Part shown: positions 1 through 64,000 of the stretch, piece after piece
How the letters are laid out: every line of letters begins with the position of its first letter
Numbering within the stretch: position 1 is the stretch's first letter
Assembly: GCF_008831285.2 (NCBI RefSeq)
Contig: NC_045149.1
Coordinates: forward strand, 10,318,417 to 10,382,416
Length of the DNA stretch: 64,000 nt
From: Nymphaea colorata
Lineage: Eukaryota > Streptophyta > Magnoliopsida > Nymphaeales > Nymphaeaceae
Direction: 5' to 3'
Program-made: the position numbers and the translations under genes
Notes under the pieces: model-generated
The model's database searches: none
Seen by the model: the letters and a program-made list of their open reading frames with translations, nothing else
Told to the model about the DNA's origin: nothing

Positions 1-309
1 GATGAATGTAACTAAGAGTTAAGAGTAAGAGTACTCCACTGAAAGTTCACTTGTTAGGCAAATGATCAGTATTCTTGTGATTCCCAGCCGGGCTAATTGA
101 GTTACTAGATGAAGGCTTTTATATACTAAGAATTTTAGCCATTGGTGCTCCTAGTCCTATCCCATTCAATTTTTCTCTTCTGACATATATCGATCCTTCA
201 AAGTCCAATTAGTTTGCAAGAGAAAGAAAAAGTTAAAAAAAAAAAACCTTTCTTATTTCGTTAACTGGTTTGAGACAAGATAAAAAAAGCTCTTTCAGGT
301 GAACAATTT
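1..309. other. intergenic, nothing recognised
   Basis: AT-rich non-coding DNA. I see no coding frame, no inverted-repeat termini and no RNA gene here. Confidence 0.5.
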
Positions 310-560
310 TGGTTTGAGGGCAGGGGTGCAAATTATTTATTGCCCTTTGAAGTGGCATTTTGGGTCCGATAAAATTTTTTTAGTATATATTTTATAATTT
401 TTTATATATAATTATAATAGTTTATTACGATTAATTATATTTATATATTATTTTATATTTAAAATATATATTTTTAAATTTAATCAGGCCGAACCTAGTC
501 CAGGTTCAGGTTTTAGGTCTTGGGCCGTGCGTGGGCTGAGTTCTTCGTGACAAAACCAAT
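310..560. repeat. dispersed AT-core/GC-arm element, copy 1
   Basis: An AT-rich core (about 370-480, dominated by TATATAATTATAATA-type sequence) is followed by a GC-rich arm containing 'gggccgtgcgtgggctga' and 'gacaaaacc'. The same arrangement, including the core motif 'gattaattatattta', recurs at 54605-54965 and in looser form at 53925-54175. This suggests a short non-autonomous mobile family. I could not fix its ends or a target duplication, so the class is unknown. Confidence 0.4.
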
Positions 561-1068
561 TTCAATTCATCCAAACAAACTATCCATGTTTTCCTTCCTT
601 CTCATTCTCTGAATGAGGACTTTAAATTTGAGAAGACACCTTAGAGATGCTGAAGTTCCTCCTCCTTTTTATCTGTTCTTAGGGTGGAAGGTTGCTTTGG
701 AACCTGTGTTAAGCGCTGTATATCTACCAATTAAAATATCATGTATCAATTGTTTGCAAATCAGAAGAACAAAACTCATGAGAATTAAATTGATGACTAG
801 ACTTTCGCCAACTCATCAGTCCGACCAACTATGCTAATCCCTTCAAGACCACATGATGATTTTAAATTTGTCGAGTCAAAAGAAATGAGTTAAACAAAGG
901 AAAATATGAAGAAAACCACGAAAACTTTGATGGAAATTACAGCAGAGAAGGTGGCCATGATCCTTATGCCAACTACTTTTCTGGGAACTTTCATCCTCAT
1001 CTCTCTCCTTCACCTTGCTGCAAAATTTTAGAAAACCTATATATATTAAGAAAAAAGAAGTCGCTTCT

Positions 1069-1400
1069 AGGCCTCCATATTCCATTTCATTCCGAGGAAG
1101 GTGGCCCTCGAGGAATATGGCAGAAATATTTTAAAGTAATTTTAGAAAACGTATGTATATAAACAAAAGAAAAGTCATTTGCAGGCCTCCATATTCCATT
1201 TCATTCGGAGAAAGGTATCCCTTGAAGAAGATGGCAGAAATGTCTTAAACTAATTAATTTTAGAAACTTCTCTTTTGTTCATATATATATATATATGAAC
1301 AAAAGAGACGTCATTTACAGGCCTCCATATTCCATTTCATTCCAAGAAAGGTGGGTCATTCAAGAAGATGGCAGAAATATTTTAAAGTAATTGTATGGTC
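1069..1400. repeat. three-copy tandem repeat with inserted palindrome
   Basis: The phrase 'aggcctccatattccattt' begins at 1069, 1183 and 1319, each time followed by 'gaaggt' or 'aaaggt' and then 'atggcagaaat'. The units are therefore 114 and 136 bp apart. The longer spacing comes from a perfect 40-nt palindrome at 1269-1308. A partial relative lies at 5226-5275. Confidence 0.65.
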
Positions 1401-2139
1401 ATCAAATTGGATTGCTGCGTTTTGGATCATATTCCATCTCCAACATACTTCATGTACTTAATCTATGTGGCATACGTTTGCACATGAAGATTTGATTCAA
1501 AATTTCCAGCTTTTCTAGAAAAAAATAAAGTGACTATGAACAAAAGAATGTTTTTCCATTTTTCTTTCAAAGTTTTGATCTTAGATATAAGGATGTAACG
1601 TGTTTCTACGAGGGATGTGACAAAAAATCTACACCATGGCCTAAATAAACTGAAAAAAGCTTCTTTTAGCACGATTGAGGCTTAAAAATCTAATGTGACC
1701 TGCTTCTATTAGGTCTTTTCATGCGTTTGTATCTGCATATTTTTTTTATTGTATTTATTGTCTACATGTTACATGTGTATGTCTGTTCACTTGTAAAAGA
1801 GTATCTGCAACTCGTCCAAGTGTCATCTTTTAGGATTTATTCCTTTGGGTATTGGACATGATGATTCTTTTATAATTAAGCCTTGAGGTACCATTATTGT
1901 AAGTAAAGTCTAGTTAATCTCTTGTGTTTTTTTTTCTTTTTTTTATTTTATTATGTATTGTCTACTAAAATAAATGAAATTGCTCATTGCAAGTTCTTTG
2001 CTGTTCGGTGTGTATTTGCATTTTTTACGCACACTTTGTTTTCAAGTTATTGGTGCACTTTCTTGCCCCTCTAAACTTGCAGCGAATTGAAGTACTTTTT
2101 GGTCACATGGATTGAAGCATGGTCGGGCCATGATCATAA
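1401..2139. other. intergenic, nothing recognised
   Basis: AT-rich spacer with poly-T runs near 1739 and 1926-1950. No supported gene or transposon end. Confidence 0.4.
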
Positions 2140-2372
2140 GGTGGCCTTTGATAACTTCTGATTTGAGATTCTCAAAACATGGAAACTCTAGATTTAAAAT
2201 CAGACTCTTTGTCCCTTCGATCTTAAATTCCAATCTTTTTAATGCAAAAAAAGTAAAATAAACATTTTGAATGTACATTTGACTTAAAGATAATTTGTTT
2301 CATAAACCATAGATTTTACTGTGGATCACATGGTATTTGTAAATTTCAAATCCCAAAGAATCAAACGCCCTC
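2140..2372. mobile_element. possible MITE with imperfect terminal inverted repeats
   Basis: The left end reads 'ggtggcctttgataacttct' and the reverse complement of the right end reads 'gagggcgtttgattctttgg'. The two share a gg-gc-tttgat core and continue to match loosely through 'gatttga'. The interior is AT-rich and non-coding. The phrase 'gggcgtttgatggtt' at 4013 may be the end of a related copy. I found no clear target duplication. Confidence 0.35.
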
Positions 2373-4662
2373 GGTAGCACCAACTGTCGTGATCTTTCAA
2401 TCATGAATTCTTTCTTTTATTTATGAAGCAACTTGTGCCGGCTGAGTAGAAAATGAATTACGAAATGTACAGTAAAGAAAAGACTTTAGCCGCCGCTAGC
2501 GAGAAAGAAGGCGAAGCTTTGAATGTGTACAAGCGACAAACTTGTCCCTCCACAATCATACTCAACTTATTACTTAATCTACTTACTTATATCTCACTTA
2601 CAAAAACATGCCTTAATATTTAGTGGCATAGCCATAACATACTTTTCATTACAGATTTCTTTAAAAAAATTTGAGAGGTTATATGAAAAATAAAAATTGT
2701 AAGTATGCTTCTGTTATTTCAATGAAACTTCAGTATGTTTTTGCGAAATATTCATATTGATCATTCCAAACTACAAGGAAATCGCTCACAACAAGTCAGC
2801 TCAATACTAAATTTGGTAAGGGTCTTAAAAAAAAAATTGTTCTATCTTTTGGGGCCTTGCCTTTATCTAAGCCAAAATTAAGTTAGGTTCATGAGATACT
2901 TAAAGTGTTTCATAAATCGATCCCACTCCCACTTTTAATGTAGATGGATAGAAGTTCTCAAACAATCTCTTTGAAGTTGGTTTGGTAGTAGGGACACTAG
3001 TAAAGTATCCCGTGAATTTGTTTTAAAGTTTTAGATATATCTAATATTTCATGAATCTACCCTAATTTTTGACACATATTCATAGAACATTTACGAAACA
3101 TTCCTTTTCCTTTTGTTAAATGACTTCTTCACTAACTGTTCAAATTCAAACAAGTGCCACATAAACATGTTTTCACTCTGTCTAAGTCCAGTCAATCCCA
3201 AAACACTGGACTATGACCAATTGAAAGGCACCTAACGTTTCAACAAATAACAAATCTCCATCCAACTTTCAAAAAAATAGCAAGCAGATACTCAACCTTT
3301 ATGATAAACTTTCAAAAAGCTGCTTATTGTAAAAAAAACATTATTTTTATATAAAAGTAATGACAACGATGAGTTATTCCAGAGAAAAATCTTTTTATCA
3401 GCCAAGAGAAATATGTGGCTCCTTAAGAAGAGTATTTTCGAAATCTTATATCAAAGGCTAACGTTGGGGTCGGTATGGACAATCGCCTAGCCCACAAAAG
3501 TTTATTTATTCCTATGTTATTATCTCATTGCCATATAATTTCATTGTGTATTCATTACCCCTTAAAAGTTAAAATTTAGTGCAAAAGTTTCGATTTGGCT
3601 CCCTTACTAACTAATATTGTCTCTTATTAGTGGGCAGCTCTTTGAAAATTTATCTCAGTAGGCAAGTGTCCATTTTTTAACCCTTAAAGTTGACTAAAAA
3701 TTTATTACTTGTTCAAAATTTTTAGGCGATTCTTTACAATTATTTTTTAAAATTAAATCAGTTTTTGTCTGAAATAGTTAAAAAAAAAAAGGAAGAAGCT
3801 TGTATCCCTTAGTAGAGGACTACTACTTGGAAGCTGCATATCCCCAATTCTCCTTTCTCACAGCCTTATTTAAAATATTTTTCTATTTCTCGAAGCAAGC
3901 CCATTAATTTAGTACAACATGCCTTCATCTTTCTTTCCACCTCCTTTCTTATTATTTCTCCCCCTCAATTACACCAACCTTTAATGTTTAAGGTTACTTT
4001 TAAAGGGCGTTTGATGGTTTAAAATTTTGATTAAGAATGAAAATTCCATAATCATAATTCCTCCTCAAACTGGAATGAAATCAAATTTCCAGGTTTCAGT
4101 TTCATAATTACAAAAATCAAATATTCCCATTTGTTTAATAATTCCAATTTCTTTAAAATGAACATTTTGATTCTAAAAAGTAATGATTCTAAGTATACCC
4201 CTCACCACATGCTCTTTATTGGTGGGAATAAAAAGTCAGTGTTACTGAAATCAGCAGAAATCTGAATATTCAAATCGAAACTGGTGGCAAAAGATACCAT
4301 TATATGGCTGCTTCATGTGTGCAATGTGTCAGTTGTTATTGTTTTAAATATATGTTTGTTTCATTTATGCTTGCATTCAATAAGATATTTTTTAAATATT
4401 TTATTAATTCAAAACCGATTTTGTTGAAAATTACTTTTAATAGACATTTAAAAGGTCTGCAGGCTTTTATAATGCAACCTAACTGGTTGGGGATAAGTTT
4501 GTCTATATTATATATATATTATTGAGGAAGATGATGCACGGTTCACGTGCAGGTGTTGGGGCGCCAATGGCAATTCTGAAAAAGGGGCTAAAATTTTTTA
4601 TTTTAATGTCTCATCACGTTTTGTTATAATGAATGTGACCTTGGAGTGTTTCAATAAATGTA

Positions 4663-4663
<1 letters not shown>
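2373..4663. other. intergenic, short repeats only
   Basis: No reading frame here resembles a protein. The stretch 4010-4200 begins with 'gggcgtttgatggtt' and is rich in 'aattcc' and 'attccaatt'. This is typical of plant MITEs, but I cannot define both ends. Confidence 0.35.

Positions 4664-4702
<39 letters not shown>
4664..4702. repeat. (AT)n microsatellite
   Basis: Uninterrupted AT dinucleotide run of about 38 bases. Confidence 0.9.
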
Positions 4703-4704
<2 letters not shown>

Positions 4705-5225
4705 AGAGGATGTAAGGGGTTTGGATTAGGTCATTTGTTTGAGTGCAAATCCCTTAATTAACATATAAATGGTTCTTTAAGAGGTTGAACGTAAAATGTT
4801 TTTTTGATATCAATTAATGTTACCACTTAATTTTTATGCTAAGAACTTTTAGTTTTTTGATAAATGATAAAGCCAAGTACTAAGCTTTTTTTCTCTGTTC
4901 CCACACCGACCAGTCAAATGGATCTTCAGTTGTACATCAATGGAAGAAGTCATTTGGCAAAAATTAAAAAACTGAACATGCACAAGGAAGAAATTACACC
5001 AAAAGATATTGAAAGTTTTAGAAAGTTGGGAGACGAATATTGTTGGTGGATCCTCCAATAGTTAGCCTGTTTTCTGCAATACTTTCATGGAAAAGCAATG
5101 AAGGTGACCTGAATCCCGAGGAGGCAACCTACTTTTTGTCGTTTCATCATCAATTCTCTCTTTTCCATCATGCAGCAGCCGAGTTTCAAGGAAAATCTGT
5201 ACAGAAGGGATTATTTAAATTGGCA

Positions 5226-5275
5226 GACCATACCATTCCGAGAAAGGTGGGGCCTTGAAGAAGATGGCAGATTCC
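5226..5275. repeat. dispersed partial copy of the 1069-1400 repeat
   Basis: 'cattccgagaaaggtgg' followed by 'ccttgaagaagatggcag' matches the middle of the units at 1183-1240 and 1319-1385. The unit therefore occurs away from its tandem array. Confidence 0.5.
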
Positions 5276-5382
5276 ACCTACTACAATCTAATTTCTCCAC
5301 TTATCTACGTGCTGCGGCCCACATGTTTGCACCTGTGAATTCTGAAGTTCATTCTTTTTTTTTTTTAAGACCTAGAGTGCAA

Positions 5383-5512
5383 TTAGGGTTGTTCAAGAAC
5401 TTACTCAGTTTACGTAAACTCAGCTCGATCTCAACTCGTTTAATCAACGACTTCGAGTTAATAGAAGTTCGTTTCAGTGGATAAGCAGAGTTGAAGCAAG
5501 GTAAGTTCGACT
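5383..5512 (+). mobile_element. orphan hAT-like terminus
   Basis: 'TAGGGTTGTTCAAGAACT' at 5383 resembles the terminal repeat of the complete hAT in this window (TAGGGCTGTTCAAC at its right end). It is followed by GAGTTCGAG/AACTCG-type subterminal motifs like those in that element. I found no matching second end, so this looks like a truncated or non-autonomous relative cut off by the CACTA-like element that follows. Confidence 0.35.
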
Positions 5513-5524
5513 CACCAATGCCCT

Positions 5525-6410
5525 CACTACAATCAACTTATTATTTAGAATGATGGAAATTGTAACAATTGATCAAGTTATCAACAGCTTGCAATGTTGT
5601 TCTTGATCAACCTTCTTAGATTTATAAGGATCGTTTTGCTTATTTTGGTGTCTCACAGTATTTAACCAACCGTAATTTGTTTCATGAATATTGCCTAGGT
5701 GCTGGCAACGATATATATATATATATACACACACATAAACAGCCTGACGTTGCATTGACACTGCCATTTTACAAAGAACAAAGATGGGTTTGAGGACATC
5801 AGATTCAACTCAATCTCTTGAGATAGTATATTGCTTATTTGTACATCAAAATTCTGTAGGTCAAATGTCAAGTGTGTGATTATATACTGCCTTGTTAGAG
5901 TTTCACGGTGCAGGTTTTGATAGATAAAGTTTAGGGATTTTCACTTTTTATATATTTGCTAATCAAGTGTACAGTAGTGCCAAGAGTCACAGGGATATAT
6001 TTATATTGGTGAATGTGATAAAATCTATAATGTTGTTAAAATAAGTAGCATAAAAATTCTCCGACAGTGTTACTGACGTGTTATCAACCTCATTATTGAT
6101 TTTACTATTACTGACTCATGAAATTTGCATCACTAAAAGGCAACTACCTTTCATTTTTTTCCCCTTATGTGAAAAATGCATCGGTAATAGTATTTTTACT
6201 ACTTACTGCAAAACATAAGCAAACATGTTCTTACTAATGTATTGCAAAACGTCAGTCAAACACCTTTACTGAAAAATTTTATTGAAATTTTGCTAAAACA
6301 GACATTTTCCATTGGCATTTTGAAAAATATTAGTAAAAGTTTTACTAACGTATTTCTGACTTTCATTGACATTCTTTTCGTGTTTGTAAAAACCCTTATT
6401 TTTTGTAGTG
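5525..6410. mobile_element. probable non-autonomous CACTA (En/Spm) element
   Basis: The left end begins CACTACAA and the right end is TTTTTTGTAGTG, the reverse complement of CACTACAAAAAA. CCT lies directly outside both ends (5522-5524 and 6411-6413), and a 3-bp duplication is the rule for CACTA elements. The right half holds short subterminal variants such as 'ttactgacg', 'ttactaacg' and 'attagtaaa'. No transposase is present in its 886 bp. The perfect terminal match is only about 8 bp, so chance pairing is not excluded. Confidence 0.5.
5712..5735. repeat. (AT)n(AC)n microsatellite
   Basis: Compound AT then CA dinucleotide run lying inside the CACTA-like element. Confidence 0.75.
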
Positions 6411-6614
6411 CCTTTTTGCATTGGAGTTTAGCAAGTTAGTAAGGCCTCACACAAAAAGGGTATCTCAAGGTGGTCATTGAAAGTGACATTATTAGACAAG
6501 AAACCAAGTTCTGTATATTGTTTGTGTATATAACGAAGTTATGCCGGATGTGGACCCTACTACCAATATTTATATTTACATTAATACCCATAGGGTTTTA
6601 GATAATGACATAAA

Positions 6615-6832
6615 GTGGTATGAGATAATGACTAGGGTACAATAAAATAAAATGTGTATGACATAATGACAGATGTATGAGATAATTTTAAATAGCGGTA
6701 TAAGATAATGTATATGAGATAATAGCAAATGTATGAGATAACACTAAACAGAGGTATGTAATAATAACAGATGCATAAGATAACAAAAAATGTATGAGAT
6801 AATGATAAATATATGAGATAACATATGAGCAT
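6615..6832. repeat. degenerate minisatellite, unit about 20 bp
   Basis: At least eight imperfect copies of 'gtatgagataat' plus a short A/C-rich linker ('gacaaat' type) stand 15-30 bases apart. Open frames across it on the minus strand, such as 6632-6832, are by-products of the repeat and not a gene. Confidence 0.65.
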
Positions 6833-8172
6833 AAAAAAAACAAAAACACTTTTTTGCCACTAGAAGCATATTAGTAATAACGATATGCATATACTAACTG
6901 ATAAATTTTACTTGTATCGAATCTCAAAATCTTTTTTTTGTGGTTTTCTTTATTGTCCTTACAAAAAGTTTTTTTTATTAATTACGAGTATGAATTATCA
7001 TTATCGAAATGGTGCATGAAAATTCATGCATAGTACGACGTATTTAACCAGCTATGATTAGAAGGAGGAGGCAAAGAGGCAGGGAGGGAGGGGAATAAAA
7101 ACTCGGATGGCAACTACTAAAGGGTGCTCAAAACCGATCGATACTACCAGACGGACGTTGGACTAAGGCTTATATAGCCTTCAAACTCTAGACTATACAA
7201 ACACAATGAGGGAAAAAGGTGGAGTCACTACAACACGTCCGACCAATCCTCAAGATTAATCTGCGACACCACTTAATAGTGGTAGCCATTGACAAAATAG
7301 GAAAAAACAGAAGAAGAAACATGTCTCAATAACTAGTTTGTGTCATGTCTATGACCTAAAATGGCAGACAATGACTTATGCTCAGTATACAAACAAAATA
7401 TTATGCCAAAAAGGTGTTTGGGTCATCATCTTATATTAAAAGTAAATGTGAGAAAGGACTGGAAATTGTTGTGACCGACAACCAGTATCTCTATAGTCCT
7501 ATTGTCCTGAACTAAAAAAAGAAGATGATCACCAAAACCAAAGATATCTCCTGATAACAGCACAGAAGAAACCCACATAGATGAGAATCTCCTTCCCGCA
7601 CAACGTTGTTCTCTGGGTTACTCACATGAAGAAGAATAGAGAGGAACACTAGAGAGAGGGAGAGAGAGCGAGTGGGCAAATAATCAAACTTCTTTATCTA
7701 TAAGGCATGCACTTGAAGTCTAAACGCTTCATATTTATGGCAGTTACCTAAACAAGCACAGGACATTTATCCTTTCCACCACAGCCGATGCCCAATCACA
7801 CTATCAGATGTGAACGTCGTTGCAGGTGGTGGATGGCATGGGCATCGGCGCCACAGAAAGAGGGGTGTTGCAGTTCCCTTTTGTCTTCTAGATGTTGGCT
7901 TGGTTCATTAAAGAGACACATGTAGAAAATTTCAAACCCCCAACCTTTTTGTAACGTATTCTCGGGTTCCTCTCCTCAAAACTATCGATATAGGATTAAT
8001 TAAGGAGCATTTACTCTTTTTCAAGGTAGCGTTGTTTATCTCTCTTTTAGAATTTCTTAATAGAGGTTCATAATTGTCATTTTGTGCAATGCTTTCAAAG
8101 CAGGTTTGACGTGTGAGGAAAGTCTGCCTTGAGAATTGTTACGAAAAGGAGTTGGGCTTGTTCATCCGTCAA

Positions 8173-8177
<5 letters not shown>
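6833..8177. other. intergenic, possible decayed retroelement sequence
   Basis: No supported gene. On the minus strand a TATA-like 'ctatataagcc' near 7170 could belong to an old LTR, but no partner LTR was found. An inverted repeat 'gccgatgccca' / 'tgggcatcggc' with about 57 bases between the arms lies at 7782-7850. Confidence 0.3.

Positions 8178-8204
<27 letters not shown>
8178..8204. repeat. poly-T tract
   Basis: A run of about 27 T, which could be the poly-A tail of a retroposed sequence on the minus strand. The GC-rich stretch 8225-8340 beside it ('gagccgggccgataag', 'acctgacccgatgcccagg') resembles the GC arm of the dispersed family at 54605-54965. Confidence 0.5.
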
Positions 8205-8836
8205 CATTTGGCACTCTTTTGTTCTTGTGTAGAGCCGGGCCGATAAGTTGTCGAGCCGCCGACATGATGCCTTTCTTGGGCCTGAGCTCGGGCTCAAGTC
8301 AGGCTTGGTACCGGGTACACCTGACCCGATGCCCAGGCTTATGAAACTCCATTCCCACATTATTAACAAAAAATGAATACTTACACAATATACACAAGTT
8401 GACAAAAAGTAACCTCAATCAACCCATGTAGAGCCCAAATAATAGACTACACTGGCACAAATGCCTAGATCGCCAATGCCAGTCTATCACAAAACTTTGA
8501 GTTCACTTGATAACCAATATTCAGTCAAAAGCTACATGTAGGGATAGAAGAGTATGGTCAGATTGCTATGAATATGGAAATACCTAACCATACATGGTTC
8601 AACAAAGTATGTATATAGACGTATCAAATCAAAACTTGCATCAATGCGTCTGATAGGCCAAAGGAATGCAGGTGACAACCGTATATGTAGAGGACCATCA
8701 AGAAAAATGTACTCATCCAATGATACTCATACTCACATTTTCTACTGAAGTGTCCAGCATGCAAGTCTGCAGGGAAGATGCACTGATACGGGGCTTCAAC
8801 AAAATGTCCTTGTAGAAACCCAATAAGCAAACATGG

Positions 8837-11516
8837 TTGGTGAAAGGCAGCAAGCCCATTCATCCTGGACTAATTTACAAAGATCATCCTCTGTTCAATA
8901 AATTATCTCAAAACGAGAAGGGATTCAAGCTCTTGCTGGAACAAAGATATCAACTATTTACTGGCCTTGAAAAGAACTCTGACAGCATCAAAGAACCTAT
9001 CACAATCCCAAGACAAACCAGCACTCATGGTGTGGGATGTCGCAGCAATGAGGAAGTGGTGGAAGAATGAGAGCTCAAACTGGTACCATTTGTCAAAGGA
9101 ACCACCATGGGCAGATGTTTACCACCAATCAAAAATTAATCATGCTATCTTCTTCATTTTTCCTATTTTTCAAGAAGAACCATTGTACTTTGTCGATGAT
9201 CAAGTGTCTCATTTTGTAATCTCAATGATATGTAATAATATGCAATCTGACTTGTTCCATTCTTGCATTTTTGTCTCATACTCTTTCTTTCAATCAGGAT
9301 GACATCCAGAGGAAAGCAATCAACTTCACTAGTAGAAATGAGTTCAGAGCTCTGAGAGATAAAATGTCCGAAGTTCACTCAAATAGAAAAACAAGATCAA
9401 CCATTGCCGCTGGTGTTTCAATCAAGGAAATTAACATAAACACTACAAATAATCTAAAAATACTACAAATTGGCACTAATCTCTCTCTAGAGGAAAATAC
9501 TGAATTGATCGAATTCCTCACAAAATATCAAGAGGCTGTTGCATGGACCTACGAGGTCGTACCAGGCAGGCCTTGACACCAAATTATTCGAACACCTGGT
9601 TTCCCTTAAAACTGGAATGCAAGTCAGTTAAACAAAAGCTAAGGAAATTGGACCCAAAAATTGAAGGGCAAGTCAAGGAAGGACTCCAATATCTATTGAA
9701 AGCCGGATTTATCCGCACGATTGACTATCCCAAATGGTTGGCAAACATTGTGATAGTTCTTAATAAAAATGATAAAATTCGTCTCTACATACAAAAGAAA
9801 ATTACATCCATATCCTTTCGTAAGGATTTGAAGGGCTTCTACAATACAAATTCAAACTAAACCCACAAAAAGGTATGTTTGAGGTAGAATATGAAAAATT
9901 GCCAAGGTTCATAGTCAGCAAAAAAAGAAATGAAATGGGCCTAGCTAAAGCAAAGACAATCATTGATATACAACCACCCACCAATTTAAAAAAGCTGTGG
10001 AATTTGCAAGGCCAAATCTAGTCAATTAGGAGATTTATCTTCAATTTAGCTATAAAATGCAAACTGTTCAATTAACTCTTAAGAAAAGAGGTTAAGTTTG
10101 AATGGAGAACCGAATGCCAACAATCATATGAAAAGATCAAAAAATATCTTCTTGATCATCCAATCTTGAAACCCTTAGTTTTGGGCAAACCACTATTACT
10201 ATACTAAACCACTTAGATTGTGATGGTTTTTTGCACAATATAAAGATGGATATAAAATAGAACATGTCATCTACTGTGTCAGCAAAACATTTAGTACAAT
10301 ATAAAAAGAATTACTTTCATATGAAAAAGACTTGCCTAGCTTTGGTATAGATGTGTCAAAACTGAAGGCACCACCTCATATCATGTGAAGTAAAAATTTA
10401 ATTGAAACTCAATCTCCTCAAGTATATCTTCTAACAACCATTATTGAATGGGTGGATAGCTAAGTGGTAAGTCCTATTGATGCAACACGAACTGGAGTAT
10501 CACAAAAATCAATTGAAGAACAAACCATTGCAGATCAACTAATAGGGTTTCCCCTATCAGTCAGATGAATGGATTGTAATAATCAAAACAAGATCCCTGA
10601 TCCCTTGTGGAACATACACTTTGATAGCTCCCAAAGCACTGTAGGAGCCGACATTGGAATACTTTTTCTTACTCTAGAAAATGAGACAATTCTCTACTCT
10701 CTCAAATTAAATTTTCTTTATACACCCAACATGGTAGAGTACGAAACCTTAAACCAAAGGCTCTAAATGCTTCTCAAATTTAGAATACGAAGGGTTCATA
10801 TCTCTAGTTGTCAGTCAAGTCAATCGCGACTGGCAAGTCAATGATTCAAAATTGATTCCTTATCAAAAACTAAGAACGTCCTTCATAGAGCAATTCGAGG
10901 AATGCCAACTATTATATATCAAACGAGAATTAAACCCAATTGAAGATGGTCTGGCTAGCTTAGGCTCCACCATCACCTTTAAACCTGAAAATTCATTCAG
11001 ATCTTTGAGGTTGACAAGTTAGTACAACCTGCATACATGATAATAACAAGAAGTGAGGAAACACCTAGGTATCATAACATCAAACTATATTCAAAGCGGA
11101 ACATTTTCACCAGAAATGTCCTTCAAAGAACAGAAGACATTAAGATATATATATCTACAAGATATTTTGTTCTCACAGGGGTTCTTTACAAAAGAGGATT
11201 CATTGTAGAGTACGCCTAATGCCTTAATAATCAAGAGACATTGAAAATTATCTAAGAGGCCCACAAAGGAATTTGTGGGGCTGAATACTACTAGCCGATC
11301 ATGCAAAAAGATTGCCACCAATTTGTAAAGAAATTCAAATGTCAATTGCATGCACCCTCAATACGTGTTTCGGCAGCCTATCTCCATTTAGTTAGCTTGC
11401 CTTGGCTTTTCTCAATGTGGGTTTTTGATGTGGTCGGCCCGATCATCTTGGTGCATCAAATGGTCATTAAGTATTTCCTTGCAACCATTGACTATTTCAC
11501 CACCATCCTACCTTAA
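8837..11516 (+). mobile_element. degenerate Ty3/Gypsy retrotransposon relic
   Basis: Broken reading frames follow the Gypsy pol order. A G-patch-like segment (GFKLLLEQRYQLFTGLEKNS, about 8905-9040) comes first; many plant Gypsy polyproteins carry one. Then come the segment before the reverse transcriptase (VSIKEI to VAWTYEVVPG, 9415-9570), the start of the reverse transcriptase (KAGFIRTIDYPKWLANIV, about 9700-9760), its end (PPTNLKKLWNLQGQ then SIRRFIFNLA, about 9970-10050), an RNase H region (10569-10766) and an integrase segment (DVVGPI and ATIDYF, about 11425-11500). Most of the central reverse transcriptase, including the catalytic aspartates, is missing between about 9830 and 9850. Many stops and frameshifts show it is dead. 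No LTRs were recognised. Confidence 0.75.
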
Positions 11517-11762
11517 ATCCATGGTTTAACGTGTAGCATGTATTTAAAATCTATGTTGAGATCTTCATTTCTTTCAAACATGCCTTTTCAGGTAACATCA
11601 GATGTTTAGGTTATCAAACGTAAGAATACTGTTAAATAAATAATGGATAGAGAAAATCTTGCCATAAATGTAAGGTAGAGGATATTTTGGTCATTCGAGG
11701 ACTCGAGAAATCCGTTGAGTTTGCGCGCTTTTGAGCTTTCCGCCAGCTGCTTGCTCCCGGCC

Positions 11763-11957
11763 ATGGCGGGAGCTCCTCTTCCCCTTCGACGCTCGAGAAA
11801 TCCGCTCCACCACCCCCTTCTTCTCCGCATTCCTCGTCTTCTTCTTCCTCGTCTCTTCCTTCTCTCCTTCCTTCCTTCGTTCCTTCTTGTCTTTCTCTTT
11901 TCCTTCTTTTCTTCCTTTTCTAATTGCAGAAGCTCCTGCGCGCCGCGACCGCCATGA
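11763..11957 (+). CDS. upstream open reading frame of the ABCG gene (64 codons)
   Basis: An ATG in good context (GGCCATGGCG) opens a 64-codon frame that begins MAGAPLPLRRS and becomes rich in Leu, Phe and Ser because it runs through the pyrimidine-rich leader. Its TGA overlaps the ABCG start codon in the tetranucleotide ATGA (11954-11957). If the transcript starts upstream of 11763, ribosomes would end this frame exactly at the main start, an arrangement that allows reinitiation control. Neither the transcription start nor conservation of the peptide can be seen here, so it may simply be leader sequence. Confidence 0.35.
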   Translation: MAGAPLPLRRSRNPLHHPLLLRIPRLLLPRLFLLSFLPSFLLVFLFSFFSSFSNCRSSCAPRPP

Positions 11958-14900
11958 GCAATGCCGCGCTCAGACCCTGTTTGACCATCAGCATCATTTT
12001 CTTCTTCTTCTTTCTTTTCTTCTCGATCTCTTCCCTTCCCGTTTTGGGGCAGGATGACGATGGCGGTAAGGAGATGAATCCTGCGCTCCTCACGTACCTT
12101 ACGAGCATGACCTACAACCGGCTCTCGAACATTACAGGCATCCTCAGCTCGGAGATCACGAAGAATTTCGATTTCTGTATCAAGAACCCGTGCGTCGTTC
12201 TTCATTTTCGTTCTTGTCCTCTTGTTTTGCTGGCTTTGATGTTCTGTTGTGAATTTTTCTAGTATTTAATTGAGAATCGTGCTCAAAGTTTCCATAACAT
12301 GAAAGATAAAGTGGATGCATGAGTTCGATACCTAATTTTAGATTCTTCAACCAGAATATGTTTGTTTTTCTGCCTCCATTACAGATTGTCTCTCCGAAGG
12401 TTCTTAATTCAATGAAATTTATGTGTGAAATTTGAGCGTCTGTGAACGTTTATTAGTTGATTTATTGTGTTGAGTTTTTCTGTTTAGGGAACTTGATTGG
12501 AATGGAGCGTTCAATTTCTCATCAAATTTGACGTTTCTGACTTCTTGCGTACGCCAAACAAATGGTAGGTGCTCGTCTGTTATGAAATTCTGTTAAGAAA
12601 GCAAGTTGGTTTGTCTGCAGCTATTTATGTATTCCTTTCAGTGAAGTGACATAATACCTCTCTTCGGTTTGTTTTTCTTTTCTTGTTTTTCAGTGAAATG
12701 TTACGAAGTTAACTGTTGAAAATTTGTGAACCAAAGATATGGATTCTAATTTCAGCACATTTCAGTTGTTTAGCTATGTTCTTGGGTGCACTCACATGCA
12801 TCTATACGCAGCACACAGTCACACACTAATTTCTATAATATCAATTATTAAATCATTTGTAATTTTGTAGCATTCCAAAGATAGAAGAAGTGGTTCTCAG
12901 CAAGTGTGATATGCAGCTCATGTTTCATTGGTGACCCAGCTGATGAAAGCAATTGGCTACACTTAGACACTTCTACCATCACCTTTATTTACTTGGTCAG
13001 TTTTTTGTTGCATGTCATCCTGTGCTTGGGAAATTCTCCAAAAACAGCAACGTTTTATTAAGTATGCCATTTTGGCATCCTCCTGGTCAAACAAAAATCG
13101 GAGCAATATGAAGAGAATGTTATTGTTTTCCAGGCTTGGAGATGAATACTAGAGGAAATGCTTTTAGAAATCTATGCAAAACAATGGATTGGAGAGCATG
13201 TTAATATGTGCACTAATTATATAATTTTCCTGCAAGCAAGAAAAATAAATTGTTAATGGTAGAACTGCAGCCATTGCTGTCACATTCAAGATTCTCTCTC
13301 TGAATGCGCTCCTCATTGTAGAAAAGATATATGCTTCATCAGCTTGGTATACACAGTACAGCATTTGGTTTGTACTGTTCTTCTATTTCAGAGATAACTT
13401 CCTTTCATGTTCCAAATATAGAAGTCCGGGTATTAAAGTTTTGCAGGAAAATTTTTCTGGTTAGAACTCTACCTCAAAAGACCCAAGTTACACTTTACAA
13501 ACAGCAAAAGGGGGATAATGTACTTGCATGGACATGCATTTTAATATGAAGGCCTACCTGAGCATGAAATTTCAATATTTTTTTTGTCTACTTTTCTTTT
13601 CCTTCAGTCGGATTGTTTACTGTTGTAGCTGTTATATCATTTTCCAGGGGATCTCATGCGGCGCCTCTGCACTGCAGCCGACATCAAATTTTACTTTAAT
13701 AGTTTCTATGATAGTAGTGGAAAGAATACTTTTATCAAGCCGAACAAGAACTGCAACTTGTCTTATTGGGTTGCTGGATGTGAACCTGGATGGGCTTGCA
13801 GTGTAGCTCAAGATCAAAAAGTTGATCTTCGTAATTCTCAAGAAATGCCTTCTAGAAGTCTTAATTGCCAACCTTGTTGTGCAGGATTCTTTTGCCCTCA
13901 TGGTCTGACTTGTATGATCCGTAAGTGTTTGACCTAATTTACCTTGCTTGGATTTTATTAATAAATGCCTTTTTCTTTCATGTCTTTTTTGAATTATTAT
14001 GTGAGCATGTGTTGAATTATAATGCAGCTAAACTCAAATGGCATTAGATAGCTTTATGGATGTATGCAGAATCAATAAGGCTGACTCTGTCCATCTATTC
14101 AACAGTGAATTTCATTGTTTTAAAATGATTGTATATTTGCATGTGCTCGTATTGAAGCTGTTGTTGTTTGGATCTAAAGGCCGCCCTGTCATGGGCTGCC
14201 ATGTTATGTTAGTGACGTATAGCTTCTGTTACTCTACACAACATGGGTTCTTTATAGGGATTTTTTCAGATCTCAGATGGACCTATACAGCTATTGACAA
14301 TGTCCAACTGGTTTTGCTCAATCCGATTCTGAGCCAGATTCCAATCCACATGTATAATTGCAAAGCACTGTGTTTTACATGTAACAGATTCAGTTATCAA
14401 AGGAAATAAAATAACATATCCATCAGACTCAGTAAGGAATATAATATACCAAATCTGAATTTGATTATTAGCCGGAGATGAATTTCTTACTGAATCCAAC
14501 TTGGATTCAGATTTGAAAAATACTGGATTGTATCTGACTCTTGAATCCCTAGTTATGTGATCTATATTTCAGGTATCATATTAGATCCTTTAAATTGCAA
14601 AAGAAGGAAGTGTCACCTATAAAATGCACCTCTTAACAGGGCACTGAAGGGTATATTTTGCAAATTTAGTATTGCAAATGAATGTGGATAACTGGATATT
14701 TGCTGGCCCTGTGCCATTGTGCAAGACAAGTTTGATTGACCACCATGAACATGTGCTTCTCACTGAAGAACAAATTGTGAACAGCATTTCATTTGCTAAC
14801 TGATGTATCCATGATCTATACTGAAGAAGTACTACCATCATGTCATGATCTATGTCACACGGACATGCCTAAAAGTATCACACAAATAGCAAAATGCTGC

Positions 14901-17900
14901 AAGTTTTGTTTAGATATGTTTAAAGTTTAAACTTTAACGTCATATGATAGTTATCAGAAAATGCTATTCTGTATTTTTCTCATGCGAGAATCTGATCTTC
15001 CTTGTGTTTTGCAACAATGTAGTACAAGATCTGTTTCTACTAAAATAGGCCAGTAGAGCATCATAAATTTTGGTGTACAAGAAGTTGTAAAAGAAGTATA
15101 TATATTCTTGTCTTCATGCACCTCCCTTGATGTGTAACACGTACACACAAAAGAATGTGTATTACTTAGGGTCACATATATCATGAGATTTTAAAAAATC
15201 TCGCCATATTTACAAGAAAAACAAAAGAAATAGGGAAAAGTCAAGAGATTTCGAAAATCTCCCCAAAACAAAAATTTCATGATTTTATCCCGACTTTTTT
15301 CCAAGATTTTAATATTTTTTTAATTTTTAGAATTTCAAACGTTTTTTATGATTTTATGATTTTTTTTTTAAATTGTCAAAGTTTCCCCAAGAAGAACAAC
15401 TTCACCAAAAAATGCCCGAGAAAAACCTCATCTATATTTTCCCAAGAACAATATTTGTGACAATGGTATTACTTTGGTGTCCAGATATTTGTGTACCTAC
15501 AAATATATAGGTACATTTTGCATTATGAATGATGTCTTTTCATATTCTGCATTTTGGAGATTGTTTGCTAGAGCATACTTTTTGAAACCCTGATTTCACA
15601 TCTCATATCTGATTAATTTGGAAAATTTAGTAACATTGTTTTCACTTTATTTATTCAGCAGTTCCACATACATGGTGCCATGCTCATTGTCCTCTACAAC
15701 TTATTATGATTACTGATTTTACCCTTTTCTGATATTCAACTTATAAGTATCTCAATTTGATCTTTTATTACTATATCAAGTTTTGCCTTATAAAAGTTCA
15801 CTTCATTCTGGATACTTTTTCATCAGCCTTCTGATATGGTTTCACATTTTGCTATTCTATTATGAAGCTTGTCCCTTAGGTGCATACTGTCCTCTTGCTA
15901 AACTCAACAAGACCACAGGGATTTGTGATCCGTAAGTTGCTTCCTTTTACAGTGACCTTCTGCTGGTTGTTGCTTTGTCCCTTGTGTTGCATGGGTTAAT
16001 GGCAAAAATTAATACAGATATCTTTACCAGCTGCCTCCTGGGAAAAACAACCATTCATGTGGTGGAGCAGATAAATGGGCTGATGTTGGAAGCAGTAGTG
16101 AAGTGTTCTGTTCAGCTGGGTCATATTGTCCTACCACAACAGCAAAAGTTCCTTGCAGTAGTGGGTATTGATTTCCATCCTGAACATGGCCCTTTTCAGC
16201 ACCTCTTATTTATGACTGTAAATAAAAAGAAACCAGAATTTTCTGTCCTTCAAACTCCTGAAAAAGGTTGTGTCCTGTAATTGTGCAGACATTACTGCAG
16301 GAGGGGTTCCACATCTGAAAGAAGTAAGTTCCTTTGTTCTTGTCCTGGTCAGCTTACAAAATAAAACTGTAATATTCTTTAGTGTTGTTGTTGTGGAGGT
16401 TATTATATTTACACCATCTGTTTGCAAAAAATTTAAAAAATGGTTTTTTACCCAGTTAAACACTAAAAGTTTCTGAAAAATTTTATGGTTGGCCTATGAA
16501 ATGAAACAATGTAAATGAACACCATAGATTGTGAAGGCCTCATGCCTGATTTTCTAATTCTAACCTATATTACATGTATAATGAAGATTGGAGTAAAGCA
16601 TCTTCTTTCACTATGTGAAATGCATGAATATGGTTAAAAACAAAATCATGTGATTACCCTAACTGCATGACTGTTCAAGGATGCATGACTAGTGTGGCAG
16701 AAAAGTGTTGTAAATTGTATTACAGTTGTTAAGATCAGATAATTCATCCATAAAATTGTAAAACTAAGAATAAAACGGAAAACCTTTTAGCAAAGAATTA
16801 AACACAAGACATCAGGAAAAGAAAATCAGTACAATGATAGTATCAAGATTTAAAATAACAAACAAAGATGAACATGAATGATCCGACCTATATATGATAA
16901 CTGATAATGCAGCCATGGAGTATAAGCTAGGCAACAGTAATGCACTGAGAACAGGCATAATTGTCAGCCTATATATGTGGGCACTCGGTTCAGCCAGTTC
17001 CATTGTGGACTAGTTTTCACAGCCCGTTTCTCTTTCTCTCGCTTTCACCCACCTTTTCTCTCTTCCTCTTCTTCCTGTATGCTTTTTGCTTTTCACACCA
17101 TCCTCATCATCCTAAAATTGGTGAATATAAGAGAGGAAAAAGACTGAAAAGCAGTCATTTGCCCCAGCAATGGTTTTTTTTTTTTTTTTTTTTTACTATA
17201 GTTATATGAGAAGTGAGCATACAAAAGTGGGAAATTATAAAGAAACAAGGTATGAATTGGAACAAGAAAATTACTACAATTAGTTCTACAGTGTTGTAGT
17301 TTTACAGTTTTACAATCTGCTTCACCTTTTATTTTGTGTTTTTTATGTTTAAATCAGTCATGAACACCCTCTCACTGTTAAATTATGTAACCAAGGTTGT
17401 GTATAACTTAAGTATACACATACATGTATGCATATATATGTATACACATGAGTTCTTTTTCTGTTTTTTGTAGCCTTTTTCATGTAATTTCTATTTCCTT
17501 TTCGTAAGTTTTCATTTTTCTTTTGTTTGTTTTAGTTCAGACATTAAATGGCTCTTGGCTATTCCTGATGGTTGTATATATCAAGGCTGAGCCTCATTTT
17601 GTAATTCAGTTTTGGAGTTTTGGGACTCTAATGAAAATCAGTACTATTTTCTTGTGTATGTTGCTCTTTTAGATTTCGTTTATCAGACTACAGCTGTGTC
17701 TTGAGAACCATTTATTTGTCCTAGATTAGTAAGGAATCTAGGTGCTGTTGTTCCTGCCATTCCATTGTACTCACTTATTATCAAGTTTCATTGAGTAACA
17801 ATTTTTACTAGCCTTCAGTTAAATGTTAGCCTCCTCACCACCGTAAATGTAGCAGATCACTGGTTCCTGAAGACCTCAATAATCTTTTATGTCCCTGAGG

Positions 17901-20900
17901 GAGGTCATGCTTTTGCAGTGACTTACTTTGTTAAAGGCACTGGTGGATGTGTTTTATATGTGGAGTTTCATATATAAATATCATGGCTTTTTTTTTATAA
18001 TGACAGAAAACCTAATCTGTTCAGACTTTAGTGTTGATCATGTTTTTTCATAGTAAAAATGAATTGTCTGCTATGTCTCCAATATTGCTGGCAGCTGCAG
18101 GTAAATTGCTGCATGCCCTAGTTAAATATAGGCAGCTGCCCTAGTTAAATTGCTGTGAGGGAGACGTTTGACACCCAAGGAGGTACTATTGGCTGTCGCT
18201 GCTATCCACATTAACTAATTTCTTGGATCTTTTGCAGGATGCTTCAAATTAACTTCTTGTGATCCAAACACTTCTAATCAAAATATCCATGCTTATGGAG
18301 TCATGCTTTTTGTAAGTGCATCGTCATTTTCTTTATCATTTGACTCCAACTGAGATATTGTTGTTATTAATTCTTTTTTAAGAGCAGCTTATGTCCAGAC
18401 ACTCTGGGTGAATTTTTCTTGACCTACATCATATAGTTGGGGTAAACATGGATTCATAATGCATATATGATATATATGGAAGATTATCTTCAGTTTTCAT
18501 TTAATTTTTATAATTTTGTATAAATCATCACCTTAGTAATAGTAAAAGCTTGATTTTTTAGAATAATGAACATATTTTCCTTTGTGATTTTAGATGTTTG
18601 CATGTTCCTGCTCTTGCAATATATAAATAAAATAGCTCCTAAAACTGTATAAAAATCCTATTTGGCTAATCGAATCCATGCAAAAGCTGAAAGATGTTTG
18701 TATAGTCACACTTTCAGTTACCATGACAAACTATATTTATCACTGAATTACCCATACAATTTATGAAGTTCAATAGTCCTCAGAATATGCCATCATTTTC
18801 TCAGGCTGCATTGAGTACTTTGCTGCTTATTATCTACAACTGCTCCGATCAAGTTCTGACAACACGGGAGAGAAGAGTAGCTAAATCTAGAGAAGCTGCA
18901 GCTAGAAGTGCAAGGGAGACTGCCCAAGCCCGTGAAAGATGGAAAGCAGCGAAAGATATTGCTAAGAAGCATGCAATTGGCCTGCAGACACAGCTGTCTC
19001 GAACATTCTCTCGCAAGCGCTCTGTCAAACAGGAGGAACTTAAGACAATGGCTCAAGCCAGAACTTCTGCGGACTCCCTATTGCCACATGTGTCTCCAGC
19101 TAGTTCGTCAAATGCATCTTCTGCAGCATCAACATCAAAAAAGGAGCCCAGTAATCTCACTAAGATGATGCGGTCCATTGAAGATGATCCGGAGAGTACT
19201 GAAGGATTTAATTTGGAAATCGGTGATAAGCACCACAAGAAGATGCCAAAACCTAAAACCATGCAGACTCGGAGCCAAATTTTCAAGTATGCATATGGAC
19301 AACTTGAAAAGGAGAAGGCCATGCAGCAGCAAAATAAGAACCTAACTTTCTCGGGGGTAATCTCAATGGCAACTGACACTGAAATCAGGACCAGGCCTAC
19401 AATTGAGATTGCTTTCAAGGATCTTACTCTTACCTTGAAAGGGAAGAGAAAACACCTATTAAGATGTGTGACAGGTAAAATCATGCCTGGCCGTGTTTCT
19501 GCACTTATGGGCCCTTCAGGTGCTGGGAAAACAACTTTTCTTAATGCACTGGCTGGCAAAGCTACTGCTTGCACAATGTCTGGTATTATTCTTATAAATG
19601 GCAAGATGGAATCAATACATTCATACAAAAAGATCATAGGATTTGTTCCCCAAGATGATATTGTGCATGGGAACCTGACGGTAGAGGAGAACCTCTGGTT
19701 CAGTGCAAGATGCAGGTATGTTGCAGCCTATGTGATTTCATTTTGTTGTACGTCTCCTATTCTGATCTTTGTCCTGATACTGTATTTGGGTACTCTTTTG
19801 TCACTTCTAGGAGGAAAGGAAAGAGGAAAAAATAAAGGAATTTTTGTGTGTGTTCGGGTTGGGGAGATTAAGGAGAAGTGGGAAGGGTTGAAGAAAGGTT
19901 TATGTGACTAATAGGCAGTCTGCGTTTTTGTCTGATAACTGATTTTTAATGTTAATCAAAACCATAAGCAGCTATCATGGAACCTATTGGAGAAAACTGG
20001 TTAAATAAAACTATGCTGTGTCATCTATGCTTGTACATCAGAAATGTGCATGTTTGTTTAATGATATGAAGAGCTGTTGAAAAACCTTCTGTTTAACTAA
20101 AAAGAAGCTGTTGTAAGAAATTTGCTATGTTAATCATAGAAATCAAAGCCAGAAGTGACCTGCTGGGAGATCAACGGAAAATGAAAATTCTGAGAAAGTA
20201 CTAAACCATTCCTGTTAGGTTTTCTCGATGTTTTTTGCAAATACAAGAACAGTCATAAAAGTTGTTTCCCCTTTTAATATTTTGCCTTGGTATATCACTT
20301 CCTTTTACATCTTTCCGTTCCTTGAAAATATTTCCTTAAACGTCCATATCAAGTACCAGCTTCTTTTTGTGGTTGTGCATTGCCTTTACATCTGCATCTC
20401 ATTATATTTACTTGTTCCCCTAAATATCTTGTCATTCATATGCTTAAAACATTTTTCTTTTTATCGTTCATAATTTCTGTAATACCTAGATCAGGAATTG
20501 GTCTTATATTTATGTACTCACCACTTGCTTCTTGTTTCTGAAGACTATCTGCCGATTTGCCTAAAGCAGACAAAGTTCTAGTCGTTGAACGAGTTATCGA
20601 ATCATTAGGCTTGCAGTCTATCCGGGATTCTTTGGTTGGCACAGTTGAGAAGCGGGGAATATCAGGGGGACAAAGGAAACGTGTAAATGTTGGGTTGGAA
20701 ATGGTCATGGAACCTTCCTTATTGATCCTAGACGAGCCAACATCTGGGCTAGACAGTGCATCATCACAGTTGCTTCTCAAAGCTCTTCGCCGCGAGGCTC
20801 TTGAAGGTGTTAACATTTGCATGGTTGTTCACCAACCAAGGTGAATTCAAATGCCAGCTATGAAGGGCTACAAATGCTTTAGTTATTATTATTTTTATAA

Positions 20901-23900
20901 TGATCTTTTACCTCTACATATTGACGAACATTTCGATGAAAAGCTATTTGAAATTTAAAGCTTTTCCTGGTTCAAATAATTTTATCTTTTTATCTCTTCT
21001 TTGCTTATGAACCAATACTTGTATTTGTATATGCTTATACATTTGTATGTATGCGCTCACACACACACCCGCCCACAGATATGTATTTGTATATTACTCT
21101 CTCTCTCTCTCTCTCTCTCTCATATACACGCACACACTCACACACACATAAATGCAGGTTTTAACCTCTGAAAATTTGTGGAATGTTTCAGCTACACTTT
21201 ATTCAGGATGTTTGATGACTTAATTCTTCTAGCTAAAGGTGGCCTGACTGTATACCATGGATCTGTGAAGAAAGTTGAAGAGTACTTCTCGGGTCTTGGG
21301 ATAAATGTGCCAGACCGTGTTAATCCTCCTGACCATTTTATCGACATTTTGGAAGGAATAGTAAAACCAAGCCCAAATGCTAATATGAACTATAAGCAAC
21401 TTCCTGTCAGATGGATGTTGCATAATGGCTATGAAATACCACCTGATATGCAGGCCAGTATTCCCGGCACAAACCCATCTTCAGCTGGTGGAGCTTCATC
21501 TAGTCAAGCACATGATGCTGGAATTCCAGCCCAATCATTTGCCGGAGAACTATGGCAAGATGTCAAATTCTCTGTGGAGCTGAAGAGGGATAATATACAA
21601 CATAACTTTCTGAATGCCATGGATTTGTCTAATCGTCAAACACCAGGTGTTGCTAGGCAATACAGATACTTTCTTGGGAGGTAAGTTTGGCTGTCTTTAT
21701 CTTTGTTTAATCTCTTTTAGGAATATGAATAATTGGCTAGAAATTGTAATCTTCATCTGTATTTGTTAATTTGTGCAATATAAGGTTGTTTCATGGTGCT
21801 GTTTCATGGTGCGGGTGCGGGTACGGGTGTGGAGGCATACCCGTGTTACTTAGGTCTTAGCAAAGTTTGTTGATTCAGAAGTAGTTCAAAAGAATCATGC
21901 AAGTAACTAATACATAGTTGTTTTGACCAAGCTAAAATGACTTCAACACATCCATTTTTTTGTTTTATATATATATCTGCAAAGTGATTTACAAAGTGCT
22001 ACAATTGCTTTCTCCCTTGTCGTTGTGCGTGCCTATTATATTTTAAATTGTTACATGAAAAGTGCATGAATGTCATTTTTGGGGTCCATATATGGTTGTT
22101 AAGCTCAAAGAGCATTCGTAAATGATCATTCTTATGTTTGGGAAAATACTGCAGTCAGTGAGACTGTTACAGAAGTAGGTGAAATATGTAGCCTCTCAGA
22201 TGAGGGCTAAGCCAACCTTTATGCATACTTTAAATACAGCCAAGCTGATTTTCAACCATTTCTTGGTTCTTTTAAATGGTGACACCTTTAAAGAATGAAC
22301 ATTTAGTTTATTTTTTACTGCAGTTGCACATATATTGTAGACTTTTAAGAGGTTGGTTTCTCTGGATATTAGCAGAAATGCACTCTTAAATAATTGAGTT
22401 TTAAGCCAATTGGGTGTCACATTATTTACGGTGGAAGTATTTGGTGTTTGTCACTGTGTTTGGTATATTGCATCCAAATAGCTCTTAAGAGAATCCGGAT
22501 CTCGGGCGTCTTTGGAAATTCAATTCTTGACCTTTTTCTGCTTTGCATTTTCCAGAGTTGGTAAGCAGCGTTTGCGTGAGGCTCGGATACAGGCCATGGA
22601 TTTCTTGATCTTGTTATTGGCTGGAGCTTGCTTGGGAACACTTGCCAAAGTGAACGATGAAACATTTGGAGCACTTGGGTACACATATACGGTGATTGCA
22701 GTCTGTAAGCTCTCTTACTTCCCAATCCTTCTGGCTCTAGGAAAGGAATTTTTTATAGCCTCCTCTTATACATGTGTTATGGTCAAAGTAACCTTTGAAT
22801 CTCCTTATTGTCAGATTGTATATCTTCCATTTAACTTTCACTTGGTGTGTTCATTGACCTCCTAGCTTTGATCTCAAAAGAAGAGAAAAAGTGTGCCAGA
22901 TGTGAACCATGTTTGGCTACGGGTTTTTTCATGTTTAATCCTTCATAACCTGTTGCTAGGCTCATGGTTTGTATTCCACTTTGGAGAATGCAAGTACTTC
23001 TATGGAGAAAAAGAAAATTATAGAGTTTTTGTGGTGGATTTTTGCTAATGCTAAAATAAATGTCTGTCGTTTAATCTTTCTTTTTTGGTTTTCTGAGGCA
23101 CATAATTTATAACAAATTAGTGAATTACAAATGGCTTCTCTGTGAAAGTTTGTGTTTCTTTACCTTCAGTACTATCTGTGAGTTGCTTTGGATGGTAATT
23201 TTGATTAGTTCATACTGTGTGAATTGCAGCTCTGCTGAGCAAAATTGCAGCTTTGAGGTCATTTTCTCTTGATAAGCTGCAGTACTGGAGAGAAAGTGCA
23301 TCTGGCATGAGCAGCCTTGCTTATTTTCTTTCGAAAGACACAATTGATCATTTTAATACTCTGATCAAACCCCTTGTCTACCTGTCAATGTTTTACTTCT
23401 TCAACAACCCAAGGTCATCATTTCTGGATAATTATGTTGTTCTGGTTGCACTTGTGTACTGTGTGACTGGTATTGCTTACCTCTTTGCGGTGCTCCTTGA
23501 GCCTAGTCCTGCCCAGCTGGTATGGTGTTAAGCTTTCTGGATATTAGCTCTTTGAAATTTTGTATAGCACTTATTTACACAATCATTTGATGTTTGCAGT
23601 GGTCTGTCCTTCTTCCTGTTGTTTTAACTCTGATAGCAACACAGGAAAAAAGAAGTGGAGTTGTGAACACGTTAGCAAATATGTGCTATACTAAGTGGGC
23701 TTTGGAGGCTTTTGTTATTGCAAATGCAGAGAGGTTTGCCCTAGTATCCCTTCTTGTCTCTATCAGTTTTTCTTTTTTCTTTTTTTTTCAGAAACACATC
23801 CCTGGATATTAAACTTTCGAAGCTCTTCAGCTTAAAGGTCTCAGGTCTCGCCCCTAGCTTTCTGGATGTTCTTATTGGCAGTATCAGAAGTTCACTAGCA

Positions 23901-25568
23901 ATAAGCGTGCTTAGGTTTGACACATTTTTTAGACCTAAAACTTCATCTTGATACTTCTGCAAATGTCACTTTCAATTTTGTTTCCGTATTTGTCTATGAA
24001 ACATTGGTATGGCTAAAAAGGCCAAGTACTCATGTCAAAACGGGTTGACATGGGTGTGGGCCTGGACACGGCAGCCATAATTTTTTTTTTTATGGATATA
24101 TTTTAGTATTTTTTTATTCAGTATTATATTTTATAAATATAAGCAATGAATTTGTGTGATGATTTAGCTAAAATCTTATTATTATACACATAAATATACA
24201 TGTATGGCCGTACCCCTGTATTGGTGGTTTTTGAACTTGTTCTGCATCTGTACCCATGTGATATGGGTAATTATATTTGTTTTCATAAAAATTTTGTTTC
24301 ATTCTCAATTATGGTTCCTTCATTGGTATTAATTTATAGTTCTTTCATGTTTCCTCTTTCTGTTGGTTTTTATTTAAGGGTTCTTTGAAATACCCTTGGC
24401 AGTTGTCAGTCAGCGTCACGGCATCTGGATTTCAAACTTTGGCATCATGACTATCATTGTCACCCAAATCAATAACCTTCACCAATTTTTAGTAAAATTT
24501 TCTGAATTTTCTGGTCTAGAGTTTAATGAACAAAAAAGTATTGTAACTTTCAATGACAGACTTAACTTACGTATTATCTCAGCACATTTTTTAATCTACA
24601 GGGTCGAATTCCCCTTGAATACCTTGTACACCTTTCTCCAAGGCATCTCGAAACAGTATCCTTGGGGAGAGACTGGATATCATCATTAGAAGTGATGAAA
24701 TGTAGAGTTATAGTATGAAATGGGCTCAGAATGGGCACAAGAGAACATTGGCAGGTAGCTTACGTTGTGAGTTGTGACTATGGGCAAATACCATTTTGCA
24801 TGTCACCTGTCCTGCACTACAAGAGGTGTCGAGGGGTTCAGTGAAACGCCTTAACATCTGTAAGTGTTTCCATGAAAAAAACTAGATCCTAAGGAAGTAA
24901 GATTGTTCTATTTGAGCTTGGTTTAAAACAGGAAACACAAAATAGTAACCTGTTTTCTTTCCAACTTTTTGAAACCTGTGAGGAAGGAGTGCTTGCTCTG
25001 TGCTGGCGGCAAGCAGAAAAATGTGCCAGCTTGTCGAGAAGGCATTTCCTCCATCCATGATTAACTGTCCCTCATTTGATTCCATTCTGAGGCAAAACTA
25101 AATGCCTAGTTATCAGATTCTTTATTTTGATAGGACTAAAGCAAACATCAAGAAATCTAAGGACTTATAGTTCCTTATCTCACTGCAGAGAACATTTTTC
25201 TAATAAGCATGAGTATTCCTTGCTAAGAAAGTATGCTCCTCGAGAGTAGGTTATTATATGCTCCCTTAAAGTTCCCCTTCTAACAGCTAATATTGCATGC
25301 CTAACATTATATCATGACTGAAAAAGGACCAAGATAAGCAAATACTGCTAGCAATTTCAATTTTAACTGTCTGAGCATGAACTATGTCACAGACATAGCA
25401 TCTTTTTGCAGGTATTCTGGAGTTTGGTTGGTGACACGCTGTGGTTCGCTTATGAAGAGCGGGTACAACCTCAAGTCCTGGTCACTCTGTATTGCCATCC
25501 TTGTTTTATATGGAATGATCACCCGGCTTTTAGCATTCTTCTTCATGGTGACGTTCCAAAAGAAGTAG
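11954..25568 (+). CDS. ABCG28: ABC transporter G family half-transporter, ABCG24/ABCG28 type
   Basis: Membrane ATP-driven exporter of the plant WBC subfamily with an N-terminal ectodomain; its substrate is not deducible. Fourteen exons: 11954-12189, 12488-12564, 13648-13920, 15868-15931, 16018-16164, 16289-16323, 18238-18311, 18805-19715, 20544-20840, 21192-21680, 22556-22704, 23230-23519, 23600-23733, 25412-25568. All introns are GT-AG, the phases agree, and the total is 3,333 nt (1,110 residues), the usual length for this group. Residues 1-33 form a signal-like hydrophobic start. A Cys-rich region (about 105-280: [22 protein letters not shown]) precedes a membrane segment at about 297-314 and a basic linker. 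The nucleotide-binding domain has Walker [10 protein letters not shown] (about 537), signature ISGGQ (about 645) and Walker [13 protein letters not shown] (about 669). C-terminal membrane segments lie at about 880-1105, ending MVTFQKK. The first ATG in frame is used. The choice between ABCG24 and ABCG28 orthology is uncertain. Confidence 0.95.
14256..14552. mobile_element. possible non-autonomous hAT-like insertion in ABCG intron 3
   Basis: The left end reads TAGGGATTTTTTCAGATC and the reverse complement of the right end reads TAGGGATTCAAGAGTCAGAT. The interior is rich in 'gaatctgaat' and 'gattcagatt' phrases, as in many plant non-autonomous hAT elements. The flanks (gttcttta and gttatgtg) are not a convincing 8-bp duplication. 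Confidence 0.35.
15168..15465. mobile_element. Mutator-like MITE in ABCG intron 3
   Basis: This 298-bp AT-rich, non-coding insert is bounded by a perfect 9-bp direct repeat, GTATTACTT (15159-15167 and 15466-15474), the target-site size of Mutator-like elements. Its ends are related as imperfect inverted repeats (AGGGTCACATATAT on the left; the right end reverse-complemented gives CATTGTCACAAATAT). Two relatives, at 49020-49115 and 49586-49985, share the phrases 'cccgagaaaaacct' and 'agaacaatatttgtg'. Confidence 0.65.
17170..17194. repeat. poly-T tract in ABCG intron 6
   Basis: A run of about 24 T in the intron between coding exons 6 and 7. Nothing else is recognised in most of this 1.9-kb intron. 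Confidence 0.8.
21060..21150. repeat. (CA)n/(CT)n compound microsatellite in ABCG intron 9
   Basis: An ACACAC tract, a (CT)n run of about 24 bases at 21097-21121, then CACACTCACACAC. It lies 40 bases upstream of the exon 10 acceptor, within the pyrimidine-rich intron end. Confidence 0.85.
24010..24290. repeat. dispersed 'CGGGTACGGGT'-type repeat in ABCG intron 13
   Basis: GC-rich ends ('gacatgggtgtgggcctgg' and, about 200 bases later, 'ggccgtacccctgtattgg' and 'gtacccatgtgatatgg') enclose an AT-rich core. A short relative, 'gcgggtgcgggtacgggtgt', lies in intron 10 near 21810. This fits a short non-autonomous transposon family, but the exact ends are unclear. Confidence 0.35.
24390..24720 (+). 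mobile_element. LINE reverse-transcriptase fragment in ABCG intron 13
   Basis: The frame at 24396-24689 contains [20 protein letters not shown] followed by EQKS and then [12 protein letters not shown]. This matches the stretch after the catalytic site in plant LINE reverse transcriptases, where F-x-x-x-SGL-x-x-N-x-x-KS is followed by a FPL-x-YLGVPL-like block. The catalytic segment is missing. It is on the same strand as the host gene and lies inside a 1.68-kb intron, so it is presumably spliced out. Confidence 0.5.
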
Positions 25569-26060
25569 ATCCAGTTTAGCATTTCTTATTTCATGTAAAG
25601 CAGGAAGTTAGTTGTGGCGGCATGTTGACTGTTGCTCTTATTGCAACGAGAGCCCAACCTCCTTTTGTATGTACTTTTGGGGGCTGTTCAGGAGAGCTGT
25701 AGATTGGCTATAATTTGTAAAAATTCAGCCTTGTATAGATCTCATATGGAACACGTTCTTTTATTCGTTAAACCAATAGAAAGCTCTTTCATTTTTTCTT
25801 TTTACATGCGGGTCTTTCCACACTTGCAAGCACAATTCTTTTTATTGATAAGTTTTGTAGTTGTACTTACCTTAGGTGGGGCGCACACTTCATTACTTGG
25901 CGTGCTATATAAGTCAGGATTCTTGGTTGTATATGTTCATTCTAGTGTGCATAACCTGCTCATATTACACTTGGGGAATGCCATTCTCTCTCTCTCTCTC
26001 TCTCTCTTACATCCTCAATTTTCAACTTGCAGGGTGCTATCATGATGGTAACTTTTAAAA
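25569..26060 (+). other. probable ABCG 3' untranslated and downstream region
   Basis: Sequence after the TAG at 25566-25568 is non-coding. A (CT)n run lies at 25985-26008. No clear AATAAA could be singled out. Confidence 0.4.
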
Positions 26061-27639
26061 TGACAAACGGTAGTTGGTAGTAGTTAAACGGAAGAGGATG
26101 GGGAAAGTGATATTTAAAGCGGGAGCGTTCAACCAAACATTTTGAAAAATATTACATTAGTAACATGAGCTATGAGATTGACAAAGAATTGCCAATGAGA
26201 AAACAAAATCAAATCAGACAAATCAAATTTCAGAAAAGTAAAGCAGATTCCGGATAACTAAGGCCAAACCATGCCAAACTTCATACGATTAGAGGGTAAA
26301 TATTATATGTTTTACAAAAAAGGCTGACTGCCCTACAAAAGAGCCGAATTTCCATCTTTCCCACATCTCTGTCAGCCCTACAAAAGAGCCGAATTTCCAT
26401 CTTTCCCACTTCTCTCTTGAGGTCTGCAAGTTTATTTTTAGGGACTTGTAATGTCACCCTCAATATGCTTCAACTTATGCATTGGTGACCCCTTTTTTTG
26501 GCGCTCTTTTCCAGTTACATGCATCTTGAACTTGCAAAATAAACATGAGTATTCAACTAAGCTTTTTAATATCCTAAATGAGCTAAAAATAATGGTCATT
26601 TTACAAAATAAAAAAGAAAAATATATTTTGAAAGCAAAGATTATGCTAAAAATGTCTATAATTGTGCATGGGATTAAGCTTTCAAAACACATAGCTAGTA
26701 TAGTGGATTTAATATAATATGCATATATGAAGGCATAACAATAACAAAGTATGTTTATATTTAATGCTAAATTGTAAAAAGCTAGAATCATATAAAAATA
26801 AGATCTGATGAATGCAAGTGATGGTGACAATTGGATATAGTCTCTAGATCAAATTAGGTCCAATTGAAGCAAGGCAAATGCATATGGATATACATGAAGT
26901 GCATATAAAATTGAAATGTGCAAACACTAATATGGCCTTGAAGAGGACTTCAATCCATCAAGATCAATTCCTATTCTCCATTGGTTCAACACAAGCAAAA
27001 TAAATATAATATAAGATGTCTAAAGAGCCACTTGACAATAGTAACAATTTGTTACTATTCCATGTGTCCGCCCCAAAGATTGGAGAAGGTTCATAGAACA
27101 CTATGTTATACTATTCCGTGAAGGCCGATTTATAGAATAGCAACACTTCCCATTGCCTAAAGGGGTATGGAGCATGGGTATACTTTGTTTTTAATGCTTG
27201 TGAAGGAAAAAGGAAATAAATGGCAACATTAGTGATAAACTATTGAAAATTGACATTGAATAGGGCAGCAACAAGAGTGGCATAATACTGAAATGGCAGA
27301 ACGGTAGCAAAAATGAAGAAAGGGGAAGAAGAAAGAGAAGGGAAGCAAAAGGACGAGAGAAGTTGGCACCTCACTCTTCATAGGATCCCTAACCGAGATT
27401 ATTTGCCTTGCATTGGTAGAAAAATTGGAAAGGAAATCAAGTATTCAAACAGTGAATTTACTCTCACATAGCAGCATGCGACTATGTTTAATCAAATAAG
27501 CATACTTTAACTTATTTGGCAAATTACTGAATGGTAGTTTTTGAATTACCTAAAGAGATATGAAAAAACAAGAAAAAATTATGGTGAATTTTATATGGCC
27601 CGAAGAATAAAATGCTATCAAGAAAATGCATATGATAAC
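26061..27639. other. intergenic, contains a 45-bp tandem duplication
   Basis: 'gccctacaaaagagccgaat' followed by 'ttccatctttcccac' occurs at 26330-26364 and 26375-26409 (period 45). The rest is AT-rich, with frames that look like nothing known. Confidence 0.45.
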
Positions 27640-28384
27640 TTGGAAAAAGCTTTGCAGGCTTGGGAAGGAGGAGGCACGGGCATTAAATCTGTAGTAGAAT
27701 AGAATAAGTCTCTCCTATAAGAGTTTGCTACATCATGAATAATATTTTTTAAACAAAGGTGTGGATTATAAGAAGGTAGATTCAAAGAAGATACATTCAA
27801 GCTGGGTGTAACTTGTGGTTTATTAAATTCCCTTGGAGTGGTTCTTCAGGGGAGGTGTGGGGTAAAGCAAGGATGAAATTTAGCTGAGAGATAAAGTAAT
27901 ATGGAAAATTGGAGATGGTAAAATAACAAAGTATTGAATAGACAATTGGTGTGGAACCGAATTGGTTAAGGGGTTGTTTAGAGAAGTTTACAACCAATTT
28001 TTTTTTAAGATTTCAGTTTAAACTTCATAGAAGCCAAAAGAAAGTATAACAGTGACCCTTTACCTCGATGTCTTGGTTGGAACATGCTAATGAAATCTCC
28101 TTTTCTTCCTTTTTTGATCATATTATATGGAAACCAGGGAATGCAAGAATCTCAAGGAGGGGAGGGTGGGGAGATTCAAGCAACAACTCAAATGGAAGTG
28201 AATTTTGGATGAATAAGATTTGGAGTACTAAGGATCCTGCAAGGTCCAACTGGTTCATTTTTCTTGCATGAGTAGATGGGCTTCCAACACTAGATCGTCT
28301 TTAAAGAATGGGTATTGCCCTCGCCAAAGTGGGTAATCTTAATGGGAAAGCATTGGAACAAGTAATTTGTAGTTGTAAGAGGTG
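27640..28384 (+). mobile_element. LINE retrotransposon 3' relic
   Basis: Frames on the plus strand match the region after the reverse transcriptase in plant LINEs. A GTGIKSVVE block (about 27675) is followed by VIWKIGDGKITKYWIDNWCG (about 27896-27955, the family's W-x-x-GDG-x-x-x-x-FW-x-D-x-W motif). Then come FWMNKIWSTKDPARSNWFIF (about 28205-28265) and LPTLDRL (about 28283), the conserved start of the zinc-binding zf-RVT domain. Stops and frameshifts interrupt it. It ends where the Copia element is inserted. Confidence 0.6.
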
Positions 28385-28388
28385 ACTT
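28384..28388. repeat. target-site duplication of Copia element A, left copy
   Basis: GACTT directly precedes the left LTR and is repeated at 33823-33827 after the right LTR. Five base pairs is the expected size for Copia integration. Confidence 0.85.
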
Positions 28389-28662
28389 TGATAATGTAAG
28401 AGGAACAGAGGCGATGAAGGGAATAAAAAAGATGTATATTCATTGCACACTATGAATGATTTACAAGGTATTTATACATTCAATGGATAAGAATCAACAA
28501 CGATCATATTCCTAATTTATTGCCAAATCTATGATTCCTCCCAATCTGCAACGTCCACCATCTCATTCTTAAATTGTTGCGATCTCCCAATCTGCAACGT
28601 CTACCATATCATCCTCTTGATTTGGTGTGATCTTCAACCGTTACATATAATAACGTTCAACA
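28389..28662 (-). repeat. 3' LTR of Copia element A
   Basis: 274 bp; on the minus strand it begins TGTTGAACG and ends TTATCA. It aligns end-to-end without gaps with 33549-33822. By hand count there are about 19 mismatches (about 7%). It holds an internal repeat, 'cccaatctgcaacgtc', at two positions. Confidence 0.9.
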
Positions 28663-28674
28663 CTCCCCCTCAAG
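28663..28674 (-). promoter_or_regulatory. polypurine tract of Copia element A
   Basis: The minus strand reads TTGAGGGGGAG directly before the TGTTGAACG start of the 3' LTR, the normal place for the plus-strand primer. Confidence 0.8.
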
Positions 28675-31600
28675 TTGGTGCTCCAGGATCGATGAGACCC
28701 AACTTGCATATGAATTTTACGAATGATTCCTTTCCCAACGCCTTAGTAAAAATTTCTGCAATTTGATTTTCAGTGTCTATTTGCTTAGTACAAATTTCCT
28801 TTCTTTGGATCTTCTCTCGAACAACATGATAGTCAATTTCAATATGTTTTGTTCTTTCATGAAACACCGGATTTGCAGATATGTGTATCGTTGCTTGATT
28901 GTCACAATGTAATTCCATTGGTTGATGATGAGTAATTCTAATGTCATTAAGAATGTACCTTATCCATGTCATCTCGCAAGAAGTTAATGCCATTGCTCTA
29001 TATTGGGCTTCTACTGAAGACCTTGAAACAGTGGTTTGTTTCTTAACTTTCCAAGATATTGAGCTTTCTCCACTGAAAATACGAAAACTTGACGTGGATC
29101 TCCTTGTCATTGGGCAAGATGCCCAATCCAAATCGCAAAAAGCTTTGATTATCATGTCACTATGGGATGACAACATAATCCCATAACTTGTTGTTGGCTT
29201 GATGTATCAAAGTATTCTGAAGGATGCCTCTAAATGAGTTGTTCTTGGTTGCGACATGAATTGACTCAATATGTGAACACGATGCAAAATATTGGGTCGT
29301 GTAATGGTTAAATAAACCAAACGACCAATTATTTTCTTGAAAAAGGTGGGATCTTTTAACAATTGTCTACTCTCCATCTAATTTTAAATGTTGCTCTATG
29401 GGTGTTTCACTAGGTTTGGCACCACTGTATCCGGCTTCATGTAAGATATCCATCATACTTCTTTTGGGATAAGAATATCCCTTTCTTGGATAGAGCTACT
29501 TCAATGCTCAAAAAATATTTCAACTCTCCCAAATCTTTCAACTGAAATTTACTGTTGAGGATGACTTTCAGCTTCTTGATGGCATCATGATTGTCTCCTG
29601 CGATGATTATGTCATCAACATATACAATGATGAAAATCATGCATTGTTTGTTGATATTGGAAAATAAGGAATAGTTTGCCTTAGATTGAGAGAAGCCAAG
29701 TTGCTTGAGGGTCTCTGTTAATAACCAGTTGCAAGATGATTGTTTGAGATCATATAAGGATTTGTTTAGCTGAGACACCTTATTCTCCCCCTGTCGGGTA
29801 AAGCCAGGAGGAAGCGTCATATAGACTTTTTCTTGTAGATTACCATGGAGGAAGGTATTGTTGACATCAATTTGAAAAAACTTCATTCTTTGATGGCTAC
29901 AATAGATAAGAGACATCGAATGGTGGTAATTTTAGCGACATGAGAAAAAATCTCTGTGTAATCAATGCCTTCTGTTTGAGTATAATCCTTAGCAATGAGG
30001 CGAGCCTTGTAACGTTTGATAGTACCATCAGCATGATATTTGATTTTATATATCCATCGGCAACCAATAGGGTGTTTACCTGGTAGAAGAGAAACCACGT
30101 CCCAAGTCGAGTTCGTTTCTAATGCCCGAATTTCAACAGCCATAGCATCTCTCCATTCTTGATGTTGCGTTGCTTCTTGGAAAGTGGACAGCTCATGGTG
30201 ATTGAGAATAGAGGTAAGAAACACTTGATATTTATGAGAAAACTTGTGTAAATGGAGGTACTGACTCATGGGATACCTTGTTTCGTTAGGTTGCATAGGC
30301 GCCGACGTTGATTCAGATGATGTGGGCCGAGCGATGGAGTGACATTGATAATCCTTAAGTCGTGAAGGTGGAATGCACCGTCTATTTGATCGCCGTAATA
30401 GAGGCTCATAGAAATCAAGGTTGGTGGCGATAGTATTGACGGTGGTGGGTTGGTGTTGAGCCGATAATGGGAGTGATGGCTGTGGTGCGGGTGTCGGAAA
30501 AGATGATGGAGGTTGATTTGGTTGTTGTGTGCTAGGGGCATGAGGTTGGTATTCATATTCAAATGATTCTTGAGATGGAAGAGGCATAACAACTCCACTA
30601 TCTTGGACTTTGTGGTTTTGAAAAGGAAATATGTTTTCTATAAACTTAACATCTCGATTAGTAAAAACTTCCTGAGTTTCAAGATCATAAAATTTATGCG
30701 CATTTTGACCAAAAGGGTATCCGACAAAGACACATTTGCATGAGCATGAGTCAAATTTGTGAGTTTTACCAATGTTGTAAACATTATATAAGCAACCAAA
30801 AACGTGAATATGATCATATTTGAGAGTTTGCTCATAAAAAACCAGGTTTTGTTTTTATGTAAAGGATGAGTAGGCAAACGATTGAGTAAATAGACAGCAG
30901 TTAAAACACATTCTCCCCAAAATTTGATAGGCAAACATGCTTGAAAACAAAGTGCACGGGCAATATTTAAGAGATCTTTGTGCTTGCGTTCAACCACTCC
31001 ATTTTGTTGGGGTGTGGTGACGTAAGAGAGTTGACGGTTGATACCCTTATGGTGTAAAAGATTCTTCATATTTGCAGAAAAAAATTTAGTTCCATTATCA
31101 CTGTAGATTTTTTTAATGGAGGTTTGAAATTGATTTTCTATAAGATTAATGAATTTTTGGATATAAAAAATGCTTTAGATTTGTAACGCATTAGAAAAAT
31201 CTTTGTGCAACGCGAAAAGTGATCCACAATAGTGAGAAAATAATGAGCCCCAGATAGTGAAGGTGTTTGATAGCCTCCTCAAATATCACAGTGAATCAAT
31301 TGAAATATGCTAGTGGTAGATATGGAACTATTGGGAAATGGTAGCTGAGTTTGTTTGGCAAGATAACATACAAAGCAATGTTCATTAACATGAGAACAAT
31401 CAATAAAATTAAATAATGATTTTAGGCAAGCAAATGAAGGGTGACCGAGTCTAACATGCCATAGATGGGACTGGTTTGGTGAAGCTGCCGCAGCGCGTGG
31501 TTCTTCATCCTCAAGGATATACAAGCCATTCTCCATCCTACCCTTCCCAATCATCCTCATAGAGCGTCGGTCCTGAATTGTACAATAATAAGTATCAAAG

Positions 31601-33536
31601 ATAACACGATAATTGTTTTCAGCAACCAACTTAGATACATAGATAAGGTTAAAAGAAAAAGTGGGAACACATAAGACATGATGTAGTGTAATAGAGAAAT
31701 TTAAATAAGACTAACCAACATGAGTAACCGGAGTGGTTGAACCATTAGGGAGCTTAACAGAATTAGACTGAGCCAAAGAAGGAGAAACGAAGTTAGACAA
31801 GCAATTGGTAATGTAATGCGTAGCTCCGGTATCAATTATCTATACTTGAGATGAGGCCAAACAAACAATAGGTGAGTTTAATGTACCTGCGAGGTTGACT
31901 TTGGGTGTTTTAGAATTCATAAATTCCATAAACTAACGGTACATGTCTAGCATGAAGGAAGTTGGTTGTCCTTGAGGTTTTGTAGATGGAGAGATTGACA
32001 ATGCATCATTGGTGGAATGAAGATTTGCTTGAGGTTGCTGCCGTTGGCCACTAGGCGTGCTCCTTTTGGAAAAACAATGAAGATGGTAGCAGCGGGCTTT
32101 GATGTGCCCAAGTCATTCACAATGCTCACATTGAGGTCAGGATCGACCCTTGAATTTGTTGTTGTCATAATTTTGTTTCTTTATAATAGCCGCAGAAATG
32201 CTATCGGATTGAAGGGGAACATGAAGTTCATGTTGGCATTCTTCTTGAACCAGCAGGGCGTAAGCCTTGGATGTATTAGGAATGAGATCCATGAGTAAGA
32301 TCAAGCTACGAATTGCTCCATAGCTTTCATTCAGTCCCATTAAGAACTGAATTAGTCTGTCATGTTCTTGAATATCATGCGCATTCTTCGTAGGCCCACA
32401 TCCACAGGTGGGCAGTGTGACCATCGAATCGTATGCATCCTAGAGGCCTTTGATTTGAGTATAATAAACACTAATTGAAGATTGTCCCTGCTTGCAATTA
32501 ATAATTTGTTGTTGGATCTGATATAGACGTGGAGCATTTGATTGGGAAAATCTAGTTTTTAACTCGTTCCAAACATTTGCAGCATTCTTGGCATAAACAA
32601 CTGTTGAAGTCAAAGACTTGTGAAGAGAATTAAGCAACCAAGAAAGTACCATGTTGTTGGATCTTTCCCAAGAGATGACGAGAGAGTGGGGAGTCGTGTG
32701 TTTCGGTATAAAACCATCGATAAAACCAATCTTATTTTTGGCTAAGAAAGCCATGATCATGGCCCTTCTCCACGTTTCATATTGATCTCCAGTGAGCTGT
32801 TGACATACAAGACACATACTAGGGTTGTCTGAATGATGAAGAAAAAATGGATTATCTTTTTGAGTGGATGACCAATTGAATCTGATGGTGTACTTGTCAT
32901 TCCATGAAGGTCTGCCATGGTGTGGCACAAATTTAATTAATCAGACGCTTGCACATAAACAACCGATCCTTGCTGAAAAAAAAAAGCACTAGAAGCAATC
33001 CTCACTGAAATAGAAAAAAAAAACAAACGCTCGCTGGCTCCTGGAGACTCCTGGACGTTCAAGGGTGTGCCACTCGACAACCAGATGCACCGGAGAAATC
33101 AACGCGGGCAGAAGCAACTGCCGTGATCAGATGATGCTTTCTTTGTTATCAGTGGTAACAGAGGCAGAAACAGCGGCACAATATAAACTTTCCTTACAAC
33201 TTTAGGTATTCATTATACCACCAATAGAACAGATCAAACTTTTTTTTTTGTTGAATACCACTTGCCTACAAATATCAGTTTGCTAGAAAAGGAAGGTGGA
33301 ACTTTACCGCCAGTGACAACCACACGTTCAGTAACGATAACAGAGAAAAATACAAAGGTAGAAACGATTTTAATCTTGAATGAGTGGATAGAAAATCATC
33401 CAAGGAAAGTTAGAGAGAAGCACCAGGAGGAATTGGTAAGCAGGTCTGACAGATGAAGAAGAACGGTGACCTTCTGGCAGTTGGACAGGCAGTAGATATC
33501 TCTGTTCTTCCCATATTCCTCACAATTGCCAACCTA

Positions 33537-33548
33537 GCTCTGATACCA
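33537..33548 (-). promoter_or_regulatory. primer-binding site of Copia element A
   Basis: The minus strand reads TGGTATCAGAGC immediately inside the 5' LTR. This is the classic plant Copia site complementary to the 3' end of initiator methionine tRNA. It touches the terminal CA of the LTR and so fixes the boundary. Confidence 0.92.
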
Positions 33549-33822
33549 TGATAAAGTGAGAGGAACAGGGACGATGAAGGGAATAAAGAAGATGTATATT
33601 CATTGCACACTATGAATGATTTACAAGGTATTTATAGATTCAATGGATAAGAATCAGCAACGTTCATATCCCTGATTTATTGTCAAATCTATGATTCCTC
33701 CCAATCTACAACGTCCACCATCGCATTCCTAAATTATTTTGATCTCCCAATCTGCAACGTCCACCATCTCATCCTCTTGATTTGGTGTGATCTTCAACCG
33801 TTACATATAATAACGTTCAACA
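33549..33822 (-). repeat. 5' LTR of Copia element A
   Basis: 274 bp, partner of 28389-28662. Followed on the plus strand by the right GACTT duplication at 33823-33827. Confidence 0.9.
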
Positions 33823-35354
33823 GACTTGAAAATGAACGAGTCTATATGATGAATCACCCAAACCAATCATCATCATGGAGATCGGGTCCTGCACAAAGCA
33901 CCCGACAGTAGTAAAAATCAGACGACATTTGGTTTGTTGAATAAATCCGCTCACAGGCAGTAGGTTGTAACCAAAGCTTGAAAGATAATACATGTTTTCA
34001 AGAACAATGGAAGGTGACAAAACAACTTTACTGACATGTGTAGCATATATTGTTTTGTTGTCAGTAATTCTAATGGAAATGGAACAACTAATTTTGTGAA
34101 ATCTAGCAGTGAATCAAGGCAGCATGACATGTGGTGACTAACACCATTATCTATTACCCAGGTGTCAATTTTAAAGAATGAGATATCTGCAAAGTTTATT
34201 TGGGATACTAATCAATTTTTGAGGAGTAGTTTGAATTGAATATATTCATCTTGAGCCAGAGTTGGAGCAGCCCCCTTGTTGAACTCTTTGCCATGTGTGG
34301 TGGAGATTAAGGCAGTGGAATCAGTTTTCTTTGCAACAAATGCATTTGCATTGATAATGTTCCCCTTGTCTTGCCTCAATTTTTCACCTTTACGGCCTGT
34401 TTGGATGGAAGGAAAGGAAAGAAAAGAGCAATCAATATTGAAAGAAATCCATCCATTTCCCATTCTCTTTCCATTCCTTACCTTTCTATCCCTCCATTTC
34501 CTTCCCTTTCCATCTATCCAAACAAAGCGTTAAAGTTTGGGGGGTAACCATTTAATTTGAAGCATCATTCCTTCTAGTATCCAGCAATTTTGCAATAATT
34601 GCAGAAATATTGTGGAAGCTTGTTTTGCTTGTCTTTGAACACCTAACGTGCACCTGCTGAGAGACCAACACGCTCGACATCACTAGTTGGAAAATGAGCT
34701 TCTCTCTACTTCTCCTCTTGAAGGACCAGTACTTAAGTCTTTTGTATCGAGGTTCAATCCCATAAAAAATTCAACGACTTTGTTTTCTTGTTGCTTTTCA
34801 GCAACCACTTTCAAGGCACCACAAGAGCATTCAAGAAGAACATCATAGGATGAAAAAGGATTTCAGTTTGGTAACTTAAAGAGCAACAGACATATTTGCT
34901 TGATTCAAATGACTGATGGAGGACTTTAGTTGGTACTTACAAAGGGCTATGCTTTAAGTGAATCGGTCCACACTTCAATAGATGTGGTGGTATAGATGAT
35001 ACCGCTTGATAACTCTTTTGAGATGAAGTTAAGAATCCATGAAAGGACCATGTGATTGCAATGCCTCCACGTCATGAACTCAGGAGCTGCAACGCCGGGT
35101 TTGGAAAGACTGCCATCAACAAAGGCCAACTTGTTTTTGGTTAGTGCCATTATCATAGCACGGCTCCAAGTTGAGTAGTTTTCACCAGTCAGTAATTGTG
35201 AAACCAATGCAGTACCAAGGTTGCTTGAATGATGAAGGAAAAATGGGGTTTTAGTATCAGTGTTGTTGTTACCAGAAGAGGACTTTGCTCCACCAATGAA
35301 GAAGAGTTTGAAGCACTAGGAGCGCTGCCGGTTGATGCCATAGCTCTAATGCCA
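33823..35354 (-). mobile_element. truncated second Copia element (element B): 5' part only
   Basis: The minus strand reads a gag block (35207-34947; VSQLLTGENYSTWSRAMIMA, VDGSLSKPGV) and, after a gap, a GAG-pre-integrase lead-in (34020-33817; SFGYNLLPVSGFIQQTKCRL, MMMIGLGDSSYRL). Integrase, reverse transcriptase and RNase H are absent: homology stops within about ten bases of where element A is inserted. A degenerate primer-binding site (TGGCATTAGAGC, 35343-35354) marks the 5' boundary. A Tourist-like MITE sits inside it. Element B is less similar to the Copia consensus than A and is probably older. Confidence 0.7.
34393..34529. mobile_element. Tourist/PIF-Harbinger-like MITE inside Copia element B
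   Basis: 137 bp with inverted ends (CGGCCTGTTTGGATGG; the right end reverse-complemented gives CGCTTTGTTTGGATAG) and TTA on both sides (34390-34392 and 34530-34532), the 3-bp target of PIF/Harbinger elements. The interior is purine-rich then pyrimidine-rich, so the whole insert can fold back. Confidence 0.6.
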
Positions 35355-35633
35355 TGCTAGTTTTAGAGAATGCATAAGAGAAACTAAAGGCCGCGATGGA
35401 ATTAACAGGGCACAACACAACAGAGAAGCCTGGAAATGAATGGAACAAGCATCATGCTTTTCTTCATTTCACGTATTTATACTCTTTTTGCACACAATCA
35501 ATTACTGACATAAAAGAATATTTTCTGTTACAACAGAATCACACTTTCAACCTTTTAGAGAATTCCACATGCATGAAAAGGAACACCACGATTCAATTTT
35601 ACAGGGTGTAAAGAAAACAGAGTTAGTAACACA
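35355..35633 (-). repeat. inferred 5' LTR of Copia element B
   Basis: It lies directly upstream of the degenerate primer-binding site. On the minus strand it would start TGTGTTACTAAC and end CTAGCA, giving the usual TG...CA ends and 279 bp. No second LTR is present for comparison, so the outer boundary is an inference. Confidence 0.5.
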
Positions 35634-36158
35634 ACTTTAAGAATTCATTTTAATTTTTCATCACTCTTCCATCATGAATTACTTATCTATTGGTTGTATA
35701 TGTGAATATGGGTGAAAGCCCAACATACCTTAAACACCATTTTGGAGACAAAATGGCATCGTTTAAGAGTGTCATTCAAAAACGCTCTTTCAAGTTTACA
35801 AATAGTTAACCAAGACTTACTTCATAAATTAAAATATTAAGATGGTTACTTGGCTACTTTATTTTTAATAAGATAAGTTTTCAAAATAAAAATTTCCGTA
35901 ATTGGCGGAACGTGTAATATTTTACGAACTTCAGGTGGTTTTTAAACTTTGTAAATACTGACAAGGTCTTACGTAAAATGCCCAAGAAAGGAACCTACCG
36001 GCTTTCCGATGTTTGAACAACGGTTCCTTCGTTCAGGTTTGCATCTCCTCTCTGGACTTGAAGTTGTGAGAGTTGGAGCCTGTGGAAGCCTGATAGGGTT
36101 TTCTTTCCTTTCCTTTCACCTCTTCCAGAAACCTTATTGTCTCCTTTCACGGCCGACG

Positions 36159-36456
36159 ATGATTTCCAGGGTTTCAGGCCTCTTGATCAAGAGGGTTCTC
36201 TCCCATAGCAAACCCACCTTCATTTGTGCTCCTCAAGGTCAGCTCTCTCTCTCCTTTTTTGTTGCTTTTCTTCAGCAGTAGAATCTGTAATTTTCACGAG
36301 GATTCGTTTCAGAAAATTGTGATAGTGGACGGACGTTAGAGGAGAGAGTTTCATTGTAGAATCTGTTTCAGGTTTATTAGGGTTTTTGTTGTTTGAGTTT
36401 GTTGGTTTCATGGAGAAATGGACTGTCTAAATCGTAGAGATTCTTCTAGGCTTATG

Positions 36457-36495
<39 letters not shown>

Positions 36496-38039
36496 GGATC
36501 GCTTGAGAAGAAAATGGACTGAGATTATCAATTGTAATTGATAACGAGGTGCGGGATATGTCAGGTTTAGGGAAAGAGTTGTCTTTAGGTTCTTGCACAT
36601 TCTTTGCCAACTACCATAGAATTTCTAACATATAAGGATTGAAAGAACACAGATTTGGGACTCATTTGATATTACTTTTCCTTTTTCTTTTTGTCTAGAT
36701 TTGGGGCTTGTTCTTAATTTCTTGATAATAATATTTATAATACCGAAAAGTAAAATGACCACCGTCTTCATAGATTCTGGTCTTCTATGCTTGTTGGTAC
36801 ATAGTGTGATTAGCTTTCTCCTTCCTGTTGATGTCCATCCTGGAATTTTATCATAAGTCCTTGAGGAGCAGAGTCCTCGTTGTAACTTTTAACCTTTGTC
36901 TTGCTAACTTTTCTATTAAACATTAAGTATGTTAGCTTGTCATGAATTCTATATTTAATCTTTTTAACTGTGGAATTTCTTCTAGAGAACTTGCATTTAA
37001 AATTTCTTCTTCAGTCCTTGTAATTGAACAAATTAGATCTATATTTTGACAATTTGTAGATAAACAATCATATTGTCTCGGATGTTGACAAACTGATTCA
37101 TATTTGACCGCTTTCTTGTTTTGCTCGCACATCACTCATGGTACATGTGGTCACTGGTCTCTCCATGTCAATGTGGTTAGGCCTCTGAAAAATATTTATC
37201 TCTTGAATTATTTGCATAGAGTCATCACTATGTTTTCAGATTCATGCATGTTAATTACTCAAAGATGGGACCTCCAAGTCACTTGTACTGTACAAATGCT
37301 ACAAGATGCAAATGCATGGTGAGATGCTTTAGCATGAAGTCAGATGGTAGGGCCAATATTTTGCTTCTTGATAAGCTCAACTTTTCTATGTTCCAGTACT
37401 TCCAAATAGCTGGAACTAATGCTTTACACTTTACAGTGTCTTTCAACTGTATATATGACATGTTTTGCATGCACGTTTTTGCTCTTGCTACCATTTTCTT
37501 TGTGATCTATCGGAAATTGGATTTGCTTCTCTGACAAATGTTTTTGCTTTATAGGCATTACAGGTAAACTACACCGTCCAGTTCTCTTACAGAGTAGATG
37601 GGTCAGGGCATTCTCATCATCAGAAAGAAGTGAAAACGAGGTGTCAACCAGTAATCCTGGTGAAGATGCTCCTATGTCCTACAGTTACAAAGCAGATTCC
37701 AGCATAGAAAATCTTGAAGGAAACAGTTCCGTGCATTACAGAGCTCTGTCAAACCTGAAAGCATCTACAAGGCATGATATGGTCATGATGTACACTTGCA
37801 AAGTCTGTGAAACAAGATCTGCAAGGACAGCATGCAGGGAATCTTATGAAAAGGGAATAGTGGTGGTCCGATGCAGCGGCTGTAACAATCTGCATCTTAT
37901 AGCAGATCGTTTAGGGTGGTTTGGGGAACCTGGAAGTGTTGAGGATTTCCTTGCTGCTCGAGGTGAAGTTGTGAAGAAAGCATCATTAGAAACTATGAAT
38001 CTGACAGTAGAAGACTTGGCAGGCACAAAGTCCACTTAA
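36159..38039 (+). CDS. DNL-type zinc-finger protein (Zim17/Tim15/HEP family), organellar HSP70 escort
   Basis: Proteins of this family keep organellar HSP70 chaperones soluble and active. Two exons, 36159-36237 and 37555-38039 (GT-AG, phase 1), give 187 residues. The N-terminus is basic and free of acidic residues (MISRVSGLLIKRVLSHSK; later LLQSRWVRAFSSS), as in a mitochondrial or plastid targeting sequence. The DNL zinc finger is clear: C108-x2-C111 (YTCKVCETRS) and C133-x2-C136 (VRCSGCNNLHLIADRLGW), followed by the conserved GEPGSVEDFLAARGE. An in-frame ATG at 36009 would add 50 residues; I prefer 36159 because the shorter form already starts with a typical presequence. Mitochondrion and chloroplast cannot be told apart from sequence alone. 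The intron holds nothing recognised beyond a (CT)n tract. Confidence 0.9.
36459..36492. repeat. (CT)n microsatellite in the DNL gene intron
   Basis: About 17 CT units, some 220 bases after the splice donor. Confidence 0.9.
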
Positions 38040-38689
38040 CATTTTAATTCTATGTGGAATTGTATATTCCATAAATTTTGGTTTTGAGGTTTTGAAAGAA
38101 CACCTTTGCAGAAGTGCAAGGTCACTCTTGTATTGTGATGCTTTAAGATGTATTGGGCTTGTTTATCTGCTCGTTAACCATGTTTTACAACTACTATCTT
38201 TTAATCAAAGCAACCCAAAAAAGATAAGGCGGTCATGGACTTCAAGCATATCTCTGATCTTTCTGCACGGTTTGTCATTTATCTGCGGATGCACTGCAAG
38301 AGAAAAAAGGAAGTAAAAGAACTCCTGGCAATTCCTGATCGTGTCATGTCTAATACAACAGCAAAATGCTGAGTTGGAAAAGGGTTACTAGGGAATGGAA
38401 CATTTTTTCTCTCTTGTCCATCTTAAAGTGATCTTTTCGTTCATCTGTGGGTGTGCAAGAGACCAGCATTATCTTGAATTGGAAGTGTTCATCGTATCTT
38501 CATATCATGTGAATGGATAATCTACATCCCTTTGTTTATCCAGGTCCATTTTGAGGCCTTTGGCACCTTGACTGGCTATCAACACATTGCATTAATACAA
38601 GTTTCACTCTGTCAAGGGTCCAAAAGCACACCAGCACACCTTGTTGAGGAAAACTTTGTAATGGGCAAAGTCCATGAGGGCGTTTACCT

Positions 38690-39260
38690 CCATAAGGGCG
38701 TTTTTTGGAATGTTTGGTAATATCAAAGTCATGTTTTCTAGAATATCAAAATCATTTTTTCTAAAATAGGAGTTGCGAGAAAACCTAGTTTTCAGATGGG
38801 GTTGAATAACTAGGTTTCCTATGTCACTCACACAACAATGTGTTTTGGGTGGGTCATCCAAACACAAAAATCAGTCTTTAGAAAATGATTTAAAACCCAT
38901 TGTCTTACAAAACTTTTTTTTAAAAAAAAAAAACAGCTTTTTTTTAGGGTGTCATCCAAACATGTCCTAAAGAAATATGTAGATAATATTTCAAAACCAG
39001 ATTTTAGAGGCAAAACTTGGTTTTACCTCTAAAGCCAGAATTTTAAAAGTGTTGGGGTGCCATCAAAATTGAGTTTAAGGAAAAACAGTTTCGACAACAT
39101 CCGGTTTTACAAAAAAGGAGTGAAAAACCTGACCCAGGGTTTCAGGTTGTAACTTTCAAGTGTGTCACACAAGCAAAACCAAATTTTCAGAACTCATGAA
39201 AAAGTTTGGTTTTTATAAAACAAAGTATTTTATTCAATAAAGGTGTCATCCAAATTCCCT
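38690..39260. repeat. cluster of short repeated 'GGTGTCATCCAAA' modules
   Basis: 'ggtgggtcatccaaacac' (about 38847), 'gggtgtcatccaaacatg' (38947), 'ggggtgccatcaaaattg' (39054) and 'aggtgtcatccaaattcc' (39241) recur at roughly 100-190 base intervals, each with 'aaacctagtttt' or 'aaacttggtttt' phrases nearby. An opposite-strand 'gaatgtttggtaat' lies near 38707. This looks like piled-up or tandem MITE copies; individual ends are not resolvable by eye. Confidence 0.4.
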
Positions 39261-39669
39261 GTAAGTTTTCAACAATACCGAAGTCTAAGATCCAAATAAT
39301 GGCACTCCTTATTCCAGAACCCGAATGCGCATCCTATTAGACGACCAATGAAAATGGTCAGAAACACGTTATTTTTACATGTAAACACTTGCACTCTAAT
39401 TGGATTTCGATCTGGAGTCAAATAGAATCCGCCTTAGAATGGCGTTAGGATCTGGGACCCGACCAAAGTTGGCAAAATCAACTTCGATTTGATACCAAAA
39501 TTCTTGCTCGGGTGACTAAAGTGAGCAACCTAATTCGATTTGGATACCCAAAAATCTGATCCGTTTGCAGAACCAACCATACCCAAGTAACGAGGATCAA
39601 ATTAAAATGGATATCTTGGAGATCAATAGTGGCAGCATGTCATGTCATGTCTCCCTTACAATAGCAAAG

Positions 39670-39677
39670 AACAGAAT
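39670..39677. repeat. 8-bp target-site duplication of the hAT element, left copy
   Basis: AACAGAAT, repeated exactly at 46544-46551. Eight base pairs is diagnostic for hAT transposition. Confidence 0.92.
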
Positions 39678-40558
39678 TAGGGCTGAACACGAGCCGAGTC
39701 GAGCCCGAGCTCGGTCAGCTCGAACTCGGCTCGACTAAATAAAACACGAGCTCGACTCGACTCGACTCGAACTCGATTATAACTCGACTATCCTGGCTCG
39801 AACTCGACTCGATAGTCAATGGTCGAGCTCGAGCTCGGCTCGATTAAGCTCGTTTAGTTGCATCCTAACTTGTTGAGCTCGAGCTCGACTACGGCTCGAA
39901 TACGTGAAGCTCGATAAGGCTCGAACTCGTGAGCTCGATTAAAATTACCCATTTCTGTAGTTTTTCAAGAATAGTTTCTTTTTAATGATAGGCAGCCACG
40001 GCGAATGGACGAAATGACTTTGGGAATAAAAGATAATCAGACGAATACTATGTACTTAAGGAGGTTGAGGATAACCTCATATCTTTAGGAGTTTTGCACA
40101 CAAATGTAAACTAAAAACAACATTAGAAGTGAACTTTTTATCATTATCCATGCTATACAGGTTAGAGTCCTAAAAGGCAACAAATCAACAATTTGTCATT
40201 GACATATTTTGTTCAAATAGTTGTAGAAACAAACCCGAAGACCAATACAGTTTCAGATCCCACCTGTGCACATATGGCTCCTTTCAAATGCGTCCCTGTA
40301 ACCAGATTGCCACAGAAGTTGTATAATGAATAGCATCTAGAAGGGAAATACACTTGGGGAATCTCCTTGGTAGCTATTACGAGCAGCAATCAAGTCAAAC
40401 CACGAGATGCTTCCAAATAAGTGCCTTTGAGAAACACATGCCAACTGTAATAGATGTTATATGCAGATATTCCCTATGATGCTTGATCTGCTCTAAGTGG
40501 GAACAGAGGAAAAAGCACAGAAGTTTGCCAACTTTTCTATATCAGCAATAAAGGATAC

Positions 40559-40658
40559 AAAAGTAAGAAGGAGGACGTTGATGCTGTTGGCTACTACATG
40601 CCCACAGAGTGTGCAGAAGCATACTACGATCCCAATAGCAAGAAATGTAAAAATGAAC
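40559..40658 (-). pseudogene. captured tetraspanin-like exon inside the hAT element
   Basis: On the minus strand a segment bordered by TTTTTGCAG and GTATCC encodes FIFTFLAIGIVVCFCTLCGH and then VVANSINVLLLTF. Adding the Trp that would be completed by the preceding exon, this matches the WFI-x-x-F-x-x-x-GI-x-x-C-x-x-T-x-x-GH-x-x-A second membrane segment of plant tetraspanins. It is 100 nt, so with two bases from an upstream exon it reads 34 codons in phase. No other tetraspanin exon was recognised nearby, so it is a fragment and not a gene. The match rests on pattern recognition. Confidence 0.45.
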
Positions 40659-40855
40659 CTGCAAAAAGTCCAATAGATCTGCATTTAGAACAAAAAAAGA
40701 AAAGAAAAGTTGCTTAGAAATGCAAAAAATTACCCATGAAAACATCCAATAAGGTGTATAAAAAAAATACTATACATCAGTCAGACGGGATTCACGCAAG
40801 AAAATACACAACATATTGCATAACGAAATGGTCAATATGACATCGTGGAGCAGCT

Positions 40856-40960
40856 TTATATATGTAGATGACACTGAAGCATCTATTGGGCAGCTGACAC
40901 ATTGAAACAATGAGGCAGTTGAGCGAAGAGAGATTATTGAAGTGCCATCTACATATATAA
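40856..40960. repeat. 105-nt imperfect foldback inside the hAT element
   Basis: The outer arms TTATATATGTAGATG(A/G)CACT pair over 20 positions with one mismatch. Inner arms (CAGCTGACACATTG against the reverse complement of CAATGAGGCAGTTG) pair imperfectly around a 3-nt loop, leaving an unpaired middle. The fold is in the size range of plant miRNA precursors and also of small MITEs. Confidence 0.5.
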
Positions 40961-41522
40961 CAAAACTATCACAATAGCTTCATTGAAGAAAGTTTAAAAG
41001 GACCAGAGGACTGCTTATTAAGAAATTAAACTAATGTGCTATGAGCAGTAAACGTCGTTGCTTAGGTTGTCACATTATAGTGGTTTAAGCTGCAAATTCC
41101 ATTCAACAAAATTAGTTTTAAATAACATATGAAGCTTTAGTGCAAATCTGTACATGGATCTTCAATCACTCCTTTTACAGGGAAAGTGCAAGGCAAAGGA
41201 TTATAATATATTCAACTAACATGAAAAAAAACTGTCAAAATGCTAAAGAATGGAAGAAAATAAAGGCAGAGCAGAAACACAAATCTATCATAAATATGCT
41301 GCAACCTTTTCCAAAACACTACACAATGATGACGTTCACTTAGTTGCAAACGTGTTAAGAATTTTCATATCTAGTAACACGAAACAGAAAAGGGAAGAGA
41401 TGCAGGGCAGCTATATTGTGTGGTGCCATAATATTCAAAGGCATGGTTGCAGTCCGTGAAAACGGGTTCTAATATTTATTAGAGCCTTGCAACATCTGAA
41501 CTTATATGGTGATCTTTTAAGG

Positions 41523-43959
41523 CTAAGACTTGGAAATGATGTTTTCGCTATTGGTTTTTGCCTTCGATCCTTTTTTGACGAGCAGTTTTCCATCTGAAAC
41601 AGACACTAGAACAATAAGCAAATGAATAAAACCAGTACACAGAAAAAGATCAAGAAAAACTACAAGAGGCAACTGAAACAGACACTAGAATCACATTAGA
41701 TCAAGAAAAAGAAGAAAACAAAACAAAAAAAAAAAAACATTACCAAGAGGCAACTTGAACCATTCTAATGATATATATTCACTTGATTCATCTTCAACCT
41801 GAAAGAAATACATATAGTCAATTAACAAATGATTCACAAAATATTTAATGAATAAAATTTATTCAAAATATACTTACTTGTGATACAACTTCATGCATTG
41901 GATCACCATCATTCTTTACCCAATTACCCAAACAAACCAAAGCTTCAACTGTTTTTGGCACCAATGAACTACGACTATCATTAACAATTCGACCTCCTGT
42001 ACTGAAAGCTCTTTCTAAAGCAATAGAAGTTATTGGAATTGACAACAAGTCACGTGCCATTTGTGAAAGCATTCGATACTTAGATTCCTTATCCTTCCAC
42101 CATTGCAAAATATTGAAAGAAAAAGCATCACCATTATTATCATGCTTAATCAATCTGTCCTCCAAATATGTGTCTATCTCAGATTTGGTGACTTGAAAAG
42201 CAACATTCTCAGCTTTACCTAACAAGTTAAAAAATAGATTTATTCCACATTGTGGGGAGTCTCGATTCTCTCGACTTTGAATACTAGAGGAATTAGTTGA
42301 AGCAGTAGAAATATTGACATCCACTTCATTTCTTTGAATGTAACTTTGATATACATCTTGTAAAGATTGTTTTACCATTTGCATTTGTTCTTCCCTTTCT
42401 TCTCTTGATTGGTAAATTCTTGAAAAGACAAATTCTGATAATGTGAGTTTCACGCGTGGATCTAATATGGATGCAATAATCATTATCAAGTTACAGGATT
42501 TCCAATATTTATCAAATTTCTCCTTCATTTTCACTGCCATTGCCTTCATAAACCCACCTTCACTTTCAACTTTTTCCTGCAATATTGCTTGAACTCTCCA
42601 AATTTCAAGAAAATATAAGTTTGCTGTTGCATAAGATGACCCAGAAAATAGGGTCGACACTGAATAAAAAACTTGAAGAAAATCACATATCACTGCAATT
42701 TTTTCCCAATCCTCGGGTCCAAGCAACCATACCAAACCTGGGTCTTCCATGCTATATCTTGCAAAAGCATCTTTATATAAAAGAGCTCTTTCCAACATAA
42801 AATATGTTGAATTCCATCGAGTTGGTACATCTAACACTAACTTCTTTGACGTTGAAAGATCCAACTCTCTAGCTGCAGCTGCAAAACCATGGAGTCTTGA
42901 AGGTGAAACTTTGATATATTTAACTGCCTCTCTAATGCTAATGATTTCATCTTTAATGGCACTCAACCCATCTTGTACCATTATATTCAAAATATGTGCA
43001 CAACATCGCACATGAAAAAATTTACCTCCATGATACAAGTTGATGCCGCTCTTTTCCATGTTTTCTTTTAATTTTCTGACAAGAACATCATTTGATGAAG
43101 CATTGTCAACTGTAATAGATATTATTTTCTTTTTAATCTTTCACTCTGCAAGATGCTTAGCAATTACATTTGCTAAAACTAACCCAGTATGAGGTGGCTC
43201 AACTTCGGTAAAGTTGATGATACGTTGTTGCATCTTCCAATCTTTATCAATGAAATGTGCTATTAATGCCAAATATCCAAGTTGTTGGTTTGATGTCCAC
43301 ATATATGTAGTCAAAACAATCTTCTCAACACCCTTGAAGACAAGAAGCAATTTCTTCTTTTCATCTTCATATAATTTCATGACATCTCTCTTAACTGTCG
43401 TTCTTGAAACTGGCACTCAATTAGGAAAACCAAGCCTAAGAATGAACCTAAACCAACAATTATCCACTATGGAAAAAGCATGTTCTCCGGTTGCCACTAG
43501 TTTTGCAATTAACTTTCTTATTGCTTGAGCATCAATGTTGGAACCCATTTCCATAAGCTTCTTCGTGACATCTGAAGTAATCCTAGATTTAAAACTTAAA
43601 GTCGTTTGCTTTTTGTTAGCAAAACGTGTCAAACATTTGTGTCTTCTCATTGATGATGTAGAGCCTCCTCCACTTATCGAAAATAGTGCACTGCAGTACT
43701 TACATTTTCTTTTTTTGATACAATTTATAACAACCTCGTAAAAATCATTCCATATTGTAGAAGTCTTTGACCTTGACCTTTTTGCACTACTTATACGTAC
43801 TTCATGAGCATCTATTGAAACCCCTTCATAGTCACGGTCTTGCGAATCTATAGGAGTTTCATTAGAGGAATGTACTCCGATTGGGACATCATCTGAACTC
43901 GGTCTCGAATCACATACTTGTTTGCCCTTATTAATGCTCGAGCTTCCTAAATTTGTCAT
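41523..43959 (-). pseudogene. hAT transposase (BED zinc finger, hAT dimerisation domain), two in-frame stops
   Basis: Cut-and-paste transposase of the Ac/RICESLEEPER type acting in the nucleus. The main exon is 43959-41878 and starts MTNLGSSSINKG. Two further exons are supported by GT-AG borders and phase: 41798-41744 (VEDESSEYISLEWFKLPLG) and 41593-41523, ending at TAG. In all, 736 codons. The BED finger lies near residues 70-110 (CKYC, then MRRHKC). The catalytic core follows, with TVDNASSND and FHVRCCAHILNIMVQDGL, and the dimerisation domain is LLSIPITSIALERAFSTGGR. Only two lesions are visible, both in-frame TGA: one at about 43420 between FPN and VPVSR, one at about 43140 between LAE and KIKKK, the latter where the family usually has Trp. 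Otherwise the frame is open. As it stands it cannot make full-length protein without readthrough. Confidence 0.88.
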
Positions 43960-44695
43960 TCTTCAAACTAGTAATTTTCCCTCCTGCTCAAGCTATTCTC
44001 CTATTTGAACATGAAAAGAAACTACTCATCAACAAGCAAATTTGAACATGAAAAGAATCTAAGTATATTTATGGAACTGACGTGCATAGTATTCAGTTTG
44101 CACTTCATTACTCATCCTTATTGAGCTCGTTTAAGGCTCGATTAAAAGCATGATAAATAATGAATTGAACATAAGAAACAGAAGTAGCACAAATCAAATT
44201 CGTTTATCTGATAATTACACTTATCAAATGTTAAAGCTAAAAAATTGAGAAATGTTAAAATTTTAAGTAAATTATGAGATGGGAAGGTAAAGCAATAAAC
44301 AATAGAAGTATGCTTCATAACGTACAAGATTGTTAAAGCTATTCAGGTTCACACAGAAACTGCTATTACACGGAATGAGACCTTACACAGAAACTGCTAT
44401 TTCAGTTCATTTCTTGAAACTTTCAATTTTGATCACAATCAAACATCACAACTTTCCTTCTATATAAACCTTTTTTCCCTAGGGATAAACTAAGTGGACA
44501 TGTTCTAGTCTTGAACATTTAAAATTCATAAGTTCTCCATTAAAATATCAACAAAAAATAGCATTGAAGAATGCAGAACGTGTCACAAAACAATGCAAGC
44601 AAAACTCATGCTTAAAGTGTTACAAAACTTTGAACTGGTAGGTAACGAAGTAATTGATATAAAACTCCCAACTTTTAGACTTAAGACATACTTAC

Positions 44696-44767
44696 AGTAT
44701 CTCAGTGTAAGTCAAGTTTCCGAGTATTGGAGGAATAGGGCCAGTCAAAAGATTGCAGCTCAAGTCC
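44696..44767 (-). pseudogene. captured ERECTA-type LRR exon inside the hAT element
   Basis: On the minus strand, exactly 72 nt lie between an AG acceptor (TTGAACTAG) and a GT donor (GTAAGTATG). They encode DLSCNLLTGPIPPILGNLTY and then TEIL, matching one leucine-rich repeat of the ERECTA receptor kinase family, whose LRRs are each encoded by 72-bp exons. Neighbouring LRR exons, membrane segment and kinase domain are absent. The segment lies between the hAT end and its transposase, on the same strand as the transposase, so it could be spliced into a transposase transcript. Confidence 0.65.
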
Positions 44768-45029
44768 CTAGTTCAATACCAAATTTGTTATCAGATGGAT
44801 CTCGTCTATCACACAGGCACACAACTTGATGCAGAAAGAAAGTAAAGAAAATAAAAACTTTTGGCATGATAAATACACTTAAGGAATATTGCATCTCCAC
44901 ACTGATACAAAGATACAAAGAGAACTGATTCATCACACACTGCTATTAAGAAGTAAAAATGAGCAGAAACTACTCAACTAGCAGAGAACTGGGTTTCTCT
45001 TACTGTTCTAATCCTTAGTTGAATCTTTT

Positions 45030-45185
45030 TCAAGCTATTGTTAGTGTTGCAAGCTCAGCTGAAATCATGGGAAGAACAGAGGAAGAGTTCTGGCCTCTCC
45101 CAAATGCATCTTGCAACTTGTCGAGAAGATTGTTGCTATTCTCATCAGAGTGAGTACACCTCACCAAAAAATCAAGAAAACACCT
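45030..45185 (-). pseudogene. unidentified C-terminal host-like exon inside the hAT element
   Basis: On the minus strand the frame reads CTHSDENSNNLLDKLQDAFG, RGQNSSSVLPMISAELATLT, then IA and a stop. Its composition is that of a real protein, unlike surrounding frames. An acceptor-like AG precedes it. I do not recognise the family. Just upstream, a 43-bp tandem duplication (45190 and 45233) affects the preceding intron-like sequence. Confidence 0.35.
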
Positions 45186-45959
45186 TGGTGACAGATAAAT
45201 GTCAACAGCAGCAGGACAAGAACAAAAAAAAAGACAGATAAATGTCAACAGCAGCAGGACAAGAACAAAAAAATGCTTGCAGAAAACACCTTGGTGATGC
45301 TTCTAATACATAAGAATGTTCCTTACTAACTGATGAACCAAACTTTAAGTGTGCTTATGATCTTTCTCATGAATTTTAAGCAGTTCAACAACTCACAATG
45401 CAGCTTTAAGAGAAACCCAGTTCTTTAAATCAATTCCTACCTGTCAGATGCTGATAAGGATTTTCCCCTTTTTTCCTCGCCTAAAAGACTATCAGCATAA
45501 GATTAAATCATTCTTCAGAAAAACAAACATGAAGGATCTGGAAACATTCAAGATAAAACATGAAGAATGAACCAATCTGGAAAACTAATCAGCATTTTGG
45601 GGAGTGGGATTTAACGGACCAACTGGTTAATTTGGAGTAGCATTACGGTCGAATGCCATCTTCCAGCTTCTCCCACTTTCCAACACAAACGAGGAAATCA
45701 GATTTCCACGTTCTAGAATTTTGTTTATCAACTTAGGCAGCAAAGAGAGCAACACAAGTGCACGTGCAAATCATTTAAGTGCACTAATCTAACAAAAAAT
45801 AACCCTACTAGTGATACTGACCAAGAAATTCAACCGCATTCAACGTCATTACCGACCTTTAAACTTTTCAAACAAGAAATCTAGATGATCCCCACGTGAT
45901 CACAAGTATGAGGTTCAAAAATAAAAGGGAACTCCAGTAGCAGAAAAAGCGAACTCACC

Positions 45960-46310
45960 TACCAGAGTGCATCCATTCCTGCGGAGCACCTCGATTTTTC
46001 TCCTGAACGGAAATAAAACCAGAGATAGCGAGAGAACCATCAAACAAACGGCCCAGAGGGAGGGGGGGAATATAAGAAGAAAAATTAGGGTTTAGGTGCC
46101 GGTTTGGATAGAGAGAGTCAGAGAGAAGGAGACTTACGTGAAGGGATGACTGATGAGGAGACGACGTGGTCGGTGGTAATCGTCAGGAGAGTTGCGCGAG
46201 GGGGCGAGAGGCGTCAGGCGAGAGACGGAGAGAGGGAGAGTCGGACTCGGAGAGGAGAGAGCGAAAATGAAAAAAGGAAATGATATGAGAAACCCTAAAA
46301 TTCTTCCTGC
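45960..46310 (-). other. leader-like region of the hAT element (probable transposase or captured-gene promoter and 5' UTR)
   Basis: Read on the minus strand, this region has a pyrimidine-rich leader with AAACCCTAA-type boxes near 46095, a donor-like CACGTAAGTCTCC near 46137, and an acceptor-like TTCCGTTCAG near 46000. A short exon-like piece ending CTCTG/GTAGGTGAG follows near 45963. The arrangement resembles the leader of a plant housekeeping gene with a leader intron. It could drive the transposase or derive from a captured gene. Confidence 0.4.
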
Positions 46311-46543
46311 CTTGGCGCTTTCTCATCTTGATTTTGAACCGGTTTTAAAAAAACCGGTTTACTAAATAATCGAGCCGATTCGAGTTTAACGAGTTTCCTC
46401 ACATGAACTCGAACTCGACTCGATTAATTAAACGAGTCGGCTCGTCAACTCGAGCTCGACTCGTTTAACTAAATAAGCAGCTCGTTTAAACTTACCAGTC
46501 GAGTTAAACGAGCTCGAGTAGCTCTACTTGTTGAACAGCCCTA

Positions 46544-46551
46544 AACAGAAT
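46544..46551. repeat. 8-bp target-site duplication of the hAT element, right copy
   Basis: AACAGAAT, identical to 39670-39677. It lies 118 bp upstream of the translin start codon. Confidence 0.92.
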
Positions 46552-46629
46552 GGAGCACTCGAACTTCTGCCTTATGCGAGAGAGAGAAAAGAGAGAGGGG
46601 GAGATCCGCGGCGACGGGCGTCATACATG

Positions 46630-46636
46630 TATAAAT
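46630..46636 (+). promoter_or_regulatory. TATA-like element upstream of translin
   Basis: TATAAAT occurs 34 bases before the ATG at 46670. If it is the functional TATA box, transcription would start about at that ATG and translation might instead begin at 46835 (GCGACCATGG, strong context). Confidence 0.35.
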
Positions 46637-46669
46637 GGAGAGGCGTGCTGATGCCGCCGCCTCTTCAGA

Positions 46670-49600
46670 ATGAGAGCGCTCTTTCGGACAGCACTGCTCT
46701 CCGTACTCTTCAAGACCCACGGGCATAAGTTCCCTGGACTTCCTTCTGCCCATCACCGGAGGTTCTCTCTGTTCCTCGCTGGGAAGCTCAGGGAAGCCCC
46801 CCGAGGACGAGCGTTCTTCTGCTGCAGCGCGACCATGGGCGACGGCGGCGCCTCCATGGAGAGGCAGTTCGAGGACTTCCGGGCTCTTCTGGACGACTCT
46901 GGAAGCGTCCGTGAGCGAATCCGTTCGGTGGTGTCGGAGGTCGAGTTGGTGGCGAGGGTCATGCAATCCAACCTGCTTCTCGTTCACCATGCCCTAGTTT
47001 CTCCCGGCAAGTGCTTTTCTTTCTTTCGAGGTTTTATAGAGTGTTTTTAGCCTTTTCTGCCTATGGTAGCTCTCTTTGTTCATTTCGGTTTATCTATGTG
47101 GTAGTTTGAAACTTTTTTGGTCGGTTTCTTGAGCTTTCCTATGGTGATGAAATTGTGTGGGCTGTCCATTCAGAGGTGTTGGAGAAGGCTAAGGTTCAGA
47201 TCTCAACTCTTCAGGCGCTTTTTAAGCAGCTCTCTGATATCATCGGCGAACGGCCGGGGCAGTACTACAGGTTGCTTATTGAAAATTCTCTCTGGTTGAC
47301 CTGATTTCGGGGAAGTTGAAGTCTGAATTGGAAGTCTGACTTGTTTCTTGTTCGTACAATGCAATGTATGTAATACGAATAGGTATCATGGAGATTGGAG
47401 AGGAGAAACGCAGTCGGTAGTTTCATCACTTGCTTTTCTTCATTGGCTGGAAACGGAGAATCTACTGACACATGCAGAAGCCGAGGAGAAGCTGGGATGT
47501 ACGGTTCGCTTTTTCAAGTTTTTTCCCCTCCTCTCGGGTTTTTATTTTGAGGGAGACTGGCATGGCTATAAACCATTGCAGATGATGCAGTTTGGTTCGG
47601 CTTGCTAACCGGTTTTGTCTCAGATGGACTTGAGATGAGCGAAGGGAAGTTGCCATGCTGCATAAAAGAGAACTTGTTATTGTATTAGGAAACGTTTTAG
47701 TTTTTTCTGGAAGTTTTCTTCTACGATTATCTTTATATTGATGGTATCGTGGAATCTGAAATAGCTTTTCTGTCTTTGTGGTTACCTGTAATGCAGTGGA
47801 CCCGTCCCAATTTTGTCTTGATATTGAAGACTATCTCATTGGTAAGTGGGTTTGTTGTTTGGGCTACATCTTTGAAAATTGATATTGAAGTTTCCCGGTA
47901 ACAAATGGTGACTTTTCTATTATATGACACTATAGCAGTGATATGGCAGCCTTTTCTTTCTCTCGTGTTTTTCTGTTGAAGAGCCTATACATTCATATGC
48001 AGGAATGACATAGATATCCGCCTACATGTTACTCAAGAATATGCACTTCTTTTCAATAATTATAAATTTTATAGCCACATTTGCAGTCAACCTTTTCAAG
48101 GCTCTTTTGGGAACTTGAAATGGGGATTAATGGTGAGATAAGTTATCCCTAAAAATCTACTGCTGTTTGGGGTTCTGAATTCAGAAGATAGAGTGGAGAT
48201 GGAGATGCAACACCTTTCATCTCCTCTTCAATAATGGTCTCCTGAGGGTGTAGTTGACAAATTCACTCTCATCTCCTATTTCTCCATCAGCACTGCAGCT
48301 CCTATCTGTGTCATTCTTTGCTGTTAGAGAGAGTCTAGAAAGGAAAACGGGCTTTACGTTATATTGGCCATGTCCTGTATTATACTTTGCAAATTATGTT
48401 CATGGGCACATTGTCCCCCTAGGAAGCAGGTTTTATACTTTTTACTAAGCTCTGAGTTAGTTTCATTGCCATCATCTTAATGATTTCCACTGTTGCTTTC
48501 AGTACTAGAAAGTCAACGTTACATTATCGCGTTTGGCTAAATAAGTGAATTTTTCTGGTGGTAGGTGAAAGAGAATGGTTGTCGTTTTCTTTTCTAGAAC
48601 AAGTTTCTTCCTCTTCTTGCCTGGTCACAATTCATTGAAGGAACAATGGTCAACCTCTTATTTTCTTCTGCATATGTCTGTTATTAATCTCATTTTTTTC
48701 TTTTTATTAATCTCATTTTTGTCTTTTTTTCTGTTTGATATTTCTTCTTTACCTAGCTCATTGATTGCCATTGTGGCCTTTATCTTCTTCGTCTCTACTA
48801 TGCACTTCCTTGTTTGTCTTTCTGTCTCATTCTGGATAACTTTTTGGCCATCTTATTTCTCTCATAGGATTTGATGGATGACATGTTACTGATGGTTATC
48901 TAGTTTTATTTTTTGTTTGCTTATGAGTTTCAGAGTTATTTTATTCTTACCTAATTTCTTTAAAATTTTTATCTAATTTCTTTAAAAATTTTACTTAATT
49001 TCTTTAAATTTTTTCAGTTTTTAAAGTCGTCCAAGTTTTTCTCCGGAAAAAAAACATTCGAGAAAGATCTTGCCATTAAAAGCCTGAGAACAATATTTGT
49101 GACAATGATATGTATAAATAGAGATTGACTGAACGAATTCCCATGTACAATGGGAATCCTCTCCACTAACAAGTAACACCCGCCTACTGCAACTATACAC
49201 CCTATAATCAGTCCACATAGTCAATGAAACTTTCTTTCTCTATCTCCATGCACACACACACACATAAATAGGAGTGGAAATCCTCTGGCCAGTTTAAGCT
49301 GCATCCATAGCAGTGCAAAAATAGGTAATATTCGACAATATCATAGAACTAGTTGCTCTTGTTAATTATTGCCAAATATTTAGGCTGTTGTTGAAAATTT
49401 CCTTTATTTTTAACTGGTTATCAACTTGACCATAAATATGTGGTTTTCTCATAGAAGTTTTTTATTTTAAAGTAACCTACACCAGACCATCTAGCTGCAT
49501 CTGCAATTCTACGCAATTTCTTTTCCGAGTTTCATGATTCTGATCGGTCTCAAGATCGCTGAAGCTGCAGAAGCTAGGACTAGCATAGCCACAAATATAA

Positions 49601-52039
49601 CGATTTTTTTGAAAATATCGTGATAGATTGATGAAAAAAATGAAGAAAATGAAAAAAAGGGGAAAATATCGCAATATTTTGAAAATATCATTAAAAATCA
49701 TTTTATCACGATTTTAACGTGATTTTTCGTGATTTTTTTATTTATTTTTTATTTCATTCTGTTTTCATTTTTTCCAACTTTTGTTTCATTGTTTTATTTC
49801 CTCTTGTTTTAGGTAATACTTATTAGTTTTTCATTTCTTGTGTTTTTTACCTAACATTTTGATTTTTTATTTTAAAAAAAAAATCCGAGATTTTCCCCAT
49901 ATTTTTCTGAGAAAAACAACTTTGGCGAAAGATACCCGAGAAAAACCTTGCAATAAAAACCCGAGAACGATATTTGTGGCTATGATTTTGAGAAAATTTA
50001 TCTTGATGATATGGACGTCTGGGGAAGATAATAGCATGTTGCTGATAGTTTTAGTGATCAAGTTTCTTATTTGAGTATGTAACTTGGGGAATGCAGAAGT
50101 GGTAGGGGTATTTAGATCATCCATTAGCATGTTGGTTAAAATATGTGACCTCTATTTTGATACTTCCAAGTTGCTAGATATGCTTCTTAATGGATTGGTA
50201 TTTTATGGTTTGCTGATTCATTGTGCTTTTGCAGGATTATGTTTCATGTCAAATGAACTCGTAAGTATTCAAGAAGCTGTCCATCTGTCACATTTTCTCC
50301 TTTGTCTGCTTTGCTTGTACTTTCAAAATGATTTTTCTTATTCAGTTTTTTCTTTCTACTTTTGCACGTGCTTGGTCCCTCATATGATCTCTACGACTTT
50401 TATTTATAATGCAAATTTGTTTTTGCAGCCCAGATTTGTGGTGAATCAAGTGACAGCAGGCAATTATGATTGCCCGAGGAAAGTGCTCAAGTTCCTGACT
50501 GACCTTCATGCTGCATTTAGGCTGCTCAATCTTCGGAATGACTTCCTGCGCAAGAAGTTCGATAGTAAGTGCACTTTTTGCTTTGATCTTGATGGTGCAA
50601 ATATGTTGCTTGCTTTGATAAACCTGCTACTGTGCAGAAGGTAATGCAATCAGAGTCATAGTTCATTAAGAGAAGCGGCTTAGTTGGAGTTAGTCAGCTA
50701 CTGGATGAAATTAATTGGGTCAGCATAATTTCATCCTGTAACTGAACTTGTAGCAGTAGAATCAGTTTAGATCTGGGTTGGAGTCAGACCCCTGTTGGGG
50801 TAACTGAGTCTTTGTTGGTTTTGAAGGAGGCTTACTAGTCCTAATTCTGCTGGAAGGTCTTTGGTTCTCGTATGCTAAGTGAAAAGAACAAACAGTATTC
50901 ACCAAATTCAATTCTAGCCTACAAGTATTTTTTTTCATTTTACCTGATTATAACTAATTTTATTATATTGAAGGCAGCATTCTGTATCTGTCGGATTTGG
51001 GTGTTCATTGCCTGGATTTTATGTTATGGGAAGCACCAAGTTAGATGTTTGATGGATATGCTTCTATATTCACAGTTCACACCATATTTTTACTATCCAT
51101 GTTGACACTGTATTGCGTGAGAAAGTTTATGTTGGGAGCTAAGTATGCTAATTGTAATCCCTGGCTTGTCTGTCCTTTTCTCGAAGAGTATTTGACGTTT
51201 CAGTCAGAAGAATGACATCAGTCACAAACAAAACTGCAAGAATTTTAGTTGCCTTGAGGAGTTGCTCAGGTGCTGAATATTTCTTTAATCTGTGGAGTAT
51301 CAGTGTTGATCTTCACCAAGGTTGCTGAAGTCCTCCAGACTGCCTAGCGTGAAACTACTGCACCTTTTTGAGAGGAGTAGATGGCTGTGGCCGCCTGGCC
51401 TGGGTATTTGGAACCTGAACCTCCTCAAATTGGGCCCTAGTGAGGACAAGATTCTGTGGGCTGGGCCTGCAGGTGGCCTTGTCGCTGTATGTGGGTTACA
51501 AATACATATATCTTACCACAGCTCACAGAGTCGGTTAGTTCAACTCAGACCCATGAACTGGCTTGAACTGTAGGCAATTTGATCTGTCAAATTCGCTGGT
51601 CAAGTTGTTTGGGTTTCATGGCTGGCTTAGTCCTAGATTAGTGAACTTTAACTGAATGGAAGATGTGATTTCTAATTTATTGCTGCATATGTCTGGGATT
51701 TTCATGCTATAATGTTTGATTCCTTTGTTTCTACGCAACTTTGGTTTGCGTAACTGCGTTGAACAAACACTGCCTATTATGTATCTTTCTTAAGCGTTGT
51801 TATATATTCCATTTCTTGCAAGATGTGATCCTACTGCAGGAAGTTGATCATTGTATGATATTTAATTGGACTATAATAAACTACTATGATCATTCTAAAT
51901 GAAGTTCGTTCTTGTTTCTCCCTTCATGACAGGCCTGAAATACGACTTGAGGAGAGTTGAAGAAGTTTATTATGATGTCAAAATTCGAGGCTTGGGTGGT
52001 GATTCGGTAGACAACTGCACTGAAGGGGATAAGAGTTAA
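46670..52039 (+). CDS. TSN: translin (single-stranded DNA/RNA-binding octamer protein)
   Basis: Translin forms ring octamers that bind single-stranded DNA and RNA and, with TRAX, the C3PO nuclease. Seven exons: 46670-47006, 47174-47270, 47383-47498, 47797-47841, 50235-50260, 50429-50564, 51933-52039; 864 nt, 287 residues, all phases agree. Family hallmarks include MERQFEDFRALLDDSGSVRE, RPGQYYRYHGDWRGETQSVV, LDIEDYLIGLCFMSNELPRF, NYDCPRKVLKFLTDLHAAFR and LRRVEEVYYDVKIRGLG near the C-terminus. The first intron uses a GC donor (CCCG/GCAAGT); phase excludes the nearby GT. The roughly 60-residue N-terminal extension is Arg- and Ser-rich with little acid, like an organellar targeting peptide. In-frame ATGs at 46835 and 46856 give cytosolic-length forms. 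The promoter is interrupted by the hAT insertion. Confidence 0.93.
48945..49018. repeat. three-unit short tandem repeat in translin intron 4
   Basis: Three units of 'taatttctttaaa(a)attttt' stand about 24 bases apart. Confidence 0.6.
49020..49115. mobile_element. truncated Mutator-like MITE copy in translin intron 4
   Basis: 'ttctccggaaaaaaaacatt' through 'gagaacaatatttgtgacaa' matches the right-hand end of the MITE at 15168-15465 and of 49586-49985. The left end is missing. Confidence 0.45.
49586..49985. mobile_element. Mutator-like MITE in translin intron 4
   Basis: Inverted ends CATAGCCACAAATAT on the left and ATATTTGTGGCTATG on the right (15 bp perfect). The AT-rich interior contains 'cccgagaaaaacctt' as in its relatives. 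No target duplication is visible. Confidence 0.6.
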
Positions 52040-52254
52040 GCTTGTAAATTCAAGATCTTCGAAGCTTGAAATTTTGAGATGAAGCATTTGCTTTGCTTTC
52101 ACCTGCAACACTGGTTGAGAAATTCATCGTTGGAGAGCTGAAGCTTTCAGTTGGTGCATTAACGTGCCCCCACCTACCACATTTGACTCCTAGCTTCTGC
52201 AGCTTCAGGGTTGCTCTTTAAAGATTTTCTGTTTACATGTTTTTCAAGTGCTCC

Positions 52255-52990
52255 GATATCGAAATGTGCGTTCAATTTAAAATACTGATTTTTGGTATAA
52301 AATGTGCGTTCAATTTAAAATACTGATTTTTGGTATAACAAGGTTTTTGCCTTTTTAGGCATTCGTATATCTTTCTCAGGATACAGCGGCAGAGTAGGTT
52401 AGGTGAAGGAGGTCCTCCCATGTTGTTAGGTGAAGGAAGGAGGTCTTCTCATGTTGTTAGGTGAAGTTTGAGTTTTAGTAGGGATGTTAACGGATCAAAG
52501 TTTGTTCGAATATATCTTTAACCATATTTATTTTTTCAAATATTCACGTATTCAGATTTGAATGGGAATAAAAGAAAAGGATTATCCAAATCTGAAATAT
52601 GATTTTACATTCTGAATTTCGATCTAAATCTGATTTTTATATTTATATTCGAATCAAAATCTGAATTTTGAATCAGATTTTGCTAATTTTCAAAATGTAA
52701 TAGCATTTTTATTGGATATTTGTCTAAACATGAATCCATTCTAAACGTATATTTGTCTAAACATGAATCCGTTCCGAATCTGTATTTTGCACACGTAGTG
52801 AATGAGCAACATGTTCTTATGGAGGTCCTGAGTTCGTTCCAACTCTAATTGCAAGTCCGCTGGCATGACATCAATAAACCAGTCAATGAGATGTTGGTGA
52901 CTCCAGTCAATGAGATGTTGGTGACTCTGACGAGATATTTATGTATATTTAAATCTGATGAGATATTTATGTATATTTAAATCTGATCTG
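52255..52990. repeat. cluster of short tandem duplications downstream of translin
   Basis: Direct duplications: 52262/52300 (period 38), 52395-52465 (about 34), 52716/52749 (33), 52881/52903 (about 23) and 52932/52960 (28). The stretch 52480-53040 also carries 'gaatctgaat/gatttgaat' phrases beginning TAGGGATGTTAACGG, reminiscent of non-autonomous hAT-type elements. Confidence 0.65.
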
Positions 52991-53040
52991 AATTCGATTG
53001 GATGTCATTTATTAAATCTGGATCTGATTCGATTTTTAAA

Positions 53041-53924
53041 TCGACCTTGAGCAGTGAAGGCTTGACATTCACTAGCTCAACCTTTAGTGGATGGTGAAGT
53101 GACGCTATTTCCTTCTACCCTCATCGTCATGTGGGTTGAGGTTCCATCCCTCACAATTTCCCATCCACGATTATAGCAGCCTTTTGCTGAAAATGCTTGA
53201 TTAAGTCTATTTTAGCAATTAAGCACCTGTTATTCTTGTTGTTGCAGCTGTGACATCATACTCCTATCTTTTGATTTGAACGGTTTGAGTTGCTCCCATT
53301 ACTTTTATGTCCATTGTTCAACGCCCCTCCCTGACTTGCTTCCATAAACTCTTTCCCTTTTGAATTGAAGGGCTAGTTCTGGTTTTTGTTGTTTCACTTG
53401 AACTTTTGATTTGGGAAACATTTGAGTTCCAAAAGCGACTTGTCCGCCAATGGTCACCGTGTAAATTTTTTTTATTAGTTTCGTAATTTTGAAGTGACGT
53501 AGCATAGCTAGTCAGACTAAGAGTAAAAGTTCATTCATTAGTTCGATTTTTATGGGTGCTACTCTTATGAACTTCAAATAGTAGATGCATTACAATTAGT
53601 TGACATATGTCTCACTTCCAACTCAGGTTCCAAAATAGCCCTAACCACAAAGGCAAGGGGAAATGGGTTATTCTTAACCTCTCATCAGATCACCATAATT
53701 TTCAAGTGATGCAACTATCTTTAGGTAGGAGGGGGTTGGGGGCTGAAAATGGACATGGTAGCCTCATATCCATTTCCTAAGCACGAGAGAGTCCGAGACC
53801 TTGAATGATCTTTGGCGTGGCTTCAACTGCAAGTTCATCGCACATATGCTTAGCTCCTTGCTCCTTATACATTGAAAGACATCTGAGTTTCCCTTTCCCT
53901 TTTATGCAGTTTTGATTTCTCATG
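53041..53924. other. intergenic, nothing recognised
   Basis: No convincing coding frame, RNA gene or transposon end. Confidence 0.4.
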
Positions 53925-54175
53925 CTCGGTTAAAATAAAAAAAATATTTTTAAAAATATAAAATAAAATTTTTAAATATAAAATATATTTTTAATAATAA
54001 AATATATATTATTACTAAAAATAATAATATTATTAAATAACTTATCAGGCAGAATCAAGCCCCGTCAGGCCGGCCCGACCTGGGCTGGCCAAGGACAGTT
54101 TTTTCGTGCCAAAACTAGGGCATGATCAGGCCGGGTGCCGGATATTAGTTGGGTATCTAGCCTGATGTCCAACCC
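53925..54175. repeat. dispersed AT-core/GC-arm element, copy 2
   Basis: An AT core (about 53930-54045) is followed by a GC arm with 'caggccggcccgacctggg' and 'ttttttcgtgccaaaac', and then 'gtccaaccctat'. The order matches 310-560 and 54605-54965. Confidence 0.4.
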
Positions 54176-54604
54176 TATTTGGAGTGTCCCCCACCTCTTT
54201 CGGGGTCTTCAACCTTTTGAGTTTTGACTTGAAAAATTGAAAATTTCACGTGTCCATAATAAAAGTGAAACTACAGCAATGTTTGCCTCAAGGACATATA
54301 TTCAAATAGGCTAGCTTGGGATGCATTGTAAGCAGAGCCACTTTGCTCGTTGGCCATTTCAAAAATCCAAGTGTGAAAGGTAGGTCTTAAATGCAAGTTG
54401 AAGCATGTGGAGATCTCGCCATCTAGATCTCCTTCTAATACATACATGACCTTAGACCTCTCTCTCCCCAAAGGAGTGAAATTAATCCTTTTGCTCACCG
54501 AAAAACTAGAGCAATGTTCTTTTGATATTTTGGTAGTTCAACAAAAGTTAAGCAAATATTACATACGAAATGAGTTTATATATAGATATTTTTATTGAAT
54601 GTTT

Positions 54605-54965
54605 AAGGCTCACTGCGGTTAAGCCTAAGCATGGGGCTCGGCTCCCGGTGAGTATCCGGCACCTGGCCTGACTCGAGCCCAAAAAAAAGGGCATCAGGTT
54701 GACCTGATAATTTATCGAGCTGGCTTGGGTGAGCTCGATAAGCTCAGGTGGGGCTGGATAATATTTTTTTAATATATATATATATATAAATATAATTATA
54801 ATATGTTATTAAGATTAATTATATTTATTTATTATTTAATATATATTTTTTAGATTAAACGGAACGAGTTCGAGCTCGAGTTTTAAGTATCGAGTTGGGC
54901 CCAAGCTTGGGTTTCGGGTGTTGGGTCAAGCCGACTTCTTCTCGGGCCGGCTTAACTGTAGTTGT
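54605..54965. repeat. dispersed AT-core/GC-arm element, copy 3
   Basis: GC arms on both sides ('gctcggctcccggtgagtat' and 'cgacttcttctcgggccgg') enclose an AT core containing 'gattaattatatttattta', closely like the core of 310-560. Terminal nucleotides are unresolved. Confidence 0.45.
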
Positions 54966-55090
54966 TGGAAAGCATGATCGCTATGCTTTACAACACTTGG
55001 GGAAAAACTCTAGGCTTACTGTAGTTGTTGGAGGCAAACTAAGATTAGCATGATCGCTATGCTTTACAACACTTGGGAAAAACTCAAGTC
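54955..55090. repeat. tandem duplication, period about 65 bp
   Basis: 'actgtagttgttgga' and 'agcatgatcgctatgctttac' followed by 'aacacttgg' occur at 54955-55000 and again at 55018-55075; the second copy carries a short insertion. Confidence 0.7.
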
Positions 55091-55627
55091 ACATTGTGAG
55101 AAAGCTCAGAGTGGTAGATCCATATGAACCAAAAAAAAAAAAGTTGTTTGCATGTAGTTGTGCCAACTTGATCCATGATTTCTTCTCAACACCCTTTTGG
55201 TTAAAAGGTTGAATTGTTTGCATGTCGTTCAACCAATTAATTCAATATATTCTTCATCTTTTCAAAACTACTTGCCTCAATCTGTTAAAGAAAAAAAAAA
55301 TTAAATCAGCAAAGTTAATTAAAAGAACAAAATGCTTAAGCGAAAGGGCGAGATGGTTTGTCCAAAGCGATGAGGGAGGGAAGGTTTAAGAAACCCTAAT
55401 ATTCTCGTTTTGAACGCAGGAACTAAGTCTGAATTATGCACCTTTGACTTCGAATATGCAATAACCAGGTTGAGGTTAGGTCTACTTTGAATTCGTACCT
55501 CTGCTGAGCTTCCCTTGCCGAATGCTCGATTATGCAATAACGAGGTTGAGCGGAGGTCTACTTTCTCAAACCCTAATTTTGCCTCTGTAACTCTGTTGAG
55601 CTTCCCTTCCCTAATTCCCTTTCCTCC

Positions 55628-55630
<3 letters not shown>

Positions 55631-55673
<43 letters not shown>

Positions 55674-55686
55674 AGTGTGTGTGTGT
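55631..55686. repeat. (CT)n(GT)n microsatellite in the mTERF leader
   Basis: About 20 CT units followed by a GT run, ending some 26 bases before the start codon, so probably within the 5' untranslated region. Confidence 0.85.
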
Positions 55687-55711
55687 ACAGCTGCTGCTGG
55701 CAGTGGTGGTG

Positions 55712-56872
55712 ATGATGAATCTCATTCGGCAAAACCCATCTTTGAAGGCCATTCCTTTTGCAAGTTTGAGGCGCTGGTTGTTGCCATTTTCCACCGCCAT
55801 CAATGGGAACCACCAATGTCCATCCCCACCCCCATCGTCGTCTCCTCTGAAGGGGTCATCTTTTAGTGTGCTTGACTATCTCACAAGCTCATGTGGGTTC
55901 CCTTCGGATGAGGCTTTACGTATATCTGAAAAGCTAGGAAACAGCGGTTGCGCTGAAACTGCTGTTGAGATCGTCAATTTCTTGAAAGCTAGTGGTTTCA
56001 CGGATGCCCACATGAAGAAGCTCATTGGTTATTACCCAAAAGTGCTGGAGGCTGCCTTGGAGGATGACCTAAAACCCAAGATCAAGGTGTTTCAGGGTTT
56101 GGGTGTCTCTGGAGTCCGCCTCGCAGATCTGATTATCTCGCAAGCAGCGTACCTCAGCAGAGATATCGAGAAATGGATGTTGCCATCCATCGCTTACCTC
56201 AAGACCTTGCTTTCTAGTGATGAGGACGTCGTCAGGGCGCTCAGGAACTCCGGTTGGTGCTTTTCATGTGATGTCAGGAAAAGGATGGAGCCCAACATCT
56301 CGATTCTGCATCGTTGCGGCCTTCCTCATGAGAGTGTGTTGAAGTTCATGGTAAGGAAGCCTAGGCTTTTGATGGTGAAACCCGACAGGCTTGAGGAAAT
56401 GATTAAGAAGGCCTACGAGTTAGGATTTCAGCATGGCTCTGGGATGTTGCCTCAGGCGGTTTGGGTCATCTCCTCAATGAATCAAGGTACTTGGGATGCC
56501 AAATTTGAACTCTTGAAGAGCTTTGGGTTGAACGAAGAACAAATAGTTTTGACGTTTCAGAAATGTCCGTATTTCCTGTCAATGTCCGAGACGAAAATGA
56601 AGAGAGCTTTGAGGTTCTTCATGGACGAGCTTAAATTCACGCCTTCAGACGTAGCGGTGAACTCGAACATGATGAGGTTGAGCATGGACAAGAGAATCAT
56701 TCCTCGTCTTTCTTTAGTGAAATTGTTGTTATCGAAGGAGCTTCTGAAAAGAAGTTTGAGTATGTCGACCATCTTGGTTATGAGTGAAAATAAATTCTAC
56801 AAAGACTATGTGCTCAAGTACAAGGACGAGGATCCTGATGTTTTTGACCTTTATGAAAGGTTGAGAAAATGA
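55712..56872 (+). CDS. mTERF family protein (organellar gene-expression regulator)
   Basis: Plant mTERF proteins are imported into mitochondria or plastids and bind nucleic acid through repeated helical motifs to control transcription, splicing or ribosome function. A single exon of 386 residues, intronless like many plant mTERF genes. ATG codons at 55712 and 55715 are the first available in frame; the open frame continues upstream only through GTG codons in the dinucleotide repeat. The N-terminus (MMNLIRQNPSLK, then FASLRRWLLPF) is basic and suits an organelle presequence. mTERF repeats run from about residue 55 to 350, for example FLKASGFTDAHMKKLIGYYP, VLKFMVRKPRLLMVKPDRLE and FGLNEEQIVLTFQKCPYFLS. 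The family is large, so the individual member cannot be named. Confidence 0.92.
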   Translation: MMNLIRQNPSLKAIPFASLRRWLLPFSTAINGNHQCPSPPPSSSPLKGSSFSVLDYLTSSCGFPSDEALRISEKLGNSGCAETAVEIVNFLKASGFTDAHMKKLIGYYPKVLEAALEDDLKPKIKVFQGLGVSGVRLADLIISQAAYLSRDIEKWMLPSIAYLKTLLSSDEDVVRALRNSGWCFSCDVRKRMEPNISILHRCGLPHESVLKFMVRKPRLLMVKPDRLEEMIKKAYELGFQHGSGMLPQAVWVISSMNQGTWDAKFELLKSFGLNEEQIVLTFQKCPYFLSMSETKMKRALRFFMDELKFTPSDVAVNSNMMRLSMDKRIIPRLSLVKLLLSKELLKRSLSMSTILVMSENKFYKDYVLKYKDEDPDVFDLYERLRK

Positions 56873-57690
56873 ATTTTGGATGGAAGATTTCCTACTGATA
56901 AAGCAAGCTCAAGGGTTCATTTGCTCAAGTATTTTTCATCTCTGGCGTGTGCACATATGGTTTTCTACAACCAGAAAGCCAATGGTTGGGACGAAGCTTC
57001 GCAGCATTTCTAACAGTCAAGGTGAGGACAGCTTGTTTCCATCAATCAAGTTGTACTTTACTAGTTACACTGGTTGAGGGGCAATAGAATTGCTGAGAGA
57101 AACCGCTCTATATGTTCGGTTTTGTTAGATACTAATGTCTCTGTAAACTTGGAAAATCGGACCTTTGTATGGAAAATGTGTTCTTTCTGTCAAGTACCAT
57201 TCTTCCTGGCCTGTTTTCTCTGCCCTGCACAATCTTCTTCTTCTTCTTCTTTGGCAACGAGAGTCCAGATTTTGTTTGAGCTGGAACTTTAGCCATTTGA
57301 AAACACGACTCAAGCGCACTTGGATGCAGAACTTCGTGGAGGAGCCTTCTGGCTCCCTTTACTTGAAATTTTGTCGACTCATGTTTATCAATGCTACTTA
57401 TCTAGTAGGATATTTTTTATCCTAAGCGTATGTGCCTGGGGTGGGGAAGAGCGCGTGTACAGTTTTTTGCTAGATACTGATGCTGTATAGCTCAAATTCA
57501 CAGAGTGCCACATTAAGAAGGTTACTAGAGTGTCTCTCTTTAGATTTTACTGTTAAGCCTTTTTTATGCTTTTGTTGGAAGCTACCAGCAGACAAATTCA
57601 ACATTATTGAAGTATTTATTTCTGAAATTGACTTTTAGAACCATCATCTAACATGGTAGATTAGGATCAGGTTCTGATATTAGCTGGACA
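56873..57690 (+). other. mTERF 3' flank
   Basis: Non-coding, with a short (TTC)n tract at about 57234-57252. The 3' untranslated region probably lies here. Confidence 0.4.
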
Positions 57691-57692
57691 AA

Positions 57693-57985
57693 TTACATAA
57701 ATTTAAAACTATATGTACAATTTTCGACCTTTTTACCTATTTGTCTTTTTCCTCTTTGGGTTGTGTAAGATTTGCCTGAGTTGCAGTGAGGAGTCTTAGT
57801 TATCCTATATTCTGATGTATTAGTTTCTTCAGCCTGATGGTTAGTATCGGCCTGATTCTTTACATTTGGTTTCTGGGGTGATTGATGCCCTGAGCTTAAC
57901 ATGAGACCTGGAGAGATTGACACACTGCTGATTGCATCAACCCTAAGTGCTTGAATCCCTCTGAACTTCCCATACTCACCAGGAA
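57693..57985 (-). other. unidentified minus-strand frame with protein-like composition
   Basis: From about 57985 down to 57693 the minus strand reads SRLPGEYGKFRGIQALRVDA, then ISSVSISPGLMLSSGHQSPQ and a hydrophilic tail. An AG precedes it. A further exon-like stretch, SSFKNNSYACPFSNDQGPAE, lies at about 58400-58320, also after an AG. These could be exons of an unknown minus-strand gene or relic between 57.7 and 59.6 kb. I recognise no family and cannot link the pieces. Confidence 0.25.
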
Positions 57986-60084
57986 GCCTGCTTCTTTAGA
58001 AAACAAGTTTTTTTTGTTAGAGAGTTAGGTAGTTCCATTGCATAATCCATTACATGAAAATGCTTAGACAGGTTGAAGTCAATCTCGCTGTGACGTCTAT
58101 ACTGGTTTTATGAATAGGGTCATGCCTTTCTCAATATCATCTTCATGGTTCATGTTTTGCATAAATCTCATATTGCTTCAGCTTTTATTTGTTTTCAACT
58201 TTTCACATATGATCCTTCAACTGTTCATCATGTTTATGCAACACCATGTTCTTACATATTTAATGCATAAAGCAGTCTCACAGTATAATTATGGTAGTAT
58301 TTCTTCTAATGGTCTTTAATCTGCATTTTGATCTGCACTTGATCGATTTGTTCACTCTCTGCAGGGCCTTGATCATTGCTAAAAGGGCATGCATAGGAAT
58401 TGTTTTTGAAAGAACTCTGCAAGGAATCAAACAAAACAAATACAACATATGTACATAACATATGAACAGACTCTACATAACATATGAACAAGAGTGAACA
58501 ACATTCAGAATTACAATCCAATAAGGAGGTTTCCATCCCAAGCCACCTCCTCTTGAAGTATTTTGAAAACTAATGCAGACATCAAACAACATAGAGAACC
58601 AAGGGGCTGAATAGAAACTGAAATATAGGAGCTTGCTTGAGCACCAATATGGTAGAGGAAACATTTGAATTCCTTCTGGTATCAATAGCTGCAGATTGCT
58701 AGGTGTGACTTCTTACTTCCATTTTAATATCAGACCCAAGCTCAATTGGAAGTTTTCCGCAAGGGACCCCAGAAATAGCATAGAAGTTTCTACTACTGAA
58801 TCCTCAGAGATACTAAAACACCCTTCCTGATCACAAATCATGTAGGCCACTCTCACTTAATCCTCCATCGCTAAAATTTGACGACCTTGTCCATTAGTTC
58901 CTTGTGTACTAAATTTGATTAAAAGTGCAACATTCCAGCACAAAGGAGAAGAAGAAAGTGATTGAACAGAAATCTGAACATAATGCAGAAGCCTTAATAT
59001 GAGCTTCAGGAGTCATCAGAAACCACTGCCCATTATACCGGAGAAGGAGAAAATGTATCAATGACTTGGAGCAACATTGAGTAAATATGAGTCTAAAATA
59101 TGCACCAGAATATAGCATAACCAAATATTACTCTTTCATGTATTTCTGCAAGCCCTACAGGTAGTGTAGATTCTATTATGTTCAGAATGAAAGCACTACA
59201 ACCATGACAGCCTCCATCAGAAAAATTGGATCCTAATTACTGTTGTCAGCAGTTTCCAACAGTCTTTGCAATTGGGAATACACCATCTATGATTGCAAAC
59301 GATTTTTTCTCCAAGCAGAACAGAAAGGGATCAGGTCCTGCAGGTAATAAAGAACGATGCACTTGAAGCTCCATTTTCACATGATAGGTACAAATCAGAA
59401 CGGCAATGTGGAAACTGAAGGGACTCAGTAGCTGCAATATATTGCAAGTTGGAAGAGTTAAAAGTAGAGTGGTTTTTGATATTTAATTGGAGTCTATGGA
59501 GAATGAGAAAGGCAAGCAGAACGGATGATAAACATGTCAAACATTCGGCTTGGATAACGACTGGAATCAACTACCAAAGTGAGATCTTTTGGATCAGCTG
59601 ATGCAAACCATTCCTATCCTTCATAGCTCTCAGTGGGGAGCTGAGCTAACACAGTGTATACCTGTTAGGAGCCTGCTTAAACATACATTACTTGGAGGAA
59701 GACAAAATTAAACCAATTAATTTTAAGAATCATGTTTATTTGCAACTCAATCCTGCCTGGCTCTGTTCCTGATGAGATCCAACCATGGAGCAAGAAAAGT
59801 TTTCATGAGATATGGCTAAGAGTACAGAACTTGGAAGCAAGTACTTCATGTAGTTCTTTTGAAAATTTCGAGATCGAGAATCTTGTGTTCCACCAATATT
59901 GACATGTCAGAAAGCTAAGCATATATATTGTCAAACTACAATAGCTTGTACTAAGCAGCTTTCCAAGCTGAATCCGGAAGAAGCCACTGTTCAGAAATTG
60001 AAGTTTTGGTCGAAAGTTGGTCCAAATAGGTGACTACTGGAGTCTGAGGCAGAACTTTTTGCATCTTCTCTTTATGGTTTCCTT
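57986..60084. other. intergenic or intron-like, mostly unexplained
   Basis: Apart from the possible exon near 58400-58320 there is no supported gene. There are many TGCAG sites on the minus strand but no recognisable protein. Confidence 0.3.
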
Positions 60085-60310
60085 TTGCAACTGACTTTTG
60101 CTTTTCATTTCTATTTTAAACCTGTTGAAAGCCCGCAGAAAATGAGTGGAGCCTCCTGTATTTTATGCAGACGATGTGGTACCAACTCCTGTAACAGATC
60201 AGCTTGCAACTGTCTTTTGCTTTTCATTTCTCCTTTAAACCTGTTAAAGCCCGCAGAAAGTGTGAGTGGGGCCGCTTGTATTTTATGCAGACGATGTGGT
60301 ACCAACTCCT
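60085..60310. repeat. tandem duplication, period 119 bp
   Basis: Copy 1 at 60085-60190 and copy 2 at 60204-60310 share 'ttgcaactg', 'cttttgcttttcatttct' and 'attttatgcagacgatgtgg' followed by 'taccaactcct'. They differ at a handful of positions. Confidence 0.8.
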
Positions 60311-62280
60311 AATGGTAGGAATTAGCGAACCATTTTATTTTTCTTATTTTCTTGTGCACATTCTTATCTGAAATTCGAGTACATGAATGTGTTCTGTCAT
60401 TTGTTTAGTAGGACTGCTTCTTAAGTGATCTTTCTGTTCAAACAGAGCATATGTATTTGTTGATAGCGAAAATGATCTTTTGGCAATTTGTCAATCGTGA
60501 TTGGCAAAAAAATGAAATTGATCAAAGAGTTTGTTCCTAATGAATGATGAAGAAAATCAACAATCAAATGCAAATTCTCTGGCTGTATATTGCTTCCCCT
60601 ACTTGGTTTGTCGGATTTAGCTTTTGGGAGAGTCTCACCCGTTTGGTTCGTGGTCTGGTTTGAGTTTTCAAGATGAAGAAATCAACAATTTGATGCTACA
60701 GCCATGTTGATTGAATCGAAACGACTTATCTGCCGAATTCGAAAATTGTGCTGAATATGTTATGAATCGGCAAGAGAATATTATTATATTAATCTTAAAA
60801 AGTAAACGAAAAATACATATAAAAACAATTAAAAATAGTTTAAAATAATAAAAAATTGAATAATGTGTGGCATGTTGCATTCCTTTATCGGCTGGTGAGT
60901 TGCATTTCATTTCTTTTTTTCTGTTTCTACCTTCTTGAATGTGAATATCAAACGTGTAGGTGGGTCCAACAGCGTCTTCATCACCGTTGAAATCTGGAGG
61001 TAGTAAGCGTCTCAAATCCAACCAACTTGACGGTGACTGATGCAAATAGATCAAGGAACCAGAAGGATGAACCCGGGATTTGAATTTCTGATGTACCCAC
61101 TAAAAATGAGTTTTGGAACTATGGTGGAGTTAAATTGGATCTTTATCTGGAACCCTTGTACTGTACTGTACAAGAAGGAAGCGGATCCAATATAGAAAAA
61201 TCAGTTCTTATCCCATTAAAAATACACATCTGATAAGCAATACGGATTAAAGTTCGATATGTGGACATGAAAAGTCTAACCATCTAAGCTTGCATCCACT
61301 TTTTAAGTTTGATTGCTCGCAATGGAGCATCCGCTATGATCCTAAGTGTTGAACGAAAGATGAACCTAAGATGCATCATCATTTTGGGTGAAATTTCAGG
61401 TAAACAGGAGAGACTCAACATCCGATAAAGAGCCCAAGTTTCCACCCAACCTCTTCCTTGTTTTCTTAGGATATATGGCATGTTTTTGGTGTTAACTTAT
61501 GCATGGTAACCCTCTCTTTTGCAGCACGGGAGATTGATGCCATTGACATGACCGTCTATCAGCCCCAACATCAAGCCACTGTACCAAACCCCTCGAGGAT
61601 AGATATCACCATTCATGTTTCTTGAATGGCGAATACTGAAAATGGATCTTATATTCAATCTCTGTGCCACGTATCTTGTCAGATACAATGCTCACAATCA
61701 GACCCTGTAACTCAAATCAAACTGGGTGCCGAAGCTTGTAAGTTTCAGGTTGAATCCCACCAATTGTTTTGGTTCAGTTTCAATGAAGGCGAAATATATA
61801 TACATGGATCTATTTATGAAAACTCATGCTCATTTCTTTGCTAGAATAACCAGGTCCAACATTGTCATGCACGTAAAATCAAGATGTGGCTACGACTCAT
61901 CAACCTTGGATTTTGCTTGGGTTTAGACTTAGATCCAAATCTAATTTTTGATTTCTTGGACTGGACACGATATCCAGGACGTTTCAAATCCATGGGGACA
62001 CCCAAAGACAGATCACAATTCAGAACCGACCATTTTTCAAATAAAAAAAACCCATGAAAGATACTTCACACCAATAAAGCTTCAACTTGGGGTGAGTTTG
62101 GAGAGTAGGAGGCAGCGTTGCTTGACTTGAGATCCAAGCTTGGAGCCACCCTCCCCACCAGAATTCACAATTTTGCTCCCGTTCTTTTTCTTTTGCTTCC
62201 TTTCATTAAAGTTGCACTCATGTGCTTCCTTCGTTTGCCTTGTCTGTGCATCTGATCAGACCGGCGGGAACTGATAATCA
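60311..62280. other. intergenic, upstream of the MIP1/DUF547-type gene
   Basis: No coding frame recognised. The last part (about 62150-62280) is pyrimidine-rich and probably includes the leader of the next gene. Confidence 0.4.
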
Positions 62281-63906
62281 ATGGCGTCAATTCAAGGCGG
62301 AGAAAGGGAAGGTCATAGTTTCAAATCCTTACTGGCATTGAGGCCAACTTATGACGAGCAATGGCAAGTACCAACGGCAAAGGTGAGAATCCTTTCAATG
62401 GTCTGCTTCTTTTCAACATCTGATAATCGGTGATAAACAACTGATCATGAAAAGTGGGAGATCTGGCCGTGCCGATTTAAGATACTCAGCGTATATATTG
62501 TCGTTTACGTGTTATATTCGTCTGCCGTTGCACTTAATTGCCCTTTATGCATTTGAATATATTGCTTTCAAGCATACAAACATATGAGCCTAGTGATCAT
62601 GCACTTGTTGCCCTTTATGCATTTGAATATCTTGCTTCCAAGTATACAAACATATGAGCCTATGTTGGTTACTGGGAATAGAGGTAGTTGGGTTAATTAA
62701 GGAGACTTTAAGCTGCCTTCTTTTATGGGCTCAAAAACGAAGGGAATGAATTAAATATGATGCAGAGTGTGGATCTTGTTATATCGTTAATCAGAGATTC
62801 ATATCTGTATGAATCTGATCTACCTCTAACATGGGAAAGCTTCATTGAATACTACTCTGCCGTTTTAGCCATGCGAGGCAGGTGACGTCGGATTTTGTAT
62901 GTGTATACGACATAGTAACCAAAAAGAAAAAGACTGTGGCACATGCCGGCCGGAATCAACACATGCTGGCCGGCGGTTGGTAGCTGGGGTGGGTGCAGAT
63001 ATACCATGAGCAAACGACACGCTAGTTAGCCAAAAGGGCAGACCATATATAGATTGGACATTTTACTAATGGATTTAGAAACGTGGTTGTGTGCAGGAGC
63101 AGGATAAGGAAACCAGCGAAAAGAAAAGAGCGTTACTTGAGAATGAGGTGTGCTTCTTTCTTAGACCTTTCTTCCAATAGTTAATTGCATTTTCCTTTTT
63201 GCCAGGAAACGTTACGATCAATAACGTGTATTTATAGGAAAATTGGACGCCAATAAGAAATTTTTAATTCAGAACAACTTACCATGTTACTGTACCATTA
63301 TGTTAGTTTAACAAAAGAGTGATAACGTCTTCACATGGGAAAATTGAACGCCAATAAGAAATTTTTAATTAAGAACAACTTCACCATACCATTATGTTAG
63401 TTTAACAAAAGAGTTCTCAAAATGTCTATTCTTAGGTGTCAACTTCCTATACTATTACAACTTCCTATAGTGTAATAGGGGGACTCCTATACATAAGTTT
63501 AAGCATAATACAGACATCACTTTGAAACATCAAAAGCAAGCGGTGACAAGGGAAGGATAGAGGCTTTAGCCCTCTGGTTGGGTGGTAGATTGAAATACTT
63601 CTTCTATTCACCCAACAAAAAGTTCGTAAAATTAACTTAATCGTATTAACTGGATATCCGTTTAAGCTGCGTACACCAAGTTTTTCTAAGGTGGAAAATG
63701 ATCCAACAATGGCAGCCTTATTTAACTTCCGTGATTTTTCTTGTTTATGTTAAATAATCATGGGGACCAAACTGTTTAATTACAATTAGGTCGCCAAGCT
63801 GCAGAAGATGGTAGAGCAAGAAGAGAGTCTTCATCAAGTGCTACAACGCGCATTTCATCGGCAGATTGGATCTCTTCCTTATCTTCCTGACTTTGTTCCC
63901 AAGGAG
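62281..63906 (+). CDS. 5' part of a MIP1-leucine-zipper/DUF547-type protein (continues beyond the window)
   Basis: Three phase-0 exons with GT-AG borders: 62281-62382 (MASIQGGEREGHSFKSLLAL...), 63097-63147 (EQDKETSEKKRALLENE) and 63790-63906 (VAKLQKMVEQEESLHQVLQR, ...IGSLPYLPDFVPKE). The third exon starts an amphipathic coiled coil, then the L-P-x-LP motif seen in the N-terminal ternary-complex-factor MIP1 leucine zipper that precedes DUF547 in plant proteins. DUF547 itself would lie to the right of the window, so the full assignment is an inference. The function of these proteins is poorly known. The ATG is the first in frame and has good context (CAATGGCG). Confidence 0.65.
62530..62662. 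repeat. tandem duplication, period 71 bp, in intron 1 of the MIP1/DUF547-type gene
   Basis: 'gccctttatgcatttgaata' and 'catacaaacatatgagccta' occur in both copies (starting 62530 and 62601). Confidence 0.75.
63237..63415. repeat. tandem duplication, period about 100 bp, in intron 2 of the MIP1/DUF547-type gene
   Basis: 'cgccaataagaaatttttaa' and 'accattatgttagtttaaca' recur in both copies, with a short deletion in the second. Confidence 0.75.
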
Positions 63907-64000
63907 GTAACTTATTTTTGCTGTTGTTATTCCATTGTGGAAATTCTGCCACTACGTACCAGGTTGGGTATGCTAAGGTCGAGCCCTCCGGGTTTGGACT

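Follow-up and report, generated by a model that had tools for sequence, protein, structure and literature searches.

The element found between positions 39678 and 46543 of the 64-kb window (the whole stretch of DNA analysed here) is, with high probability, a decayed transposase-bearing hAT transposon of plant type whose arms hold host genomic DNA acquired before or at its last jump. Its sequence supports the presence of pieces from at least one, and probably two, unrelated host genes, namely an ERECTA-type LRR exon in the right arm and a tetraspanin-like piece in the left arm. In the following sections, we present the boundaries and the transposase of this element, the identity of the captured pieces and the ways in which they could have been acquired and used. 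These aspects are then compared with the gene-capturing elements already described.

Boundaries of the element

The element is 6,866 bp long and lies on the minus strand, which is the strand of its transposase; it was delimited from its ends, the duplication surrounding it and the transposase itself. Both ends (39678 and 46543) start with TAGGGCTG, and 10 of the 12 terminal positions agree between TAGGGCTGAACA and TAGGGCTGTTCA. A perfect 8-bp target site duplication, AACAGAAT, directly flanks these coordinates on the left (39670-39677) and on the right (46544-46551). The terminal inverted repeats of the hAT superfamily are of the TA(G)GG type. Two of the features by which this superfamily is recognized, a target site duplication of 8 bp (AACAGAAT) and short terminal inverted repeats (TAGGGCTG at both ends, with the 10/12 agreement given above), are thus found here. 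Each end continues into a CTCG-rich subterminal region, at 39678-39950 on the left and at 46355-46543 on the right. On the left, 39686-39950 holds 19 copies of the motif CTCGA; on the right, 46350-46543 holds 6, and the intervening 6.4 kb contributes 6 more. The matching ends, the subterminal motifs and the perfect duplication that had been announced in the original prediction were all seen. Since the duplication flanks the whole unit, the element must have inserted as one piece after the capture.

The transposase

The transposase was identified from its domains and its open frame, which extends over 41863-43962 on the minus strand and accounts for 2,100 of the 6,866 bp. This corresponds to 31% of the element, in keeping with the earlier estimate of about a third. 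The RNase-H-like and C-terminal dimerisation domains of hAT transposases are both recognized by Pfam above cut-off (hAT-like_RNase-H, E 2.1e-30; Dimer_Tnp_hAT, E 6.8e-27), and a zf-BED match lies under its own cut-off (18.3 versus 20.6 bits). In the Protein Data Bank, the closest solved relative is the Hermes transposase; the middle part of the frame, when searched alone, found no match there. The frame reads TTYMWTS where TTDxWTS, the hAT transposase motif holding the first catalytic acid, would be expected. A pattern search for relatives of the transposase in two contig collections (genome and viral) returned 50 and 6 pattern-matching stretches, none of which was confirmed.

Two in-frame TGA stops, at 43417-43419 and 43141-43143, interrupt the transposase frame, which would be uninterrupted in an autonomous hAT. 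The present copy is therefore not autonomous, and the earlier description of a potentially autonomous-type element does not hold for it.

The captured pieces

The ERECTA-type LRR exon is located at 44696-44767 on the minus strand. It is 72 nt long, in phase 2 and bordered by AG and GT within the flanks TGAACTAG and GTAAGTAT; it translates as DLSCNLLTGPIPPILGNLTYTEIL, and its donor-side border, GTAAGT, is consensus-like. Exons of 72 nt are typical of ERECTA genes; no paper on ERECTA with exons of 72 bp came up in a literature search. A tblastn comparison with residues 289-312 of Arabidopsis ERECTA, whose sequence was entered by hand, aligned the exon with 19 identical residues out of 24 (40.0 bits, E 8.8e-6), to be compared with a best score of 28.1 bits among 60 dinucleotide-shuffled windows. 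An independent search of the Protein Data Bank, in which the match itself does not depend on the hand-entered sequence, placed the exon on two ERECTA relatives: ERL1 (chain 5xkj, residues 269-289) and ERL2 (chain 5xkn, residues 265-285). The repeat matched in 5xkj is the one aligned by the same ERECTA stretch (the hand-entered segment starts at 244 of 5xkj, and the repeat at residue 26 of this segment). In the summed ranking, ERL1 and ERL2 come after LRR kinases with many repeats (FLS2, MIK2 and GSO1), so that an ERECTA identity could not be read from this ranking by itself. As judged from these sequence comparisons and from the two splice borders, the identity of the exon is solid, and the 72-bp ERECTA-type exon first proposed at these positions is retained with its AG/GT borders. 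No further ERECTA exon was detected by tblastn; the next match (44332-44382, 22.7 bits) falls inside the shuffled range.

On the minus strand, the acceptor TTTTTGCAG is followed at 40658 by the tetraspanin-like piece, which has the frame FIFTFLAIGIVVCFCTLCGHVVANSIN. A hand-entered plant tetraspanin aligned by gapped tblastn with 40658-40538 at 35.4 bits (E 2.3e-5), and the best of 60 shuffled windows reached 26.6 bits; this shuffle test understates chance, since the tetraspanin family had been picked among thousands in the original prediction. The similarity extends with gaps to 40538, past the border originally placed at 40559; the GT found there stands in no better context than TTTGTATCC, and this 3' border is therefore doubtful. 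The 100-nt exon proposed at 40559-40658 is thus kept for its similarity and not for its border, and the segment 40538-40658 is probably a tetraspanin exon with an uncertain 3' limit. The piece has no match in Pfam or in the Protein Data Bank. The hand-entered protein is recognized as Tetraspanin by Pfam (E 6.1e-12), and a hand-entered tetraspanin stretch of 36 aa reaches only E 0.19. Because such short true stretches also score poorly, the silence of Pfam on the pieces says little.

A third piece, regarded in the original prediction as a C-terminal exon at 45030-45185, was rejected as a host exon since neither Pfam nor the Protein Data Bank lends it support. Its 90-aa frame found nothing at E<=10 in the Protein Data Bank and a single Pfam match, ETRAMP, far under the cut-off (16.7 versus 29.1 bits); its 42-aa piece found nothing at E<=10 in Pfam. 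Shuffling the right arm 200 times produced an open frame of 90 aa or longer in 124 cases, and the openness of 45030-45185 is therefore expected by chance. Pfam, searched with all 12 frames of both arms (39951-41482 and 43963-46355, stops read as X), gave no match above cut-off, CCM2_C (E 0.097) being at chance level. Together with ETRAMP, the sub-cut-off matches to Dbl7, LLGL, DUF5604, pPIWI_RE_Y and SID-1_RNA_chan were dismissed as chance.

It could be argued from the failure of this third piece that the two others are not host exons either and merely represent short open stretches resembling LRR and membrane proteins. They are indeed short, at 24 aa for the LRR exon and about 40 aa for the tetraspanin-like piece; the LRR repeat is a generic motif, and the LRR_1 match of the ERECTA-type exon lies below the Pfam cut-off (15.5 versus 20.6 bits). 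However, a hand-entered true ERECTA stretch of equal length also remains under the LRR_1 cut-off (17.6 bits), just as the true tetraspanin stretch is weak in Pfam. Moreover, the ERECTA and tetraspanin scores each exceed the best of their 60 shuffled windows, and the ERECTA-type exon has exact exon borders. We consider a chance resemblance extremely unlikely and retain a host origin for the ERECTA-type exon and, as probable, for the tetraspanin-like piece.

Acquisition of host sequences

The preserved splice borders point to the uptake of genomic DNA rather than of a spliced transcript. Under the scenario that we favor, the host pieces would have entered as genomic DNA with their introns included, probably by template switching during the repair of a break or of an excision gap in a copy of the element. 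They would have been placed between the subterminal region and the transposase, on either side of the latter. The unit could then have moved as one, with a transposase provided by an intact relative or by the element itself before the stops arose.

Traces of a capture mechanism within the element do not rise above background for the marks considered, which were short-range duplications, an internal subterminal relic and Helitron ends. Short-range duplications, defined as exact, of at least 13 bases and within 500, are not in excess as a mark of template slippage: 5 were counted in the 6.9-kb element versus 34 in the other 57 kb. A subterminal-like motif at 44123-44144, considered as the relic of an older right end, was rejected because it does not exceed chance, 23 of 100 shuffles giving as much.

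Helitrons can carry exons of several genes, and the pieces could have been brought by such a gene-capturing element nested in the hAT, which itself would have captured nothing. A perfect 18-nt inverted repeat of the right arm (44985-45002 and 45407-45424, 404 bp apart) could belong to a nested insertion. The whole window has two exact inverted repeats of 18 bases or more lying within 1 kb, and this is one of them; the ERECTA-type exon is located outside the stretch that it brackets, and no duplication was seen by eye outside 44985-45424. Helitron-like 3' ends (a 3' hairpin followed by a CTRR end), looked for with a simple scan, occur twice in the whole window, and neither strand of the element contains one. 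In addition, pieces are present in both arms, which would call for two nested insertions if the tetraspanin piece is real. This origin is accordingly very unlikely, and direct uptake by the hAT remains the preferred reading.

Two other observations concern the arms. A hairpin at 40856-40960 in the left arm has a folding energy of -39.2 kcal/mol (z -5.8), which none of 200 shuffles equalled; a small foldback element and a precursor of microRNA type are both conceivable. The hairpin was rejected as a known microRNA, given that no Rfam family reaches its gathering score in the window and that only sub-threshold matches occur nearby. In the right arm, a 17-bp direct repeat at 45175-45297 brackets a 41-bp tandem duplication (45190-45230 and 45233-45273), and this segment is a local rearrangement.

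Comparison with known gene-capturing elements

The uptake of gene pieces by plant hAT elements is already known, and the present element is a good but ordinary example of it. The Hatvine-6 family of grapevine, published in 2008, is presented in the relevant passages of its report as keeping a hAT transposase and ends around a variable remainder that is often identical to exons and introns of host genes (PMC2528002). The same arrangement is encountered here, with a genic exon and presumably intron sequence between hAT ends and transposase, as judged from the two splice borders of the ERECTA-type exon. The difference lies in the material, since several Hatvine-6 copies were compared with the host genome in the corresponding part of that study (PMC2528002), whereas the present element is a single copy with two stops in its transposase.

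Pack-TYPE hAT elements were described in maize and rice in 2022 and, according to the sections of the survey devoted to them, are more abundant in maize (PMC8903248). Like the present element, they consist of host gene pieces enclosed by hAT ends and flanked by a duplication; here, these pieces are one solid (ERECTA) and one probable (tetraspanin) stretch of host coding DNA. In contrast, they are defined in the same sections as non-autonomous, any element with a transposase match being classed as autonomous and excluded from the Pack class (PMC8903248), whereas our element contains the transposase frame 41863-43962. In animals, Pack-TIRs of the hAT superfamily similarly contain host sequence inside hAT ends, and the portion of the report treating their origin proposes a gap-filling model with template switching (PMC8277862). 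The cases presented there are animal ones, mostly single-copy and compared with their donors, whereas the present element belongs to a plant. The term hAT is reported to occur 0 times in the main text of a 2026 review of plant gene capture (PMC13317346). In the light of the Hatvine-6 family in 2008 and the Pack-TYPE hAT elements in 2022, as far as the sections cited above describe them (PMC2528002, PMC8903248), the earlier statement that a hAT with pieces of several genes is less usual was overstated.

A transposase-bearing hAT with a two-bordered ERECTA-type exon indicates that gene capture is not limited to transposase-less Pack elements. Surveys equating a transposase match with autonomy, as the quoted sections of the Pack-TYPE study do, would skip the present element (PMC8903248); since such surveys leave out transposase-bearing elements, captures may be under-counted. 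A more ambitious proposal, which we regard as unlikely, is that exons from two or more host genes, all in sense orientation, entered a transposase-bearing hAT lineage between the subterminal regions and the transposase, perhaps along with a host promoter and its leader exons on the right side, and that this lineage stayed mobile with them. If true, full hAT elements would be multi-gene exon shufflers missed by surveys that exclude transposase-bearing elements.

Possible use of the captured exons

The two exons identified share the strand of the transposase, and the ERECTA-type one keeps its two borders, the donor being the consensus-like GTAAGT. Sense splicing into chimeric transcripts would thus be possible. 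The captured exons could then be used, through splicing into transposase or read-through transcripts, to form chimeric proteins or regulatory RNA. Possible leader exons were noticed by eye upstream, within 45963-46280 and on the same minus strand: a weak candidate for a short leader exon at 45963-46002, between TTCAG and GTAGGT, and a possible first leader exon at 46138-46280, of approximate start, ending at GTAAGT and with raised G+C (0.53 in 46025-46274). However, two exons out of two fall on the transposase strand by chance in one case out of four. In addition, the ERECTA-type frame departs from its relatives at conserved positions, the tetraspanin-like piece can be aligned only with gaps and the transposase is broken. 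That the exons are put to use is hardly credible, and splicing of decayed exons along with a broken transposase is unlikely to be of consequence. The captured exons have decayed, and they are most likely without function.

Surroundings of the element

The contents of the window suggest that it comes from a plant: besides the plant-type receptor piece, it has stretches matching zf-DNL, ABC transporter, mTERF, Translin and a copia-type polyprotein. A plus-strand TATAAA (46630) and an ATG (46670) are located 86 and 126 bp downstream of the hAT element, respectively, and an exon of the Translin family follows on the same strand at 50075-50641. The ATG would be the start of this Translin-family gene, whose promoter may be split by the hAT insertion; the frame 46652-47047 has no match in Pfam. 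A copia-type LTR retrotransposon occupies 28389-33822, with 274-nt repeats that are 93% alike (28389-28662 and 33549-33822) and a minus strand encoding RVT_2 and SH3_retrovirus domains. The CTCG and GAGCTCG motifs abundant in 54600-54940 resemble the subterminal regions of the hAT element, with a best score of 16.5 at 54852-54895, and the AT-rich part of this stretch is 80% alike to 393-472, within 370-472. Both locations perhaps correspond to another element, devoid of TAGGGCTG ends.
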